Source of the DNA: Acidobacteriaceae bacterium
Lineage (GTDB): Bacteria; Acidobacteriota; Terriglobia; Terriglobales; Acidobacteriaceae
DNA: 64,000 bases
Direction of reading: 5' to 3'
Assembly: GCA_003131585.1 (NCBI GenBank)
Contig: PKVW01000074.1
Span: forward strand, 62,001-126,000
Below the pieces are notes generated by a model. It saw only the letters and a list, made by a program, of their open reading frames with translations. It was not told the DNA's origin and did not search any database. How positions within the stretch are numbered: the first letter of the stretch is position 1; each line of letters begins with the position of its first letter. A program made the position numbers and the translations under genes. Below, in pieces: positions 1 to 64,000 of this stretch.

Positions 1-749
1 TCCGCCCACACCGGATGCCCCGAAGCCAGCAGGCGTCCGATGCGCTCGCCATCTTCGCGCGCCACCAGCACCTGGGGAAGGCGGTCGATTTCTCCCTCCG
101 AAGAATTGGTGTGACGGTAGAGGATGTCGTGCTCGCGCGTGGCGATGAAAGCGACTGCCTTGGCCTTTCCTTTCATGGCCGCGGTGATCACGGGCGGCGC
201 GTTCGTATACTCGGCGAAGAGATCGTCCCACGTCTTCAGCACCACCGAATGGACCAATATGACTTTGCCAGAAATGTCGCCCGCCTTCTTAAAGTCGGCG
301 GGACTGCCTTTGCCCACATCAACGACCGGCACATGCTTGGCCGGAGCCAGCGCGGGCGCCCACGCGATGGAGACACAGCGGACGCGAAACTCGACTTTAG
401 GGATCTGCATGAGTTTAGGATCAAGCGCGGTGCCCGTGGCGCTGACGGTCATTTCCGTCGCGCCCTCCGCCCAGGAATGCGGGATGGTGAATTCTTCGGT
501 CTGAACGCTGTCCGCGCCGGCATCCTTGAACATTCGAACGCCCCATTCGATGGCGCGCTGCATGGCGGGCGTGCCGGGCACGCGGCCGCCGATTTCGTCG
601 GTCAACTGGCGCAGGTTGCTTTCGAGCGGGGAGGGTTGCAGGGCGGCCTGAATGATGCGGGCCGCATCGTCGGTCTCGGCAGGAGGCGTGGCGGCAAGAC
701 AGATGGCACTCAGGATGAAGCACAGCCACAAAACTTTCAGGTTTCGCAT
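1..749 (-). CDS. M28-type peptidase, carboxypeptidase Q-like (3' part missing at window edge)
   Basis: The frame is open from an ATG at 749 to the left edge, about 249 codons, so only the N-terminal part is present. It begins with a hydrophobic export signal (MRNLKVLWLCFILSAICLAA). After it comes a segment typical of carboxypeptidase Q-like M28 enzymes: LRQLTDEIGGRVPGTPAMQ, then AIEWGVRMFKDAGAD and TEEFTIPHSW. A PA-like insert follows (SGKVILVHSVV). The zinc-binding catalytic half would lie outside the window and cannot be checked. It sits 87 bases after another M28 gene on the same strand, so the two probably form a tandem of secreted peptidases. Family assignment is from motif resemblance only. 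Confidence 0.75.
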   Translation of the reverse strand, partial: MRNLKVLWLCFILSAICLAATPPAETDDAARIIQAALQPSPLESNLRQLTDEIGGRVPGTPAMQRAIEWGVRMFKDAGADSVQTEEFTIPHSWAEGATEMTVSATGTALDPKLMQIPKVEFRVRCVSIAWAPALAPAKHVPVVDVGKGSPADFKKAGDISGKVILVHSVVLKTWDDLFAEYTNAPPVITAAMKGKAKAVAFIATREHDILYRHTNSSEGEIDRLPQVLVAREDGERIGRLLASGHPVWA

Positions 750-836
750 ATCGGGTGCATTAGAAATGAAATTCTGGAAAAGAGCAAAAGGTCACCGCGG
801 AGATCGCGGAGAACAGCCGCGCGTTTTTTCGTACCC

Positions 837-1874
837 TCACTTCGGCGGCAACGGATCCATTCTGTCCAAAATGCCGACCATCTCCAGCATGGTGCTGCCT
901 ACAATTTCCAGGCTCTTGGGGCTGAGCTTGTCCACCGTGTCCTGGGTCGTGTGCCAGAATACGTCGTTATAGCCATAGTTGAAGTCGATGAGATCGGCGG
1001 AGGGCACGCCTCGCTTTACGAAAGGAATGTGATCGTCACTGAGCCCCGGCAGGGTCCGCGCGAAGAAATGTGATTGATATCCCAGCCGACTCGCCGCCTG
1101 GTACACGACCTCTTCCAGCCAAGGTGTCGAGTTCAGGTCGCGATCGATGTTGAGATCCGCGTCTCCGATCATATCCGCTAACAGGAAGGCCTTGATCTTC
1201 TTCAGGGTTCCGTCGGCTTGCCATTTCTCCGCCAGATGACGGATGCCGTAGAGGCTGTCATCGAGGAAAGCGACTTCGGTATCGGGTTTTATCGCCTCCT
1301 CGGCGTCGTCCCACACCAGCCAGACGCTATAACCCTGACGCTTCTTGCCGCGGAGCTGATTGGCGATCTCCAGAAGGAGCGCGCTGGAAGATCCCCCGTC
1401 GTTGGCGCCGACATAGGAGGTTCCGCGCAGCGGATAGTTCGTGTCGTAATGGCTGGCCATCACGATAATGCCGTCGCGCGTGCCGGGAAACTTCGCGACG
1501 ATGTTTCGCACGGGAAACTTGCCTTCGGGCGTATCCGCCGTGAACTCATCCTCTTCGACCGCGTCGCCGTTCAGATGGGAGGTGATGTAGTTCTCCACCT
1601 TCTTGTGATTCGCGCTGCCGATGGGCCGCGGGCCGAAGGCTACGATCTCCTTCACGTACTGCATGGCGCGGACGGAATCGATCGCCGGTGGCGGGCCGTT
1701 GTCGGGCGGGAGCGAAAGCTTGGGGAGAGTTGTGTCAGCGGGAGCCGTTTGAGCCGGGGCCTGCGCTCCAGTTGGATTGACGTCCTTATCATGGTCGCAG
1801 GCCGCGAAGGTGACTGCGAACGAGAGCAACACAACCGGGAGAGAGATCATCTTGCCTATTTTTCTCGATATCAC
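837..1874 (-). CDS. M28 family lipoprotein, glutaminyl cyclase/aminopeptidase-like
   Basis: 345 residues. The N-terminus is a lipoprotein signal with a lipobox ending FAAC at about residue 25, so it is probably anchored on the outside of a membrane. The M28 zinc-site blocks are visible: ASHYDTNYP, GANDGGSSSALL, VWDDAEEA, LADMIGDADLN and VFWHTTQDT. The pattern GANDGGS / DDAEEA / FWHTTQD resembles the glutaminyl-peptide cyclotransferase-like branch of M28. Whether it is a cyclase or an aminopeptidase cannot be decided by eye. It starts 60 bases after tatC and is followed by a second M28-type gene, suggesting co-transcription with the Tat genes. Confidence 0.85.
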   Translation of the reverse strand: MISRKIGKMISLPVVLLSFAVTFAACDHDKDVNPTGAQAPAQTAPADTTLPKLSLPPDNGPPPAIDSVRAMQYVKEIVAFGPRPIGSANHKKVENYITSHLNGDAVEEDEFTADTPEGKFPVRNIVAKFPGTRDGIIVMASHYDTNYPLRGTSYVGANDGGSSSALLLEIANQLRGKKRQGYSVWLVWDDAEEAIKPDTEVAFLDDSLYGIRHLAEKWQADGTLKKIKAFLLADMIGDADLNIDRDLNSTPWLEEVVYQAASRLGYQSHFFARTLPGLSDDHIPFVKRGVPSADLIDFNYGYNDVFWHTTQDTVDKLSPKSLEIVGSTMLEMVGILDRMDPLPPK

Positions 1875-1934
1875 TGCAAAAACCTCGGCACGAAGCTCGG
1901 AATCGACGCTAAGGTAACCGTAGAACGACCTCGC

Positions 1935-2738
1935 TTATGTTGCCTTTTTTTCTTGCCGTGCCCGGCGCCGCGTGGGATGGACAAACCAGGCGATTCCAAT
2001 GCTGAATACATACAATGCGACCATGGGCGCGGCAAAGATGCACATATTCAAAATGTCGGGAGTCGGAGTGACGATGGCCGCGATAATGAAAATAAGTAGA
2101 ATGGCATAGCGGAAATTCTTCCACATGAAAGCGGCGCTGACGATGCCCATCAATGACAGAAAAAAGATGAGAATCGGCATCTCGAAGATCAAGCCCATGC
2201 CGAGGACAATGCTGAGAAACAGCGAAGTATATTCGCCGATAGTGATCATGGGTTGGAACTGCCGGCCGAAATGAATCAGAAAACCGAGCGCCTGCGGGTA
2301 GACGACTTTGTAGCCGAAGTATCCGCCGCCGGCGAACAACGCGATGGTCGAGACCATGAACGGCACGACGTAGCGCTTCTCGTTGCGGTAAAGCCCCGGC
2401 GAGATGAACATCCAGACTTGATACAGCACGAAGGGCGAGGTAAGGAACAGACCAGCCAGCGCGGCAATCTTCAAGTAAAGGTTGAAGGGCTCCGTGGGAT
2501 TCAGGTAGACCAGCTTCTCCGACATGCCGTTCGCTTTGAGCGCGTTCATAATGGGGCGCTGCATGATGTCGTAGATGCGCTCCACTCTCCACCAGCAGGC
2601 GAAAAAGCCAACGGCCACCGCGGCAATGGAGTAAACCAGACGGCGGCGCAGTTCCTCCAGATGGCCGAGAAAGCCCATGGTCGGCATAGAGCCTCCGTTG
2701 TTCTCGTCACCGGAACCCTCGGTCGCGGTTTCAAACAT
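1935..2738 (-). CDS. tatC: Sec-independent (Tat) protein translocase subunit TatC
   Basis: 267 residues, the normal TatC length, with about six hydrophobic segments. Family hallmarks are visible: FLGHLEELRRRL near residues 23-34, FISPGLYRNEK in the first periplasmic region and the TPTPD motif before the last helices. TatC recognises twin-arginine signal peptides and docks folded cargo in the inner membrane. The start codon overlaps the end of the preceding tatA/B-like gene by 8 bases, so the two are translationally coupled. Two M28 peptidase genes follow on the same strand. Confidence 0.96.
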   Translation of the reverse strand: MFETATEGSGDENNGGSMPTMGFLGHLEELRRRLVYSIAAVAVGFFACWWRVERIYDIMQRPIMNALKANGMSEKLVYLNPTEPFNLYLKIAALAGLFLTSPFVLYQVWMFISPGLYRNEKRYVVPFMVSTIALFAGGGYFGYKVVYPQALGFLIHFGRQFQPMITIGEYTSLFLSIVLGMGLIFEMPILIFFLSLMGIVSAAFMWKNFRYAILLIFIIAAIVTPTPDILNMCIFAAPMVALYVFSIGIAWFVHPTRRRARQEKKAT

Positions 2739-3141
2739 GCGACTCCTGCGAGGTCGAGGGGCCGGGATCAGCGACCGCCTCCGCCGACGGAGTGGAAGTC
2801 GATGACGTGGCTCGATTCGAACCGGCTGAGGCCGCTTCGACCGTTGGAGCGGCCAGAGTGGCGGGAGACTCAGGCTTGTGAGGAATTGATTCGCTTGCCG
2901 CAGGGTTCAGACTGAGGCTGGCCACAGCCCCTTGCGGCGGCTGGCTGGGCGGGAGGATCGTCTGTGTCTTCTCAGGTTCCAGGTGGGCGATTTCGGTTTC
3001 GATCTGCGACTTGAACTCGTTTGAGGCGCGGCGGAGTTCGGCGAGAAGACGTCCCGCTTGACGGGCGATCTCCGGCAACTTCTTTGGTCCAAAGATGATA
3101 AGGGCCAGGAAGAATAGAAAGATCGTCTCGGAAAAACTCAT
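2731..3141 (-). CDS. Twin-arginine translocase TatA/TatB-type subunit
   Basis: 136 residues from the ATG at 3141. An in-frame start 36 bases upstream is possible, but the family normally begins with the membrane helix, here MSFSETIFLFFLALIIFGP. The helix is followed by the conserved hinge FGPKKLPEIARQAG and an amphipathic helix. The remaining 70 residues are a Pro/Ser/Ala-rich tail without recognisable domain. The gene overlaps tatC by 8 bases. FGPKKLPEIAR is closer to TatA than TatB, but in many acidobacteria one protein could serve both roles, so I leave the symbol open. Confidence 0.9.
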   Translation of the reverse strand: MSFSETIFLFFLALIIFGPKKLPEIARQAGRLLAELRRASNEFKSQIETEIAHLEPEKTQTILPPSQPPQGAVASLSLNPAASESIPHKPESPATLAAPTVEAASAGSNRATSSTSTPSAEAVADPGPSTSQESHV

Positions 3142-3395
3142 GGCCTCATCATAACTGCGGGAAGGCAAAGGCGGCAATGCGATGCGGCAGGGCCTGGCAG
3201 CATCAAGTTCAAGGAGCGTTTCGGGAAGCCAGAAACCTTCACCGCCCTTGGCCGCATCTTACCGAAGGACCGTTCCGGGATGGTTACCAATGGTGACCAT
3301 CCGGGTCTGGGAGCGTCTAATCTGGTGATATACTGCGAGTATTCAGCGCGGTAGCTGGGGTGGTCCGACAACCTCAACCGAAGGAAAAATTCAAG

Positions 3396-4997
3396 ATGGC
3401 ACGTAGTTCTCGCCGCTCACTCCTCCTGGTAGTTTTTTTTCTCCTTGCGTGCGGCTTTCTGGGGATTCTTTTCGCCCAGCGCACAGGACAGCAGTCATCG
3501 CTCTCCGGCGACTCCGACGTCAAAGACAGCCTGAAGCAGTTCACCGACGTCTACTCCATCGTCGAGGACAACTACGCGGAGCCAGTCAACCCGGACAAGG
3601 CCATCTATAACGGGGCCATTCCCGGGATGCTGCATGCGCTTGATCCGCACTCCAATTTCTTCGATCCCAAGTCTTACGCCTTGATGCGCGAGGACCAGCG
3701 CGGCAAATATTACGGCGTAGGCATGACGGTGGGACCGCGCAACAACAAAGTCATTGTGATCTTTCCCTTCACCGGCACGCCTGCTTACAAAGCAGGCATT
3801 CATCCCGGCGATGTGATCATCGCGGTTGACGGCAAGTCCACGGAGAATATGAGCACGGGCGACGTCGCCGATCTGCTCAAGGGGCCAAAAGGCACGACGG
3901 TACACATCAGCATCTCGCGCGAAGGCGTGGAGAAGCCGATGGAATTCACGCTGGTGCGCGACGAGATTCCGCGTTACAGCGTGGACGTTCACTTCCTGAT
4001 CCGGCCTGGGATCGGTTACCTGCACGTGACCGGATTCAACGAGACCACGGAAGAGGAGGTCTCGAAAGCCCTGGATGAGTTTGGCGATCTGAAAGGTTTG
4101 ATTCTCGATCTGCGGGGGAATCCCGGCGGCCTGCTGAGCGAAGGCGTGGGCGTAGCCGACAAATTCCTGAAGAAGGGTCAGCTCATCGTTTCTCATCATG
4201 GCCGCGCTTCGGCGGAGAAACGTTACGTGGCGCAGCATGGCAACGGGAATAAGGATTATCCATTGGTGGTGCTGGTAAACCGGTTGACCGCATCGGCGGC
4301 CGAAATCGTCTCCGGAGCCATTCAGGACCACGATCGCGGGTTGATCGTGGGCGAAGTCACGTTTGGCAAGGGTTTGGTCCAGACCGTGTATCCGCTGTCG
4401 GAAAACACCGGATTGGCCCTCACCACGGCTCACTACTACACGCCCAGCGGGCGGCTGATCCAGCGCGATTACAGCAACATTTCGCTCTACGACTATTACT
4501 ATAACCGCGCGGCCGAATCCGGCAGCAATGTCAACCGCGAAGTGAAGCTGACCGACAGCGGACGCACGGTTTATGGCGGCGGCGGCATCACGCCCGATGT
4601 GGCGATCCCTCCCATCAAGGGCAATCACTTCCAAGACACGCTGTTGCAGCACTATGCGTTCTTCAACTTCGCCAAGCGCTATGTCGTGAATCACCATCCC
4701 GCGAAAGGCTTCGAAGTGGACGACGCCCTCCTGCAGGATTTTCGCAAGTCCCTCGACGACGCGAATATTTTCTACACCCAGGCCGATCTGGTGGATAACA
4801 ACGACTGGATCAGGTCCAACATCAAGGCCGAGATTTTCGTGGATGCTTTCGGTCAGGATGAGGGCATGAAGGTGCGGGCGGAATCGGATCCGGAAGTGCT
4901 GAAAGGGCTGGACCTGCTTCCACAGGCCAAAGCGCTGGCCGACAATGCCAAGCGCATCGTGGCGGAGCATAACGGCGCGGGAGCGTTCAACCGGTAG
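3396..4997 (+). CDS. S41 family C-terminal processing peptidase (Ctp/Tsp-like)
   Basis: 533 residues from ATG 3396, which has AAGGAA about 10 bases upstream; a GTG at 3360 is an alternative start. An N-terminal signal/anchor (SLLLVVFFLLACGFLGILF) places it in the periplasm. A PDZ domain lies at about residues 90-170 (GVGMTVG, AGIHPGDVIIAVDG). The S41 catalytic core follows: LRGNPGGLL, then TASAAEIVSGA carrying the serine and GEVTFGKGLVQT carrying the lysine of the Ser-Lys dyad. The family cleaves C-terminal ends of exported proteins. It is transcribed divergently from tatA/B, and a strong hairpin terminator lies 19 bases after its stop. Confidence 0.93.
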   Translation: MARSSRRSLLLVVFFLLACGFLGILFAQRTGQQSSLSGDSDVKDSLKQFTDVYSIVEDNYAEPVNPDKAIYNGAIPGMLHALDPHSNFFDPKSYALMREDQRGKYYGVGMTVGPRNNKVIVIFPFTGTPAYKAGIHPGDVIIAVDGKSTENMSTGDVADLLKGPKGTTVHISISREGVEKPMEFTLVRDEIPRYSVDVHFLIRPGIGYLHVTGFNETTEEEVSKALDEFGDLKGLILDLRGNPGGLLSEGVGVADKFLKKGQLIVSHHGRASAEKRYVAQHGNGNKDYPLVVLVNRLTASAAEIVSGAIQDHDRGLIVGEVTFGKGLVQTVYPLSENTGLALTTAHYYTPSGRLIQRDYSNISLYDYYYNRAAESGSNVNREVKLTDSGRTVYGGGGITPDVAIPPIKGNHFQDTLLQHYAFFNFAKRYVVNHHPAKGFEVDDALLQDFRKSLDDANIFYTQADLVDNNDWIRSNIKAEIFVDAFGQDEGMKVRAESDPEVLKGLDLLPQAKALADNAKRIVAEHNGAGAFNR

Positions 4998-5015
4998 GAC
5001 GGAATGATTTCCAGC

Positions 5016-5038
5016 AGGCCCGGACACGTTCCGGGCCT
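5016..5038 (+). terminator. Rho-independent-type terminator after the S41 protease
   Basis: Perfect 9-bp stem AGGCCCGGA / TCCGGGCCT with a 5-base loop, followed by a short T-rich run (tcgctttt). It lies 19 bases after the stop codon at 4997 and before the Tad-type genes. Confidence 0.75.
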
Positions 5039-5082
5039 TCGCTTTTCGGGGTTACGGTGGTCTCGCGCCCCGGCGGTCTTCA

Positions 5083-5721
5083 TTGACTTCGGTACCGGGC
5101 TGTGTGAAAATCCGCGTCAGCAGGGCTTGTAGTCGCGTTTTCCGCGCCCAAGGGACGGCTTATTTCTTCCCCGCATGGCAGATCGGGACCGGTTTGAACG
5201 GGATCGTGCTCGGACTGGCGGTCGCGTTGGCGTTGATTGCCGGGTGGACGGATTGGCGTAGCCGCCGAATCCCAAACTGGCTCACGGTGCCGGGATTCCT
5301 GATCGGTGTCTCGGCGAATGTGCTGGTTGGCGGATGGGCTGGGTTGAAGACTTCCCTGCTGGGGGCTGGGCTGGGATTGCTGGTGCTTTTGCCGTTCGTC
5401 TTTCTGCGCAGCCTGGGTGCGGGCGACTGGAAGCTGGCCGGGGCCTTGGGAGCATTCGTCGGTTGGGAAATGCTGGTCAATTTGCTGATGGGTTCCGTCC
5501 TCGTGGCTGGGGTCATGGCCCTGGGGTTGGTGATTTACAAGCGGAGATTCAAGCAAACCCTGCGCAACATTGGCAGCCTGCTGGCGTCGATGTTCACGTT
5601 TCGCATGCCGGGGGCGGAGGTTTCGCTGGATAATCCACATTCGCTGAAAGTCCCGTATGGCGTAGCATTGGCCTTGACCACTTTGCTTTTCGGCATCGGG
5701 AAGATGTGGGGAGCGCGATAA
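5083..5721 (+). CDS. A24 prepilin peptidase, CpaA/TadV-like
   Basis: 212 residues from TTG 5083. An internal TTG at 5194 would give about 175 residues beginning just before the first membrane helix, which fits the family better, so the true start is uncertain. The two catalytic aspartates of the A24 family are present: GWTDWRSRRIPN after the first helix and the GxGD-type motif LGAGDWK. Several hydrophobic helices follow. The enzyme removes the leader of Flp-type and TadE-type prepilins at the inner membrane. The next three genes encode TadE/TadG-like proteins, its likely substrates or partners. Confidence 0.88.
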   Translation: MTSVPGCVKIRVSRACSRVFRAQGTAYFFPAWQIGTGLNGIVLGLAVALALIAGWTDWRSRRIPNWLTVPGFLIGVSANVLVGGWAGLKTSLLGAGLGLLVLLPFVFLRSLGAGDWKLAGALGAFVGWEMLVNLLMGSVLVAGVMALGLVIYKRRFKQTLRNIGSLLASMFTFRMPGAEVSLDNPHSLKVPYGVALALTTLLFGIGKMWGAR

Positions 5722-5723
5722 CA

Positions 5724-6308
5724 ATGAAGAAGCCGGGATGGACAACATGGCGCGGTCTGACGCGGAGCACGCGCGGTTCCGAGATCGCCGAAACTGCCAT
5801 GATACTACCCTTGTTCTTCATAGTCTTTATGGCTATTTTTTGGTTCGGGCAGGCCTTCCGCATTTACGGCACGATCACTCATGGAGCGCGGCTGGGGGCA
5901 GAAGCGGCAGTGGCGCCGCTTTGCACAACCTGCGGCACTCCTCCCCCGACCCTTGCCGCCACCAACGCCAAAACCGCAGTCTATAACGCGCTCGCAGCTG
6001 CGCATTTGGACAAAAACGGGCTCGTCCCCTACGGCGCCAAGTGGACACCGCCCGTGCTGTGCCCTTGCGGCAGCGCGAGCACTTCGTGCGTCAGCAGTTC
6101 CATCTCTTGCGATGGCAGCGTCGGTGACGTTTGTATTCAAAAAAACGTCCAGTTGTCATATCCCAGCCAGGGCGGAATGGGCACCTGCGGCATATCGGTG
6201 AGCGCGCGGTATCAATATCCGTACCATTTCCTCATTCCCTTCACTACCTTGGACTTGGGGAACATGCTCCTACCGGGGCAGGCACAGATGAGGGCAGAGA
6301 CGCAATGA
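5724..6308 (+). CDS. TadE-like pseudopilin
   Basis: 194 residues from ATG 5724, three bases after the prepilin peptidase stop. The N-terminus has the TadE signature: a short basic leader, GSEIAETAMILPLFF and a single transmembrane helix, then a polar exported domain. The domain is unusually cysteine-rich (CTTCGTPP, LCPCGSAST). It ends with an ATGA overlap with the next TadE-like gene, so translation is coupled. TadE proteins act in assembly of tight-adherence pili. The major pilin and motor genes are not in this window. Confidence 0.85.
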   Translation: MKKPGWTTWRGLTRSTRGSEIAETAMILPLFFIVFMAIFWFGQAFRIYGTITHGARLGAEAAVAPLCTTCGTPPPTLAATNAKTAVYNALAAAHLDKNGLVPYGAKWTPPVLCPCGSASTSCVSSSISCDGSVGDVCIQKNVQLSYPSQGGMGTCGISVSARYQYPYHFLIPFTTLDLGNMLLPGQAQMRAETQ

Positions 6309-6898
6309 TGCGGGAGGCAAACGCGCCGTGTGGATCGCTGACCACGTTAAAGCGATGCTGGGCGGACGATTGCGCCTCCCAGATTGTAGAGTTTGCCCTT
6401 TCGCTACCTTTGCTGGTGCTGTTCGTAGTGGGGATTTTTGACTTCAGTGGAGCGATTTCCCTCAAGCAGAAGCTAACCAACGCGGCGCGGGAGGGCGCGC
6501 GCGTCGCGGCGGCAGATCCCGCCAACGACATTGGTACCGCCGCTGTCCCAGCCTCGGTTGAGGACGCTTATTGGGTGGTGGATAACTACCTCGTGTCGGA
6601 AAATATCGCCGAATGCGGACTGAAAGCAGCCACGCCAGTTCAAAGTAGTGGGCTTACGTGGGTTTCAACTGCTACAAGCGCCCCGTGCGGAGCTGCTACC
6701 GCGCTCGTGCTCACCATCAATCGGGGCTGCAAAAGTACAATCCCTTCGGGAGCCAGCACGACCAACTTAATCGAAACCTGCGTCACCATTCAATACCCGT
6801 ACAAGTGGCAATTCAACAACGTGGCCGGTTTGCTGGGCGGGAAGTTTACCGGTCCGACTAGCATCACCACCATCGCTACGGCGTTTAACGAGAATTGA
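6305..6898 (+). CDS. TadE-like pseudopilin (second copy)
   Basis: 197 residues from ATG 6305, which overlaps the previous stop as ATGA. The TadE signature is clear: CASQIVEFALSLPLLVLF followed by the helix VVGIFDFSGAI and KQKLTNAAREGARVAA, the canonical block after the membrane segment of TadE/TadG families. The exported part is about 140 residues with several cysteines. It is a diverged paralogue of the preceding gene. It is followed 10 bases later by a TadG-like gene. Confidence 0.87.
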   Translation: MMREANAPCGSLTTLKRCWADDCASQIVEFALSLPLLVLFVVGIFDFSGAISLKQKLTNAAREGARVAAADPANDIGTAAVPASVEDAYWVVDNYLVSENIAECGLKAATPVQSSGLTWVSTATSAPCGAATALVLTINRGCKSTIPSGASTTNLIETCVTIQYPYKWQFNNVAGLLGGKFTGPTSITTIATAFNEN

Positions 6899-6908
6899 GG
6901 AATCGCGC

Positions 6909-8324
6909 ATGCTGCCACCGCTAGTCCGCCGCCTACGAAGAGGCGCGGAGCCGCGCTCGAAGGAGCGCGGTTTCACAATGGCGCTGGTAACGGTGGCGTT
7001 AGTCGCCATCATCGCCATGGCTGCGGTGTCGATTGACGTTGGCACGCTCTACCAGGCCAAGGCCGAGGCCCAGCGCTCCGCGGATGCGGCGGCCTTGACG
7101 GCGGCAAGGGTGATTTCAATTTCGGGCATCACGGGCGATCCCACGAACGGCGGACTCGACGGAAGCTGGGCCCCCGTCTGCGGCGGGGCGGCTAGCCTCG
7201 CCACCCTGGCCGCGATCAACCTGGCGCAGCAGAACTTAATCGCCGGTGTTGCAGTCCCCCGCGCGTCAGTAAGCGTGACCTATGTCGCACCAAAGTCAGG
7301 TACGTCCAATCCAGACTGCACCGACCTGGGATCGGATTTCGGCGTGAATCCCATTGTTACGGTGATCGTGCAGCGCACAAAGCTGCCAATCTTCTTCGCC
7401 CGCGTTTTTTCATTGTTCAACAGCAACTATTCTGGCGCCAGCGTGAGCGCAACCGCCAGCGCGGAGGGATTCAATCCCTCCAAATCGGGCAGCGTTGCTT
7501 CCGCCATGATTCCGGTGCAGCCACGTTGCGTGAAGCCCTGGATTATCCCGAACTCCGATCCTGGGAACGCGGGAGCCAACTTCGTCCTCCCGCTAGACGG
7601 TACGATTGTCAACCAAGGAGTTTCTCAGCTTGGAGGGGGCGTGATCGGCGAAACCTTCAACTTGACTGCCGACTGTACCCCCGGCGCGCTCAACTGCGGC
7701 GTAGGCACCGGCATGATCGCGAACCCGCCGCAGGGTCCCCCAGCGCCTCCCCCGAACACAGCTCGTTACATTCCGGCGTTCGTCTCCGGCAACTCCGGCG
7801 CGGCTCCGTCTTGCTCGGTCGCTAATAACTTTCAGGAAGCGATCGGGGGATGTGATCAAAGCACGGTTTACGCGTGCGGAACTCCGCTGGGAGCGCAAGC
7901 CGACCTGATCGAAAATCCCGTAACTCCGACTGGCGTCACCGGCGACACGTCCACCGCAGTGCAGTGTTTGACCAATTCCACCGTGGGCGCGGACAGTCTC
8001 AATGCGACTCCTGGAACCTTCCCGCTCCAGATTAAAGCGGGTTCTGGCAATCCGCTCGTCCAAAACGGACTCGTCAACAATGACAACATCATTACCACCA
8101 GCAATTCCATCGTAACCATACCAATCTACGACGGCGCGACCTTGGTGGGTGTCCAGCCGCCGGTCACGATCGTGGGATTCCTGCAGGTCTTCATCAACAC
8201 GGTTGATGGCTTCGGAAACGTCAATGTAACAGTGATGAACGTCGCCGGGTGCAGCAACGCGGCCACGAATCCCGCTGTGACCGGAACTTCTCCCGTACCC
8301 GTTCGCCTGATCACGCCGCCGTAA
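6909..8324 (+). CDS. TadG-like pilus assembly protein
   Basis: 471 residues. It starts with a basic region, then GFTMALVTVALVAIIAMAAVSIDVG, a single membrane anchor of the TadE/G-like N-terminal domain. The conserved block LYQAKAEAQRSADAAALTAAR follows. The long exported region is Gly/Ala/Asn/Thr-rich with scattered cysteines and no domain I recognise. It is the last gene of the 5083-8324 cluster. Three 15-base direct repeats lie 47 bases after its stop. Confidence 0.86.
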   Translation: MLPPLVRRLRRGAEPRSKERGFTMALVTVALVAIIAMAAVSIDVGTLYQAKAEAQRSADAAALTAARVISISGITGDPTNGGLDGSWAPVCGGAASLATLAAINLAQQNLIAGVAVPRASVSVTYVAPKSGTSNPDCTDLGSDFGVNPIVTVIVQRTKLPIFFARVFSLFNSNYSGASVSATASAEGFNPSKSGSVASAMIPVQPRCVKPWIIPNSDPGNAGANFVLPLDGTIVNQGVSQLGGGVIGETFNLTADCTPGALNCGVGTGMIANPPQGPPAPPPNTARYIPAFVSGNSGAAPSCSVANNFQEAIGGCDQSTVYACGTPLGAQADLIENPVTPTGVTGDTSTAVQCLTNSTVGADSLNATPGTFPLQIKAGSGNPLVQNGLVNNDNIITTSNSIVTIPIYDGATLVGVQPPVTIVGFLQVFINTVDGFGNVNVTVMNVAGCSNAATNPAVTGTSPVPVRLITPP

Positions 8325-8370
8325 TCGGAACCGGAGTGCGCGAAGCCGCCGCGATGTGCGCGCAGTTCGA

Positions 8371-8415
8371 CGTTAACTAAATCAACGTTAACTAAATCAG
8401 CGTTAACTAAATCAG
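8371..8415. repeat. 15-bp tandem repeat, three units
   Basis: Three adjacent copies of cgttaactaaatca(a/g), at 8371-8385, 8386-8400 and 8401-8415; the second and third are identical and the first differs at its last base. It sits between the convergent TadG-like and AMIN-domain genes. Confidence 0.95.
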
Positions 8416-8455
8416 CGCAAGTGATCGCGGAAGTAAATCCAGAAAAACTCGGGGA

Positions 8456-9457
8456 CTAATCGGGAACGTCGTTATTCGGCGGGGTCTTCGTCTCGGGAGA
8501 AGCACCGGGTTGAACCTGGCGGTCGGTCGGCGAGTTCGGCGACGGATTGGGATTCTGAACGACGGGCGGCGCTGGCCGGGACGGAGGCGCGGCTTTGGGC
8601 GGAGCATCGGCTTCATCGTCGTCGTCGCTCACGGGCTGGAGCTGAGGCCTCGGGGCCGGCATCGGCCCTTCGGGGCGCGAGCTGAGAATGACGCGGTCCA
8701 GAGCGCGGGGATCGCTGGACGAACTCAGAATCAGAAAATTGAACTTCGAACCGTTCAGCAGGTGAGCCAGAACTACGGGCGCGGGCGCGGGGCCGAGGTC
8801 GCCCATGACGATTTCTTGTTCCGCTCCCGCCGGAATGGCGATCTCCGCCCCGGTGCGCTGGTGTACCGCGAAAAGAACTTCGGACAGCGTGGCCTTGTTG
8901 GAACTGATCGACAGCAGACCATCCTGAAACGAAACTTTAAGCGGCGGCCGCGCCGGAGGCAGTGCCACCGAAAGATGCGCGGTCTGGGCAGGATAAGTCG
9001 TATTCACCAGCACTGGCCCGGAGGCAGCATGGAATCCGGCTGTTTCCGCGCCCGCACTTCCTCCGACCTTCACGATCACAGTTCTTCCCGAAGGAAAAAC
9101 CTGGTAGTGCTGCGGACCGTTCAAATCAAGCACAATCCGGGTGACGGGCGGATTCGATGAGAACAAGCCCACGCGCAGGGACTTCACTTCTCCGCGGTTT
9201 ACCGCCTGGTTGCGTAACTGGGCCCCGGGGACCGCGTTCACGAAATCCACCACCAGGCGGTCGGGGCTGGTTAACACATTCGTTCGTGGGACGAGGTGAT
9301 CGCTGGCCTCGATCTCGATCTCAACCAGATTTGGCGTGCGCAGCACTTGCACCCGGCGAATCGACGGCACGCCCTGGGCTTGGCCCGCGACCGGCGCGGC
9401 AAAACATACTGCCGCCCATGCCAGCAAACCGGCAGCGGCTCTGAGGGAGCGATCCAT
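8456..9457 (-). CDS. AMIN-domain and STN-like secreted protein
   Basis: 333 residues with a signal peptide (about residues 1-28). Residues 30-130 form an AMIN domain (VLRTPNLVEIEIEASD, SPDRLVVDFVNAVPG, VTRIVLDLNGPQHYQVF), a domain found at the N-terminus of PilQ-type secretins and AmiC. Residues 165-245 resemble a secretin N-terminal (STN-like) segment: VSFQDGLLSISSNKATLSEV then LFAVHQRTGAEIAIPAGAEQ. The last 65 residues are Pro/Asp-rich and probably disordered. The secretin pore domain is absent, so it may be a periplasmic accessory to a pilus or envelope machine. Transcribed convergently with the Tad-type cluster. Confidence 0.8.
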   Translation of the reverse strand: MDRSLRAAAGLLAWAAVCFAAPVAGQAQGVPSIRRVQVLRTPNLVEIEIEASDHLVPRTNVLTSPDRLVVDFVNAVPGAQLRNQAVNRGEVKSLRVGLFSSNPPVTRIVLDLNGPQHYQVFPSGRTVIVKVGGSAGAETAGFHAASGPVLVNTTYPAQTAHLSVALPPARPPLKVSFQDGLLSISSNKATLSEVLFAVHQRTGAEIAIPAGAEQEIVMGDLGPAPAPVVLAHLLNGSKFNFLILSSSSDPRALDRVILSSRPEGPMPAPRPQLQPVSDDDDEADAPPKAAPPSRPAPPVVQNPNPSPNSPTDRQVQPGASPETKTPPNNDVPD

Positions 9458-9777
9458 GAATGCCCTTTTAGTGCGTACGTTACGCTAGGACGATTCTAGC
9501 AGCGATTGCGCGCCGGACCCCTTACGAAAGGATTACAACCTTGGGTCGGCCCCATGCGGGCAGCGGCGCCATTGCGTCAGCGGATTGAGCAGGACGTTAA
9601 GATCAGGACGTTAAGAAGATCAGGCTCCCCAGAGACGCGCTCCAGGTGCGGGTTCTTCTCGCCGTCAGAATACGGGATCGAGTAGGTCTGGAAGAACTGG
9701 GCGGAAGAACTAGCGGAAGACCGGGGCGTTTTCGACCGGCAATTCGATGGGCCCGGCGGTTCGGCCCTTTCACAACC
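9458..9777. other. Gene-poor intergenic stretch
   Basis: No supportable gene. It should carry the promoter of the AMIN-domain gene at its left side and the 3' region of the PEP-CTERM gene at its right. It contains two 14-base direct repeats (9590-9617) and a looser repetition of ggaagaact around 9690-9720. Confidence 0.6.
9590..9617. repeat. 14-bp tandem repeat, two units
   Basis: Two adjacent copies of caggacgttaaga(t/a), differing in the last base, at 9590-9603 and 9604-9617. Confidence 0.85.
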
Positions 9778-10743
9778 TCAAACGTGAGAAAGCTTGCGGC
9801 GGGCCTGCCAATAGATCGCAGCCAAGCCGGAGACAAACAACACCCACGTTCCGGGTTCGGGCACAACTCCCGTAGATCCGCCGCTGCCGCAAGGACCTAA
9901 TTTTTTCTTCTTCCCGCTTCCGCCTTCAGTCCCGGTGGTGCCCTTTTTCTTCACCGGTCCGCAAAGGCCCGCCGGTAATGGTGGAGGCGAGACGGATACC
10001 CAGTTTCCACCGACAAACGGGTTGTACAAACTCAGCGGCCCCGCCGGCTCCAGGCCGGGCGTTTCCGGCCGGTTGAGCAATGCCGACTCGAACGTCACGG
10101 GAGGCGCTTGCATCGCCGTGCCCTCGCCGGCTCCAATCGGTTGATCGAACTTTTCTGCCGTAGGCTCGGCCGGGGAAGCCTCCTGCTGCGGCTTCTCCTC
10201 TACCCGGTTGCCGCAGCGGCTGCGCGCCGTCATTCTTCCATCGGTGATGAGCTTTTCGCCCTTGTGGAGCGTTAGTCTTCGACGCGTCCAGTAGATGCGG
10301 CCGCCGATGCGATAGGACACATAGACTGTCCGGGCCAGCGTAAGGCGCACCACCTGCGCGCGATCATAATCGAATCCCGCATAGTGTGCCGCGACCACCG
10401 GATCGTGTTCCGCCACCCACTTCAATTCTTTCGCATCCTCAACTCCGCCGGGCACCACAGAATAGGGATACACCGGACGCGATAGCTTGGCATGGGAAAG
10501 AATCTGATTGAGCGTACCCACGCGGTTGCGGCTGAGTTCGGAGGCGTCGAAGCTGGGCGCGGACTGCCCCGCACGGAATAAGGACGGACTGAAATGCCTT
10601 AGCGCGAGCGTCGAGACGCTGGCGGTAAAAACCGCGACCACCGCGGCCGCGAACCAACGGCGAAGGAGTCGATTCCGCCGGTGACGACGGGTTCGCCGAC
10701 GCCTCCCTACCACCTGGACGTTCCCGTTCTCGGGATCGGACAC
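9778..10743 (-). CDS. PEP-CTERM sorting-domain protein with basic N-terminus
   Basis: 321 residues. The C-terminus is a PEP-CTERM tripartite tag: VVPEPGTWVLF, hydrophobic VSGLAAIYW and a basic end RRKLSHV, which targets proteins to exosortase-type processing. The N-terminus is odd: an Arg/His-rich stretch (GRRRRTRRHRRNRLLRRWF) precedes one membrane segment, more like a type II anchor than a cleavable signal. The middle has no domain I recognise; a Lys/Gly-rich linker precedes the tag. No exosortase gene is in this window. It is divergent from another PEP-CTERM gene at 11255. Confidence 0.82.
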   Translation of the reverse strand: MSDPENGNVQVVGRRRRTRRHRRNRLLRRWFAAAVVAVFTASVSTLALRHFSPSLFRAGQSAPSFDASELSRNRVGTLNQILSHAKLSRPVYPYSVVPGGVEDAKELKWVAEHDPVVAAHYAGFDYDRAQVVRLTLARTVYVSYRIGGRIYWTRRRLTLHKGEKLITDGRMTARSRCGNRVEEKPQQEASPAEPTAEKFDQPIGAGEGTAMQAPPVTFESALLNRPETPGLEPAGPLSLYNPFVGGNWVSVSPPPLPAGLCGPVKKKGTTGTEGGSGKKKKLGPCGSGGSTGVVPEPGTWVLFVSGLAAIYWQARRKLSHV

Positions 10744-11254
10744 AAACTACTCCTGCCTGCGGCGGCTATCCTGGGCCCCTGGAACGGGGACACTCCACCA
10801 CGAAACGATTAGGGGCACTTTGAATGCCATATCGCAGTAGGCGAAACCCACAAACTAAAGGAGATCCGCCTTTTTCTGGCGATCATCGTAGCAGATAGCG
10901 AAATGGTTTGCACAGAATATCCTGTGGATTTCCCCGAAAGGCTCAGGGCCGAGTGACTGGCGCCCGGAGTTTTCCCGGCAGCACGGGACCGCGGCCGTGG
11001 CCCCGAAAGTGACACTGGTAACGCCCCCAGCGTGCCATTTTCAGACGTCGGGCGCACTGGTAGTCTCAGTTCACGTTACGGGAGTCAGATTCACCGTTGA
11101 CGGAAATGCCGCCCCTTCGCGGCGCAGCCAGCTTTCAGCAAAGGCTTCATCTCTCCCTTAGATTTGCTGGCCGATCTCCCCCGATCGAAGGAAAGCAGGA
11201 TACGCTGTCGTGCCATTCATGGGCAGCCATCCTTGTTTGCTGGGAGGCAAACTC
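10744..11254. other. 511-bp intergenic region between two divergent PEP-CTERM genes
   Basis: No supportable gene on either strand. It must contain the promoters of both flanking PEP-CTERM genes. I found no convincing consensus promoter or operator by eye. Confidence 0.5.
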
Positions 11255-11902
11255 ATGCGTCTAAGCCGTTTTCATCTCGTACTCTCGGTTATGGTTCTCT
11301 CGCTGCTTTTCGCGAGCCCGGCCTTCGCCAACTCAGTCACCATGAAATATCTTGGGGGCACGGGCAGCGGCATCGGAGGCGGAGCCGTCTATCCCTACGA
11401 GTTTTCCATCAACGGCAGCAGCACGCCCACCTTTCTCCTTTGCGACAGCTACGACAACAACATCAATCTCAACCAGACTTGGAGCGCGACCGCTACGCCC
11501 TTCCTGCAAGGCATTGCGCACAGCATGTTCGGAGCATCGATGACTCTGGACTACAAAGCCGCCGGTTTGATCTTTAAGAGCATGCTTGCCGGAAATCTGA
11601 CGACCACGCAGGCGAATTGGGCCATCTGGGGCCTGTTCTCGTCGACCGCCGCATCGCAGTCCCAATTTCAGAGCACCGGCGCCGGCGCCGTCGATACCCA
11701 GTACCTTGCTTTGGCCGGTACCGCCTCCAATTCGGCTTTCAACGGATTGATCCTCTATACTCCCAAAAATGCAGTTCCGGGCTCGGGACCGCAAGAATTT
11801 ATAGGCTATAGCCCGGTTCCCGAACCCAGCAGCCTGATGCTGATGGGGACTGGGTTGGTCGGTCTGGCGGGAGCGATTCGCCGCAAGCTCGCCAAGACGT
11901 AA
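11255..11902 (+). CDS. PEP-CTERM sorting-domain protein
   Basis: 215 residues from ATG 11255, with GGGAGG about 10 bases upstream; this start gives a clean signal peptide (MRLSRFHLVLSVMVLSLL then FASPAFA). The C-terminal tag is canonical: PVPEPSSLMLMG, hydrophobic TGLVGLAGA, basic IRRKLAKT. The central region is a small polar domain without recognised motif. Such proteins are exported and processed by an exosortase, often in exopolysaccharide-producing bacteria. A strong hairpin terminator follows 42 bases downstream. Confidence 0.88.
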   Translation: MRLSRFHLVLSVMVLSLLFASPAFANSVTMKYLGGTGSGIGGGAVYPYEFSINGSSTPTFLLCDSYDNNINLNQTWSATATPFLQGIAHSMFGASMTLDYKAAGLIFKSMLAGNLTTTQANWAIWGLFSSTAASQSQFQSTGAGAVDTQYLALAGTASNSAFNGLILYTPKNAVPGSGPQEFIGYSPVPEPSSLMLMGTGLVGLAGAIRRKLAKT

Positions 11903-11943
11903 TCAACCGCGTCGCTCCACCCTTCTGGACGCAACGACCCTCG

Positions 11944-11971
11944 AACCGCGCTGCTCACCGGCAGCGCGGTT
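11944..11971 (+). terminator. Hairpin terminator after the PEP-CTERM gene
   Basis: Perfect 10-bp stem AACCGCGCTG / CAGCGCGGTT with an 8-base loop, followed by a T-rich tract (tcttcttt). It lies 42 bases after the stop codon at 11902. Confidence 0.82.
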
Positions 11972-12028
11972 TCTTCTTTGCCGCTGCCCGGAATCGTCGC
12001 TTCGGGCGCAGCGTGCCGCTGCAATCGC

Positions 12029-12853
12029 TTAAGTTAGACGCAGAGTCAGAGGCGGCAGGGAGATTCCCTCGACCTCAACTGTCCAGAGATCGCCTCTGCC
12101 GGTCGCATGTCCGGCTGTAAGCGTGCCGGTGCTGATGACGTCTCCAGCGCTCAATGGTTGGGCCGGGAAGCGCCGTGCAATGGCCGCGCCGAGCTCCGCC
12201 AGGCACAAAGCGGGGCTCCTCAAAGAGTTCCTGCCGGATCCTTCTTCCACAAACTCTCCGTTCTTCAGCATGCGCACTTTAAACCGCGGCAGCTCGTCCA
12301 TCAGCGTGGCGATGAGATCCGGCCGCACCCGTATCCGCTCGCCGATCACGAGTGCCGCATGAAGTCCAAAAGATGCGACGAAATCACCGGGCTGAAACTT
12401 CCATTCCGGAAAGGGACAATCGATGATTTCAAATCCCGCCGCCAGCCATTCCGTGGATGCAAGCGCAGCGGCGGCATCAAGGCCTTCACCCGTAACCGAA
12501 TGTTTCAAACCGAAAACAATCTCGGGTTCAATTTTCAGCGAACGAGGACATGCCAGCGTCAGCGCGGCGGAATTGTTGTCGCCGTAATGCACCGTGTCGT
12601 CGTACATGTGAGCCCAGACCAGAGTTTCAAGTTTGAGCGCACGCCACATGGCCTTGTTGGCATAGCCAACCTTGCGACCGACGGCTCTGTGTCCACCAGC
12701 TTCGCGGAACTGCTTGAGTTTTGCTTCCACCGCATAAGCCGCGTTAAGGTCGAAACCGGGGCGTCCAGACGGCGGAACAGCGACCATCTGCCCTGTCTCA
12801 TACGCGGACATCAGTTCACGCGCTAAAGTTTCGATCTCATGATTCTGCGACAT
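12029..12853 (-). CDS. FAH-superfamily hydratase, 2-keto-4-pentenoate hydratase-like
   Basis: 274 residues from the ATG at 12853. The protein has the layout of the 2-hydroxypenta-2,4-dienoate hydratase / oxaloacetate-type FAH fold: VGRKVGYANKAMW, a metal-binding glutamate pair in IEPEIVFGL, GFEIIDC and the C-terminal GDVISTGTLTAGHA. In meta-cleavage pathways such enzymes hydrate a 2-oxo-4-enoate. No other aromatic-catabolism genes are nearby, so the substrate is unknown. It stands alone, and its upstream 300 bases are gene-free. Confidence 0.82.
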   Translation of the reverse strand: MSQNHEIETLARELMSAYETGQMVAVPPSGRPGFDLNAAYAVEAKLKQFREAGGHRAVGRKVGYANKAMWRALKLETLVWAHMYDDTVHYGDNNSAALTLACPRSLKIEPEIVFGLKHSVTGEGLDAAAALASTEWLAAGFEIIDCPFPEWKFQPGDFVASFGLHAALVIGERIRVRPDLIATLMDELPRFKVRMLKNGEFVEEGSGRNSLRSPALCLAELGAAIARRFPAQPLSAGDVISTGTLTAGHATGRGDLWTVEVEGISLPPLTLRLT

Positions 12854-13165
12854 AAGTTGGTTCAGCTTTCGCGGCACTCTCCGGCGAATTCGGAGCGCGC
12901 GAGTGCATAGCGCCGATTCGCGGCATGGGTGGTCCAGACGCTCAGCATCTTACACCAGCCGTTTCTCAGCACGGGACTCCCACAGCGCCGCACCACAAGT
13001 GAATTTTGCCGTCAGGCAAATCTCGCTTCTCTCACTTCCTGCGCATCGCTGGCGATGAGACATCACGCCCTCGTCGGCAGCGCACGTCAAACCACCTTAG
13101 TCGCCGCGCTGGCGCACCCAGTGGATACATTTGACTCCGCACTGGCGCCCTGCCATGATGTCGCC
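12854..13165. other. Intergenic stretch without a supportable gene
   Basis: About 310 bases between the divergent FAH-family gene and the small zinc-finger-like gene. Open frames here lack coding character. Promoters for both neighbours are expected but none stands out. Confidence 0.5.
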
Positions 13166-13375
13166 ATGCCGGACCGGAAGCTCAAGATCGTCAAATTCAT
13201 CGGGAGCACACCTAACACCGCATATTGCGATGTCTGCAAATTAGCCTTCCGGACGCGGCGGGAATTTATCACCGACGCTGACAAAGCCAAACAGCAGCTT
13301 CAATCCGACTTCGAAAAGCATGAGTGCAAACCGGAGGAGGGCGCCGTCAATGACGCCCTCGACCACATCCGGTAA
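13166..13375 (+). CDS. Small CxxC zinc-finger-like protein, unknown function
   Basis: 69 residues from ATG 13166. It contains CDVCKLAFRTRREF near residues 20-33 and HEC near residue 54, which could form a Cys-Cys-His-Cys zinc site. The remainder is charged and helical (DADKAKQQLQSDFEKHEC). I do not recognise a named family. It is a single gene between the FAH-family enzyme and malate synthase. Confidence that it is coding rests on the conserved-looking metal-site spacing and sensible composition. Confidence 0.6.
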   Translation: MPDRKLKIVKFIGSTPNTAYCDVCKLAFRTRREFITDADKAKQQLQSDFEKHECKPEEGAVNDALDHIR

Positions 13376-13545
13376 GCGGGCACTCCACCATTTCCAATTG
13401 AGTGGATAGGAGCCTTGCTAAAGCCGCCTCACCGGCTTTCGGCATTTTTGCGATAGGATAAGTCCAGGGAATAAAAAAGACGCGAGCGCCGCTGGCTTTG
13501 CCCAACACTCCGTTGCCGGCAGGGCAGGGCGAAGGATCTGATCCC

Positions 13546-15117
13546 ATGGCATTGCATACTGAAAACCCCACATCGCAATACATGAATTACGCGCCGGCGG
13601 ATTTGAATCCGCATCAGGATCTCCCCAAGGGATTTTTTGATTTCCTGTTGCCGCTTCACAAACGATTCACCCCCTGGCAACAGAAGCTGGTTGCGAAACG
13701 CGCGGAGGTGTTGCAGTTGTCGCATCGCGGGCAGCCGCCAAACTATTTGCCCGCCTCGGAGGCAACTACTTCCGGCTGGCGGATCGAAGTGCCCGATTGG
13801 TGCGCGGATCAGCGCAACCAGATGACCGGCCCGGCCGACGACGCCGAGTTGACGGTAAAATTATTGAACTCCGGCTCTCCCGCCGTCATGCTCGACCTGG
13901 AAGATTCCACAGCGAACACTTGGGAGAACATCATGTTGGCGATCAAAAACACCATCGCCGCCTACCGGTATGATCTCAGCTACGACGACAAGAAGCGGCA
14001 AAAAAAAGTCACGGTGCAGCGCTCGAAAACCGTGACTTGGGTGCGTCCCCGCGGGTTGCACGTCAGCCAGAGCGGAGTGATCAAGGACGAGATCATGTCC
14101 GCTTCCCTGTTCGATCTAGCCCTGATCTGGTACCAGATCGATCCGGCTCGGTTGCCGCACAACTTCTCCGTGTATATCCCGAAGAGCGAATCGGCGGAGG
14201 AGGCCTTGTGGTGGCGCGATCTCTTCCAGGCTTTCGCCAAACACAAAGGCTTGCCTCAGGACTACATCAAATGCATGGCGCTGGTCGAGGCGCACCCGCT
14301 GGCATATCAGATGGAAGAATTTCTTTTCAATCTTCGCGGCCACTGCCTCGGATTGAACCTCGGCCGCTGGGATTACATGGCCTCGCTGATCCATTTCATG
14401 CTCGGGGATCCCAATTGGATTTTGCCGGACCGCAACACCATCCCGCACGATGTAGCGTTCTTCCAGAACTTCCGCACCCTGATGCCCGAGATTTGCCACA
14501 AGCACGGAGCTCACGCGATTGGCGGAATGACCGCTCTTTTTCCCAGCCGCACCGACGCGGAATTGAACGAGCGCGCCATGCAAGTTCTCAAGCAAGACAA
14601 GAAGAACGAAGCCGACTGCTTGATGGATGGAGCGTGGACCGGCCATCCTGACCAAAACGAAATCGCAGTCGCCCAATTCCCCTATCCCAATCAGATTGCA
14701 AAACGGCCCAAGCTGCCGGATTCGCATCCCGATCTGCGGCCAATCCCGAAAGGCGTTGGCGCAACCACTCTTGCCGGAACACGAGCGGCCGTGCGCACCG
14801 TGATTCGCTATCGCAACGGCGTGCTCAACGGCAAAGGCGCCAGCCTGCTCGATGGCTACATGGAAGATCTGGCCACCGACCGCATCTACCGCTTGATGAT
14901 TACGCAGCGCGTGCGCCATAAAGTGAAAGTAGCCGGCGACGACGGCAAGCCGATCGAACACTCTCCCGCTTTGGTGACCCGTTTGTTCGACGAAGAACTG
15001 ACCAAGCTTCAGCAGAACCCGCCAGCAGAAATCGATCAGAAAGCAGCAGCGACACTCCCCGAAGCGCGCCGCATCGCGGAGGAGATGATTGTGCAAGGCC
15101 ACCACTCGCCGATCTAG
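13546..15117 (+). CDS. aceB: Malate synthase A
   Basis: 523 residues from ATG 13546 (GAAGGA upstream), the usual size for malate synthase A. Condenses glyoxylate with acetyl-CoA to malate in the glyoxylate shunt. Conserved blocks include VPDWCADQRNQMTGPADDAE, VMLDLEDSTANTWEN, the catalytic-arginine region WVRPRGLHVSQ, GRWDYMASLIH, and the C-terminal ALVTRLFDEEL. Isocitrate lyase is not adjacent in this window. Together with the oxalate/glyoxylate genes at 20734-30613 it offers a sink for glyoxylate, although it is 5.6 kb away and not in the same operon. Confidence 0.95.
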   Translation: MALHTENPTSQYMNYAPADLNPHQDLPKGFFDFLLPLHKRFTPWQQKLVAKRAEVLQLSHRGQPPNYLPASEATTSGWRIEVPDWCADQRNQMTGPADDAELTVKLLNSGSPAVMLDLEDSTANTWENIMLAIKNTIAAYRYDLSYDDKKRQKKVTVQRSKTVTWVRPRGLHVSQSGVIKDEIMSASLFDLALIWYQIDPARLPHNFSVYIPKSESAEEALWWRDLFQAFAKHKGLPQDYIKCMALVEAHPLAYQMEEFLFNLRGHCLGLNLGRWDYMASLIHFMLGDPNWILPDRNTIPHDVAFFQNFRTLMPEICHKHGAHAIGGMTALFPSRTDAELNERAMQVLKQDKKNEADCLMDGAWTGHPDQNEIAVAQFPYPNQIAKRPKLPDSHPDLRPIPKGVGATTLAGTRAAVRTVIRYRNGVLNGKGASLLDGYMEDLATDRIYRLMITQRVRHKVKVAGDDGKPIEHSPALVTRLFDEELTKLQQNPPAEIDQKAAATLPEARRIAEEMIVQGHHSPI

Positions 15118-15370
15118 GCTTTTGAGATCGCAATTTGTGATCTCAAGCTGTGGGCCAGTTGACGCTGTTGATTTCTCCTCGAAACAAATTTTCGCCGAGG
15201 CCATCGCAGCGGGTTAGCTGGTATGCGCTGCGATTCGAAGTCTCGATACCCCCCTCCCCCCTGGGGTCTAGTGGAATCATCGGGTTAGCAGGAAATTCCC
15301 CGTAAAATCCGGATGGCAAAGAACTTAGATACTATAATCCGTGAAACAAAGGACTTAGGGGCGTGATGAA
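15118..15370. other. Intergenic stretch between malate synthase and the IS target
   Basis: No supportable gene. A C/G-rich run occurs near 15249-15265. The stretch leads into the short frame interrupted by the IS element. Confidence 0.5.
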
Positions 15371-15447
15371 GTGGGTTCACCCAACCGTCATGGCCTCGAC
15401 CATGATTGCGCAACTTCGACGGTGGGCGCAAGGTCAGATGTCACATG
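15371..15447 (+). pseudogene. 5' fragment of a small frame split by the IS element
   Basis: Starting at GTG 15371 (in-frame stop at 15356), a reading frame runs into the IS left end. Removing the IS and one target copy joins it in frame to 16906-17155, giving 108 codons. The fragment encodes about 25 residues and has no recognised motif. That the frame was ever a gene is inference. Confidence 0.35.
15439..15447. repeat. Left target-site duplication of the IS element
   Basis: TGTCACATG immediately before the left terminal repeat; the identical 9 bases recur at 16897-16905 just after the right terminal repeat. Because of a G at the junction the true duplication may be 8 bases, the length usual for IS1595-type elements. 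Confidence 0.9.
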
Positions 15448-15535
15448 GGTAAGTATCCCTTGAGGACAAGTATGCTAAAATCGGCACACGTGGCCTATAA
15501 TCGCAAACCGCTTCGGAGGGTTCGCCAGCGGGCAG

Positions 15536-15757
15536 CTAGCTTCGCTGAGGTGGTTGTAACCCTTCCATGTCGCGCAGATAAGCTAGCAGTCGCATTGCGT
15601 CGGAAAACGGGATTGCCAGTTCGTACAGTTCACCTGTTCGGAGATTGCACTGTACAAGTACCCTGCTCCGCTCAGGGTGGTCATCGAACGCTTCTAGTGT
15701 TGCACCCGCGACCTGACTGACCTCTAGCTTTTTCATCTCTGGAAGTTTGTAGGGCAT
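15536..15757 (-). CDS. Small passenger protein inside the IS element, unknown function
   Basis: 73 residues from ATG 15757, preceded at ideal distance by GGAGG, which argues that it is translated. The sequence is well mixed and globular-looking (EVSQVAGATLEAFDD, ERSRVLVQCNLRTGELYELA, FSDAMRLLAYLRDME). I do not recognise a family. It lies between the transposase stop and the left end of the element, in the same orientation, so it moves with the IS. IS1595 relatives are known to carry accessory genes, but a role here is not known. Confidence 0.65.
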   Translation of the reverse strand: MPYKLPEMKKLEVSQVAGATLEAFDDHPERSRVLVQCNLRTGELYELAIPFSDAMRLLAYLRDMEGLQPPQRS

Positions 15758-15910
15758 GTCGCCTCCAAAACCGATTGACTATTCGGCATAGGTGCGCGAC
15801 ACTCCTTCTGGACGCGCACCGCGCCCGCCTCATGGCTACTCGCCCTGCATCTCCGGCCAAGAAGAATCAGGACGAGCCGCCAGTTTTTACAGAGTCCGAC
15901 TTTTTCACAC

Positions 15911-16849
15911 TTATGAAGAGGGCTTGCGAGACATCGTCTCGCTTGCCCTCTCCAGCATCGCGGCGAAAATCAGGTTCCCGGAATCGCGCCGGTTATAGCG
16001 GAAAGAGTACTCGTCAAGGTAGCTCTGCAAGTACTTCGCGCTGACCGAGTGGTACACGCCGCCGATCCCGCGTTTCACTAGACTCCAGAATCCCTCAATC
16101 GTGTTCGTGTGGACTTCACCCGCCACGTAGACCTTCGCGCTGTGATTGATGCGGCGGTGCTGATACCCCATGCCCTGCAACCGGGGCAGCGCGTTGTAGG
16201 TGGCCGCATCGTCCGTGTAGATCATGGTTTCAGGGAGCACGTATTCCTTCACAAGTGCACTCGTTGCGGCTATCGTCAATTCTGGGCTGACTTGTGCCAC
16301 GATGCGGCCCTTGCGCTCCACGATTCCCATCACGGTTGTCTTGTTGCCGCGATCCACGCCGAGCAGTCGCCCCGATCCGCCCTTGCGCCGTCCGCCGTGA
16401 TACATCTCGTCCATTTCGACTCCCGGAGTGCCAGCGCCGCCGAGCCGCAAATCTTCGCTCATCAGTTTCCGAATCTGGTGGAACATGCGCCACGCCGTCT
16501 TGTAGGTGACGCCCGTCTCCCGCTGAATCTGCTTCGCGGAAATTCCGCACCGCGTGGAACCCATCAAGTACATGGCGTAAAACCAGAGCCGCAATGAGGT
16601 GCTGGTTTTCTCGAAAATCGTTCCGGCCAGAGGGAAGATGTGATTCCCGCACGTCTCGCAAGCGTAAGCGGTGCGGCCCTTCACCCGGTAGTGCTTTCGC
16701 GGTTTCTCGCACTTGTGGCAGATGGCCACGCCGCCCGGAAAGCGCTGCTCTTTGATCTGCTCCAAGCAGGCGTCGTTATCCGGGAATCGGCTGTGAAAGT
16801 TTTCGACGGTGTAGCGGAGTTCTTTAGGGATTGTCTGTCGGCGGTTCAT
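15911..16849 (-). CDS. IS1595 family (ISXO2-like) transposase
   Basis: 312 residues. The N-terminus has the zinc-ribbon of IS1595 transposases (CHKCEKPRKHYRVKGR then YACETCG). The DDE-type core follows: GVEMDEMYHGGRRKGG with the first acidic residue, MIYTDDAATYNAL with the second, and HTNTIEGFWSLVKRGIGG with the third. The length and motifs match intact members of the family, and I see no frameshift. It lies within 16-bp inverted repeats and a target duplication, so it is likely the functional transposase of that element. Confidence 0.96.
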   Translation of the reverse strand: MNRRQTIPKELRYTVENFHSRFPDNDACLEQIKEQRFPGGVAICHKCEKPRKHYRVKGRTAYACETCGNHIFPLAGTIFEKTSTSLRLWFYAMYLMGSTRCGISAKQIQRETGVTYKTAWRMFHQIRKLMSEDLRLGGAGTPGVEMDEMYHGGRRKGGSGRLLGVDRGNKTTVMGIVERKGRIVAQVSPELTIAATSALVKEYVLPETMIYTDDAATYNALPRLQGMGYQHRRINHSAKVYVAGEVHTNTIEGFWSLVKRGIGGVYHSVSAKYLQSYLDEYSFRYNRRDSGNLIFAAMLERASETMSRKPSS

Positions 16850-16896
16850 GCAAGGGGTATGCCATTTGTTCTCCTTGGTGTCAAGGGATATTTACC

Positions 16897-16905
16897 TGTC
16901 ACATG
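16897..16905. repeat. Right target-site duplication of the IS element
   Basis: TGTCACATG directly after the right terminal repeat, identical to 15439-15447. Confidence 0.9.
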
Positions 16906-17155
16906 GGGGCTGTGGAAAGATGTGGGGAGCGACAAGGCGTTTTCAGTTCTGTCGGAGGACTATAAGACCGATCCGCGCCGAAATAAGAAAGATGCCCAAA
17001 TGTACTACGACTCGTTGTTCGCCAAGCGGACAAAGTGGGGATGCATGTCTTTCCCCGAAATGACTCTGCCGCAGCGGGACGGAACATCGCATCCCTGGCC
17101 TAACGCACCAGAACCCGCTCCTCTACATGCGGACGCTGGATCGCAGAACAAGTAA
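16906..17155 (+). pseudogene. 3' fragment of the frame split by the IS element
   Basis: An open frame continues from the right IS junction to a TAA at 17153-17155, encoding about 82 residues with protein-like composition (GLWKDVGSDKAFSVLSEDY, MYYDSLFAKRTKWGC, TSHPWPNAPEP). Joined with 15371-15447 it gives one 108-codon frame of 327 bases. No family recognised. It may be a disrupted small gene or a chance frame. Confidence 0.4.
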
Positions 17156-17230
17156 GCACCGGACTGTACCGATGCCTACGCCATTGCAGCGGTGTTCGTC
17201 GTTTGGATGTAATAACTATTTGTAGAGGAA

Positions 17231-18835
17231 ATGAAGATGGTCAAACGTTTTGCGCGGAAGCTTACTTCTCTGTGTTTTATCGTTGCTGGTGTCGTTGCCG
17301 CACAGTCGGTGCCGCCTCCAAAGGACATACCAGCGATAGCTAAAGCTGCGAATGGGTCAATCGTAACCATCATCACGGCGGCCAACGATAAGCCCATAGC
17401 GCAGGGCACTGGTTTCCTTGTCAGCGCGGACGGCGTGATCGTGACGAACTACCACGTCATCGAGACCGGCAACCTGGCTGTCGTTAAATTCCCCGACGAT
17501 ACCGCGTTTCCGGTTGATGGTGTGTTGGCAGTCGATAAAGTCCGCGACCTCGCCATCATCAAAATTCACGGTAAAACCTTCCGCACGCTCGCGCTTGGCG
17601 ATTCAGATGATATTCAGGTCGGTGAAGAAGTCGTTGCAATCGGCAATCCGCTCTTGCTTGAATCAACTGTCTCGAACGGAATAATCAGCGGAGTGCGAAC
17701 ATCGAAAGAACAAGGCGGTAAATTCTTGCAGACCACTGCACCGATCTCCCCTGACAGCAGCGGCGGACCTTTGTTCAACATGCGCGGCGAGGTTATCGGG
17801 ATCAATACCTTGTATCTCAAAGGCGGCGAAAATCTGAACTTTGCGATTCCTGTTAACGACGCGAAGCTCCTGCTCTCGCATCAATCCGCGAAGCTCCAGA
17901 ACTTGCCCAACGAAGCTATCACGGACAAGCCGGAACCAAACGCATCGAAACCCGATGCGCCGACCGGATTGCCTTCAGACGACGCGTCCTCGGAAGGGGA
18001 CAAGCGCGTGGCGGCCATTCTGTCGAGCAAAGAGCCTTCTTACTACATTCGTGCTTACCAGCACGGTGCCTACCTGATCGAATACAAAGGCCGCCAAATG
18101 CTCGCTACCTGCCGCGAGGCTCTGAGCTGGGCGCGGAGCGATAGCAATGGTCTGGGTGGTCCGATGACGGAACACGAGTGCATGTACATTAATGACAAAG
18201 TCGGGAAACACATTCCTGCTTGGCAAATGTGGCGGGGGGACAAGGAGTTGCGTTATGAGCCCTTCGGCGAAGACAACTTACTGAAGAGTTCAGCGCCTGT
18301 GGCGGACGTTCTGGACATTATTGTGGAAGCTCCCATCGGCTCGCCCCTTCGACGACCTTCACCCAAAAGTAGTCCAGAAATCTTGAAGACCTTGCACTGG
18401 ATTCAGAATACGCTCGCTGATGAGGAAGGCACTACAATCTATTCCACTAAGGACGAAAAGGTGGAGAAGCGAGCAAATCTGTTGCCGGATGTGAATGGTT
18501 GTCAGGTAACTTTCGTCTACGCCACGAGAAGCGATTGGAAGGAAACCTATCACACTCGGCAGCAAGTTAATCTGGCAGACCTCGACCCTACGTCCATTGA
18601 AGTGGACGAGGCTTCTCACGATGTCATCGGGCCAGTGAGTCTCGTCACGGTGCACACCACGGACAAGGTGCCTGCGGTCCGTCTGACTGTAAACGATAGA
18701 GATTGGCAGAACCAGATAGGAGAAATGCCCTCTACAGATCTACTGTGGGAACTACCTGCCCCTTATGCTGCTCGCTTCGCCAAGGCTCTTCACCAGACCA
18801 TTACACTCTGTGGAGGCAAGGCCTCCACCTTTTAG
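17231..18835 (+). CDS. Trypsin-like (S1C/HtrA-type) serine protease with unique C-terminal domain
   Basis: 534 residues from ATG 17231, preceded by GAGGAA. A signal peptide spans about residues 1-24. Residues 30-225 form a trypsin-like domain: histidine in VIVTNYHVIE, aspartate in VRDLAIIKI, serine in PDSSGGPLFNMRGE. The oxyanion-side residue is Asp where HtrA-type proteins usually have Gly (GNSGGP or GSSGGP). There is no PDZ domain. Residues 250-534 are a polar region of unknown type with several Cys and Trp. It is probably periplasmic. It stands alone between the IS target and a repeat-rich gap. Confidence 0.85.
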   Translation: MKMVKRFARKLTSLCFIVAGVVAAQSVPPPKDIPAIAKAANGSIVTIITAANDKPIAQGTGFLVSADGVIVTNYHVIETGNLAVVKFPDDTAFPVDGVLAVDKVRDLAIIKIHGKTFRTLALGDSDDIQVGEEVVAIGNPLLLESTVSNGIISGVRTSKEQGGKFLQTTAPISPDSSGGPLFNMRGEVIGINTLYLKGGENLNFAIPVNDAKLLLSHQSAKLQNLPNEAITDKPEPNASKPDAPTGLPSDDASSEGDKRVAAILSSKEPSYYIRAYQHGAYLIEYKGRQMLATCREALSWARSDSNGLGGPMTEHECMYINDKVGKHIPAWQMWRGDKELRYEPFGEDNLLKSSAPVADVLDIIVEAPIGSPLRRPSPKSSPEILKTLHWIQNTLADEEGTTIYSTKDEKVEKRANLLPDVNGCQVTFVYATRSDWKETYHTRQQVNLADLDPTSIEVDEASHDVIGPVSLVTVHTTDKVPAVRLTVNDRDWQNQIGEMPSTDLLWELPAPYAARFAKALHQTITLCGGKASTF

Positions 18836-19157
18836 GATGGTTGGCGGGTGTATTCACGCTGAAAACCGGGTCCTGCCCCTGAGATTCCTTCCAGCAGCCG
18901 AGAAACGCCAGGCCGGGAAGAAGACCCTAGTTGCGCCGACGGCGACTTCGCGCAGAGGTTATTTCGGCTTAATCCCACACGCCCGAAGAAAATCAGCGTC
19001 ATCACGTTCGACTCGGGTCCGCCAAATTTGCTTGCTCTCGCTACGATGTTTGAGAGGGCAGGTAAAAGAATAAACAGGAGAATAGGGCGGGTGGCCCATC
19101 CTTTGGCGGATGGCCCACCTTTAGCGGTTTCTGTGTGCATCAATCCCACGAGGGTGC

Positions 19158-19186
19158 CCCATCCTTGCGTTTTTTGCAAGGGTGGG
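19158..19186. repeat. Intergenic hairpin
   Basis: Stem CCCATCCTTGC / GCAAGGGTGGG (10 of 11 paired) with a 7-base G/T loop. The same cccatcc and gggtgg words recur at 19089-19120. Confidence 0.75.
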
Positions 19187-19409
19187 CGACGGTGCTGCCT
19201 GTGCTACGGGGTTTGTTATGCCAAAGAGTGCGGGATGATCAACCCAATTGTGCAGGCATTCCCGACTCCCGCCCTCCGCAAAAAGCGCGAAGGACGGGGC
19301 ACCCACTGTGGTGGTGATGCCAAAGAGATCACAAGCCTGGGCCACCCGCCCGTCCAAACATCGGGCGGCAAGAAAGATACGTCTGTGGTGCAACTTTCAA
19401 ACAACGTTA

Positions 19410-19530
19410 ACAGCCCGTGGTGAAACTCCATCCTCGCGAAGCAGCGCCTAAAGGCGTACTGATAACGCGGCACTTACGGCACGCATGAATGCGTGCCCTG
19501 ATACGAATCGTACTTGCACCCCGGGCTGTT
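19410..19530. repeat. REP-like composite element bounded by inverted repeats
   Basis: AACAGCCCG at 19410-19418 is matched by CGGGCTGTT at 19522-19530. Inside are two tight hairpins: CGCC-taaa-GGCG (19445-19456) and GGCACGCA-tgaa-TGCGTGCC (19478-19497), followed by GATACGAATC at 19500-19509. The last ten bases recur at 63559-63568 after a similar hairpin. Confidence 0.75.
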
Positions 19531-19538
19531 AAGGGGGC

Positions 19539-20414
19539 TTAAGCTACAGCCTGCGATGTTGTGTCGCCCCTCAGAGACGCGACTGCGCTGGCCTCGTCCC
19601 GCTCAATATCAAACACAGCGGACAATCGCGTCATCTGGAGCAGGTCGTTTACTCGCTTGTTCAGGTTTATGAGCCTAAGCTGACCACCCCGATTCCGAAC
19701 AGTCGTGTGGGTCTTAACCAGCTCGCCCATTCCTGAGCTGTCTACATACTGCACTTCATGCAGGTTTAGAACGATCTTCTCATTCCCTTTGTCTAGCAGT
19801 TCGCGAACAATCTCGCGGAGCATGACATTTCCCTCGCCCAGTGTAATTCTTCCACTGATTTCTAGAACCGCAATATCGCCTATGTGGCGCGTGGTCGTTT
19901 GCATTTTGACGGGCGTGCGGTCTTGCATACCGAGCCCCAGCCGATCAAGTACCTCACACGCCGATGTCGCGAGCTCCTTTGATTCTGTGCGAACCACGAT
20001 CAGCGAACGTCCCTCTTTGAGTACCTCCCTGAAGAATGCGGCGTCCTCAGCGCTCTTCTCCGGGGTTGTCGGTTTCGGCGCGCGCGCGTCGTTGGTTGCC
20101 ACCGAACCGACGGTGGAACCCGCACCCGCACCCACACCCGCTCCCGCGAGCAGTGTGGCGGCGCCGATCCCGAGCGCGAACACCGTCCCGATCCCGGGTA
20201 GAAGCAGCGATGCCACCACACCGGTTGTTATCCCCGCGGCTCCCCCAACGAAGCCCCCCACAAACGCGCCCAGCTCCTTCGCGATGGTCTTCGCTTCGCT
20301 TTCCGACAGAGTTAGGAAAACGATGGATTCTTCTGGCATGCCCCGTTCCCTCAACTCCTTGACTGCCTTCTGCGCGTGATCACGCGAAGTGAATACTCCG
20401 ATTGCAGTTTCCAT
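19539..20414 (-). CDS. STAS-domain anti-sigma factor antagonist fused to a glycine-zipper stress domain
   Basis: 291 residues. Residues 1-60 resemble general-stress 17M-type domains (AIGVFTSRDHAQKAVKEL). Residues 50-105 are a Gly/Ala-rich hydrophobic glycine-zipper segment (AFVGGFVGGAAGITTGVVAS), likely membrane-associated. A linker region follows. Residues 178-285 are a STAS domain: GDIAVLEISGRITLGEG and YVDSSGMGELVKTH, which holds the serine normally phosphorylated by an RsbW-type kinase, then GGQLRLINLNKRVNDLL. STAS antagonists free sigma factors in partner switching. No kinase or sigma gene lies nearby. The fusion could tether the antagonist to the membrane. Confidence 0.82.
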   Translation of the reverse strand: METAIGVFTSRDHAQKAVKELRERGMPEESIVFLTLSESEAKTIAKELGAFVGGFVGGAAGITTGVVASLLLPGIGTVFALGIGAATLLAGAGVGAGAGSTVGSVATNDARAPKPTTPEKSAEDAAFFREVLKEGRSLIVVRTESKELATSACEVLDRLGLGMQDRTPVKMQTTTRHIGDIAVLEISGRITLGEGNVMLREIVRELLDKGNEKIVLNLHEVQYVDSSGMGELVKTHTTVRNRGGQLRLINLNKRVNDLLQMTRLSAVFDIERDEASAVASLRGDTTSQAVA

Positions 20415-20564
20415 GTGAGTCTCCTCTGTACCCGCGATTGGTTGACGCCTTCCCCCTATTCCCGAGGCATCAGATATAGGGGCCGAAGTTTAGCAGACTA
20501 GCCTATTTTAGCCAAGCATAAACTTCACTTTTGTAGATGCTCCAAGGTAATGTCACCCTCATCA

Positions 20565-20617
20565 GCGGCTAAAGCCGCGCTCGCCCCACAACCTTATCGC
20601 AGCGCTGGAAGCGCTGC
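20565..20617. repeat. Pair of REP-like hairpins
   Basis: GCGGCT-aa-AGCCGC at 20565-20578 and GCAGCGCT-gga-AGCGCTGC at 20599-20617, within the intergenic region upstream of the aminotransferase. Same style as the hairpins at 19445-19497, 21992-22011 and 40813-40869. Confidence 0.75.
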
Positions 20618-20668
20618 GCCACCCCAAAGCAGAATATGCTCTTGCGCTTGCCAATCTGGCACACCCCG

Positions 20669-20698
20669 GTGACATACGTCCGCTCTGTACCGTAATAT
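20669..20698 (+). promoter_or_regulatory. Candidate sigma-70 promoter of the aminotransferase gene
   Basis: GTGACA at 20669-20674 and TAATAT at 20693-20698, spaced 18 bases, 36 bases before the ATG at 20734. The -10 box lies between the arms of an 8-bp palindrome (20684-20712). Confidence 0.45.
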
Positions 20699-20712
20699 CT
20701 TTAAGGTACAGA
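20684..20712 (+). promoter_or_regulatory. Palindrome overlapping the promoter, possible operator
   Basis: TCTGTACC (20684-20691) and GGTACAGA (20705-20712), perfect inverted repeat with a 13-base spacer containing the -10 box. It could be an operator or a leader hairpin. The bound protein is unknown; its arms differ from the regulator palindrome at 24874. Confidence 0.45.
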
Positions 20713-20733
20713 TTGGAAACAGAAACGAGGACT

Positions 20734-21894
20734 ATGAGCGCCATCGAACAGCCGCAGCCGGCCGCACTGCAATTCCCTGCCCTCGAACCGCCCCGCCGCT
20801 ATCTTTTCGGGCCCGGACCCAGCATGGTTCACCCGCGCGTTTACGGGGCGCTGGCGAAGCCGATCGTCGGGCACCTCGATCCGTACTTCATCCAGGTGAT
20901 GACAGACGTTCAGCAATTGCTCAAAACCGCTTTCGGAACCAACGACGGCGCGACGCTGGTGATTTCCGGCACCGGCAGCGCGGGCATGGAAGCTGCCGTC
21001 GCTAACTTCGTGGAACCAGGAGCCAAGATCGCTGTGTTCGCAAACGGATATTTCTCCGATCGGCTGACGGAGATGGCGAAGCGCCAAGGCGCCAACGTCG
21101 TCCGCTTTGAGAAGGCATGGGGTGAGACTTACACGGAGGATGAAGCCAGAGAGTTCATCCGCCGCGAGAAGCCCAAGGTGGTGGCTTATGTTCATGCCGA
21201 GACCTCGACCGGAGCGTTGCAGGCTGGCCAGGCGATTTGTGCCGCCGCTCACGATGCCGGCGCTCTGGTCATCGCGGATTGCGTCACCTCGCTCGGCGGA
21301 GTGCCGGTAGCTTTCGACCAGACCGGCATCGACGTCGCCTACAGTTGCACGCAAAAAGGGCTGAGCTGCCCGCCGGGCTTATCTCCGATGGAGATGTCGC
21401 CGAGGGCAATGGACTTTCTGCGTGCCCGCACTTCTCCTTCGCGCAGTTGGTATCTCGACCTCAAGCTGATTCACGACTACTCCACGGTGTCGCACCGCTA
21501 TCACCACACTGCGCCAATTTCCATGTTCTACGCCTTACGCGAGGCGCTGCTGGTCATCGCCGAGGAAGGAATCGAGAATCGCTGGGAGCGGCATCGCCGT
21601 TGCCACAGATCTTTTGTCAAGGGCGTAGAAGCGCTGGGCCTGCGCATGCATGTCCCCGAAGACCATCGAATTGCGATCCTGAACACCGTGTGTGTGCCCG
21701 AAGGTATTGATGAGGCTAAAGTGCGCAAACGCCTCTTGGATGAATCCGACATTGAAATCGCCGGCGGTTTCGGGCCGCTCGCGGGCAAAGTCTTCCGCAT
21801 TGGCATGATGGGCCCGCTGGCCACCGAAGATAACGTGCAGTTTTTTCTGAAGGAGTTTAAAAAGGCCCTGAATGCCGAGGGCTACTCGAACTAA
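20734..21894 (+). CDS. Class V PLP aminotransferase, alanine/serine-glyoxylate type
   Basis: 386 residues from ATG 20734, preceded by ACGAGG. Class V fold type I motifs: LFGPGPSMVHPRVYGAL at the start, ISGTGSAGMEAAVAN, YVHAETSTGALQ, VIADCVTSLGG with the PLP aspartate, and YSCTQKGLSCPPGL with the PLP lysine. These match alanine-glyoxylate / serine-glyoxylate aminotransferases, which convert glyoxylate to glycine. It is 224 bases upstream of the CoA-ligase/reductase pair. If those make glyoxylate from oxalate, this enzyme would assimilate it. Related class V enzymes use purine-derived (S)-ureidoglycine, so the substrate remains an inference. Confidence 0.88.
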   Translation: MSAIEQPQPAALQFPALEPPRRYLFGPGPSMVHPRVYGALAKPIVGHLDPYFIQVMTDVQQLLKTAFGTNDGATLVISGTGSAGMEAAVANFVEPGAKIAVFANGYFSDRLTEMAKRQGANVVRFEKAWGETYTEDEAREFIRREKPKVVAYVHAETSTGALQAGQAICAAAHDAGALVIADCVTSLGGVPVAFDQTGIDVAYSCTQKGLSCPPGLSPMEMSPRAMDFLRARTSPSRSWYLDLKLIHDYSTVSHRYHHTAPISMFYALREALLVIAEEGIENRWERHRRCHRSFVKGVEALGLRMHVPEDHRIAILNTVCVPEGIDEAKVRKRLLDESDIEIAGGFGPLAGKVFRIGMMGPLATEDNVQFFLKEFKKALNAEGYSN

Positions 21895-21991
21895 GCAGCC
21901 ACTTTGGATTTAGGAGGTTGCGGAAAAAGTTCGTCGAGATGTGGGCGGCGACCCTCAGGCGCTTAAGTGCGCGTATTTCTAGCGGCTTGGC

Positions 21992-22011
21992 GGCACGAGT
22001 GAGCTCGTGCC
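21992..22011. repeat. REP-like hairpin
   Basis: GGCACGAG-tgag-CTCGTGCC, 8-bp stem with a 4-base loop, in the gap between the aminotransferase and the CoA ligase genes. It could also attenuate read-through. Confidence 0.75.
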
Positions 22012-22118
22012 CTTCCCGTAACGTGACGAATGAGGTATTTTTTCGCAGCCTGCCAGGAGCTAACACTCGACGGAAGCTGCTCGACGGAAGCTGCGACCCG
22101 TACTAAGGGCTATAACGA

Positions 22119-23633
<1,515 letters not shown>

Positions 23634-23639
23634 CCAAAG

Positions 23640-24623
23640 ATGAGATTTCTGATCGCCGGGGCGGGCGCAATCGGAGCCTACATTGGGGCCCGCATGGCGC
23701 AGGCCGGCTTCGATGTCACGCTCTTCGCGCGCGGGCCGCACCTTCGCGCCATGCAGGAGCGCGGCGTGCAGGTGAAAAGCGTCGATGGAGATTTCGTGGC
23801 GCGTCCCACCATCGCCGGTTCCCTCGAAGAAGCGGGGCCGATGGATGTCGTCTTTCTTGGCGTGAAGGCGCACGGCTTGCCGCAACTCGCGCCTCAGTTG
23901 AGCCCGGCGCTGGGACCGGACACGACAGTGGTCAGCACGCAGAATGGAATTCCGTGGTGGTACTTCGAGGGTTTTGGCGGTGATTGGGAAGGAATGCGTC
24001 TGGAGCGCGTCGATCCCGGCGGCGTGATTTCCTCGGCCATCGAAGCCCGTCGAGTAGTGGGGTCCATCGTTTACTTTTCGACCGAGATTTCCTCGCCGGG
24101 CGTGATTCACCACATCGAGGGGAATCGCATTTCTCTCGGCGAACCGGACGGCTCGCGCTCCGATCGCTGCCGCCGCATTGCCGAGGCGCTCATCGCCTCC
24201 GGCTTGCGCTGCCCGATTACCGCTCGCATCCGGCACGAGATTTGGGTAAAGATTCTGGGCAACGCGTCTCTCAACCCGGTGAGCGCGCTGACGCGCGCCA
24301 CGCTGGCTCAGATGGTGCGCGATCCGGGAGTTTCTTCGGTGATTCGAAACATCATGCAGGAAGTGGAAGCGGTCTCCCGCAGGTTGGGCATGGAGTTGCC
24401 TGTTTCCATCGATCAGCGCATGGCAGGCGCGGAAAAGGTTGGGGAGCACAAGACCTCAATGCTGCAAGATCTCGAAGCGGGCCGGCCGATGGAGTTGGAA
24501 GCGCTGGTGGGCGCGGTCGTGGAGTTGGGCGAGCGGGTGGGGCTTCCCATGACCTGTACCCGCACGGTATACAACTGCACTAAACTGCTGGCCCAATGTG
24601 CCGCTCAGCCGCAGCCAAAGTGA
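23640..24623 (+). CDS. PanE/ketopantoate-reductase family oxidoreductase, candidate oxalyl-CoA reductase
   Basis: 327 residues. The N-terminal Rossmann motif is GAGAIGAYIG (7-16), with RG at 31-32 probably contacting NADP. ApbA/PanE signatures include LGVKAHG, STQNGIPWW and the C-terminal domain block EIWVKILGNASLNPVSALT, whose K204, N208 and N212 match the catalytic Lys/Asn region of ketopantoate reductases. Classical annotation would be 2-dehydropantoate 2-reductase. Known biology: in Methylobacterium extorquens the PanE2 paralogue is an oxalyl-CoA reductase making glyoxylate. Here the gene is coupled to an oxalate-CoA-ligase-like gene, so the same role is plausible. No pantothenate genes are nearby. 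Confidence 0.8.
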   Translation: MRFLIAGAGAIGAYIGARMAQAGFDVTLFARGPHLRAMQERGVQVKSVDGDFVARPTIAGSLEEAGPMDVVFLGVKAHGLPQLAPQLSPALGPDTTVVSTQNGIPWWYFEGFGGDWEGMRLERVDPGGVISSAIEARRVVGSIVYFSTEISSPGVIHHIEGNRISLGEPDGSRSDRCRRIAEALIASGLRCPITARIRHEIWVKILGNASLNPVSALTRATLAQMVRDPGVSSVIRNIMQEVEAVSRRLGMELPVSIDQRMAGAEKVGEHKTSMLQDLEAGRPMELEALVGAVVELGERVGLPMTCTRTVYNCTKLLAQCAAQPQPK

Positions 24624-24831
24624 GTCTGGCAGCAAGAGGACTTTGGTCAAGCAGCTCACCGCTTCTCTCCCAATTCGCGCCCTCGGCTTCCGGCTGACTA
24701 TCTTCTTCATCGGACGATCTTCAGCGGAGCTCCGGCGGCGGGTTCCAGGGGCGGCGTTCCAGGTTCCAGGCCGCTCTCGATTGAGTGCCGGTACGCTTCC
24801 ATCGGTTTTTTCATCCACCCAATAAAAATAT

Positions 24832-24861
24832 TTGCCGGGGGCTTGACAACGGGCGTATACT
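24832..24861 (+). promoter_or_regulatory. Candidate promoter of the regulator/oxidoreductase operon
   Basis: TTGCCG at 24832-24837 and TATACT at 24856-24861 with an 18-base spacer, 47 bases before the TTG start at 24908. An alternative TTGACA at 24843 is too close to this -10. The palindrome at 24874-24892 lies where transcription would begin. Confidence 0.45.
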
Positions 24862-24873
24862 CCCCTCGTTGTC

Positions 24874-24892
24874 TGGTCCACTTATCGGACCA
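24874..24892 (+). promoter_or_regulatory. Palindromic operator candidate for the FadR-type regulator
   Basis: Perfect inverted repeat TGGTCC-N7-GGACCA, 12 bases after the -10 box and 15 bases before the regulator start. FadR/PdhR/LldR-type regulators bind TGGTC-containing palindromes, and this placement suggests autoregulation. A half site (tctggtc) also occurs near 29172 upstream of the transporter gene. Confidence 0.6.
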
Positions 24893-24907
24893 CTTGGAGA
24901 GTTCACC

Positions 24908-25615
24908 TTGCCCACCGCCATCAAGTCCGACTTCGAGGTTGTCCGCAGGAATAAGGTCTACGAAGAAGTCGCCAAGCAGATCGAACGTCTGATTCTGAAG
25001 AAACTGAAACCCGGCGACAAACTGCCCTCGGAACGCGAACTGGCGGAACTGCTTCGAGTCAGCCGCAGTTCCATCCGGGACGCGATTCGAGGCCTGGAAC
25101 TGATGGGCTTGGTGGAACCGCGGCAAGGCGCCGGGACAATCGTTCGCGAAATCTCGCCCGACTCGTTGGTCAATCCTTTTGCCCATGCCCTGAAGCGCCG
25201 GCAGGAACTGGTCAGCGAGCTTCTGGATTTTCGCAGGATGCTGGAACCGCCGCTGGCAGCCCGCGCCGCCACGCACGCTTCTCCCGACGAAATTTCCGAG
25301 ATGGAAGAGATTCTGCAGCGGCAAGAGAAAAAGCAGGCTCAGGGGGACGCATCTGTCGGTGAAGACACCGAATTCCATTACAGTATTGCTCTGGCTTCCG
25401 ACAACAGTGTCGTCCTGAAAGTGCTGGACATTCTCATGGACCTGCTGCGCGACACACGCGAACGCTCCTTGCAGGTGGAAGGGCGCCCGCAAAAGTCGCT
25501 CGCCGGCCACCGGCGGATCCTGAGCGCCATTCGGCGCCACGATGCCGAAGCGGCAAAGGACGCGATGCGGCGGCACATTGAAGACGTCGAAGAGATCGTA
25601 CTGAACAAGTTTTGA
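24908..25615 (+). CDS. FadR-subfamily GntR transcriptional regulator
   Basis: 235 residues from TTG 24908, chosen because GGAG precedes it and longer versions would cross the promoter and operator. Residues about 15-82 form a GntR winged helix: VYEEVAKQIERLILKKLKPG, LPSERELAELLRVSRSSIRD and LVEPRQGAGTIV. Residues 100-225 form an FCD ligand-binding domain (LDFRRMLEPPLAARAA, EFHYSIALASDN, GHRRILSAIRRHDAEAA) with the acidic/histidine residues that bind a metal and small carboxylic acids in this family. It is 18 bases upstream of the oxidoreductase genes. It probably senses a dicarboxylic or 2-oxo acid, and oxalate or glyoxylate is the natural guess. Confidence 0.9.
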   Translation: MPTAIKSDFEVVRRNKVYEEVAKQIERLILKKLKPGDKLPSERELAELLRVSRSSIRDAIRGLELMGLVEPRQGAGTIVREISPDSLVNPFAHALKRRQELVSELLDFRRMLEPPLAARAATHASPDEISEMEEILQRQEKKQAQGDASVGEDTEFHYSIALASDNSVVLKVLDILMDLLRDTRERSLQVEGRPQKSLAGHRRILSAIRRHDAEAAKDAMRRHIEDVEEIVLNKF

Positions 25616-25633
25616 CCAACGGAGGATTTCGCC

Positions 25634-26806
25634 ATGGGACGCCTATTCGCAATTGAGATCATTTACCGGGGAATTTTTCAAAAAACTCTGGCCACCAGAA
25701 TCAGCCGCGCGATCGTGATCGCCGCTCATCACGAAGGTAAGATGGGCATCTCTTTTGGCCGGTACGGTGACAGTCCCGAGCGCAACGGCATTCCCGCGAA
25801 GAACTTCGCGATCGTGGCTACCGACGAACAAACCCTCGAGGAAGGCATGGCGAAGTATGAGCCCAAAGAGGTCGATGTCACCCTTTGCGTCGATGACACG
25901 CTATGCAAGGGCGTGGAGTCGTGGGCATGGTACGGTCTTCAGCCCGTCAATAAGCTGCTGAAGCCCGGAGGCACCCTGATCGTGACCTCGCGCGAAGGCC
26001 CCGAAGCCATCATCGCCATGGCCCATCGCAAGGAGACCCCGTACCAATTGTCGATTCTTAAGGGTACGGTTAGCTTTTCAGGGCTGTGGGTATACAAAGA
26101 CGATCACACCGACGTACGCCTTCTAGGCGCGATTGCCAAGGTGCTGCCCGATCTGTTCAGCCTGCAGTCGGTCCAAAAGGCGATCATCGACGAGTGGAAG
26201 GATGAACTCAAGGCCACCTCGGCGGCCAAGTCTTACGAGCGCACCAGCAGCATCACGGTGCAGCCAAACCAGGGCAATCCTGAAGTGCCTTACAAGTTCG
26301 ATCTGCCCAAGTGGCATGAAATGGGCGAAGGCATTGCCATCCCCAGCATTCCGGCCGGCCACAAAATGGACGATCCCACGTCCCATGCCCAGGGTGGATT
26401 CCAGCCCGACCGCAATCCCACCTTCAAGAAATTCAGCACCAGAACCATGAGACCGGTGGTGAATTTCGATACCTGCATCAAGTGCACGCTTTGCTGGCTG
26501 CAGTGCCCGGACTCATGTTTCGATGTGACTCCGGAAGGTCTGTACGACGCTAACATGCAAGCCTGCTGCGGGTGCGGCGTTTGCGAGGCGGTCTGCCCGG
26601 TGAAGGAATGCGTCACGATGGTGAACGAGACGGAATTCAAAGACAACAGCAGCCAGTGGGAAGACTGGCGCAAGGACAAAGACGGTTACAAAGTCTGGCT
26701 GCAAGAGAAGATCAAGTCGCATCCGGAACGCTCGCACGGGTTCCGCTATCGCGGACAGTATGAAGAGCAGATTCCGGAGATGCTCGAGATTGCCAGCGAA
26801 AAATAA
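25634..26806 (+). CDS. 2-oxoacid:ferredoxin oxidoreductase gamma-delta fusion subunit (oxalate oxidoreductase type)
   Basis: 390 residues from ATG 25634, preceded by GGAGG. Residues 1-190 are the gamma domain (MGRLFAIEIIYRGIFQKT, AHHEGKMGISFGRYGDSPER, PGGTLIVTSREGPEA). Residues 270-335 are a delta-type ferredoxin domain with two CxxCxxCxxxC sets, C281-C284-C287-C291 and C311-C314-C317-C321, enough for two [4Fe-4S] clusters. Gamma and delta fused into one chain, with separate alpha and beta genes, is the subunit layout of the oxalate oxidoreductase of Moorella thermoacetica. The protein would pass electrons from the TPP centre to ferredoxin. It is longer than the Moorella subunit as I recall it, with a linker at about 195-270. 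Confidence 0.85.
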   Translation: MGRLFAIEIIYRGIFQKTLATRISRAIVIAAHHEGKMGISFGRYGDSPERNGIPAKNFAIVATDEQTLEEGMAKYEPKEVDVTLCVDDTLCKGVESWAWYGLQPVNKLLKPGGTLIVTSREGPEAIIAMAHRKETPYQLSILKGTVSFSGLWVYKDDHTDVRLLGAIAKVLPDLFSLQSVQKAIIDEWKDELKATSAAKSYERTSSITVQPNQGNPEVPYKFDLPKWHEMGEGIAIPSIPAGHKMDDPTSHAQGGFQPDRNPTFKKFSTRTMRPVVNFDTCIKCTLCWLQCPDSCFDVTPEGLYDANMQACCGCGVCEAVCPVKECVTMVNETEFKDNSSQWEDWRKDKDGYKVWLQEKIKSHPERSHGFRYRGQYEEQIPEMLEIASEK

Positions 26807-26842
26807 ACGTCCGTTTAGAGCGTCCCCTTAGGAGAGTCCGTC

Positions 26843-28075
26843 ATGGCAGTGGCCACAGTAATCGAAGAACAGAAACACAACATTGAGGAAACCGCACTAA
26901 TCACCGGCAGCGAAGCCATCGCAGTGGCTTGCAAGCTGGCGGACGTTGACGTCATCACCGCTTACCCGATCCGTCCCTACGACACCGTCATGCAGTACGT
27001 CTGCAAACTGGTGGCCAACGGTGAAATGGACTGCGAGTATATCGTCGCGGAAGGCGAACACTCGCAGTTTGAAATCGTGAAGCACGCTTCCGCCTGCGGA
27101 GCGCGCGTGTTTTGCGGCTCCAGCGGCGTCGGCTGGATGTATGCCATGGAAGCGCTGACCGTCACTCCCGCGTTGCGCATTCCCATGATCGCCATGGTCG
27201 GAAACCGGGCGTTGGACGATCCTGGCGCCTTCGGCGTGGAGCACAACGACGCGCTGGCAGTCCGCGACTTGGGCTGGCAGTTGGTTTGGGTCGACAATGT
27301 GCAAGAGGCGCTGGACACAGCCCTCATTGCTTATCGAGTGGCGGAGGACCGGCGCATCTTCCTGCCCTGCGCAATCAGTTGCGATGGCGCGTTTCTGACT
27401 CACTCGCAGGCCATGGTCAAAATCCCCTCGCAAGAGAAGGTGAACGAATTCCTGCCGCCCTACGACCGCGGGGACCTGCTGCTGCATCCCGATAATCCCA
27501 TTACCGTGGCGCCTCAGGGCAATGAAGACTGGGTCATGGAAATTCGCCGCCAGAACTACGCGGCGATGGAGCGGGCTTATGGCGTGATCAAGGAAGCCTA
27601 CGCGGATTTCGAGCGCATCTTTGGCCGCTCCTATGGCAATCCGTTCTTCGAAGAGTACATGACCGACGATGCGGATATCGTTCTGCTGGGAATGGGGACG
27701 CTGTCGATCTCGGTGAAAGTAGCGATCCGCCAGATGCGCAAGGAAGGAAAGCGAGTGGGTTTTGTGCGCATGCGCTGGTTCCGGCCGTTTGCAGCCGAGG
27801 AATTGGCGAAGTCGCTGCAACGCTTTGCGGCGATTGGGGTCATCGATCGCGACTACTCTTTCGGCTCGCCCTATCTTGGAGGCGTATTGGCCGGCGAGGT
27901 TCGCCACGCGCTGTATCCCGGACCCGGCAAGAAGCCCCCGGTGGTCGATTTTATTTGCGGTCTCGGCGGGCGCGAAGTCACCGTGCCCGATGTGCAGAAG
28001 ATGGCCGAGTCCGTCTACAAAGCTGCGGATGGCAAAGCGCAGCCCTTAACTCAATGGATCGGATTGCGAGAGTAA
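26843..28075 (+). CDS. 2-oxoacid:ferredoxin oxidoreductase alpha subunit with oxalate-type active site
   Basis: 410 residues. The N-terminal domain I is the PFOR alpha type: TGSEAIAVACKLADVDVITA followed by YPIRPYD at residues 41-47, where pyruvate enzymes have YPITP plus serines. Arg44 replaces the substrate-binding Thr. A second arginine, R122 in MVGNRALDDPG, lies 78 residues on. From memory, Moorella oxalate oxidoreductase uses Arg31 and Arg109 of alpha, the same spacing. Domain II is seen in YMTDDADIVLLGMGTLSISV and RMRWFRPF. The gene is 36 bases after the gamma-delta gene and 46 before beta. The subunit would help bind oxalate over the TPP of the beta chain. Confidence 0.88.
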   Translation: MAVATVIEEQKHNIEETALITGSEAIAVACKLADVDVITAYPIRPYDTVMQYVCKLVANGEMDCEYIVAEGEHSQFEIVKHASACGARVFCGSSGVGWMYAMEALTVTPALRIPMIAMVGNRALDDPGAFGVEHNDALAVRDLGWQLVWVDNVQEALDTALIAYRVAEDRRIFLPCAISCDGAFLTHSQAMVKIPSQEKVNEFLPPYDRGDLLLHPDNPITVAPQGNEDWVMEIRRQNYAAMERAYGVIKEAYADFERIFGRSYGNPFFEEYMTDDADIVLLGMGTLSISVKVAIRQMRKEGKRVGFVRMRWFRPFAAEELAKSLQRFAAIGVIDRDYSFGSPYLGGVLAGEVRHALYPGPGKKPPVVDFICGLGGREVTVPDVQKMAESVYKAADGKAQPLTQWIGLRE

Positions 28076-28121
28076 TCCGTTTTTGCTGATGGGTTTCAAA
28101 CATCAGAGAGGATGAGAAATT

Positions 28122-29147
28122 ATGGATACCTACGTACAGATCGATCCGACCCAGAAATTAGACCCCTTCAAGGCCGTTAAGAAGATCCCCTTGGAGGAAT
28201 ATTTTACTTCCGGGCACCGCACCTGCCAGGGCTGCGAGTCGGCGCTGGTGATGAAGATGATGGCCAAGGCCGCCGGCCCCAGAACCATCGTGCTGGGCAG
28301 CACCGGATGCATGTATGTGGCGAACACCACGTATTACAGCACTTCATGGGTGCTTCCCTGGATGCACACCCAACTGGGGAGCAGCGGATCGGCGGCTCTG
28401 GGCACCGCCGCGGCGCTGAAAGCGCTGATGCGCAAAGGAAAAATGAAGCAGGAGCCTATCAATGTGATAGCATTCTGCGGCGATGGCGGTGGGGCAGATA
28501 TGGGTGTGGGAGCGATCTCGGCAACCCTGACTCATCCCGATTACAACTGCCTCATCCTGATGTATGACAACGAGTCCTACGCGAATACCGATATTCAGTT
28601 ATCGGGCAGCACCCCGTGGGGCGCCAACACCACGTTCAGTTCGCCGGGCAAGGTGAAAAGGATTATGCATCGCCGCTGGAAAAAGAATATGGCGGGCATG
28701 ATGGCGGCCGGTCATCCCACGTGCCGGTATGTTTCCACCGTTTGCATGTCCTACGGCTTGGCGGCCATGAATTCCATGCGCAAGGCGCTGGCGATTGGCG
28801 GTCCCACGTTCATCCACTCTCTCGATCCCTGTCCCAAAGGCTGGGACTACGATCCCTATATCTCGCACGAACTGGGCGAGTTGGCGGTGAATACAGGAAT
28901 TTGGCCGCTCTACGAGGTGGAAGACGGCGTGCTGAGGCTGACCGGCAGGACGCAGCAAATCGCCGCCAAGAAAATCCAGCGGCAGCCGGTACGAGATTAC
29001 TTATTAAAGCAAGGAAGATTCGCGCACTTTACCAACGATGATATCGATTACTTTCAAAGTAAGATCGATGAGATGTGGGAAAAGTGGCTGGTTCCCGGTG
29101 TGATCCCGTTCCGGACAGAAGTGGAGGCCGACGCCCCGCCCGCGTAG
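28122..29147 (+). CDS. 2-oxoacid:ferredoxin oxidoreductase beta subunit (TPP-binding)
   Basis: 341 residues. TPP-binding motif: CGDGGGADMGVGAIS (119-133) followed by ILMYDNESYANTDIQLSG. Four cysteines expected to hold the proximal [4Fe-4S] cluster are present: C35 and C38 in HRTCQGCES, C63 in GSTGCMYVA and C237 in LDPCPKGW. The chain binds TPP, decarboxylates the 2-oxo acid and passes electrons toward the gamma-delta chain. It is the third gene of the oxidoreductase set. The sequence alone does not prove oxalate use; that rests on the alpha motif and the transporter next door. Confidence 0.9.
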   Translation: MDTYVQIDPTQKLDPFKAVKKIPLEEYFTSGHRTCQGCESALVMKMMAKAAGPRTIVLGSTGCMYVANTTYYSTSWVLPWMHTQLGSSGSAALGTAAALKALMRKGKMKQEPINVIAFCGDGGGADMGVGAISATLTHPDYNCLILMYDNESYANTDIQLSGSTPWGANTTFSSPGKVKRIMHRRWKKNMAGMMAAGHPTCRYVSTVCMSYGLAAMNSMRKALAIGGPTFIHSLDPCPKGWDYDPYISHELGELAVNTGIWPLYEVEDGVLRLTGRTQQIAAKKIQRQPVRDYLLKQGRFAHFTNDDIDYFQSKIDEMWEKWLVPGVIPFRTEVEADAPPA

Positions 29148-29272
29148 ACAACGCTGGCGGGCAAAGTTAAGTCTGGTCGCGCACCTCTGTGGAACAGATC
29201 GCAGGCAAATGGGGAACTGGCGATTGAGTACGAAGCCCTTAAAGTCTGACGAGACACACAGGAGGTGTATCT

Positions 29273-30613
29273 ATGGCCGAATCCGCAACCCCTCTTATTC
29301 ACCCATCGCGCATACCCAACCGCTGGATCCAGTTGGTGGCCGGCATCGTTGCCATGATGGCCATCGCCAATCTGCAGTATGCCTGGACCCTCTTCGCCAA
29401 GCCGCTGCAGGCCCACATGCACGTCACATTAACGGCCATCCAGTGGACTTTCGCCTTGTTCATCGCTCTTGAAACGTGGCTCGTCCCCTTCGAGGGATAT
29501 CTGGTCGATCGCATTGGTCCACGGTTCATGTTAGGGGTGGGTGCGATTATGGTCGGTCTTGGGTGGATCGGGGCCGGCCACGCCGAAACCCTGCACAGCC
29601 TCTACTTTTGGTACGGGCTGGGCGGCATCGGTGCCGGTATTGTCTATGGTGGCATCATTGGCAATGCCTTGAAATGGTTTCCTGACCACCGCGGGCTATG
29701 TGTCGGCCTGTGTGCGGGAGCCTACGGAATCGGAACCGCGCTCACTGTGGCGCCTATTGCCTCGATGATCAAAGCTTCCGGCTACCAGCACACCTTCATC
29801 TTCTGGGGCTTTATCCAGGGCTTCGTGGTGCTGGCGAGCGCGCTTTTCCTGGCCAGGCCTCCAGTTGGCTGGGTTCCGGCGGGCTGGGAAAAGAAAGAAG
29901 CGCAGATTAAGCTCCACGTAAACAGTTCTAGCGTCGATATGACGCCGGGCCAGATGGTGCGCACGGGCTCATTTTGGGTGATCTACGGGATGATGACGCT
30001 GGTGGCCTTTGGCGGCTTGGTAGTGACGGCGCAACTCGGCCCCATGGCGGTTTCCTACAAAGTAGATAAAATCGTTGTGGCCTTCGGCATGACTGCGCTG
30101 GTGTTGGCGCTCGAGGTGGACCGCGTGCTGAACGGACTGACACGGCCTTTCTGGGGCTGGGTATCCGATCACATCGGGCGCGAGAACACCATGGCGATCG
30201 CCTTCACTTGCGAAGCACTGGCGGTGCTTGCTCTGCTGCAACTGATCAGCCACCCGATTTGGTTCATCCTGTTGTCCGGTTTGTGCTTCTTTGCCTGGGG
30301 TGAGATTTTCTCCCTGTTCCCTTCCATCACCGGCGACGTGTTCGGAAGGAAATGGGCCACCACAAACTACGGCATCGTCTATACCGCCAAAGGCGTAGCC
30401 TCCATCTTCGCCGCGCCAGGCGCTGCCTGGCTATTCGCCAGAACGGGATCTTGGACCAAAGTCTTCTGGGCGATGATTGCCTGCGACCTGATCGCCGCGA
30501 TCTTGGCATTCTTCTGGCTGAAGCCTCTGGCGGCACGCACGGTCCAGGAATCCAACACTGGGCTGCGCGCCGTGAACATAAATGCGCCGGTAAAGGCGCG
30601 TGGTGTGGCGTAA
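29273..30613 (+). CDS. MFS oxalate/formate antiporter family transporter (OxlT-like)
   Basis: 446 residues with about 12 hydrophobic helices; AGGAGG precedes the start. The N-terminus PNRWIQLVAGIVAMMAIANL then QYAWTLFAKPLQ parallels Oxalobacter OxlT (GNRW ... QYSWTLYANPV). The family blocks YFWYGLGGIGAGIVYGG and KWFPDHRGL are present. Two charged residues stand out inside helices: R291 in LTRPFWGWVSD and K373 in VYTAKGVAS. From memory, OxlT binds oxalate with Arg272 (helix 8) and Lys355 (helix 11), a spacing of 83 against 82 here. It is 125 bases after the beta-subunit gene and ends the locus. Likely role: oxalate import, perhaps in exchange for formate or another anion. Confidence 0.87.
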   Translation: MAESATPLIHPSRIPNRWIQLVAGIVAMMAIANLQYAWTLFAKPLQAHMHVTLTAIQWTFALFIALETWLVPFEGYLVDRIGPRFMLGVGAIMVGLGWIGAGHAETLHSLYFWYGLGGIGAGIVYGGIIGNALKWFPDHRGLCVGLCAGAYGIGTALTVAPIASMIKASGYQHTFIFWGFIQGFVVLASALFLARPPVGWVPAGWEKKEAQIKLHVNSSSVDMTPGQMVRTGSFWVIYGMMTLVAFGGLVVTAQLGPMAVSYKVDKIVVAFGMTALVLALEVDRVLNGLTRPFWGWVSDHIGRENTMAIAFTCEALAVLALLQLISHPIWFILLSGLCFFAWGEIFSLFPSITGDVFGRKWATTNYGIVYTAKGVASIFAAPGAAWLFARTGSWTKVFWAMIACDLIAAILAFFWLKPLAARTVQESNTGLRAVNINAPVKARGVA

Positions 30614-30641
30614 CGGAAACTGCCGACAGTAAGAAACCTTG

Positions 30642-30668
30642 GAGGCTCTCTTCTTCGAGGAGAGCCTC
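30642..30668. terminator. Hairpin terminator between transporter and PEPCK genes
   Basis: Perfect 9-bp stem GAGGCTCTC / GAGAGCCTC with a 9-base loop, between the convergent stops at 30613 and 30777. No strong T-run follows, so it may rely on hairpin strength or serve both directions. Confidence 0.65.
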
Positions 30669-30776
30669 TTAGCGTCACACTCTATCGAAAAAGTCCGCTG
30701 GTATCGGAAGCTTTTTGACGCGGATCGGTATCGCGCGGGCGAACGCTCCAGGAACTATCGCTTCGCCGCCCACGAA

Positions 30777-32630
30777 CTATCGCTTCGCCGCTTGCAGACG
30801 GCCTTCGAGAGCCTTCACCTCAAGATTCAATCCCTCGGGAAGATGGCTGCCGAAATGGGCGAAGTGCTCCTTGATTGACGGTAACTCGGTCAGCCAGCCC
30901 TCGATGTCGACGCTGAGCAGCTCGGCCACGTTTGCGGCGGGCATCTCCAGTCCGCTGGTGTCGAGATCGGCCAGCTCGGGAATCCGTCCGATCGGAGTGT
31001 CCTTCGCATGCACCTTCCCGTCGCAGCGCTCAAAGATCCATTTCAGCACGCGGCTGTTTTCGCCATAGCCTGGCCACAGGAACTTGCCCTTCTTGTCTTT
31101 ATCTTTATCTTTCTCCTGGCGAAACCAGTTGACATAGAAAATCTTCGGCAGTTTCGACGCGCTGGAGTGCTCGCCCATCTTGAGCCAGTGAGCGAAGTAG
31201 TCCCCCATGTGGTAGCCGCAAAACGGAAGCATGGCCATGGGATCGCGGCGCAAGCGCCCCTCTTTTCCCGTAATTGCGGCGGTCGTCTCGCTGCTGACGG
31301 TTGCGCCCAGAAAAGTGCCATGCTGCCAGTTGAAAGCTTCGGTGACTAGCGGAACAATTCCGGCGCGCCGTCCGCCGAAAAGGATCGCATCGATCGGCAC
31401 GCCCTTCGGATCCTCCCACTCGGGAGCGATCACGGGGCACTGCTTCGCGGGAGCCGTAAACCGCGCATTCGGGTGCGCCGCCTTCCGCCCCGAGTCCGGG
31501 GCCCACGGCCGACGCAGCCAGTCCACCAACCTGGAGGGCTTCTGCTCGGTCATTCCTTCCCACCACACGTCGCCGTCAAGCGTCATCGCGCAATTGGTGA
31601 AGATGGCGTTCCGGGTTACGCTTAGCATGGCATTGGCGTTCGACCTCATGCTCGTGCCCGGCGCCACACCGAAGAAGCCATACTCCGGGTTGATGGCATA
31701 AAGCCGGCCATCCGCTCCGAATTTCATCCAGGCGATGTCGTCGCCGATGGTCTCCACCTTCCACCCAGGAAGCGTGGGAATCATCATCGACAAGTTGGTC
31801 TTACCGCAAGCCGAAGGAAACGCGCCGGTCATGTACTTCGCCTGGCCCGACGGGTTGATCAGCTTAAGGATCAGCATGTGCTCGGCCATCCAGCCTTCGT
31901 CGCGCGCCTGCACCGAGGCAATACGCAGCGCGTGGCACTTCTTCCCCAGCAACGCGTTGCCACCGTAACCGGACCCATACGACCAGATCTCGCGCGTTTC
32001 CGGAAAATGGCAGATGCATTTTTGCTGCGCGTTGCAGCTCCAGGTCGCATCCGGCTGATTGGCGCCCAGCGGGGCGCCGACCGAGTGCAGTCCGCGCACA
32101 AACTCGCCATCGGCGCCGAGTGCCTCCAGCACGCGGCTTCCCACGCGGGACATGATGTGCATGCTGACCACGACGTAGGCCGAGTCGGTGATCTCCACCC
32201 CGATCTTTGCGATCGCCGAGCCGATCGGACCCATGCTGTAGGGCACAACGTACATGGTGCGGCCCGCCATCGAGCCCGCGAACAATCCCGCCAGCTTCTG
32301 CTTCATCTTCGCTGGATCTTCCCAGTTGTTGGTGGGGCCGGCCTCTTCCCTGGTTCGGGAGCAGATGAAGGTCTGATCCTCGACGCGGGCCACGTCCGCG
32401 GGGTCCGATCGGACGAGCACGCTGTTCGGCCGCTTCGCAGCATCCAGCGGGATCGCGGTCCCGGTGAGGACCAGCAACCGCAGCATTGCCTGATATTCCT
32501 CGGGCGAGCCATCGCACCAGTGAACGCGATCGGGTTTGCATAGCTGGGCCGCTTCTTCGACCCAGCGCTCCAGCGCGGCATGCCTGTGCCGATTCGCGGC
32601 TGCCTCAACTTCTATGGTGGTAGTGGCCAT
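30777..32630 (-). CDS. pckG: Phosphoenolpyruvate carboxykinase (GTP)
   Basis: 617 residues from ATG 32630, typical of GTP-dependent PEPCK; a longer in-frame extension upstream is judged untranslated. Key motifs: [24 protein letters not shown], the P-loop [13 protein letters not shown], the Mg-binding [16 protein letters not shown] and [12 protein letters not shown]. It converts oxaloacetate to PEP for gluconeogenesis. It faces the oxalate locus convergently. Cells growing on C2 acids need this step, so the proximity may be functional, but it is a common housekeeping gene and linkage may be chance. Confidence 0.95.
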
Positions 32631-32952
32631 GGTAAGTGTCTCTCCGTAGAACGAACTGCGGATTGCAGTGCCTGTCTCCGAACACGGTTGACGTCCGGCA
32701 AGCGTCGCCGGCGAGATAACGCGAGACGCCGCCGGCATCGCACGGGCTTTCAGACCGCAGTAAACAAACCCCGCTGGCGCTGGCCAGATTGTCCGTGAGG
32801 CGGTTTGAGGTGCCGCAGGATAGCGCCCTTCTCCGCCAGACACGGCCCTAGTATTCTCTCTCACTTGCGGACATTATTCCAGCGAATGATGACGATGAGC
32901 CAGGAGCGAAACGGCGCTTAACGGAAATAACTTCCATACGTGAGTGAAGACA
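32631..32952. other. Intergenic stretch upstream of PEPCK
   Basis: About 320 bases between the PEPCK start and the tRNA-Ala. No credible separate gene. It should hold the PEPCK promoter; none is obvious by eye. Confidence 0.5.
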
Positions 32953-33028
<76 letters not shown>

Positions 33029-33212
33029 ACGAAGCGGATGCACTGCTGGCCTGCGGACTTATTTTACCAGCGTTCGTTCCTCCGCACCACGATCCGTATT
33101 CGGGCGGTTACCAGAGTTGAAACCAACGGAACAAAAGAACCTTGACGAATGGCCCCCTTGCGCGTCTAACCTAACATCTAGAGCAGTGGGCTGGCAGGGA
33201 GTTTTCTCAGAG

Positions 33213-33917
33213 ATGTTTGCTCAACTGAATCCCGGGACATCAAGAAATCAGCGCCGAGTGCTGGCGGGCTCGCTGGCGCTGCACGGCCTGCTATTCGCCT
33301 GGCTGCTGCATACCCCGGAGCCGCAATTGCTGACACCGGCTTCCATTGCAATCGGACACAATGGTAAGGTGGTCACCCGGCTCTACTTCCCTACCCAGTC
33401 GCCCGACGACAGCACCACCAGTTCCCCGGACAGCGCAAGCGAGGTCTATCGCCACCAGCGCCTGGGACGCGAGAAGCTGACTTTGAAGCAAAATTCCGGG
33501 CTGGCCAAACTGCCTTTGCCGTCGGCCCCGCTCACTCCTTCCGGGGCTGAAGACAGCGCAGAAACAGCAACGCTCTCAAAGCTCGGCCACGGCGCGCCTG
33601 CGGGACTTCCCTACGGATCTCTGCCGGGAGGCCCGGTGTATGGCGACGAGATTCGGCCAGCTTTGCCCATCGCGACTTCCGATCCCTTGGTCTACCCGTG
33701 GCAACGGCCGGATTCCGAAGGCAAAGTCGTCATCGAAATCACGATCGACGAAAGAGGAGAAATCGTCCGCAAAACCGTGCTGCAGAGCCTCGGCTCCATG
33801 ATCGACAACAAATGCCTGGCGGCGCTGGAGAACTGGCACTTTCACCCCGCCACTCACAACGGAGCTCCCATTCCGTCGAAGCAAGATGCCATTTTCCCCT
33901 TCAAGGCGCGCGGTTAG
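33213..33917 (+). CDS. TonB-family energy transducer-like protein
   Basis: 234 residues from ATG 33213; GGGAG lies 12 bases upstream. A short cytoplasmic region precedes one membrane helix (VLAGSLALHGLLFAWLL). The periplasmic part is Pro/Ser-rich and ends in a TonB C-terminal domain: YPWQRPDSEGKVVIEITIDE, RGEIVRKTVLQSLGSM, CLAALENWHFHPA. TonB proteins couple the proton gradient to outer-membrane receptors. No ExbB/ExbD genes are nearby. Acidobacteria often have many such orphan TonB-like proteins. Confidence 0.82.
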   Translation: MFAQLNPGTSRNQRRVLAGSLALHGLLFAWLLHTPEPQLLTPASIAIGHNGKVVTRLYFPTQSPDDSTTSSPDSASEVYRHQRLGREKLTLKQNSGLAKLPLPSAPLTPSGAEDSAETATLSKLGHGAPAGLPYGSLPGGPVYGDEIRPALPIATSDPLVYPWQRPDSEGKVVIEITIDERGEIVRKTVLQSLGSMIDNKCLAALENWHFHPATHNGAPIPSKQDAIFPFKARG

Positions 33918-33967
33918 GCAAATCCCGGGATCGCGCTCGGCTGATCGCACAACGCTATAATCAAACT

Positions 33968-34579
33968 GTGCCCACCAACACAGTTCAACAAATCGCCTCC
34001 GCGGATTTTCCCACACGCTGGGGCAAGTTCCGCATCTACGGCTTTCGCGCCGATTGCGGCTCGGATGGAAAGCGCCGGGTTGAGGAAGCCGTCGCGCTCG
34101 TGATGGGAGACATTCATTCCAATCCTCCGCTGGTGCGCGTTCACTCCCAATGCCTCACCGGCGACGTTTTTCATTCGCTGCGCTGCGACTGCCGCCAACA
34201 GCTCGAGATGGCTCTCTCCATGATTCGCGACCAGGGCGCGGGAATTCTGATTTACGAACAGCAGGAAGGCCGTGGCATCGGTCTTATGGCTAAATTACAG
34301 GCTTATGAGTTGCAGGATGCGGGTCTCGATACGGTCGAGGCCAACGAGCGGCTGGGCTTCAAGGCCGACCAGCGCGACTTTGCGCTGCCTGGCGAAATGC
34401 TCAAAGCGCTGGGCGTAACCAGAGTGCGCCTGCTCTCGAATAATCCCGGCAAGGTCGAGGCTCTGCAGCGCGCCGGCGTCGAAGTCGTGGAGCGCTTACC
34501 GTGCGAAGTCGAGCCCAGCCCGCACGCCGAAGAGTACCTCAAGACCAAGAAAGAAAAGCTCGGCCACCTCCTCAGCTAG
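33968..34579 (+). CDS. ribA: GTP cyclohydrolase II
   Basis: 203 residues from GTG 33968, close to the 196-residue E. coli enzyme. It catalyses the first step of riboflavin synthesis from GTP. Hallmarks: VRVHSQCLTGDVFHSLRCDC, containing the three zinc-binding cysteines, then ILIYEQQEGRGIGLMAKLQA and LLSNNPGKVEALQRAGVEV. It lacks the DHBP synthase domain seen in RibBA fusions. It follows the TonB-like gene by 50 bases. Confidence 0.96.
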   Translation: MPTNTVQQIASADFPTRWGKFRIYGFRADCGSDGKRRVEEAVALVMGDIHSNPPLVRVHSQCLTGDVFHSLRCDCRQQLEMALSMIRDQGAGILIYEQQEGRGIGLMAKLQAYELQDAGLDTVEANERLGFKADQRDFALPGEMLKALGVTRVRLLSNNPGKVEALQRAGVEVVERLPCEVEPSPHAEEYLKTKKEKLGHLLS

Positions 34580-34602
34580 TGATCAGCATCGTCCTATTTT
34601 GC

Positions 34603-35469
34603 TCAAGCTTTAAGAATCTTCTCCAACGCGGCCCGCTTCTTCGCAGGCAGATCGCGCAGCGCCGCGCGCGCCAGAGCAACGTAGACTTCCCGCGCTGCCG
34701 GAACCTTACGCAATACCCTTAGATGCTTCCTCACTGTCGCCACATCACCGCGCGCGATAGGACCGCTGAAGGACCCCGCCGCGCCCAGCCGCGCGTAGTT
34801 AGCCAGGGTTTGTCTGAGCATCGGCAGCATCCTCTGTCTTGCTGCCTTTCGGCTGATTCCGGCGGCAACGGCCACGCGCTCGCTGGCCGCCAGCAAGGCG
34901 GTCAACAGCGGCGAGGCGAACATTCCCCAGGCGTGATACGCCTCTTTCTGCCGCTTGCGGATGGCAAACGGCTGCCCGCGCAAATCCAGAACGATGGCAC
35001 GCGCGGTCCGCACCGCTTTCGGACTTCCCTCCACCGCGAACGGTACTCCCGCGAGCGGCGGCCGCGAACCACGCACAAACGTCATCAGCGGATGCACTGA
35101 CGCGACTGCCGCTCCTAGCCGCCGCAGCACGGCAAGCTCATCGCTGGTCAGAGCGCCGCTCGAATGCAGCGCTACTTTACCCGTCCAATCCGCCGCTCTC
35201 GCCAGGGATTCCGCCGCGCCGGCAATCGCTCCGTCGGGAACGCAAAACCAAACGATCTCGGCCCGAATCCGCGCCCGGACCGCCGCCACGGCGGTTGCCC
35301 CGACCTGACGCGCCAGCCGCCGCGCCCGCCGCAAAGCCGCTGCCGAATCGCGGGCCACGATTTGGTCGATCCCGTATCCCGCTCCGCGCAGCGACACCGC
35401 CAGCGCACTGGCCAGATTCCCTGCACCTACAATTGTGATACTCAGCTTTGCCGACAGCTTCCGAGACAT
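34603..35469 (-). CDS. Rossmann-fold DUF2520 protein
   Basis: 288 residues from ATG 35469; an alternative in-frame start lies 27 bases further out. The N-terminal Rossmann motif is ITIVGAGNLASALAVSL. Further blocks are VWFCVPDGAIA, HSSGAL and SVHPLMTF. The C-terminal helical domain contains EAYHAWGMFASPLLTALLA. These match the Rossmann-like plus DUF2520 family, related to F420-dependent NADP reductases and PanE. The function of the family is not known to me. It is divergent from a Nudix gene, and a striking palindrome lies between them. Confidence 0.85.
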   Translation of the reverse strand: MSRKLSAKLSITIVGAGNLASALAVSLRGAGYGIDQIVARDSAAALRRARRLARQVGATAVAAVRARIRAEIVWFCVPDGAIAGAAESLARAADWTGKVALHSSGALTSDELAVLRRLGAAVASVHPLMTFVRGSRPPLAGVPFAVEGSPKAVRTARAIVLDLRGQPFAIRKRQKEAYHAWGMFASPLLTALLAASERVAVAAGISRKAARQRMLPMLRQTLANYARLGAAGSFSGPIARGDVATVRKHLRVLRKVPAAREVYVALARAALRDLPAKKRAALEKILKA

Positions 35470-35497
35470 GCCCGGCAGAATAGCAGAATCCGTCAAT

Positions 35498-35563
35498 TCT
35501 GCATTCTGACTTCTTACTTCTGCATTGATCCTGAAGTTCAGAAGTTAGAAGTCAGAATGCAGA
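35498..35563. repeat. Long imperfect palindrome between divergent genes
   Basis: A 25-base arm at 35498-35522 is complementary to 35539-35563 at 24 of 25 positions, with a 16-base loop. Its outer 17 bases (TCTGCATTCTGACTTCT and complement) pair perfectly. An alternative perfect 13-bp pairing exists between 35514-35526 and 35556-35568, because TTCTGCATT is repeated in the left arm. Confidence 0.9.
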
Positions 35564-35605
35564 AGTAAGGCCTCTGGCTTCCGGGCCGTGCTTTATATTG
35601 TTCTC

Positions 35606-36256
35606 ATGCCCAAGTCTCCGCGCTGCAAGTCGAAGGGTGCTAAATCCAGCGCTAGTTCACACCCCAAGGCACGGTTGATTTCTTCGCGCACCGTGTATCG
35701 CGGCCCAGTCTTTTGGGTGACCACGGACGACGTGCAGGAGCCGGGCGGCGTCCGCGCCCGTCGCGACGTCGTTCACCACACCGGCTCGGTGGTCGTTTTG
35801 GCCGTCGACGACTCGCGTTCGACACCGCGCGTAGTGCTGGAGCGCCAATATCGCCATGCCGCCAACGACTATCTGTGGGAACTCCCGGCCGGGCGCATCG
35901 ATCCTGGCGAAAAGGCTCTGCGCGCGGCACAGCGCGAACTGCTTGAGGAAACCGGATACACGGCGACCCATTGGCGGCGCATCCTCAACTTCTACGCCAG
36001 CCCCGGATTCGTTGCCGAAACCATGTCCGTCTATCTGGCCACCGGCCTTCGCGACGGCCCGGCACAGCCCGAGGCCGACGAAGTGATCCGCAAGCGCCTC
36101 ATTCCGCTCTCCACCGCGGTTCGCATGATATTAAGCGGCACGATTCGCGACGCCAAAACCATCTCCTCGGTCCTGTGGCTCGATCACCAGGCGGCGAACA
36201 ATCGTCCTCTCCGGTCGCGGCAAAGAATGATTAGGGCGCCGCGTAAGAGTCGCTAG
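35606..36256 (+). CDS. Nudix hydrolase, ADP-ribose pyrophosphatase-like
   Basis: 216 residues from ATG 35606; a GTG at 35588 is also possible. It contains a complete Nudix box (GRIDPGEKALRAAQRELL then EETGY) with the Mg-binding REXXEE glutamates. Upstream VVLERQYRHAANDYLWELPA and downstream FYASPGFVAETMSVYLATGL are typical of ADP-ribose/ADP-sugar pyrophosphatases. The N-terminal 30 residues are basic and non-conserved. Single gene after the palindrome. Confidence 0.9.
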   Translation: MPKSPRCKSKGAKSSASSHPKARLISSRTVYRGPVFWVTTDDVQEPGGVRARRDVVHHTGSVVVLAVDDSRSTPRVVLERQYRHAANDYLWELPAGRIDPGEKALRAAQRELLEETGYTATHWRRILNFYASPGFVAETMSVYLATGLRDGPAQPEADEVIRKRLIPLSTAVRMILSGTIRDAKTISSVLWLDHQAANNRPLRSRQRMIRAPRKSR

Positions 36257-36333
36257 GGAATCCTTGGGATTCTTGCCTCTGGGTCACTCCGTGTCCTCTG
36301 CGGTTGAGATTTAGGACACGCAACCGTTTCGCC

Positions 36334-36362
36334 TTGACACCCTCTCCCAATCGCTCCAAAAT
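36334..36362 (+). promoter_or_regulatory. Candidate promoter of the cold-shock gene
   Basis: TTGACA at 36334-36339 and CAAAAT at 36357-36362 with a 17-base spacer. It would give a leader of about 55 bases before the GTG at 36425. Confidence 0.4.
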
Positions 36363-36424
36363 GCATCGTATGCGGGCACGTCTTTCGGCTCCCCCACTGA
36401 AAGACGTGCGGAAAGCGGGGGTAT

Positions 36425-36634
36425 GTGGAACGTCTAAAAGGCACGGTAAAGTGGTTCAATAACGCGAAGGGTTACGGATTCCTCGGGCGCGCGGACGGCC
36501 CGGACGTTTTTGTACATTACAGTGCGATCACCTCCGAAGGCTACAAGAGCCTGCAGGAGGGCGATACCGTGGAGTTCGAGATCACCGACGGCCAGAAGGG
36601 ACCACAAGCGGCGAACGTTACCAAGAGCGCGTGA
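36425..36634 (+). CDS. Cold-shock protein, CspA family
   Basis: 69 residues from GTG 36425. It is a single cold-shock domain: [17 protein letters not shown] carries RNP1 and DVFVHYSAI carries RNP2, followed by [20 protein letters not shown]. Such proteins bind single-stranded RNA/DNA and act as RNA chaperones. Length is normal. It is followed by a 14-bp tandem repeat and then polX. Confidence 0.96.
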
Positions 36635-36710
36635 ATTCACCAGCTCAGACAAATCGTCGGAGGCCCGGCGCAGGCGCCCAAGCGACGATGCGACCGGTTT
36701 GAGCGATTTT

Positions 36711-36766
36711 GTCTTCCGTACTTTTTCTTCCGTACTTTGTCTTCCGAACTTTGTCCTCCGAACAAT
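36711..36766. repeat. 14-bp tandem repeat, four units
   Basis: Four consecutive 14-base units: gtcttccgtacttt at 36711-36724, then 36725-36738, 36739-36752 and 36753-36766, the last most diverged. It lies between the csp and polX genes. Confidence 0.95.
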
Positions 36767-36824
36767 GCGGCTCTCCTCCGCCCAGCGCTGGCACTAGACT
36801 CCGATCTTGTTTAATCTTTAGTGC

Positions 36825-38570
36825 GTGAACAACAAGGCGATCGCCGGCATTCTCTACGAAACCGCGGATTTGATGGAAATCGACGCGGCCGACTCGTTCC
36901 GCATCCGCTCCTACCGCAATGCTGCCCAAGCCATCGAAAATCTGACCGAGCAGATCAAAGACATCATCGGAGAACCCAAGAAGGTGCTTGCCATTCCCGG
37001 CATCGGCAAGGGAATGCTGCTGAACCTGCAGGAACTGTTCAACGACGGCCGCCTCAGCGTGCAGGCCGAACTGCTCAAGAAATATCACCCTTCGATGCTT
37101 CAGTTGCTGAAGATCCAGGGGCTGGGACCCAAGACGATTGCGCTGATTTGGAGCGCCTACCAGGTCTCGGACGTCGATGGCGTGGAAAAGCTGGCGCGCG
37201 AAGGCAAGATCCGCGAACTGCCGCGCATGGGCGAGAAGCACGAACAAAAGCTTTTGAAGGCGATCGAAGACTACCGCCGAATCTCGGGAAGATTTCTTAT
37301 CGACGCCGCCGAGGCCGAGGCGACAAAGCTCACCGAATATCTTGCCAAGTTCCCGGGGATCGACCGGATTACCCCCGCCGGCTCGTTGCGCCGCGGCCGC
37401 GAGACTGTCGGAGATCTGGACATTCTTGTCACGGGCAAGGCCTGCTCGACCGAGGCCGAACGCGAGAAGGCGGTGCAATATGTCGCGAAATATCCGCCGC
37501 TCATGGACATCATTGCCCAAGGTGATAACAAGATCAGTTTTCGCCTCCGCAGCGGCATGCAGGTGGACGTTCGCCTGTTGCCTCCGGAGTCGTTCGGCGC
37601 GGCCATGCAGTATTTCACCGGATCGAAAGCCCACAACGTCGCCCTGCGCCAACGCGCCCTCAGGATGGGCTACACCCTCAACGAGTACAGCCTCGCCGAT
37701 CTCAAAACAGAGAAGCCCGTCGCGGGCAAGACGGAAGAAGAAATCTACGCCAGGCTGAAGCTCGACTACATTCCACCGGAGCTGCGCGAAAATCTGGGAG
37801 AGATCGACGCCGCCGAAAAGCGCGCGTTGCCGAATTTAATCACTTTGGACGACCTTCAGGGCGACGTGCACATGCACACTGTCGAAACCGACGGTCGCAA
37901 CACCATCGAAGAAATGGCGGAGGCGGCCAGGGCGCGCGGCTACAAATACATGGCCATCACCGACCATTCCAAGAACCTGGCCTTCGCCAACGGCCTCGAT
38001 GACAAGCGCGCCGTGGCCCATATCCAGCGAATTCACGATGCGAACGAGAAGATCGCGGGCATCACCATCTTTGCTGGAATCGAAGTGGACATCCTGGCCG
38101 ATGGCGACCTCGATCTCTCCGGCGATGTTCTCGCCCAGATGGATGTGGTCATCGCCAGCGTGCATTCCGTTTTCAATCAGGAGCCGGCGAAGATGACGGA
38201 TCGCCTGCTCAAAGCGATCGGAAATCCGAACACTTCCATCGTTGGCCATCCCACCGGTCGCCTGCAACTCCGCCGCGACGCCTACCACTTCGACATGGAT
38301 GCGGTCCTCGCCGCGGCGGCAAAACACAAAGTCGCGATGGAGCTGAACTCCTACCCCGACCGGCTCGATCTCAACGACGTGCACCTGCGCCAGGCCAGGC
38401 AGCGGGGCGTGAAGATCGTGATCAACACCGATTCCCACCACACTTCTCATCTGGATAAAATCCGCTACGGCATCCTGCAGGCGCGGCGGGCCTGGCTGAC
38501 CAAGGACGACGTCCTGAACACTCTGCCGGCACAAAGATTTGCCAAGACGATGAAGCATGAGTGGGATTGA
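36825..38570 (+). CDS. polX: DNA polymerase X family protein with PHP domain
   Basis: 581 residues from GTG 36825, the usual size of bacterial PolX. Residues 1-110 hold the helix-hairpin-helix 8-kDa-like domain (IPGIGKGMLLNLQELF, IQGLGPKTIALIW). The polymerase core has GSLRRGRETVGDLDILVTG with the metal-binding Asp pair. Residues about 345-570 form a PHP phosphoesterase domain (DVHMHTVETDGRNTIEEM, AITDHSKNLAFANG, INTDSHHTSHL), expected to give Mn-dependent 3'-5' exonuclease activity. Role: gap-filling DNA repair. Confidence 0.95.
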   Translation: MNNKAIAGILYETADLMEIDAADSFRIRSYRNAAQAIENLTEQIKDIIGEPKKVLAIPGIGKGMLLNLQELFNDGRLSVQAELLKKYHPSMLQLLKIQGLGPKTIALIWSAYQVSDVDGVEKLAREGKIRELPRMGEKHEQKLLKAIEDYRRISGRFLIDAAEAEATKLTEYLAKFPGIDRITPAGSLRRGRETVGDLDILVTGKACSTEAEREKAVQYVAKYPPLMDIIAQGDNKISFRLRSGMQVDVRLLPPESFGAAMQYFTGSKAHNVALRQRALRMGYTLNEYSLADLKTEKPVAGKTEEEIYARLKLDYIPPELRENLGEIDAAEKRALPNLITLDDLQGDVHMHTVETDGRNTIEEMAEAARARGYKYMAITDHSKNLAFANGLDDKRAVAHIQRIHDANEKIAGITIFAGIEVDILADGDLDLSGDVLAQMDVVIASVHSVFNQEPAKMTDRLLKAIGNPNTSIVGHPTGRLQLRRDAYHFDMDAVLAAAAKHKVAMELNSYPDRLDLNDVHLRQARQRGVKIVINTDSHHTSHLDKIRYGILQARRAWLTKDDVLNTLPAQRFAKTMKHEWD

Positions 38571-38638
38571 ACTCGAGTTCGCGAGGGAAACTCGGGAGTG
38601 GAAGCCGGGGAGTAGAATCGGAAAGCGCCAAACAAACC

Positions 38639-39268
38639 ATGCCTGATCAGATGCCAAACTCCGCTCCCGTCGCTCCAGCAAACCCGACCGCGCCCGCAGA
38701 CAGCAAGCCGCCGGCCACGGAACCCGGGCCAACGATCAGTATTGGCGACGAATTCGGCACCGCCAAGCGCAATCTGCCTCCGGTGAAAATCCTGCTGCTG
38801 GCCACAGCTGGAATACTCATCAGCGTCGCGATCTATTCCTTTTTCCAGCGTGCCAAACCGCAAGGCGCCGGTTCGCTCGACAGCGTAACCGCGGTAGAAA
38901 TCCCCGGCCAAAACGCCGCCCTGGTCGCACTCACCTTCACCCTGCGCAACTCCGGTGAGAAACCGCTCTGGGTGCATGGCATTCAGGGCAAGCTCGTGAC
39001 CTCAAGTGGAGAACTAAGCAGCGACGCAGTTTCTGCTGTCGATTTTGACCGCTACTATCAGGCTTTTCCCGCGTTGAAGACGAATGCTCAGCCCGCTCTC
39101 GCTCCGGAAGACAAACTTCAACCCGGCCGGGAACTCAAGCGAACAGTGATGGTCAGCTTCCCTGTAACCCTGGAAGGCTTCAACCAGCGCCGCTCCGTGA
39201 GCGCAGTCATCCAGCCCTACGACCAGCCCGTGGCGATTGTCCTGAATAAGCAAGACCTGAGCAAGTAA
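38639..39268 (+). CDS. Membrane-anchored protein of unknown function
   Basis: 209 residues from ATG 38639. A Pro/Ala-rich cytoplasmic N-terminus (about 50 residues) precedes a single helix (ILLLATAGILISVAIYSFF). The outer domain resembles an immunoglobulin-like/FxLYD-type fold (VALTFTLRNSGEKPLWVHGI, RELKRTVMVSFPVTLEGF), but I cannot name a family. The last five codons are the first unit of a 15-bp tandem repeat that continues past the stop. Confidence 0.7.
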   Translation: MPDQMPNSAPVAPANPTAPADSKPPATEPGPTISIGDEFGTAKRNLPPVKILLLATAGILISVAIYSFFQRAKPQGAGSLDSVTAVEIPGQNAALVALTFTLRNSGEKPLWVHGIQGKLVTSSGELSSDAVSAVDFDRYYQAFPALKTNAQPALAPEDKLQPGRELKRTVMVSFPVTLEGFNQRRSVSAVIQPYDQPVAIVLNKQDLSK

Positions 39269-39310
39269 GACGTGAGCGAATAAGACCTGAACAAGAAAGT
39301 CCCGAGCAAG
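39251..39310. repeat. 15-bp tandem repeat, four units, crossing a stop codon
   Basis: Four 15-base units close to taagacctgagcaag, at 39251-39265, 39266-39280, 39281-39295 and 39296-39310. The second unit contains the TAA stop of the preceding gene at its first three bases. Confidence 0.9.
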
Positions 39311-39339
39311 CAAAGCGCCTCCGCAGTCGCCACAACCCA

Positions 39340-39876
39340 TTACTTTTTCTGAATGAATCTCCGCCGCACCAGATGGGTATTGGCGTCAGGTTTGATCTCG
39401 TCATATTTCAGGCAACTAATCGAGCCGTCTACTTCCAGCACGGCCAGGGCCACATCGTGAAGGTCTGCGATGCCATGCTCGCGCAGCGCGCGCTGCAATT
39501 CGTCCATGCTGACGTGCTCTTTCGCCATGTGCGACTCGATGGCTTTCCCATCGTGCACCAGAAGGCTGGGCTGACCCTCAACCACGCGCCGAAAGCCGCG
39601 GCTGGAGCCGGAGAGATTACCTACCGCGTAATTCAGCAAAAGCAGAGTGGAAGCCGCCACCACGCCACCGATCAACGACGTGTCCGGCCCGGTCATCGCG
39701 TTCTGCACAGAGTTGGAAATAAGCAGCAGGAGCGTCAGATCGAACGGCGTCATCTGCCCGACCTCGCGCTTGCCGCTGAGGCGCACCCCAATCAGCACGA
39801 CAAGGTAGATCACGCCCGTCCGCAGTGCGATCTGCAGCACGACCTGCCAACCCGCCGGGAAAAGCACTCCGTTCAA
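39340..39876 (-). CDS. DUF421 (YetF-like) membrane protein
   Basis: 178 residues from TTG 39876. Its start overlaps the stop (TTGA) of the coiled-coil gene upstream, so it is translationally coupled. Two to three N-terminal helices (VIYLVVLIGVRLSGKREVGQ, SLIGGVVAASTLLLLNYAVG) lead to the DUF421 cytoplasmic domain: GQPSLLVHDGKAI, AKEHVSMDELQRALREHGI, VALAVLEVDGSISCL. The family occurs in spore formers and many soil bacteria; its biochemical role is not established. Confidence 0.88.
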   Translation of the reverse strand: MNGVLFPAGWQVVLQIALRTGVIYLVVLIGVRLSGKREVGQMTPFDLTLLLLISNSVQNAMTGPDTSLIGGVVAASTLLLLNYAVGNLSGSSRGFRRVVEGQPSLLVHDGKAIESHMAKEHVSMDELQRALREHGIADLHDVALAVLEVDGSISCLKYDEIKPDANTHLVRRRFIQKK

Positions 39877-40688
39877 TTAGCCGTCACCGGCGTGGGGGCG
39901 TTCTTCGGAGTGCTCAGGTATCCCGTCGCTTTGTTCTTGTCCACTGTCCAAACCACCAACTCAAACAGCAAGTGATCGCGTCCCGAATAGAACTGAATCG
40001 GTTCGGCGACGGTGCGATCCTTCTTCTCGATCGTCTTGTCGTCGGCGGACACGTTCACCGTAAACTTGCCGCGCTTGGCGTCAGCCTTCTTAAGCTGAAG
40101 GCTCACCGTTGCCACAGGCTGCGGCTTTGCCCCCCGGAGCAGGGTGAATTCGTAGTAGTTGCGGTCGCCCTTATGCTTGAGCACCTCCAGATCGTCGCGA
40201 GTATGGGCGATCAAGCCGCTCTGCATTCCGAGGTCGCCCACCGCGCTCTGCAGCTTCGCCTTGGTGGCTTCCAGATCCGCTTTCGTGGAGGCCACATCCG
40301 TCTTGACCCCGCCCACGTCGCTCCTAACCCCAGCCACTTCTCCACTCACCTGCCCCATCTGCTCCTTCTGTGCCTGTTCCAGACGGGTTTCGGCCTCCTG
40401 CTGTTGTGCCTGAAGTTGGGAGGCGCGCTGGGCCAGATCTTTCTTCGTCATCCCCAACTTTTGACCGAGCGTCTCTTCCTGAGCCTCCGCGGATTGCATG
40501 CGCTTCTGCAGTTCTCCAACTTGCGCCTGACTATCGCTCAAGTCTTTCGTCAGTTTCTCGACGCGCTGTTCTGTGGTTACATACCCATAGACCGACGCCG
40601 CGACAAAAATGATCGCGACAAAAACTAGAATCCATTTGCCCGCGTTCGACTGACGTTCAACGTGTATCTGTGCGTCTTCTTCCGGCAT
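39873..40688 (-). CDS. Membrane-anchored coiled-coil protein, unknown function
   Basis: 271 residues. One helix near residues 18-37 (WILVFVAIIFVAASVYGYV) is followed by a coiled coil to about residue 165 (heptad-rich EQRVEKLTKDLSDSQAQVGE and ADLEATKAKLQSAVGDLGMQ). A compact C-terminal beta-rich domain follows (YYEFTLLRGAKPQPVATVSL, PIQFYSGRDHLLFELVVWTV). No named family recognised. It overlaps the DUF421 gene by 4 bases and shares its operon. Confidence 0.8.
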   Translation of the reverse strand: MPEEDAQIHVERQSNAGKWILVFVAIIFVAASVYGYVTTEQRVEKLTKDLSDSQAQVGELQKRMQSAEAQEETLGQKLGMTKKDLAQRASQLQAQQQEAETRLEQAQKEQMGQVSGEVAGVRSDVGGVKTDVASTKADLEATKAKLQSAVGDLGMQSGLIAHTRDDLEVLKHKGDRNYYEFTLLRGAKPQPVATVSLQLKKADAKRGKFTVNVSADDKTIEKKDRTVAEPIQFYSGRDHLLFELVVWTVDKNKATGYLSTPKNAPTPVTAN

Positions 40689-40812
40689 AGCTCCTCCCAG
40701 GATTCACCACCCTTAGCGGCTGGTCCTTCAATTGTTTAGCACAAGCCCGGCAGTGTCAATTAGCTCTGGGGATGCCCCGACGACTCGCACGGCTGCAAGA
40801 GATGCGTATCAG

Positions 40813-40869
40813 GGCGTGCCTTCAGGCACGCCGTAATTGCGGCAGACTGTCAGAGCGCCTTCAGGCGCT
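40813..40869. repeat. Pair of REP-like hairpins with TTCA loops
   Basis: GGCGTGCC-ttca-GGCACGCC at 40813-40832 and AGCGCC-ttca-GGCGCT at 40854-40869, just upstream of the ThiO-like gene. Stem and loop style match 19445-19497 and 63485-63554. Confidence 0.8.
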
Positions 40870-40900
40870 GCACTTCCATGCGTTCTTCTACAATGCGGTG

Positions 40901-41986
40901 GTGAAGAGTTGGGACGTAATCGTCATCGGTGGCGGCATCATTGGACTCTCGCTATCGATTGAACTGCGTAAAAAGGGCGCGAGTGTTCTGCTCGTCGAAC
41001 GGGGCGAGCCGGGTCGAGAAGCCTCGTATGCCGCGGGCGGCATGCTGGTCGATTGCTCTCTCGAAACGCCCGCCGCTTTACAGGCACTGGCCACAGCCAG
41101 CGCACATATGTATCCCGACTTCGCCTGCGAGTTGGAAATGGAATCGGGCATGAGAGTCGATCTGCGGGACCAGGGCACGATTCTTTTTCTGTCCGACACA
41201 CATACTCATCATTCGCCTTCGCAAGCTGGAGCTTTGCTCCCGGCGAATCCGGTTGAGCTCGAACCAGCTCTTGCCGCACCCAATCGGCCCGCTTTTTATT
41301 TGAAGGGACCGGCTTTTTATTTGAAGGAGCGCAGCGTCGACCCGCGCGCTCTCGCCGCCGCCGCCATCACCGCGGCAAAGCGCCGCGGTGTGGACATTTC
41401 CTCGGGAGATGCGGTCACGGCAGTTAATCTTTCCGGCGGCGGGGTCAGCGGAGTCACCACGACCAAAACCTCATTCCCTGCGCCCAAGGTCGTCAACTGC
41501 GCAGGCGCATGGTCGGGCCAGATCGCGCCCCACGCTTTTCCTACCCGCCCGGTCAAAGGACAAATGCTGTGCCTGGCTTCGCCCTCCCGCAATCTGCTCA
41601 AGCATGTGATCCGTTCGCCGGAAGTTTACCTGATCCCGCGCAGCGACGGAAGAATCCTGGTCGGAGCTACGGTAGAAGAAGCCGGATTCGACAAGCGCAC
41701 CGACGTCACAACGATGCAGCGTCTGCACCGCGCCGCGGTCGCCATGGTTCCAGAATTAAGGAATGCCAGGATTCTGGAAGACTGGGCCGGCCTGCGCCCC
41801 GGAACTCCTGACGCGTTGCCCATTCTCGGCGCAACCGCCACCCCCGGCTACTACGTTGCCACCGGCCACTTTCGCGACGGCATTCTCCTCGCCCCAATCA
41901 CCGCGCAAGTCATGGCGAACGTCATCACGGGAACCGACTGCAGGTACGACCTCAAACCATTCTCCCCGGCAAGATTCTCCAACTAA
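40901..41986 (+). CDS. FAD-dependent amino-acid oxidase, glycine oxidase ThiO-like
   Basis: 361 residues from GTG 40901, chosen because the FAD motif begins immediately after it and the upstream in-frame sequence consists of repeat hairpins. FAD-binding: WDVIVIGGGIIGLSLSIEL and LLVERGEPGREASYAAGGML. The C-terminus has DWAGLRPGTPDALPILGA and YYVATGHFRDGILLAP, the DAO-family block typical of ThiO. Glycine oxidase makes iminoglycine/glyoxylate for thiazole synthesis. No other thi genes are adjacent. A 21-bp in-frame duplication (41291-41327) repeats PAFYLK. Confidence 0.85.
   Translation: MKSWDVIVIGGGIIGLSLSIELRKKGASVLLVERGEPGREASYAAGGMLVDCSLETPAALQALATASAHMYPDFACELEMESGMRVDLRDQGTILFLSDTHTHHSPSQAGALLPANPVELEPALAAPNRPAFYLKGPAFYLKERSVDPRALAAAAITAAKRRGVDISSGDAVTAVNLSGGGVSGVTTTKTSFPAPKVVNCAGAWSGQIAPHAFPTRPVKGQMLCLASPSRNLLKHVIRSPEVYLIPRSDGRILVGATVEEAGFDKRTDVTTMQRLHRAAVAMVPELRNARILEDWAGLRPGTPDALPILGATATPGYYVATGHFRDGILLAPITAQVMANVITGTDCRYDLKPFSPARFSN
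41291..41327. repeat. 21-bp in-frame direct repeat inside the ThiO-like gene
   Basis: gctttttatttgaagg occurs at 41291-41306 and again at 41312-41327, a 21-base period. The protein reads PAFYLKG then PAFYLKE. Confidence 0.9.
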
Positions 41987-42189
41987 TGGTTCTCCAACTA
42001 GCGGAGCGCCCCTGTGGGGAACAGGCGCCCTTCGACTTCGCTCAGGGCAGGCTCTCGGCTGTCCGCCGAGCAAAGCGAGGCCCTCTGGCACGCTGCCCAG
42101 CCGGCCCATCCCCGATTCTTCGGGTATACTGAAGCGTTTTCCGCAACCGCATCCGTCGCACTATTGCGCTCTCGAGAAAGGATCGACTC

Positions 42190-43566
42190 ATGGCCTCGCC
42201 CGCAGTCGCTTTTGCCCGCAATAATCAGCAGCGTTTCCTCGGCGAACTAAAAGATCTCCTTCGCATTCCCAGCGTCAGCACGCTCGACGAGCACAAGCCC
42301 GACGTTCAGAAGGCCGCCGACTTCGTGGCCAACGAACTGCGCCGTATCGGCATGGAAAACGTCGAAGTCATCGCCACCAAAGGCCATCCTCTCCTCTATG
42401 CCGACTGGCTGCACGCGCCGGGAAAGCCCACCGCACTCTGCTACGCGCACTACGACGTGCAACCGCCCGACCCTCTCGACGAATGGAAGACTCCTCCCTT
42501 CGAGCCCACAGAACGCAACAACAACATCTACGCCCGTGGCGCGGTCGACGATAAAGGCCAGCTTTGGATGGAAGTAAAGGCCCTCGAATCGCTCATGAAG
42601 TCCGGTAACGGCAAACTCCCCATCAACGTGAAGGTCATCTTTGAAGGCGAAGAAGAAGTCGGAGGCGAGTCCATCGCGGAGTATGTCCGCAAGCAGAAAG
42701 CCAGGCTGAAGGCCGATTTCGCCCTGGTCTGCGATACCGAACTTTTCGCTCCCAATCTTCCCACGCTGTGCGTCGGCCTGCGCGGCCTGGTCTATACCGA
42801 AATCGAAGCCGTCGGCGCCATGATCGACCTGCACTCCGGCGTGTACGGCGGCGCGGCTCCCAATCCCTTCTTCGCTCTGATCGAAATCATAAGCAAGCTG
42901 AAGGACGCGAAAGGTCACGTTCTGATCCCCGGTTTCTACAAAGGCGTGAAAGCACCCAGCAAAGACGAACTCAAAGCCTGGAAGCGCCTGCCCTTCAACG
43001 AAGAACACTACCGCAAGACCGAAGTCGGCTCGAAAGTTCTCACCGGCGAGCCCGGCTACTCGGTTCTGTATCGCACCTGGGCGCGCCCCACGCTCGAAGT
43101 TCACGGCATGCCCGGTGGATTCACCGCCGCCGGCGCCAAGACCGTGATCCCCGCCAAAGCCGCGGCCAAGGTCTCCATGCGTCTGGTGCCTAATCAAGAT
43201 CCAGACGATATCTTGAAGCGCTACACGAACTTCGTGAAGAAGCTAACGCCCAAGGGCATCGAGACGAAAATTAAAGTGCACAGCAAAGGCCCGGCCTGCG
43301 TGGTCGGCACCGACAATCCCTACATCAAAGCCGCCACCGAAGCGCTGCACGACACATTCAAGAAGGAAACCGTCTTCATCCGCAGCGGCGGATCGATCCC
43401 CATCGTCAACGATTTCTACCAGGGTTTGAAGATCCCGAGCGTAATGATGGGCTTCGGCCTTCCCGACGACAACCTTCACGCCCCCAACGAAAAATTCCAC
43501 ATCCCAAATTTTCATCACGGGATCGAGACGATCTGTCTTTTCTTCGAAAAGCTGGGAGCAAAGTAG
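42190..43566 (+). CDS. M20 family metallopeptidase (dipeptidase-like)
   Basis: 458 residues, typical for M20 dipeptidases with an inserted dimerisation domain. Zinc-site motifs: ALCYAHYDVQPPD with the first His/Asp, ARGAVDDKGQLWM with the bridging Asp, VIFEGEEEVGGES with the catalytic Glu pair, DFALVCDTELF, and SGGSIPIVNDF near the end. The lid domain contains VHGMPGGFTAAGAKTVIPA. The enzyme would cleave dipeptides or N-acyl amino acids in the cytoplasm. Single gene. Confidence 0.93.
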   Translation: MASPAVAFARNNQQRFLGELKDLLRIPSVSTLDEHKPDVQKAADFVANELRRIGMENVEVIATKGHPLLYADWLHAPGKPTALCYAHYDVQPPDPLDEWKTPPFEPTERNNNIYARGAVDDKGQLWMEVKALESLMKSGNGKLPINVKVIFEGEEEVGGESIAEYVRKQKARLKADFALVCDTELFAPNLPTLCVGLRGLVYTEIEAVGAMIDLHSGVYGGAAPNPFFALIEIISKLKDAKGHVLIPGFYKGVKAPSKDELKAWKRLPFNEEHYRKTEVGSKVLTGEPGYSVLYRTWARPTLEVHGMPGGFTAAGAKTVIPAKAAAKVSMRLVPNQDPDDILKRYTNFVKKLTPKGIETKIKVHSKGPACVVGTDNPYIKAATEALHDTFKKETVFIRSGGSIPIVNDFYQGLKIPSVMMGFGLPDDNLHAPNEKFHIPNFHHGIETICLFFEKLGAK

Positions 43567-43642
43567 CGGGACCGGAAAGAAGATCGGCCATGCGGGGCGG
43601 CCGCCTCGACTGTCCGGTTGCACGGGTGATATCATAAGTTTT

Positions 43643-43828
43643 ATGGCAAACGGAAGCGTTAAGCTTGTGGCAACCGAGGTCGTGAGCAGGCCGGTCACTG
43701 TGAAGTTCAAAACGAAGTCAGGCGAGACCGTCTCGATCAAGGCTATCAAGACCTTCGAACGGAAGGTATCCGTCGGTGCCCGCCCGAAGAAGAAGTCAAA
43801 AGGAAATGAAGCGCATTTACCTCGATAG
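43643..43828 (+). CDS. Small basic protein, putative antitoxin of the PIN pair
   Basis: 61 residues (ATG 43643). A Lys/Val-rich sequence (VVSRPVTVKFKTKSGETVSI) with a basic C-terminus (RPKKKSKGN). It overlaps the following PIN-domain gene by 23 bases in another frame. Position, size and overlap fit an antitoxin, but I recognise no DNA-binding motif. Confidence 0.55.
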   Translation: MANGSVKLVATEVVSRPVTVKFKTKSGETVSIKAIKTFERKVSVGARPKKKSKGNEAHLPR

Positions 43829-44291
43829 CAATATCCTGATCGCTTACTACTGTTTGGACAAAGCCGAAGAGAGCAAGAGAAAGATGGTCATAGACGCTTT
43901 GACCGTCTTCCCCCACTTCAACGAAACTCATCTCTGCACCTCCATGTGGGCGATAACTGAGATGGTCAATATCTTGGTCTCTGCCAAGAAGCTGGAACAT
44001 GGGACAGTTGCGGAAATCGAAAGTCAGTTAGTCAGCGAGAAACGGCTGCAAGGCATCAAGATACAAATCATCGAAGTGAGTCCGCAAAAAGACTACGACT
44101 TTGCGGAATTCTTCTTCCATGTGAAGCAGGGTATTCTCATGTATCACTCAGGGGTTGGAGACGTGATTCACAGCGTCATTATGAAAAACAATGGTATTGC
44201 CGACATTTTGACGTTCGATGAGAAAGACGATTTCAAGCAGATCCCCGATCTAACGGTCCTCCACCCCAGGGACATTAGAATCGAAAGGTAG
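43806..44291 (+). CDS. PIN-domain protein, putative VapC-like toxin
   Basis: 161 residues from ATG 43806, preceded by AAAAGGA. PIN-domain acidic residues appear in order: MKRIYLDSNILIAYY (Asp7), MWAITEMVNIL (Glu), SGVGDVIHSVIM (Asp) and ADILTFDEKDDF (Asp). It would be an Mg-dependent ribonuclease. The upstream small overlapping gene could be its antitoxin. It stands between a peptidase and a gene-free stretch and may be an acquired module. Confidence 0.78.
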   Translation: MKRIYLDSNILIAYYCLDKAEESKRKMVIDALTVFPHFNETHLCTSMWAITEMVNILVSAKKLEHGTVAEIESQLVSEKRLQGIKIQIIEVSPQKDYDFAEFFFHVKQGILMYHSGVGDVIHSVIMKNNGIADILTFDEKDDFKQIPDLTVLHPRDIRIER

Positions 44292-44789
44292 CAGCGCGTT
44301 CCTGAATCGTTTGGAGAGCATTTGGCACGGCGCCGGCTCTTGGTGAACCTGCCGGCACAAATCCCGCCCCGTCCGTCAAGATCGTCAAGGTTCTGACAAC
44401 GCGGAACTAGCGGTCCTCTCAGCAGCTTTTCCTCGAGGTCGTTGTCTTCGGCCGTCAGTTGCGCTACCATAATCCTGCTCTCGCGCTTCTCCCACCTCGT
44501 CCTTCCCTCACCCCAAAACCAGGCATTTGCTGCAATGTGGGTGCAACCCAACGCGCCCGGGCGCAAGGCCATACAATATATAGTGTTATATTGCTTGACC
44601 CCGCCCCAATTTCACCGTTACAGTAGCTCTAATTCGTGCCCGCCTCTCCAGCCAAGGACGGCATCAGTAGTAGCAAGCACCGTTTCGGCGCTGGAGGTAT
44701 CTGTCTGGTAAACAGTCAGCAAGCGGCACAACGAACGACTGGCAACTGGCCACTGACAACTGGCCACTGCCTTCTCCAAGGAGTTCACG
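44292..44789. other. 498-bp intergenic stretch before smc
   Basis: No supportable gene. A short AT-rich patch lies at 44573-44593, and a direct repeat (aactggccactg, twice, at about 44744-44769) sits near the smc start. The smc ribosome-binding site AAGGAG lies at 44778-44783. Confidence 0.5.
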
Positions 44790-47700
44790 TTGCTTAAACT
44801 GAAGCGGCTTCAGATTCTCGGCTTCAAATCGTTTTGCGACCGCACCGACCTCAAGTTTCACGGGGACGGCATCGCTGCCATCATCGGCCCCAACGGCTGC
44901 GGCAAGTCGAATATTGCCGACGCCATTTCCTGGGTGCTGGGTGAGCAGTCCGCCAAAACCCTGCGCGGATCGCGCATGGAAGACGTGATCTTCGCCGGCA
45001 CGCGCGACCGCAAACCCACCGGCATGGCCGAAGTGTCGCTGACCCTGATTGACCCCGAGGAGTATCCCGGCCCTGACGCCGGCGCGCCTACCGAGTTCGA
45101 CATCCAGGACGAACTGCCGGTTGCTACCGAGATTTTAAGAAACGCAGCCGATTTCCCGGACAACGACTGGGACGAAGCCGCCATCCGCGCCCGCGCCGCC
45201 GAAGAAACCGAGCGCGCCATGGAAGACGCTCAGCCCGGCAAAACGGAAGAAGTGGAGGTCCCGCGCTCGAAAGTAACCACCTTAGCCGTGGCCTTCCCTG
45301 ACGACGAGCCGGTCTTCGCTCTGCCTGTCCACAACGTGGTCGCGATCACGCCGATTTCTTCAGCCGCTGTCAGCGCCGCGCCGAACGTTATCCTCAAGAT
45401 TCGCCGCCGCAAATTCAACCAGCAGCAATTCCATGCCGGTGAAATCGTAGTCACGCGGCGGCTGTTCCGCTCCGGCGACAGCGAATACCTGCTGAATGGC
45501 AAACTATGCCGCCTGCGCGACATTCAGGAACTTTTCATGGGCACCGGCCTGGGACCGGAGACCTACGCGCTCATCGAACAGGGACGCATCGGCCAGATTC
45601 TCAGCAGCCGTCCCACCGACCGCCGCGCCATCCTCGAAGAAGCCGCGGGAATCACGAAGTTCAAAACCAAGAAGCGCCTCGCCGAAGCTCGCCTCGAAGA
45701 TGCCAAGCTGAACCTCGCCCGCATCAACGATATCTTTGACGAAGTCACGCGCCAGATGAATTCGCTGAAGCGCCAGGCCTCCAAGGCCGAGCGCTATGCC
45801 AAGCTGCGCGACGAAATGCGTGCCCAGTTGCGCGTGGTCCTGGCCAGCAAGTTTGCCGCGATCGACCAGGAGAGCACCGAACTCGACGCCCAGCTCAACG
45901 CGCTGGCCGAGGACATGCGGCACCGCACCGAAGCTCTCCAGCAACTTGAATCCGAGCACGGCGAAGGCGCCGAGCGCGGCTATGCCATTGAGACTGAGCT
46001 GCGCGAGAATCGCGACCGCCTGAGCCAGATCGATTTGGAAATCGACCGGGCACGCGCCCGCCGCCGTCACAACGACGAACGCTGCGCCGAACTGGCGGTT
46101 CGCTCCGCTTCGGCGGAAGCGGAACTGGCCCAGGCCCGTCACCGCCTGACCGCGCTCGAGGCCGAGCGCGATTCCAACCGGCAAGTGCTGGAATCCGCCG
46201 CCGCCGATCTGGCCGCGGCCCAGCACGAGCTTGCGTTCTCCCAGCAGGAAGCAGCGGCCGCAACCACTGCGCTGGCGGAACTCGAACACCAGCAGGAAGA
46301 GTCTCGCGTCGCCACCTTTGACACGGTGTCGTCAGCCTCGCGGCTCCGCAACCAATTGGCTCAGGCCGAAGAGCGCCTCGCGGGCGCGGATCGCGAAGCC
46401 CGCCGTCTGCACTCTGAAATCACCAACGCCAACCTCCAGGTGGAAGCTTTCGGCGGCCAGCGCGGCCAACTGGCCCTCGAGTTCGAAACAGTGACGCAGC
46501 GTGGCGCCGGAATCACCGAAGAGATCGGCCAGCTTCGCCGCTTGCTCGAAGCCAAGCGCCTCGATGAGACCAAAGCCAAGACTCATCTCGACCTGCTTCG
46601 CGCCGAATTTGCCACGGCGCTCGGAAAGAAAGGATCTCTCGAAGCGGTCATCGCCGAGCATGGCTACTCCACAGAGTCGGTTCGCCGCCTTTTCCAATCC
46701 GGAGTGATGCAGAGCGGCCTCGCGCCAGTCGGCGTGCTCGCCGATTTTCTTGAGGTCGATCCGCGCTTTGAGCGTGTCGTCGAAGACTTCCTGCGCGACG
46801 AATTAAACTACATCGTGGTCAAGTCCTGGGACGCCGCCGACGAAGGCCTCCGCCTGCTGCGCAGCGACGTCGACGGCCGCGCCACCTTCCTGGTTCATCC
46901 CGAGGACTCGCAAGCCAAGTTCTCCTTCATCCTCGACGAAGCCGCACATTGCGCCCCACCGACCGCGTCTATCGTGCCGCTGAAGCACACCATTCGCGTT
47001 CTCAACGGCTTCGGAAAGTCACTGGAAGTAATCTTGCCGAAGCTGCGCGATGGCTACATCGTTCCCGGCTCCGACACCGCGCGCGGTCTGGCGCTCGAGA
47101 ATCCCGACGCGTTTTTCCTCTCGCAATCCGGAGAGTGCTTCCACAACGTGACGGTCACCGGCGGCAAACAGCGCTCCGAAGGCCCGCTTTCGATGAAGCG
47201 CGAACTCCGCGAAGTTCTCCGCCAGCTCGACGACCTGGAGCGCGCGCTCCGTGAAGAAGAAATGCGCGTGCTCACGCTCGGCCGAGAAATTAAAGACTTC
47301 ACTTCCCTGCTGGAACGTCTCGACGCTGAAAAACGGGAGGCCGAACATCAGTCGATGACCTCCGGCCACATGCTGCAGCAGCTCGATTCGGAGATGGCCC
47401 GTGTCGCGGAGCGAGTAGGCATTTCGCAAGCGGAGTTGCAACGGCTTGCCGTTGAGCGAGCCGAACAGGAATCGACCATCACCGCCCGGCAAGCGGAAAT
47501 CGCCGCACTCGAACAGACTCGCGCCCAACTCGAGCGGCAAATCGCGGCGGCCCAGGAATCTCTCGGCGCATTGCGTCAGCGTCGCGAAGACGCAGCCCAG
47601 GCGAGTTCGCAGCGCGTGGCTCGGGTCGCGGCGCTCGAGGAGCGTCATCGCTCCGCGACCGCCGTGCTCGGACGCATCGAGTCTTTACTCGCCGAAATGA

Positions 47701-48728
47701 GCGAGCGCCTCCATGCTCTCGTCTCGCAGATTGAAGCTGCCGCCGCCGAAAAGCTGCAGCGCGAATCCGAAAATCTTCAACTCGAGCGGCAAGCCGCCGA
47801 CTTCGCGGCCGAGCGCAACGCGAGCCAGGCTCGGGAGGGGTTGCTGCAATTCGAAAAAGACCAACTCCGCGCCCGCCTCTCCGAAATCGACGAGCTTCTC
47901 CGCGACGCCCGCCAACTGCTCGACCAAGCCCGCGACCGCCGCGGTGAGCTCCAGGCCGCCGCCGCCAAGCTGCAAGCCGACGCCCAATATATGGCGGACA
48001 CCTGCCTGAACGAGCTCGGAATCGAGCGCGCCGCTTTGCTGGCCGACACCACGCTCGTCCTGGTCACCGGCGATGAACTGGCCACCTGCGATCAGGCGCA
48101 TCGCGAGATGCGCGCCAAACTCGAAGCCATGGGACCGGTCAACATGATGGCGCTCGAAGAGTACCGCGAAACCGCCGAGCGCCACACGTTCCTCAACACT
48201 CAGCGCACGGACCTCATCTCCTCCATCGAGAACACCACCGCCACCATCCGCGAGATCGACGAAGTTTCGCGCCAGAAGTTCCAGGAAGCCTTCGCCAAGA
48301 TCAACGAAAACTTCCAGGCTACTTTCAAAAAGCTCTTCGGCGGCGGCCACGCCTTCATGAAGCTCACCGACGAGGAAAATTCCGCCGACAGCGGCATCGA
48401 CGTAGTCGCCTCCCCACCGGGCAAGCGCCTGCAGAGCGTCTTGCTGCTCTCCGGGGGCGAGAAGGCGCTTACCGCGCTCGCCCTGCTGGTCGGCATCTTC
48501 CAGTACACGCCCAGCCCGTTCTGCATCCTCGACGAAGTCGACGCTCCGCTCGATGAGGCCAACATCGGCCGCTTCACCGAACTCGTGAAAGAGATGAGCC
48601 TCAAGACACAGTTCGTCCTCATCACGCACAGCAAGAAGACGATGAGCATCGCGCCCGTGCTCTACGGTGTCACCATGCAAGAGCCCGGTATATCGAAATT
48701 GGTTTCAGTACGCTTCGGCGCGGCCTAG
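44790..48728 (+). CDS. smc: Chromosome segregation protein SMC with head-domain insertion
   Basis: 1312 residues from TTG 44790, with AAGGAG 6 bases upstream. Walker A is GPNGCGKSN (33-41). The long coiled coils surround a hinge near residues 630-790 (VGVLADFLEVDPRFERVVED). The C-terminal head has the signature LLSGGEKALTALALLVGIFQ and Walker B CILDEVDAPLDEAN. The protein binds and organises chromosomal DNA with ScpA/ScpB. It is about 120 residues longer than usual: an acidic insert lies at about residues 92-205, between EVSLTLIDPEEY and the conserved RRRKFNQQQFHAGEIVVTRR. Confidence 0.95.
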   Translation: MLKLKRLQILGFKSFCDRTDLKFHGDGIAAIIGPNGCGKSNIADAISWVLGEQSAKTLRGSRMEDVIFAGTRDRKPTGMAEVSLTLIDPEEYPGPDAGAPTEFDIQDELPVATEILRNAADFPDNDWDEAAIRARAAEETERAMEDAQPGKTEEVEVPRSKVTTLAVAFPDDEPVFALPVHNVVAITPISSAAVSAAPNVILKIRRRKFNQQQFHAGEIVVTRRLFRSGDSEYLLNGKLCRLRDIQELFMGTGLGPETYALIEQGRIGQILSSRPTDRRAILEEAAGITKFKTKKRLAEARLEDAKLNLARINDIFDEVTRQMNSLKRQASKAERYAKLRDEMRAQLRVVLASKFAAIDQESTELDAQLNALAEDMRHRTEALQQLESEHGEGAERGYAIETELRENRDRLSQIDLEIDRARARRRHNDERCAELAVRSASAEAELAQARHRLTALEAERDSNRQVLESAAADLAAAQHELAFSQQEAAAATTALAELEHQQEESRVATFDTVSSASRLRNQLAQAEERLAGADREARRLHSEITNANLQVEAFGGQRGQLALEFETVTQRGAGITEEIGQLRRLLEAKRLDETKAKTHLDLLRAEFATALGKKGSLEAVIAEHGYSTESVRRLFQSGVMQSGLAPVGVLADFLEVDPRFERVVEDFLRDELNYIVVKSWDAADEGLRLLRSDVDGRATFLVHPEDSQAKFSFILDEAAHCAPPTASIVPLKHTIRVLNGFGKSLEVILPKLRDGYIVPGSDTARGLALENPDAFFLSQSGECFHNVTVTGGKQRSEGPLSMKRELREVLRQLDDLERALREEEMRVLTLGREIKDFTSLLERLDAEKREAEHQSMTSGHMLQQLDSEMARVAERVGISQAELQRLAVERAEQESTITARQAEIAALEQTRAQLERQIAAAQESLGALRQRREDAAQASSQRVARVAALEERHRSATAVLGRIESLLAEMSERLHALVSQIEAAAAEKLQRESENLQLERQAADFAAERNASQAREGLLQFEKDQLRARLSEIDELLRDARQLLDQARDRRGELQAAAAKLQADAQYMADTCLNELGIERAALLADTTLVLVTGDELATCDQAHREMRAKLEAMGPVNMMALEEYRETAERHTFLNTQRTDLISSIENTTATIREIDEVSRQKFQEAFAKINENFQATFKKLFGGGHAFMKLTDEENSADSGIDVVASPPGKRLQSVLLLSGGEKALTALALLVGIFQYTPSPFCILDEVDAPLDEANIGRFTELVKEMSLKTQFVLITHSKKTMSIAPVLYGVTMQEPGISKLVSVRFGAA

Positions 48729-49095
48729 TTCCCGTAGAGCTGTAGCGCGGGGCACAGCCGCACAGCCGCCGCAACTGTCCGCCGAGCGCGGCGGTGAGTT
48801 TCCGGCGGTCCACTGCCGGCAAAATGGAGACAACCGCAAGGCCCACGAGTAAGGGCGCCGCAAACTGTCGGTGGCTATCCGGTTCCATGCCGCGATATCC
48901 ACGCTTATCCTCAGCTTTTCCACAATCTGCCGGCAAAAACTGCCTACTGTTCCTCGTTCCCATCATGCCCCCAGGCCCGCCAACGTTTTCCTTCTCAATA
49001 GGATACGGACTTCCTTCCCCCCTGTGATCTCTGCCGTTGACAAAAATTTCTGAGAGGCTAAAATACGCCTCGCTGCTTGCCTGTAAAATTTCAAC
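48729..49095. other. Intergenic stretch between smc and purC
   Basis: No supportable gene. Its right end holds the purC promoter described separately. Confidence 0.5.
49037..49064 (+). promoter_or_regulatory. Sigma-70-type promoter of purC
   Basis: Consensus TTGACA at 49037-49042 and TAAAAT at 49059-49064, spacer 16 bases, giving a start about 25 bases before the ATG at 49096. Confidence 0.65.
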
Positions 49096-50007
49096 ATGAG
49101 CCCTAAACTTCTCGATCCCGTAATCCTGCAAACTGATTTCCCAGATCTCCAACTTCACGCCAGCGGCAAGGTGCGCGATGTTTACCAGCTCGACCACGAG
49201 CGCCTGCTGTTCGTCGCCACCGACCGCATTTCCGCCTTCGACTATGTGCTCGCGACCGGGATCCCCCACAAAGGCCGCGTCCTGAGCCAGATTTCGCTTT
49301 TCTGGTTTGACTTCCTTTCCGACATCGTGCCCAACCACGTGATCACCGCGGATGTGGAGCGCTATCCGGAAGCCCTGCAGAAGTATGCCGATCAGTTGCG
49401 CGGCCGCTCGATGATCGTGCAACGCGCCCAGATGTTTCCCGTGGAGTGTGTGGTGCGAGGCTACATTTCAGGCTCGGCCTGGAAGGAGTACCAGGCGACC
49501 GGCAAAGTCTGCGGCATCGAATTGCCGGCGGGGCTGCGCGAATCGGAAGCCTTCCCCGAGCCCATCTTCACGCCGGCCACCAAGGCCGTGAGCGGCCATG
49601 ACGAAAACATTTCGTTTGAGCGGATGTCCGAAATCGTAACTGAGGAGACGGCCAGCGCGCTTCGCGACATCACGCTTCTGATTTACAGGAAAGCGGCCGC
49701 GTACGCACGCGAGCGCGGTATCATCATCGCCGACACCAAGTTCGAGTTCGGACACACCGCCAAGGGAATCACGCTGGCGGATGAGGTGCTCACGCCGGAC
49801 TCTTCCCGCTTCTGGCCCGCCGATAAGTACGCGCCGGGACGCTCGCAGGAATCCTACGACAAGCAATACGTTCGCGATTACCTGGAAGAAATTCGCTGGA
49901 ACAAACAGCCGCCCGCGCCCGCTCTGCCCGCCGAGGTGGCCAGCCGGACCAGCGAGAAGTATCTCGACGCCTACCTCCAGGTCACGGGGCACAAACTGGA
50001 TGTGTAA
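49096..50007 (+). CDS. purC: Phosphoribosylaminoimidazole-succinocarboxamide synthase (SAICAR synthetase)
   Basis: 303 residues, the longer PurC form. It couples CAIR and aspartate with ATP in purine synthesis. Motifs: GKVRDVYQLDHERLLFVATD, RISAFDYVLATGIPHKG, VECVVRGYISGSAWKEYQ, IIIADTKFEFGHT, DEVLTPDSSRFW and KQYVRDYLEE. A good promoter lies just upstream. The following cvpA gene is a common partner of pur genes in other bacteria. Confidence 0.97.
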   Translation: MSPKLLDPVILQTDFPDLQLHASGKVRDVYQLDHERLLFVATDRISAFDYVLATGIPHKGRVLSQISLFWFDFLSDIVPNHVITADVERYPEALQKYADQLRGRSMIVQRAQMFPVECVVRGYISGSAWKEYQATGKVCGIELPAGLRESEAFPEPIFTPATKAVSGHDENISFERMSEIVTEETASALRDITLLIYRKAAAYARERGIIIADTKFEFGHTAKGITLADEVLTPDSSRFWPADKYAPGRSQESYDKQYVRDYLEEIRWNKQPPAPALPAEVASRTSEKYLDAYLQVTGHKLDV

Positions 50008-50088
50008 GCGCCGGGCGGTCCGCGGCGGAACCGTCCGCGAGAAGCCCCGAGGAAGAGTAGTCCGCGGGAAAGCGGGCGGGAGAGCGGC

Positions 50089-50637
50089 ATGACCGCGGCG
50101 GACTGGCTGATTGTCGTGGTGGTGCTGCTGAACGTAGTTTCGGCCGCCATCCAGGGCTTCTTCGCGGAGGCTCTGAGCATAGCTGGCCTCGTCATCGGTT
50201 ATATCGTTGCCGCCTGGCAGTATCAGCGCCTGGCGGAGTGGTTGCTGTCGTTTTTGAAGAACGAGTGGCTGGCCGATATTTTCGGCTTCCTCATCATCTT
50301 CTTTGTGATCCTGATTCTGTTCAGCATTGCCGGCAGGATCGCGCGCAAGTTGATGAAGGCAGCCGGCCTGAGCGGGTTCGACCGTTTCCTGGGCGCATTG
50401 TTGGGCCTGGTAAAGGGCGGGCTGGTCGTGGCCGTGGTCCTGATGGGAATGACCGCGTTCACGCCCACCTCGAACATGTTGGAGAAGTCGGAACTGGCGC
50501 CGTATTTCCTGGTCGTCGGAAGGGCCGCGATCTGGGTGGCGCCGTCGGCGTTGCGGGCGCGGTTTTATGAGGGACTGGATTTTCTGCATCGGGCCCCGAA
50601 AGATTTGACCGGCACTCCCGCTTCCAAGCCGAAATAA
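50089..50637 (+). CDS. CvpA family membrane protein
   Basis: 182 residues, four hydrophobic helices: WLIVVVVLLNVVSAAIQGFF, ALSIAGLVIGYIVAAW, DIFGFLIIFFVILILFSIAG, and RFLGALLGLVKGGLVVAVVL. The FDRFLGALLGLVKG block is typical of the CvpA (colicin V production) family. It follows purC by 81 bases on the same strand, the common pur/cvpA neighbourhood. The molecular role is not settled. Confidence 0.9.
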   Translation: MTAADWLIVVVVLLNVVSAAIQGFFAEALSIAGLVIGYIVAAWQYQRLAEWLLSFLKNEWLADIFGFLIIFFVILILFSIAGRIARKLMKAAGLSGFDRFLGALLGLVKGGLVVAVVLMGMTAFTPTSNMLEKSELAPYFLVVGRAAIWVAPSALRARFYEGLDFLHRAPKDLTGTPASKPK

Positions 50638-50696
50638 ATGCTGTGGGGCAAGCAGGCAGTTAGAGCCAAGACATTGCACGAAGAGAGAGACCCAAC

Positions 50697-50981
50697 GTGA
50701 AAGATCAACTGGAAGCACTCATCCTGCAGATGTACAAGAGCAACATCCTTTACTCCGAGGGCGTGCGCGAATTCAAGAAGCGCTTTATCCTCACTGTCCT
50801 CCAGGAGAACAAAGGCAACCAATGCCGCGCCTCCCGCGAGTTGGGGATGCACCGAAACACGCTGAGCCGGACCATCGATGAGCTCAAGATCGATGTCCGC
50901 CAGCTGCGAGATGGGGCGAAGCGCCCGCCCCGCAGCGCGCGGCCGTTGTCGCTGGATAAGGATAAGAAGACGGCGCGCTAA
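50697..50981 (+). CDS. Fis-type helix-turn-helix regulator
   Basis: 94 residues from GTG 50697. Residues about 28-65 form a Fis-type DNA-binding helix-turn-helix (FKKRFILTVLQENKGNQCRA, SRELGMHRNTLSRTIDEL). The C-terminus is basic. The domain is the same as at the end of NtrC-type activators but stands alone here. Targets unknown. It lies 59 bases after cvpA and is followed by a bidirectional terminator. Confidence 0.88.
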   Translation: MKDQLEALILQMYKSNILYSEGVREFKKRFILTVLQENKGNQCRASRELGMHRNTLSRTIDELKIDVRQLRDGAKRPPRSARPLSLDKDKKTAR

Positions 50982-51054
50982 AGGGACAAAAGCCATTCAC
51001 GGCCTGCATGGCACCGGCTCGCGGCATTCGTATTCCTGTGGCCCAAAAAACCAA

Positions 51055-51074
51055 GGCAGCCCGCGTGGGCTGCC
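51055..51074. terminator. Bidirectional hairpin terminator
   Basis: Perfect 8-bp stem GGCAGCCC-gcgt-GGGCTGCC between the convergent Fis-type gene and the secreted protein gene. Read on the minus strand it is followed by a T-rich tract (ttggtttttt); on the plus strand by ctttgctc. Confidence 0.78.
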
Positions 51075-51096
51075 CTTTGCTCGAATCGGACGTGTA

Positions 51097-52473
51097 CTAA
51101 TTGGCGGCTGGTTTGTGGTGAACCGGAGATTTCTTGGCCGGGACCGGCGCCGCGGCCTTCAGCAGTTTGCCTTTCTCCATGGTCATCATGAACGGGGTGG
51201 GAGTATACGACGCCGGCTCGCCCTGGAAGTCCAGACTGGCGCCTTCTTTGGGGATGAGCTTCAGCGGAACCTTCTCTTCAAAGGTGAGGGTGATGTCGGC
51301 CTTCTTGGCGTCGATGTCGTCCGAGCTGGCGGCCATATCGAACTCAGTCGCCGTGGCCTTGATGACGATACCGTTCATTTGCACAGCCTTGCCCTTGATG
51401 CCATTCCAGACGGCATCCTGGTCTTCTTGTTTGCCGTTGGAGAGCACGAACTCCCAGGTCGCGAAGTCCATCTTCTCCGGCGTCGTGGCGCCCACCATAT
51501 TGTGAGCCTGTTCGTCCGGAGTAGGAGCGGGTTTGATGGCGAATCCGGCGGGCTGAGCCGGGCTGGCCTTGGCCTGTGCCAGAACATCCGCCCAGCCGTC
51601 TTCCCCACCGTGGTACTTCATGTATTGGTTCTTGGCGTACTTCTCGATCTGCTGCTGATACTGGGCGTTCGGCGCGACCGTAGAAGCGCGGGCGGCGAAC
51701 CAGATCGCATTGATCGCATCGGGAGGAATCTTCGGGTCCGGCGGAGTGGGCCCGGCATAGGCCAGCGCCAGGGGATACACCACGCTGAAATCCTTCTGAA
51801 AGTCGGGGCTGCTATCGACGGCGGCGCGCAAGTCCTTCCTCGCGGTGTCATAGTCCTTGTCGGTAAGGGCGGCGATGCCGATGGCGGCGTTGAAAACCCC
51901 GGTCATTTGATCCTTCATCTTCTGGAAATCAGCGTCAGACGTGCCATCGGGCTTGGTGAATTTTGACAGGCCATCCAGTCCCATCTGCCCGTACTTCCTG
52001 GCATCCACCAGGTCCTGCTTGGCATTGGGGTCGCCGCCTTGCGCCTTCAGGCGATCGAAGAAGGCCAGCAAGAATACCGCTCGCTCGTTGCTGGGATCGG
52101 CCGCCACCAATTTCGTGGCCGCATCGATGGTTTTTGGCTGATTATTCGTCTGCTGGTAGTCCTGCATGAGAGTTTGCAGCGCGGCAACCTTCATCACGCT
52201 ATTGGGATAGGTCGTCAGAAACGCTTCGAGGCCGCTGATCTGCGTCGCGGGATCCTTCTGTTGGATGGCGCCGACGTAGGCGTTGTACTCGGCAGGGTCC
52301 TTAATGACCGGCGCCTGCGCGGGTGCCGCGGACGGTTGCGGCTGTACTGGCTGTGCCTGTGCTGGCTGCGGCTCTGCTGGTTGCGCTTGTGCTGGCTGTG
52401 CCGGCTGAGCAGCGTCCTGGGCCGCTGCCAGCGCAGCGACCGCAAGCACAACCGCGACCAGAATTGTTTTCAT
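51097..52473 (-). CDS. Secreted protein with TPR-like region and Gln/Pro/Ala repeats
   Basis: 458 residues from ATG 52473, preceded by AGGAG. A signal peptide (MKTILVAVVLAVAALAAAQ) is followed by a low-complexity stretch of Gln-Pro-Ala repeats (about 20-55). Residues 60-290 are helical and TPR-like (FLTTYPNSVMKVAALQTLMQ, ANERAVFLLAFFDR-like pattern, DLVDARKYGQMGLDGLSKF). The C-terminal about 130 residues are a beta-rich domain (KADITLTFEEKVPLKLIPKE). The family is not named here. The upstream region on the same strand carries 17-18-bp repeats. Confidence 0.8.
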   Translation of the reverse strand: MKTILVAVVLAVAALAAAQDAAQPAQPAQAQPAEPQPAQAQPVQPQPSAAPAQAPVIKDPAEYNAYVGAIQQKDPATQISGLEAFLTTYPNSVMKVAALQTLMQDYQQTNNQPKTIDAATKLVAADPSNERAVFLLAFFDRLKAQGGDPNAKQDLVDARKYGQMGLDGLSKFTKPDGTSDADFQKMKDQMTGVFNAAIGIAALTDKDYDTARKDLRAAVDSSPDFQKDFSVVYPLALAYAGPTPPDPKIPPDAINAIWFAARASTVAPNAQYQQQIEKYAKNQYMKYHGGEDGWADVLAQAKASPAQPAGFAIKPAPTPDEQAHNMVGATTPEKMDFATWEFVLSNGKQEDQDAVWNGIKGKAVQMNGIVIKATATEFDMAASSDDIDAKKADITLTFEEKVPLKLIPKEGASLDFQGEPASYTPTPFMMTMEKGKLLKAAAPVPAKKSPVHHKPAAN

Positions 52474-52477
52474 CAGT

Positions 52478-52558
52478 ATGGCTCCTTGGGTCTTCATAAG
52501 CTCTTGAGTCGTCATGGCTCTTGGGTCTTCTTTGAATCTTCAGGGCTCTTGAGTCTTC
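52478..52558. repeat. 17-18-bp degenerate repeats upstream of the secreted protein gene
   Basis: Four related units with core ggctcttgrgtcttc, at about 52479-52495, 52496-52513, 52514-52530 and 52542-52558, the last two separated by an 11-base partial unit. They lie in the leader of the minus-strand gene. Confidence 0.75.
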
Positions 52559-52880
52559 GGAAATCGACAATACCGGTAATGACTATTGCTTAAATTTGGG
52601 GCTGCATTCCAACTCGACAGCTCAACGCACTCCCGATACTGGAGGGGAACGCCGTCGCTTCACGCCGACCTTTGGGAAAACGGGCCGAGCTGCGGGAGGC
52701 AAGGCGACCGACCTTCATTCCCGGTTGCCGGATTATAAGTACCTCTTCCTCCGAAGGCAAGCGACTTCCCCAGTGCCTTCCGCGCTATTGTATAAGATGC
52801 ATAGGATGCGCCGCGCGGATAGCAGCCGAGTCGGTCCTCGGCGCCGGTCTCGCGCCGAGAAACACAGGAGAGCATTTTTC
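52559..52880. other. Gene-poor intergenic stretch before the SDR gene
   Basis: No supportable gene. It must contain divergent promoters for the secreted protein and the SDR gene. Confidence 0.5.
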
Positions 52881-53618
52881 ATGGAGACAGTTCAAGCAGA
52901 TTCCGGCCGCCCCCTGGCAGGGCAGGTAGCGGTGGTTACCGGCGCGGGCCGGGGTATTGGCGCCGCCATTGCGCATGAGCTGTCGAGTCTGGGCGCAACC
53001 GCCGTGCTGTGCGGACGCACGCGCGCCACTCTCGAATCGGTTGCGCAAGCGATCGCTCATGCTGGCGGGAAGGCAGAAGTGGTCCCCTGCGATCTGACCA
53101 GCCTTCCGTCGGTTGAAGCGGCGGCCAAGCGCGTCGAAGCATCGTTCGGGCGCGTCGACATTCTGGTCAACAACGCGGGCATCGGCGGATTCGGCGGCCC
53201 GCTGCACCAACTCCCGCCCGACTCCTGGGACCAGATTCTGAACACGAACCTGCGAGGCGTCTACTACGCGGTGCGTGCGTTCGCGCCCCTGATGATTCGC
53301 GCCCGCTCCGGCCACATCATCAACATCTCGTCGCTCGCGGGGAAGAACGCGCTGCCAAATGGCGCCGCATACGCCGCCTCAAAGTGGGGATTGAACGGAC
53401 TGAGCTACTCCCTGGCGGAGGAGCTGCGCGGTCACAACATCCGCGTGGCCGTGATCTGCCCCGGCTCGACCAATACGGATCTGAGCCCGCACGCTGGCAA
53501 GGACCCCGCGAAGATGTTGCAACCGGAGGACGTGGCGCATGCCGTGGCCATGCTGGTGACGCAAAGCCCGCAGTCGTTCGTGAGCGAGATTATGCTGAGG
53601 CCCACGCAGAAACCTTAG
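52881..53618 (+). CDS. Short-chain dehydrogenase/reductase
   Basis: 245 residues from ATG 52881, preceded by AGGAG. Classical SDR motifs: VVTGAGRGIGAAIAHEL for NAD(P) binding, ILVNNAGIGGF, HIINISSLAGKNALPNGAAY and YAASKWGLNGLSYS with the Ser-Tyr-Lys catalytic residues. The end matches 3-oxoacyl-ACP reductase-like SDRs, but the substrate cannot be told. It is convergent with the zinc-ribbon gene 24 bases away. Confidence 0.92.
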   Translation: METVQADSGRPLAGQVAVVTGAGRGIGAAIAHELSSLGATAVLCGRTRATLESVAQAIAHAGGKAEVVPCDLTSLPSVEAAAKRVEASFGRVDILVNNAGIGGFGGPLHQLPPDSWDQILNTNLRGVYYAVRAFAPLMIRARSGHIINISSLAGKNALPNGAAYAASKWGLNGLSYSLAEELRGHNIRVAVICPGSTNTDLSPHAGKDPAKMLQPEDVAHAVAMLVTQSPQSFVSEIMLRPTQKP

Positions 53619-53642
53619 GCGAAGCGGCTCAGCCGGCGCATT

Positions 53643-54089
53643 TCACTTCTTGAATAAATTCTCAAATGCCTGCCGGGCGTCGCTGGGGCGCAGGCTCGCG
53701 GGCGTGGAAGTTTCCTTCTCGCTGGTGATGCGGATTTCGTAGAACGTGCAATCGTTGCGCGCATCTTTTCGCTCAATCCGCTTCGGTATCGGCTGCATGC
53801 ACTCGAAGCGGCTTCCGGGATCGAAATACATGCACTGCTTGCAGGAATGCAGTTCGAAACCGCACTTGGGACAAAGGCCCGTGGGCGGAATCGCCTGCAG
53901 CACCGTGCCGCACTGCACGCAGCGGGAAACGGCGCGCGTCCCGGGCATCTGCACCGGTTTGGGCCCCATGCTGTAGTCGTTCTTGGCGGGCTTCGCAGGC
54001 GCCGAGGCTGGCTTTTCTCCAGACTCCTTGCGCGGCTTTTCCGCGCGGTCCCGATCTTGATATCCATGCTGACGGTATTTAGCTGCCAC
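53643..54089 (-). CDS. Zinc-ribbon protein of unknown function
   Basis: 148 residues from GTG 54089; GGAGG lies 4-8 bases upstream, which fixes this start. The first 60 residues are Lys/Arg/Pro-rich. Then come two CxxC pairs forming a zinc ribbon (CVQCGTVLQAIPPTGLCPKC) and a further cysteine-rich part (LHSCKQCMYFDPGSRFECMQ). The C-terminus contains NLFKK. No named family recognised. The longer frame upstream overlaps the MBL gene on the other strand and is rejected. Confidence 0.75.
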   Translation of the reverse strand: MAAKYRQHGYQDRDRAEKPRKESGEKPASAPAKPAKNDYSMGPKPVQMPGTRAVSRCVQCGTVLQAIPPTGLCPKCGFELHSCKQCMYFDPGSRFECMQPIPKRIERKDARNDCTFYEIRITSEKETSTPASLRPSDARQAFENLFKK

Positions 54090-54215
54090 AGAACCTCCGA
54101 GCACGTTGGCGTATTGTCTCGCCAGCAGCGTCCCCACGACAAGTCTCAACCTGGTTCGTTCCGGTGTTGCTCCCGTACTCGGTACACGCAACTCGGTACT
54201 CGCTACAATGGAAGC

Positions 54216-54848
54216 ATGATCCACGAAATCTTTCCGGTCGGGCCGCTGCAGTGCAACTGTTCGATTGTCGGCGACGAGACCACGCGCGAAGCGATGGTCA
54301 TCGACCCCGGCGACGATATTGAGGACGTGCTCGCACTCCTCCGCAAGCATAACCTCCAGGTCAAGCAAATCGTCATCACGCACGCCCACATCGACCATGT
54401 GGGAGGCGCAATGAAGCTGCGCGCGGCCACCGGAGCGCCCATTCTGCTCAACCAGAACGACTATGCCCTGCTCAAAATGCTCGATGAGCAGGCGGCGTGG
54501 ATCGGCATGGCGGCGCCCGGCGCGGTCGAGATCGACCAGAGCCTGAGCACCGGCGACACGGTGAAGGCTGGGGCGCACGCGGCCAGCATTCTGCACACGC
54601 CGGGGCACACCGAAGGCAGCATCTGCCTTTACTTCCCTGCCGAAAAAACTCTGATTGCGGGCGACACGCTGTTCGCCGGATCAATCGGCCGCACCGACCT
54701 GCCGGGCGGCTCGATGCAGAAGATCATGCAGTCATTGCACAACACCGTGCTCGCTTTGCCCGACGAGACTGTGGTCGTCCCCGGCCACGGTCCATTGACC
54801 ACCATTGGAGAAGAGCGGGAAAGCAATCCGTTCCTGGTTAAGAAATGA
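54216..54848 (+). CDS. Metallo-beta-lactamase-fold hydrolase, glyoxalase II-like
   Basis: 210 residues from ATG 54216. Metal-binding motifs of the MBL fold: THAHIDHVGG, HTPGHTEGSI, IAGDTLFAGSIGRTDLPGG and VVPGHGPLTTIGEE. This short YcbL-like form resembles type II glyoxalase / hydroxyacylglutathione hydrolases. Substrate is not determined. Its stop is 1 base before the convergent aminotransferase stop. Confidence 0.92.
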   Translation: MIHEIFPVGPLQCNCSIVGDETTREAMVIDPGDDIEDVLALLRKHNLQVKQIVITHAHIDHVGGAMKLRAATGAPILLNQNDYALLKMLDEQAAWIGMAAPGAVEIDQSLSTGDTVKAGAHAASILHTPGHTEGSICLYFPAEKTLIAGDTLFAGSIGRTDLPGGSMQKIMQSLHNTVLALPDETVVVPGHGPLTTIGEERESNPFLVKK

Positions 54849-54849
54849 A

Positions 54850-56019
54850 TCACACACCCGCGACTTCCAGCAGCCTCTTAATCCCCTCGGCAAAGTCATC
54901 CCGCGGCGTGATCAAACTCAACACCAGATAGCCGTCGCTCGGGAAGTCATAGAAGTGGCCGGGATGCACCAGAACAGATTTGCGGCGGAGCAGATCGACC
55001 GCCAACTCCTCGTCGGTCTGCGTTACCGGGACGCGCAACACCGCGTACCATCCGCCTTCCACGCTCAAACGCTCACAAGTTGTTTGCGCGGCAAGTTGGC
55101 GGTCAAATTCGGCGAGATTGCCGAGCACACGATCCAGCAATTGCTGTCGAATGCTGTGCCGCTGATGCAGCAGCGCCGGAGTCGCCCACTGGATGGGCGC
55201 ATTCATGGAAAGATAAGTGTCGGCGATCACCTCGAGCCGCGCCTGCGCCGCTTCAACCTCCGGCGCGGGGCCGCTGGTGGCGATCCATGCCACCTTCATT
55301 TGCGGCAGCGCCGCGATCTTGGAAACTCCACTCAGCGTGAAGGTCAGCACATCGTGGTTGGCGGCAAAACTTTGCTGCGGGGCCCGATCGTGGGCGTAGT
55401 CGAGAAAAACCTCGTCGGCAATCAACGCGAGTCCATGTTCCTGGCAAAAGCCATTGAGCGATTCCCGCTCGGGCCGATGTACGAACGAACCCGTGGGATT
55501 ATTGGGATGAACCACGACCACGCCACGGGTGCGGCCTGTCACCACCTTCTGCAGCGAGGGAAAATCCATCTGCCAGCCGTGGTCGTAAAGCAAGGGATAG
55601 GGCACGAGCTTGACGTCCTGCAAGTCGGCCAGAAACTCGAACAAAGGATAGCTGGGCTTCGGCACCAGAAGCTCATCGCCCGGATTGCAGAGCAGGCGGA
55701 ACACGAAAGAATAACCTTCGCTGGTGCTGGTAGTGAGAATCAGGGCATCGAGGTCGAGATGGTGAATTCCATGCGCAGTCTGGTAGTACGCCGCAACCGC
55801 AGCGCGTGCGCTGGGCAACCCCTTGGGCTGGGGATCGTAATCCATGGCGTGCGGCGAGGCCAGCGATTGAAGAATGAGCGGCTCGTCGTAGCGCAAGCCG
55901 GCGCGGGTTGGGTTGGAGATCGTCAGATCGAGCACGCGAGCGCCGCTCGATCGTACTTCTTCGAGCGCCTCGGTCAGGCGATTGCGCGTGAGCTTCCAGT
56001 TGGTGCGGTCGGAAAACAT
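54850..56019 (-). CDS. Class I/II PLP-dependent aminotransferase
   Basis: 389 residues. Fold-type I blocks: LDLTISNPTRAGL, YDPQPKGLPSARAAVAAYY, VVHPNNPTGSFV, LIADEVFLDYAH, and LSGVSKIAALPQMKVAW carrying the PLP lysine. The C-terminal arginine for the substrate carboxylate is plausible in TPRDDF. It shares its strand with 56020-56667, from which it is separated by no bases. Substrate unknown. Confidence 0.9.
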   Translation of the reverse strand: MFSDRTNWKLTRNRLTEALEEVRSSGARVLDLTISNPTRAGLRYDEPLILQSLASPHAMDYDPQPKGLPSARAAVAAYYQTAHGIHHLDLDALILTTSTSEGYSFVFRLLCNPGDELLVPKPSYPLFEFLADLQDVKLVPYPLLYDHGWQMDFPSLQKVVTGRTRGVVVVHPNNPTGSFVHRPERESLNGFCQEHGLALIADEVFLDYAHDRAPQQSFAANHDVLTFTLSGVSKIAALPQMKVAWIATSGPAPEVEAAQARLEVIADTYLSMNAPIQWATPALLHQRHSIRQQLLDRVLGNLAEFDRQLAAQTTCERLSVEGGWYAVLRVPVTQTDEELAVDLLRRKSVLVHPGHFYDFPSDGYLVLSLITPRDDFAEGIKRLLEVAGV

Positions 56020-56667
56020 CTAAGGTTGCGGCGCAGCCGTCAGCATCAACAAACCTTGCACCTTCCCCCAATCGTCGGTCAGCCGGTCGAAGGAAACCTG
56101 CCGGCGCGCATTGGAAAATCGCGCGTCCAGCAGTAAGAACTTGCGGATCGCATCCATTCTCGCGCCCGTGGAAAGGTCCAGAGTCTCGTCGAAGATCACT
56201 CCGTAGACAACATACAAGCGAGAGTTCCACTCCATGAGCGGCGCGTGTTTCTCCATGAGCGCGCCGATCAGTTGACCGGAATTGACCGCAGCCGCCGGCA
56301 GATATTCCGCCGTGACCAGGAACGGGCGGCCATCGCTCAACAGATGCCTTCCCTGCAGCCTGGCGCCAATATCCTTCAAAGACATGGGATCCGCCCTTTG
56401 GACGCTGTCTTCAAGGGCGGAGTTCTTCCCACAGCAAACCTCCTTATCGCGAAAAATGATCTCCACCGATGCCACCAGCACATCGGAGGCGTCCCTGGAC
56501 TTTGCCGTCAGCGAAGGCAGGTCGCCGATGCGAACCTCTTGATTCGGGTAATAATCTTGCCCGTGCGCGAAACAACACACCGCGAGGCACGAAGCCACGA
56601 CGCACCTGGCCACGGCGTACCTAGCCAGGATAAGAAACGCGGGCCGGCAAAAGCGAAACCGGGTCAC
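56020..56667 (-). CDS. Exported protein of unknown function
   Basis: 215 residues from GTG 56667 (AGAGGTG upstream on the minus strand). The N-terminus is a signal peptide (ILARYAVARCVVASCLAVCC, then FAHGQ). The mature part (YPNQEVRIGDLPSLTAKSRD, GRPFLVTAEYLPAAAVNSGQ, RLYVVYGVIFDETLDLSTG) has no family I recognise. Its first codons overlap the tail of the truncated GH20 gene by 47 bases in another frame. It directly precedes the aminotransferase. Confidence 0.72.
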   Translation of the reverse strand: MTRFRFCRPAFLILARYAVARCVVASCLAVCCFAHGQDYYPNQEVRIGDLPSLTAKSRDASDVLVASVEIIFRDKEVCCGKNSALEDSVQRADPMSLKDIGARLQGRHLLSDGRPFLVTAEYLPAAAVNSGQLIGALMEKHAPLMEWNSRLYVVYGVIFDETLDLSTGARMDAIRKFLLLDARFSNARRQVSFDRLTDDWGKVQGLLMLTAAPQP

Positions 56668-57352
56668 GCATCACCTCTTTCTTCTTTCTCCAGGAGACTT
56701 CGGAAAGACTCCGAACTAAGAGGATGCGGATCTGGCGCTTCATGAAGTCTTCGGAGGGAATGGGACCGCGGCTGATGTCGTCCTGCACGCCTCGCCATTC
56801 CATGCTCGGCCAGTCGCGAATCGCAACCGCCGGACAGATCAGACTCTGGCCTTCGGCACGCAGCAATTGCCGCAACGTCTGCACTCCATAGAACAGTCCC
56901 TGGCCGGTGTTGGCGGCAACGATCAGGTGGGAGTTGTCGGAGAACAGCAGGTAGCCCTGGTCTCCGATGGAATCCGCCTTCAGGCCTTTGGATTCCAGAA
57001 ACTCCCGCACGACGCGGTCCCGCAGGCGCGCCAGAACGATGGCGCCTGTTTCTCGTTTGGATTCTTGTTTGGATTCCGCCTTGGCGCCGGTAATGCTCAA
57101 TTCCAACCCGGACTCATCGCGGATTTCTTCCACCAGCGTTTCCGCGGCGATGCGGTCTTCGGCTTGATGGCCGAACTCCACCAGGATTCTGGTGGTTGGC
57201 CGTACGCGAAAACTGCCCTGATGCATTTGCACTTCCTTGGGCTCAGGGATCAACTTGAGTTGGCGCTCCGGGCCATGGGTCTCGGCAGACATCCCAGGAA
57301 TCAGAAGCAGCAGGAGAAACGGAAGAAGAAAGAAGCCGTATCGCTTTTTCAT
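56621..57352 (-). pseudogene. Truncated GH20 beta-N-acetylhexosaminidase
   Basis: 243 codons. A signal peptide (FFLLPFLLLLLIPGMSAE) is followed by a GH20 N-terminal domain (LKLIPEPKEVQMHQGSFRVR, GYLLFSDNSHLIVAANTGQG, LFYGVQTLRQLL) and the opening of the TIM-barrel (MEWRGVQDDISRGPIPSEDF). There the homology ends, within about 20 residues of MKRQIRIL, and unrelated residues run to the stop. The catalytic Asp-Glu pair is missing. The rest of the domain is not present downstream, so this looks like a deletion remnant. It could still be translated as a small secreted protein. Confidence 0.75.
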
Positions 57353-57515
57353 TCGTATCCTTGGGGCAAAATGACCGCTCCTACATTCTAGCGGGAACGA
57401 GCGAAAAGAGAGATGTGGACAAAGAGTATACCCCCCTTAGAGCGTCCGCTCCGCATTGACTTGACCGCAACCACGACCTAACATGCTCATTCCCAACGGG
57501 TGAGGTCCAGCTTAG

Positions 57516-60407
57516 GTGATCGGCCAAACCATCTCGCACTACCGCATCCTCGAGAAGGTGGGCGGCGGCGGGATGGGTGTGGTCTACAAGGCTGAGGATG
57601 TTAAGCTCGGCCGCTTTGTCGCCCTGAAGTTTCTGCCCGAGGACGTAGCCAAAGATCCGCAGGCACTCGCCCGTTTTCAACGCGAAGCCAAGGCTGCCTC
57701 GGCGCTGAATCATCCGAACATCTGCACCATCTACGAAATCGACGACCAGCATGGCGAAGCCTTCATCGCGATGGAGTTTCTGGAGGGCTTGACGCTCAAG
57801 CATCGCATCGCGGGAAAACCTCTTGACACCGATGTTCTTCTCGGCCTGGCGATTGAGATTGCGGACGCACTGGATGCGGCGCACTCGCAAGGTATCGTGC
57901 ATCGCGACATCAAGCCCGCCAACATCTTCGTCACCAAGCGCGGTCACGCGAAGATTCTGGACTTCGGGCTGGCGAAGGTCGCGCCCACAACCAGTTCATC
58001 GAGCCAGAGTGCATGGGCTAACGAACCGACGGCCACCATCGACGACCACAACCTGACCAGCCCGGGAACGATGCTGGGCACGGTGGCTTATATGTCACCC
58101 GAGCAGGTGCGGGCGAAAGAGCTCGATCCGCGAAGCGATTTATTTTCCTTTGGCGCGGTGCTGTATGAGATGGCGACCGGGAAGATGCCGTTCGAGGGCT
58201 CCAGCTCGGGAGAAATCTGCGGCGCGATTTTGCACCAGAAGCCGCGGCCGGCGTCGCAGCTCGATCCGCAGGTGCCGTTGCAATTGGAAGCCATTATCGA
58301 TAAGGCTCTGGAGAAGGACCGCGATCTCCGCTATCAACATGCCGCAGAAGTTCGCCTGGATTTGCAACGGCTGAAGCGGGACACCGAGAGCGGGCGTAGT
58401 TCCGGGGCAAGCACGGGCACGGTGGCAGTGGCAGAAGTTCCTGCGGTTGGGTTTGCGAGGCTCTGGAAGATTGCGGTTCCGGCCCTAGTCGTCCTCTTGC
58501 TGACTGCCGGTGGGCTTTACTATCGTTCGCATCGGTCAGGCAAGCGCCTGACCGACAAGGACACCATTGTTCTCGCCGATTTTTCCAACGGCACCGGCGA
58601 TGCCGTATTCGACGATGCGCTGAAGACTGCGCTCAACGTTTCCCTGCGGCAATCGCCTTTCTTGAATGTGCTCTCCGACAGCGAAGTTGCGAAGACTCTG
58701 CAACTGATGACCCGGCCGGCCGGCACAAAGCTTACGCCCGAGGTAGCCCGCGAGCTTTGCCAGCGGGCGGGCAGCAAGGCTTACCTTGCAGGGTCGATTG
58801 GCAGTCTAGGCAGCGAATATGTGCTGGGATTGAAAGCGGTAAATTGCCAGAGCGGAGATACGCTGGCGCAGGAGCAAGTCATCGCCACGTCCAAGGAGAA
58901 GGTGCTGGACGCGCTAGGCGGGGCAGCCTCGAAGCTGCGGGCGGAACTGGGCGAATCACTGGCTACGGTGCAGAAATTTGACGTCTCGTTGGACCAGGCT
59001 ACCACGGGTTCGCTGGAAGCGCTGAAGGCGTACAGCCTTGGCTGGCGTGCGGAGAGCCAGGCCGCGGCGCTCCCTTACCACCAACGCGCCATCGAGCTTG
59101 ATCCGAGTTTTGCCATGGGTTACAGAGCAGTGGGCAACGACTATTATGGTCTCGGCCAAACCGAGCGGGCTGCCGAGTACTACACCAAGGCATTTGAGTT
59201 GCGGGAACATGCCAGCGAATGGGAAAAGCTGGCGATCACTGCCGATTACTATCGCAATGTAACCGGGGAGCTGGATAAAGCGGCCCGGACGTATCAAGAG
59301 TGGATCAGGAGCTATCCGCGGGTCGGCGGAGCGTACGGTTATTTGGGCTTGGTCTTGGCCTCGCAGGGCCAGTACGAGAAGGCCGCGGAGATGACCAGGC
59401 AAGATATACGCCTTGCGCCCGATGATCCAGCTTCGTACAGCAATCTGGCCGGCTACTTTGTGGCATTGCAGCGCTTCGATGACGCCCGGCGGATCATCCA
59501 CGAGGCGCAGGCGCGAAAACTGGATGAGTATCCGATCCACAATGATCTGTATGCTCTGGCCTTTCTCGGAGCGGACTCCGCGGGAATGACGGAACAGCAA
59601 CAGTGGCTGGCGGGCCAGCCCGAGGTGGAAAACTGTGGACTTGCGCTGGCTTCCGACACCGAGGCATACGCCGGTCATGTGGCCAAAGGGCGGCAACTGA
59701 ACCAGCGGGCTGTGGACTCCGCCGTGCGGACGGACGGCAAGGAGGGCGGAGCAATTTATCTCGGCAACGCTGCGGTGCAACAAGCAGCTTATGGAAATGT
59801 TACGGAAGCGCGGCAGTCTGCGGCAAAGGCTTTGAAACTTTTTCCCGGGAGTCAGGGGGTCGAGAGCGAAGCCGCGCTTGCCTTTGCCATGGCGGGCGAT
59901 ACGGCGCGAGCCGAGTCCCTGGCACAAGACCTGGGGAAGCGCTTCCCGCTGGACACGCAAATCCAGTCGCTTTGGCTGCCCGTGATTCGGGCAGAGTCGG
60001 CGCTGGTAAGAAAACAACCGGCTCGTGCCTTGAATGCGTTGCAGGCAGCTTCCTCCATCGAATTAGGGGATTTTACGTTCGTCAATAATATTTCCTGCCT
60101 CTATCACGTGTATGTGCGCGGAGAAGCATACTTGGCAGCCGCACAAGGAAATGCCGCCGCCACCGAATTTCAGAAAATTCTCGACCACAGCGGCATCGTC
60201 TGGAACTGCTGGACCGGCGCGTTGGCGCATCTGGGAGTGGCTCGCGCGAATGCTTTGCAAGCCAGAACCTCACAGGGAGCGGATGTGGATGCCGCCCGCG
60301 TCCGGGCGCTTGCCGCATACAAAGATTTCCTCACGCTCTGGAAAGACGCCGACCCCGACATCCCCATCCTGAAGCAGGCCAAGGCGGAATATGCGAAGCT
60401 GCAGTAA
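57516..60407 (+). CDS. Serine/threonine protein kinase with C-terminal TPR sensor domain
   Basis: 963 residues from GTG 57516. Residues 8-275 are a PknB-type kinase: glycine loop [23 protein letters not shown] with the lysine, [19 protein letters not shown] (DFG), and [21 protein letters not shown] transmembrane helix follows at about 314-332 ([18 protein letters not shown]). The outer part is a solenoid with TPR-like repeats ([55 protein letters not shown]). Such kinase-TPR proteins are frequent in Acidobacteria. It would sense something in the periplasm. Targets unknown. Confidence 0.94.
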
Positions 60408-60416
60408 TCTGCGCTC

Positions 60417-61529
60417 TTAGGACTTCCCGAACGCCTCCTTGTTTACGACATAGGGCATTTTCGTAATATCGCCTCCATAGTTGGCTTCGAGCACGTCGAT
60501 CAATCCCTGCACGCAGCGTCCCGCCATGCCTTTGTTGGGATCGGTGGAGAGCCGCGTGATGCGCGCCGCGCTGGCAAAGTGCGGCATCAGGCGGCAACGG
60601 TCGGCAATCGCGGGGTCGCGCAGCGGCGAATCGGCGGGCAGCGGCTCTTTCTCATATACATCGAGGGCGGCGCCCGCGATCCAGTTTTCGCGCAGCGCGC
60701 GCGCCAAAGCGGCCTCGTCCACCACCGGCCCGCGCGAGTCGTTTACCAGGAATGCCGTCGGCTTCATCAGCCGCAAGGTCCGCTCGTTGAACAGATGGTA
60801 GGTGGGCGTTGCGCTTTCGCCCGGACGCAACAGGGGCACGTGCACGCTGACGAAGTCGGCCCCGCGCAGGGCCTCTTCGAACGGCACATACTTGATCCAG
60901 TTCTTTTCTTTCGAAATGCCGCGCGCGTGGCGCAGGTCCATGTTCTCTTGAATGGCCTTGATGTAATCGTGGTTCTCATACGCCGGGTCGTAGCACAGCA
61001 TGTTCATGTCGAAGCCGGCGCACTTCTTGATCAGGGCCAGCCCGATCCGCCCTGTTCCGACGATGGCGATGGTTTTGCCGGTCACTTCGTCGCCCAGAAA
61101 CGGCAGGTAGGGATGCCAGTATCCCCACTGGTTGTCGCGCGTAAGGTGCTCGGCGGACCACATCTTGCGCGCCAGCATGCCGAGCATGAAGAAAGCGAAC
61201 TCCGCAGTGGCCTCGGTCAGGACATCTGGCGTGTGGGTGAAAGGAATCTTGCAGCGGTTCGCATCGGCGCGGTTGATGTTGTCGAACCCGACGGCAAACT
61301 GGGCCACGACTTTCAGGGTGTTCTTCCCCGCTTCGAAGACCTCGGCGTCCATGGGATCGCGCAGCGTGGTGATCAAGCCGTCGACCCCAGACTTCACTTT
61401 TTCGATAATCAGGCTCTTCGGCGGCGCTTCCGGTTGGGGATAGACCTCAACCTCATAACCACGGTGGCGCAGCAGGTTGATCGCTTCTCCAATGTCGCAG
61501 GTGGCAAAAACGCGAAATTTCTGGCTCAT
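60417..61529 (-). CDS. D-2-hydroxyacid dehydrogenase, glyoxylate/hydroxypyruvate reductase-like
   Basis: 370 residues. NAD-binding motif TIAIVGTGRIGLALIKKCAG; DFVSVHVPLL; catalytic arginine in LVNDSRGPVVDEAAL, the glutamate in AGAALDVYEKEPL and histidine in LMPHFASAARITR. An extra segment between the NAD motif and DFVSVHVP (about residues 190-220) makes it longer than typical GyaR. It would reduce glyoxylate or hydroxypyruvate, or act on phosphoglycerate; the sequence does not decide. It is convergent with the kinase gene. Confidence 0.88.
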   Translation of the reverse strand: MSQKFRVFATCDIGEAINLLRHRGYEVEVYPQPEAPPKSLIIEKVKSGVDGLITTLRDPMDAEVFEAGKNTLKVVAQFAVGFDNINRADANRCKIPFTHTPDVLTEATAEFAFFMLGMLARKMWSAEHLTRDNQWGYWHPYLPFLGDEVTGKTIAIVGTGRIGLALIKKCAGFDMNMLCYDPAYENHDYIKAIQENMDLRHARGISKEKNWIKYVPFEEALRGADFVSVHVPLLRPGESATPTYHLFNERTLRLMKPTAFLVNDSRGPVVDEAALARALRENWIAGAALDVYEKEPLPADSPLRDPAIADRCRLMPHFASAARITRLSTDPNKGMAGRCVQGLIDVLEANYGGDITKMPYVVNKEAFGKS

Positions 61530-61596
61530 GGTTTTCCTTGTAAGATGGTGTTCCTTGTAAGAAAGACGATCGACTGAACTGCATAGGCTACCTTAC

Positions 61597-62115
61597 TTAC
61601 TTCCACCGCGTGGACTTCCCTACGAATTCCTTTTCCCACAAGCCAAACACCACGCGCGGACGCACCGCGAAGACCGGTTCCTTCATCGAGAGGATGGCCT
61701 GCTTCATGCCTGACATGTCGAACTTGTATTTGCGCTCATACTTGGGAAGGAACTTGCGTCGAGCCAGCACGTCGGCAATTTCGGCGGTGCCCTCGACGAT
61801 GACAGCTTCGTGCGCGTGCTCGGTGCAGACCACGCTGTTCGCGTTTTGCGCCAGGTTGCGCGCCTTGCGCGACTTGCTGCCGGTGCTGAACACGAAACGG
61901 CCCTCCTGCCACAGGCCCCAGACCACCATGGTGTGCGGCGAGCCGTCGGGCTTTACGGTGGTGATCCAGTAGTTGTGCGATTTCTTCAGACGCTGCTCGG
62001 CCCAACTCCACGGGAGCAGGCCTTTGTTGCCTCCGGCAGGCCGTAGTCCGGCATATGGGGACGGCTGGGCTTGGGTCTTGCTGCTCGCGCTGAAATCCTT
62101 TTCGGCATAACCCAT
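61597..62115 (-). CDS. Pyridoxamine 5'-phosphate oxidase-like flavin-binding protein
   Basis: 172 residues. PNPOx-like split-barrel pattern: NYWITTVKPDGSPHTMVVWG, RFVFSTGSKSRKARNLAQNA, VVCTEHAHEAVIVEGTAEIA. The N-terminal 40 residues are variable. Such proteins bind FMN or F420 or haem; the cofactor cannot be told here. It lies 21 bases downstream of the aminotransferase stop, on the same strand. Confidence 0.86.
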   Translation of the reverse strand: MGYAEKDFSASSKTQAQPSPYAGLRPAGGNKGLLPWSWAEQRLKKSHNYWITTVKPDGSPHTMVVWGLWQEGRFVFSTGSKSRKARNLAQNANSVVCTEHAHEAVIVEGTAEIADVLARRKFLPKYERKYKFDMSGMKQAILSMKEPVFAVRPRVVFGLWEKEFVGKSTRWK

Positions 62116-62136
62116 CTGATCCGATGTGCGCTGACC

Positions 62137-63327
62137 TCAGAGATTCTTCCGGGTCCACTGGTCGATGCGGTCGAGGGCCTGCTGCAGGTTCTCCAGAGAG
62201 TTGGCCACGCTGAAGCGCAGGTAGCCCTCGCCGAAGTCGCCGAATGCCGTGCCGGAAAGTGCCGCCACGCCGGATTGTTCCAGAAGAGCGTCCGCGAGCG
62301 GCTTCGACTTCCAGCCTGTCTTCGTGATGTTGGGGAAAACGTAGAACGCGCCCTTAGGCATGCGGCAGGAAAAGCCCTTGATCTTGTTCAGGCCGGCGAC
62401 GAACATGTCGCGCCGCCGCTTGAACTCAGCGCACATGTGATCCACCGAACTCTGGTCGCCGCGCAGCGCCTCGATCCCCGCCATTTGAGTGAAGCTGGCG
62501 GTGCACGAATTGGAATTTGTCATTAGCCGGGTGATGTGCGCCGCGAGGTCCGGCCGCATTACGCCGTAGCCCATGCGCCAACCGGTCATGGCGTATGTCT
62601 TTGAGAAACCATCCAGCAGGATGGTCCGCTCCTGCATGCCGGGCACCGACATAATGGAGAAATGCTCACCTTCAAAAAGCAGGCGGCTGTAGATCTCATC
62701 CGACAACACCAGGATGTTGCGGTCGCCGAGTACCTTGGCAACCTGTTCGATATCTCTGCGCTGCATTACGCCGCCGGTGGGGTTCTGCGGCGAATTCAGA
62801 ATAATCAGTCGGGTGCGGTCGGTGATGAGCGCTGCGAGTTCATCTACGTCCAGGGAGAAATCGCGCTCCTCGCGCAGGCGGATCGGCAGTGCCCGGCCAC
62901 CAACGTAGCGGATCATGGACTCATAAATGGGGAACCCGGGGTTGGGATATATAACCTCATCTTCTTCGTCAATTAAAGCCAGAATAGTGAAGAAAATGAT
63001 CGGCTTACCGCCAGGCACCACGACTACTTCTTCGGCGGTAACCTTGATCCCGCGGGTGCGGCCGACGTAATCGGCAATGGTCTGGCGCAGCTCAGGCAAG
63101 CCGGCGGAGGGACCGTAGTGAGTCCAACCCTTATGCAGCGCGTCGACGGCGGCTTCCACCACATTGGCGGGAGTGTCGAAGTCCGGCTCGCCGATCTCCA
63201 AGTGAATGATGCTCTTGCCCTGACGCTCCAGCGCCCGCGCCTTATTCAGAACCTCGAAAGCGGTTTCGGTGCCCAGCCGCGACATGCGGCGGGCCAGTTG
63301 CAATTCGTGCTGCGTAGTTTGTGCCAT
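62137..63327 (-). CDS. Class I aminotransferase, aspartate aminotransferase-like
   Basis: 396 residues from ATG 63327, which has AGGAG at the right spacing; a further upstream ATG is not needed. Motifs: IHLEIGEPDFDTP, YGPSAGLPELRQTIADYVGR, ILNSPQNPTGGV, LSDEIYSRLLFEG, and LDGFSKTYAMTGWRMGYGV with the PLP lysine and arginine. It matches the aspB/alaA-like subgroup. It probably interconverts aspartate or alanine with their 2-oxo acids. Confidence 0.92.
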   Translation of the reverse strand: MAQTTQHELQLARRMSRLGTETAFEVLNKARALERQGKSIIHLEIGEPDFDTPANVVEAAVDALHKGWTHYGPSAGLPELRQTIADYVGRTRGIKVTAEEVVVVPGGKPIIFFTILALIDEEDEVIYPNPGFPIYESMIRYVGGRALPIRLREERDFSLDVDELAALITDRTRLIILNSPQNPTGGVMQRRDIEQVAKVLGDRNILVLSDEIYSRLLFEGEHFSIMSVPGMQERTILLDGFSKTYAMTGWRMGYGVMRPDLAAHITRLMTNSNSCTASFTQMAGIEALRGDQSSVDHMCAEFKRRRDMFVAGLNKIKGFSCRMPKGAFYVFPNITKTGWKSKPLADALLEQSGVAALSGTAFGDFGEGYLRFSVANSLENLQQALDRIDQWTRKNL

Positions 63328-64000
63328 CAACGCTCCTAACAATCCCAAGGGGCACATTATACGCTGGGTCTGCATGTACATTTGCGGCAGTTGGGTTCGT
63401 TGGGCTGCTTTGAAATCTGGCGGGTTGTGCTCCGGTATTGCGTGGGAGCGACTGCCGGAGATCCGGTGAAAATGGGCGAAAGGCGGCAGCGCGCTGCCTT
63501 CAGCGCCTGAGGGCGGTGTTGAAGAGGCGGCTCTCGCGGGGTGCCGGAAGGCACGCCCGATACGAATCTTTCCTTTCAGCAGTCTGACGAGGGACTACTT
63601 CTAAGTTTGCTTTCTGTGCTTTGTATTCTTTTTCGTTATCTTCTCTTCCTCAAACTTCAAGTTTTAAGCTTGGAAGTGATCACTCCCACAACGGGCGGCA
63701 GCCCTGAGCTATTCAGGGTAGCTTACCTGACACGCCCTGGATTAGATGTCCCTCTGTCCCTCACTCACGTGGGGAGGTTGCGGGGGCCGTGAGTTTCCTA
63801 GGACTAGGCACGGCGCACATCCAGGCCTTACATTGTCAGATTAGGACGGGGCGTCTGTGCAAGGAAAGGTTAGATGTCACAACGGCAAAGATTTAGTTGT
63901 GGAAAACGGATGGGCGGGATCTTGGCGAGGGCGCGCAAAGGTCGCGAAGAGAAGCCGCTAAGGACGCGAAGGAGAGCGATAGCCAGCAGCGGGGTTTTGG
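63328..64000. other. Gene-free right end with REP-like hairpins
   Basis: No frame with good coding character. It includes the promoter region of the aminotransferase and the hairpins at 63485-63554. Confidence 0.5.
63485..63568. repeat. REP-like hairpins with GATACGAATC tail
   Basis: GGCAGCG-CGCTGCC palindrome at 63485-63498 and GTGCC-ggaa-GGCAC at 63541-63554, followed by GATACGAATC at 63559-63568. The same tail follows the hairpin at 19478-19497. Confidence 0.7.

Follow-up and report, generated by a model that had tools for sequence, protein, structure and literature searches.

The oxalyl-CoA route of Methylobacterium employs frc, oxc, and panE2. The oxalate oxidoreductase (OOR) of Moorella thermoacetica (MtOOR; PDB 5c4i, 5exd, and 5exe) is built from alpha, beta, and fused gamma-delta chains. 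In the accessible portions of PMC5020499, YPIRP is called a motif unique to MtOOR, and Arg31 and Asp116 are given roles in its bait-and-switch mechanism. The accessible part of another source (PMC12654022) assigns OOR to certain anaerobic bacteria and also reports an OOR from Blautia in which the Arg31 and Asp116 positions are substituted; OOR is treated in PMC12188714 as well, a text available in part. A survey of oxalate degradation in the gut omitted OOR in the sections available (PMC8062136), and an environmental survey, likewise available in part, tracked oxc, frc, oxdC, and oxlT (PMC10192776). Among open-licence full texts, those joining oxalate oxidoreductase with soil and aerobic were a Moorella review and a reference entry only, both available in part; none was found that joins oxalate oxidoreductase with Acidobacteri, which is not proof of absence in print.

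The DNA analysed here (the window) is a stretch of 64,000 nucleotides from an Acidobacteriaceae bacterium. It carries the genes oorD, oorA, and oorB in that order, with intergenic gaps of 36 and 46 bp, within a series of genes that also encodes an aminotransferase, a CoA ligase, a PanE-type enzyme, a GntR regulator, and an OxlT-type antiporter, all on one strand (Table 1). It is highly probable, from sequence comparison, that the locus encodes a TPP- and iron-sulphur-containing oxalate:ferredoxin oxidoreductase belonging to a second clade of OOR and placed in an operon for the use of oxalate. The observations beneath this reading are of four kinds: sequence, predicted fold, phylogeny, and gene context.

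Table 1. Coordinates of the oor genes, their motifs, and neighbouring genes in the window
Feature	Position	Strand	Basis
Malate synthase family protein	13498..15117	+	Pfam malate synthase TIM barrel over cut-off
Class V aminotransferase, alanine/serine-glyoxylate type	20713..21894	+	PDB search, Pfam Aminotran_5
AMP-forming CoA ligase, oxalyl-CoA synthetase-like	22119..23633	+	PDB search
PanE-type reductase, candidate oxalyl-CoA reductase	23640..24623	+	NF005089 417 bits, cut-off 223
GntR/FCD regulator	24785..25615	+	Pfam GntR and FCD
oorD, fused gamma-delta subunit, 390 aa	25634..26806	+	MtOOR delta best PDB sequence
oorA, alpha subunit, 410 aa	26843..28075	+	phmmer, model, tree
YPIRPYD, oorA residues 41-47	26963..26983	+	R44 = MtOOR Arg31
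Switch loop R122-A-L-D-D-P-G-A-F130 of oorA	27206..27232	+	Alignment with MtOOR
oorB, beta subunit, TPP and cluster motifs	28122..29147	+	MtOOR beta best PDB sequence
OxlT-type oxalate/formate MFS antiporter	29273..30613	+	TIGR04259 481 bits, cut-off 335

Each of the three chains has an MtOOR chain as its best match in the PDB: the alpha chain at 335 bits (phmmer; next, the PFOR of M. acetivorans at 212), the beta chain at 277 bits (next, a PFOR at 198), and OorD at 76 bits against 41 for the next sequence. That gamma and delta are fused while alpha and beta are separate chains, as described in an earlier sequence-only reading of this DNA, is confirmed by the ORFs and by these matches. The window enzyme has the chain composition of MtOOR and its YPIRP motif in common, and equivalents are present for Arg109, Asp112, beta Asn143, and the cysteine ligands of the three 4Fe-4S clusters; the two alpha chains are about 43% identical.

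The oorA gene starts with ATG, with GGAG upstream. The sequence-only reading had located YPIRPYD at alpha residues 41-47, with R44 in the place of the substrate-binding Thr of pyruvate-type enzymes, and had paired R44 with R122, 78 residues later in GNRALDDPG, as the counterparts of MtOOR Arg31 and Arg109. The motif is where it was said to be (a degenerate DNA pattern for it has a single hit in the window and none in 100 shuffles), and the phmmer alignment, with the numbering checked, sets R44 on Arg31 and R122 (codon cgg, 27206-27208) on Arg109. An alignment of 47 alpha rows (29 window-type or intermediate, 5 Moorella-type, and 13 pyruvate-type) has Arg at position 44 in 34 of 34 oxalate-type rows and Thr in 13 of 13 pyruvate-type rows; related loci were fetched with the patterns FG[VTS]EH[NT]DA and AYPIRPY[DT][TEA], so that the conservation of R44 among fetched loci is partly built in by the second. 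Position 122 is Arg in all 47 rows, the 13 pyruvate-type ones included, and the spacing of 78 recurs in 46 of the 47 (12 of the 13 pyruvate-type). Because both occur in pyruvate-type enzymes, R122 and the spacing were dropped as evidence for oxalate; in these alignments R44 is the diagnostic arginine, and the other two marks, being superfamily-wide, carry no weight. The alignment with MtOOR and PFOR that the sequence-only reading had proposed as a check on itself upholds R44, which separates the groups, and not R122 or the spacing. A further 15 alpha positions, among them Y46, Q75, D125, G128, F130, and G131, are common to both oxalate-type groups and present in at most 1 of the 13 pyruvate-type rows, which with R44 makes 16 separating positions in all.

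In OorB, residues C35, C38, C63, C237, and N155 are invariant (18 rows); N155 corresponds to MtOOR beta Asn143, an Asn found in PFOR too. OorD has two 4Fe-4S motifs (residues 281-291 and 311-321), whose eight cysteines are invariant in 21 rows. Its C-terminal extension begins at about residue 338: MtOOR delta stops at the equivalent of OorD 337, leaving the window's chain about 53 residues longer. The extension is largely conserved among the readable rows of the relatives listed, and the string GQY within it occurs in 68 of 76 readable rows (2 of 78 were left out, their second cluster motif or end not being read); it does not occur in L040 and L041, which belong to the intermediate branch. MtOOR gamma Glu154, listed as a catalytic residue in the accessible part of PMC12654022, falls outside the aligned stretches of the OorD-MtOOR comparison. 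A Foldseek search with the OorD model returned MtOOR delta in its first eight rows, at modest TM; the model is of medium confidence (pLDDT 74.1, pTM 0.59), so the extension has no firm fold.

The AlphaFold model of the alpha chain (pLDDT 83.8, pTM 0.87) superposes on 5c4i_A with TM 0.90/0.93 and Z 53.8. M. acetivorans PFOR follows at Z 52.4, too close for the predicted fold to serve as arbiter between OOR and PFOR, and it was rejected in that role. This small difference of 1.4 is part of what could be said for an ordinary ferredoxin oxidoreductase of pyruvate or branched-chain 2-oxoacids whose motif carries a substitution by chance. PFOR (PDB 9bt4, 6cin, and 1b0p) belongs to the same superfamily, shares the fold and the TPP and cluster arrangement, and likewise has the Arg at 122, the Asn at N155, and the 78-residue spacing. 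It has Thr at position 44, however, differs from the window's alpha chain at the 15 further positions, and forms a separate group in the tree; R44 is present in 34/34 oxalate-type and 0/13 pyruvate-type rows, and 0/18 loci around pyruvate-type genes have an operon content such as that of the window. The tree, the Arg in place of the YPITP Thr, and the separating positions led us to reject PFOR identity, which we regard as extremely improbable.

For the IQ-TREE phylogeny 47 alpha rows were used: the window type contributes 27 (of 81), the intermediate type 2 (L009 and L011), the Moorella type 5, and the pyruvate type 13 (12 of 18 loci and one typed PFOR); L010 was left out of the tree and of all alignments. 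The 34 YPIRP rows are split from the 13 pyruvate-type rows with support of 100/100, on a tree for which the program warns of some long branches that join among the pyruvate-type rows. Within the YPIRP rows, the Moorella type (5 rows including MtOOR; 100/99) is sister to the window-type and intermediate rows together (29 rows; 100/99), and the split between these last two is weaker (90/80). The OOR equivalogs of NCBIfam (NF045790, NF045791, and NF045792) are the best match for each chain, all below cut-off (bits/cut-off, in that order: delta 94/230, alpha 378/500, and beta 329/590), a result that was counted against the oxalate reading. If the clade does oxidise oxalate, its members may go on escaping a name, since the chains of the window score below the cut-offs of the naming models. 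Plain membership in the MtOOR type was rejected, as Asp116 is absent and the scores lie under the curated cut-offs. Judged by how it would work, the enzyme is very probably an oxalate:ferredoxin oxidoreductase; as to membership, the comparisons place it in a sister clade that is without one published mechanistic residue and below the curated cut-offs of the known OOR family.

A scan of contigs gave at least 592 pattern matches, at least 354 of them encoding a relative, and the best 80 (67-94% identical) were kept. These 80 of at least 354 come from Acidobacteria (many of them Candidatus Sulfotelmatobacter), Rokuibacteriota, Methylomirabilota, Chloroflexi, Myxococcales, Deltaproteobacteria, Armatimonadetes, Gammaproteobacteria, Rhodospirillaceae, and others; the closest among the relatives listed are from an 'Acidobacteria bacterium' (L048, 94%) and a Candidatus Sulfotelmatobacter (L049, 93%). 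In the window's phylum, 56 of 297 genomes contain a match at E <= 1e-60, and the 30 loci fetched from it divide into 12 with YPIRP (the window included) and 18 with YPITP or FPITP. The phylogeny and this distribution suggest that the window enzyme very probably represents a second, so far unnamed OOR clade, sister to the Moorella type and present in Acidobacteriota, Rokubacteria, Methylomirabilota, Chloroflexota, and others. Two genomes (G073 and G121) have two window-type oorA copies each, with identities to that of the window of about 86 and 75%, and every copy is accompanied by oorDB, GntR, and OxlT.

The switch loop sets the clade apart from MtOOR. The sequence DRTLDPPGDFG of MtOOR is replaced by NRALDDPGAFG, with A129 in place of Asp116 and D126 in place of Pro113. 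The lack of Asp116 was overlooked in the sequence-only reading. R122, D125, D126, and A129 are found in 81/81 rows (the window and the best 80 of at least 354 relatives), at positions outside the fetching patterns, and the intermediate rows L009 and L011 have the loop of the window. The alignment suggests that the acidic switch residue has moved three positions earlier, from the Asp116 position to Asp126. Variation at Asp116 has been noted elsewhere, since the Blautia OOR is substituted there (accessible part of PMC12654022). In the alpha model, pLDDT falls below 50 in two segments, residues 123-136 and the 12 at the start; the former may reflect a mobile loop, and the absence of the beta chain from the model may also account for it.

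Ala129 at the Asp116 position was counted against the oxalate reading. The loop change (DDPGA for DPPGD), constant in the 81 rows just described, could mean that specificity has shifted, with a different small acid of the pathway (glyoxylate or mesoxalate, for instance) as the main substrate, leaving oxalate to the ligase or to a separate OOR. An Arg in place of Thr nevertheless suits a substrate with a second carboxylate, and D125 is kept; together with the operon comparison given below, this makes another main substrate quite unlikely.

The neighbouring genes are consistent with oxalate as the substrate. The four best PDB sequences for the ligase are oxalate-CoA ligases or oxalyl-CoA synthetase (422, 421, 387, and 294 bits; next 254); its best NCBIfam model, the FadD7 family, is not reached (443 against a cut-off of 650), and the protein seems, from these matches, to be oxalate-CoA-ligase-like. 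The antiporter has OxlT (8hpj) as its best PDB sequence (223 bits, against 139 for a lactate transporter), and its R291 and K373 fall on R272 and K355 of OxlT, which bind substrate there. The aminotransferase is closest in the PDB to the alanine-glyoxylate aminotransferase 1vjo (369 bits; next 264), reaches no NCBIfam equivalog cut-off, and would convert glyoxylate to glycine. The PanE-type gene begins 6 bp past the ligase gene. By family and context its product is a candidate oxalyl-CoA reductase, and we set it beside PanE2 by description: panE2 serves as oxalyl-CoA reductase after oxalyl-CoA synthetase, according to the accessible text of PMC12686821.

Further genes lie around this group. 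The malate synthase family gene, 5.6 kb upstream, scores 321 against a cut-off of 594.5 for TIGR01344; its product is a possible user of glyoxylate and is not claimed as a member of the operon. A gene for a GTP-type PEPCK is located just downstream of the operon on the opposite strand. Upstream of the operon there is also an IS1595/ISXO2-type transposase (15911-16849, minus strand; Pfam PF12762 over cut-off).

Gene context was surveyed (tblastn, 1e-25) in the best 80 of the at least 354 related loci, many of them cut by contig ends, and in 18 control loci around pyruvate-type genes from the window's phylum; antisense ORFs muddled the gene calls in some high-GC loci, and chosen ORFs only were annotated. 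A GntR gene is near 62 of the 80 and OxlT or TctA near 52 (OxlT 28, TctA 24, none with both), against 0/18 controls in each case. PanE (4/80), ligase (3/80), and frc (2/80) matches are again at 0/18 in controls, and their rarity near the related loci was counted against the oxalate reading. The frc matches near OOR are full length in L121 (712/504 bits) and partial in L120; in G277, of the intermediate branch, an frc over cut-off (621/504) lies about 12 kb from OOR, and the frc genes over cut-off in L121 and G277 were counted in favour of oxalate. A ligase match at E <= 1e-100 was found in 5 of 12 whole genomes. From these counts, GntR, oorDAB, and a transporter form the common core, and the full operon of the window belongs to part of the acidobacterial branch. 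The aminotransferase (1/80 against 1/18) and a GltD-like protein (2/80 against 3/18) were uninformative as markers of context.

Several observations from the survey stand apart. A TctABC-type tripartite transporter replaces OxlT in L099, L117, and 22 more of the best 80 of at least 354 relatives, mostly from Rokubacteria and Methylomirabilota. Pyruvate phosphate dikinase is present in 14 of these 80 loci. At L121:1578-4723 and G277:C9:284050-286959 an frc gene over cut-off adjoins that of a TPP enzyme, near the OOR genes; the TPP enzyme scores 217-229 bits against the oxc model (cut-off 739) and is possibly a 2-hydroxyacyl-CoA lyase-like partner of frc.

Many of the related loci listed consist of GntR, oorDAB, and a transporter with neither ligase nor PanE nearby, an arrangement that would also suit detoxification or pH balancing, in which OOR and OxlT clear oxalate and no growth on it follows. 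The window, L050, and L038 (G265) have ligase and PanE inside the operon, however, and in the window the malate synthase family gene and PEPCK are close by, so we hold clearance alone to be unlikely for this locus. The question concerns purpose and not chemistry, and either answer is compatible with an enzyme acting on oxalate.

The operon recurs around two kinds of OOR. In L050 all eight genes are present in the order of the window, and G265 (L038) has ligase, PanE, GntR, oorDAB, and OxlT. In G084, from the window's genus, ligase, PanE, GntR, and OxlT are 87, 84, 76, and 74% identical to those of the window, whereas identity drops to 43% in the alpha and 42% in the beta chain; this OOR passes the NCBIfam cut-off with its alpha chain (590/500) and stays below it with beta (443/590) and gamma (174/230). 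L051 (Sulfotelmatobacter) has a ligase gene cut by the contig end, PanE, GntR, and a window-type oorD-oorA-oorB set, followed in tandem by a Moorella-type oorC, a GltD-like protein, oorA, and oorB; the beginning of this tandem is also seen in L056. The Moorella-type OORs of G084 and L051 thus share the operon with the window, in the same genus or near it, while differing from the window enzyme in sequence (42-44% identity in alpha and beta) and in their delta part, which is divided between a gamma protein and a GltD-like flavoprotein that holds the cluster domain. The simplest history would be an ancestral tandem, from which lineages then lost one OOR set or the other.

We regard this swap and tandem with a Moorella-type OOR as the best evidence for a role of the window enzyme in using oxalate; divided tasks are also conceivable. 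The tandem of L051 could mean a division of labour in which the window-type enzyme handles another acid, and the 24 of the 80 loci (best 80 of at least 354) with TctABC in place of OxlT could be read the same way. The window operon, however, has only the window-type OOR and that of G084 only the Moorella type, in an operon otherwise alike. The identification as an oxalate-type oxidoreductase, first made from the motif, is thus supported by MtOOR as the best PDB match of three chains, R44, the tree, the operon, and the swap and tandem, and it very probably holds on these comparisons.

The Moorella-type loci have features of their own. In the Moorella-type OORs at L042:8157-12974 (G084) and L051:6361-11156, a GltD-like FAD/NAD(P) protein of 610 aa carries the cluster domain, and this kind of OOR is possibly an NAD(P)-coupled oxalate oxidoreductase. 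In G084 a gene for a CDC48-like AAA ATPase of 753 aa (L042:13008-15269; TIGR01243 763 against 802.65) is located between GntR and oorC.

The window's genome is 96% complete in 75 contigs, so that 4% may be missing. Four matches to haem-copper oxidase subunit I exceed the cut-off, two of them full length and two partial, and no match to CODH was found in the 96% recovered; with terminal oxidases and without CODH the genome differs from that of Moorella, and the organism looks, from its genes, like an oxygen-respiring one rather than an acetogen. Again within the 96%, no frc match was found, oxc reaches 35.6 bits against a cut-off of 739.4, and glyoxylate carboligase (gcl) 32 bits against 711; an frc/oxc route in this genome was rejected. 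The lack of an frc match also puts the counter-ion of the OxlT-type antiporter in question. Among 11 related genomes the oxc cut-off is passed by none and that of frc by one (G277). OOR is an oxygen-sensitive class of enzyme. The PFOR of Desulfovibrio africanus ends in a domain VII that contains a disulphide, and work on disulphide-dependent protection from oxidative stress is cited in the accessible part of PMC8945911; the OorD tail is unrelated to that domain as far as tested. We would speculate that the tail shields the clusters from oxygen.

For substrate, electron acceptor, and carbon flow we infer the following scheme. OxlT would import oxalate, and R44 and R122 would hold its carboxylates next to TPP, where the alpha and beta chains meet. 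The adduct formed with TPP would release one CO2 and then a second, with no need for CoA, and the two electrons would pass from the beta cluster through the two OorD clusters to ferredoxin. A second share of the oxalate would be converted to oxalyl-CoA by the CoA ligase and reduced to glyoxylate by the PanE-type enzyme, to be aminated to glycine. OOR would in this way provide reducing power and oxalyl-CoA the carbon, replacing formyl-CoA transferase and oxalyl-CoA decarboxylase. The proposed reduction of oxalyl-CoA to glyoxylate by a PanE-type enzyme is that of Methylobacterium; unlike there, activation would depend on an ATP-dependent ligase and energy would come from OOR, in a genome with no frc match.

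Whether this extends to the whole clade is, in our estimate, an even question: an OOR with a rewired loop and a shielding OorD tail would allow oxygen-respiring uncultivated bacteria of many phyla to live on oxalate without formyl-CoA, with the ferredoxin enzyme for energy and the ATP-dependent oxalyl-CoA route for carbon in one operon. As the acidic switch residue seems to be relocated, the clade offers a natural variant for probing the bait-and-switch mechanism. If the reading is true, the turnover of oxalate by Acidobacteriota, Rokubacteria, Methylomirabilota, and Chloroflexota of soil and groundwater would have been under-counted so far.
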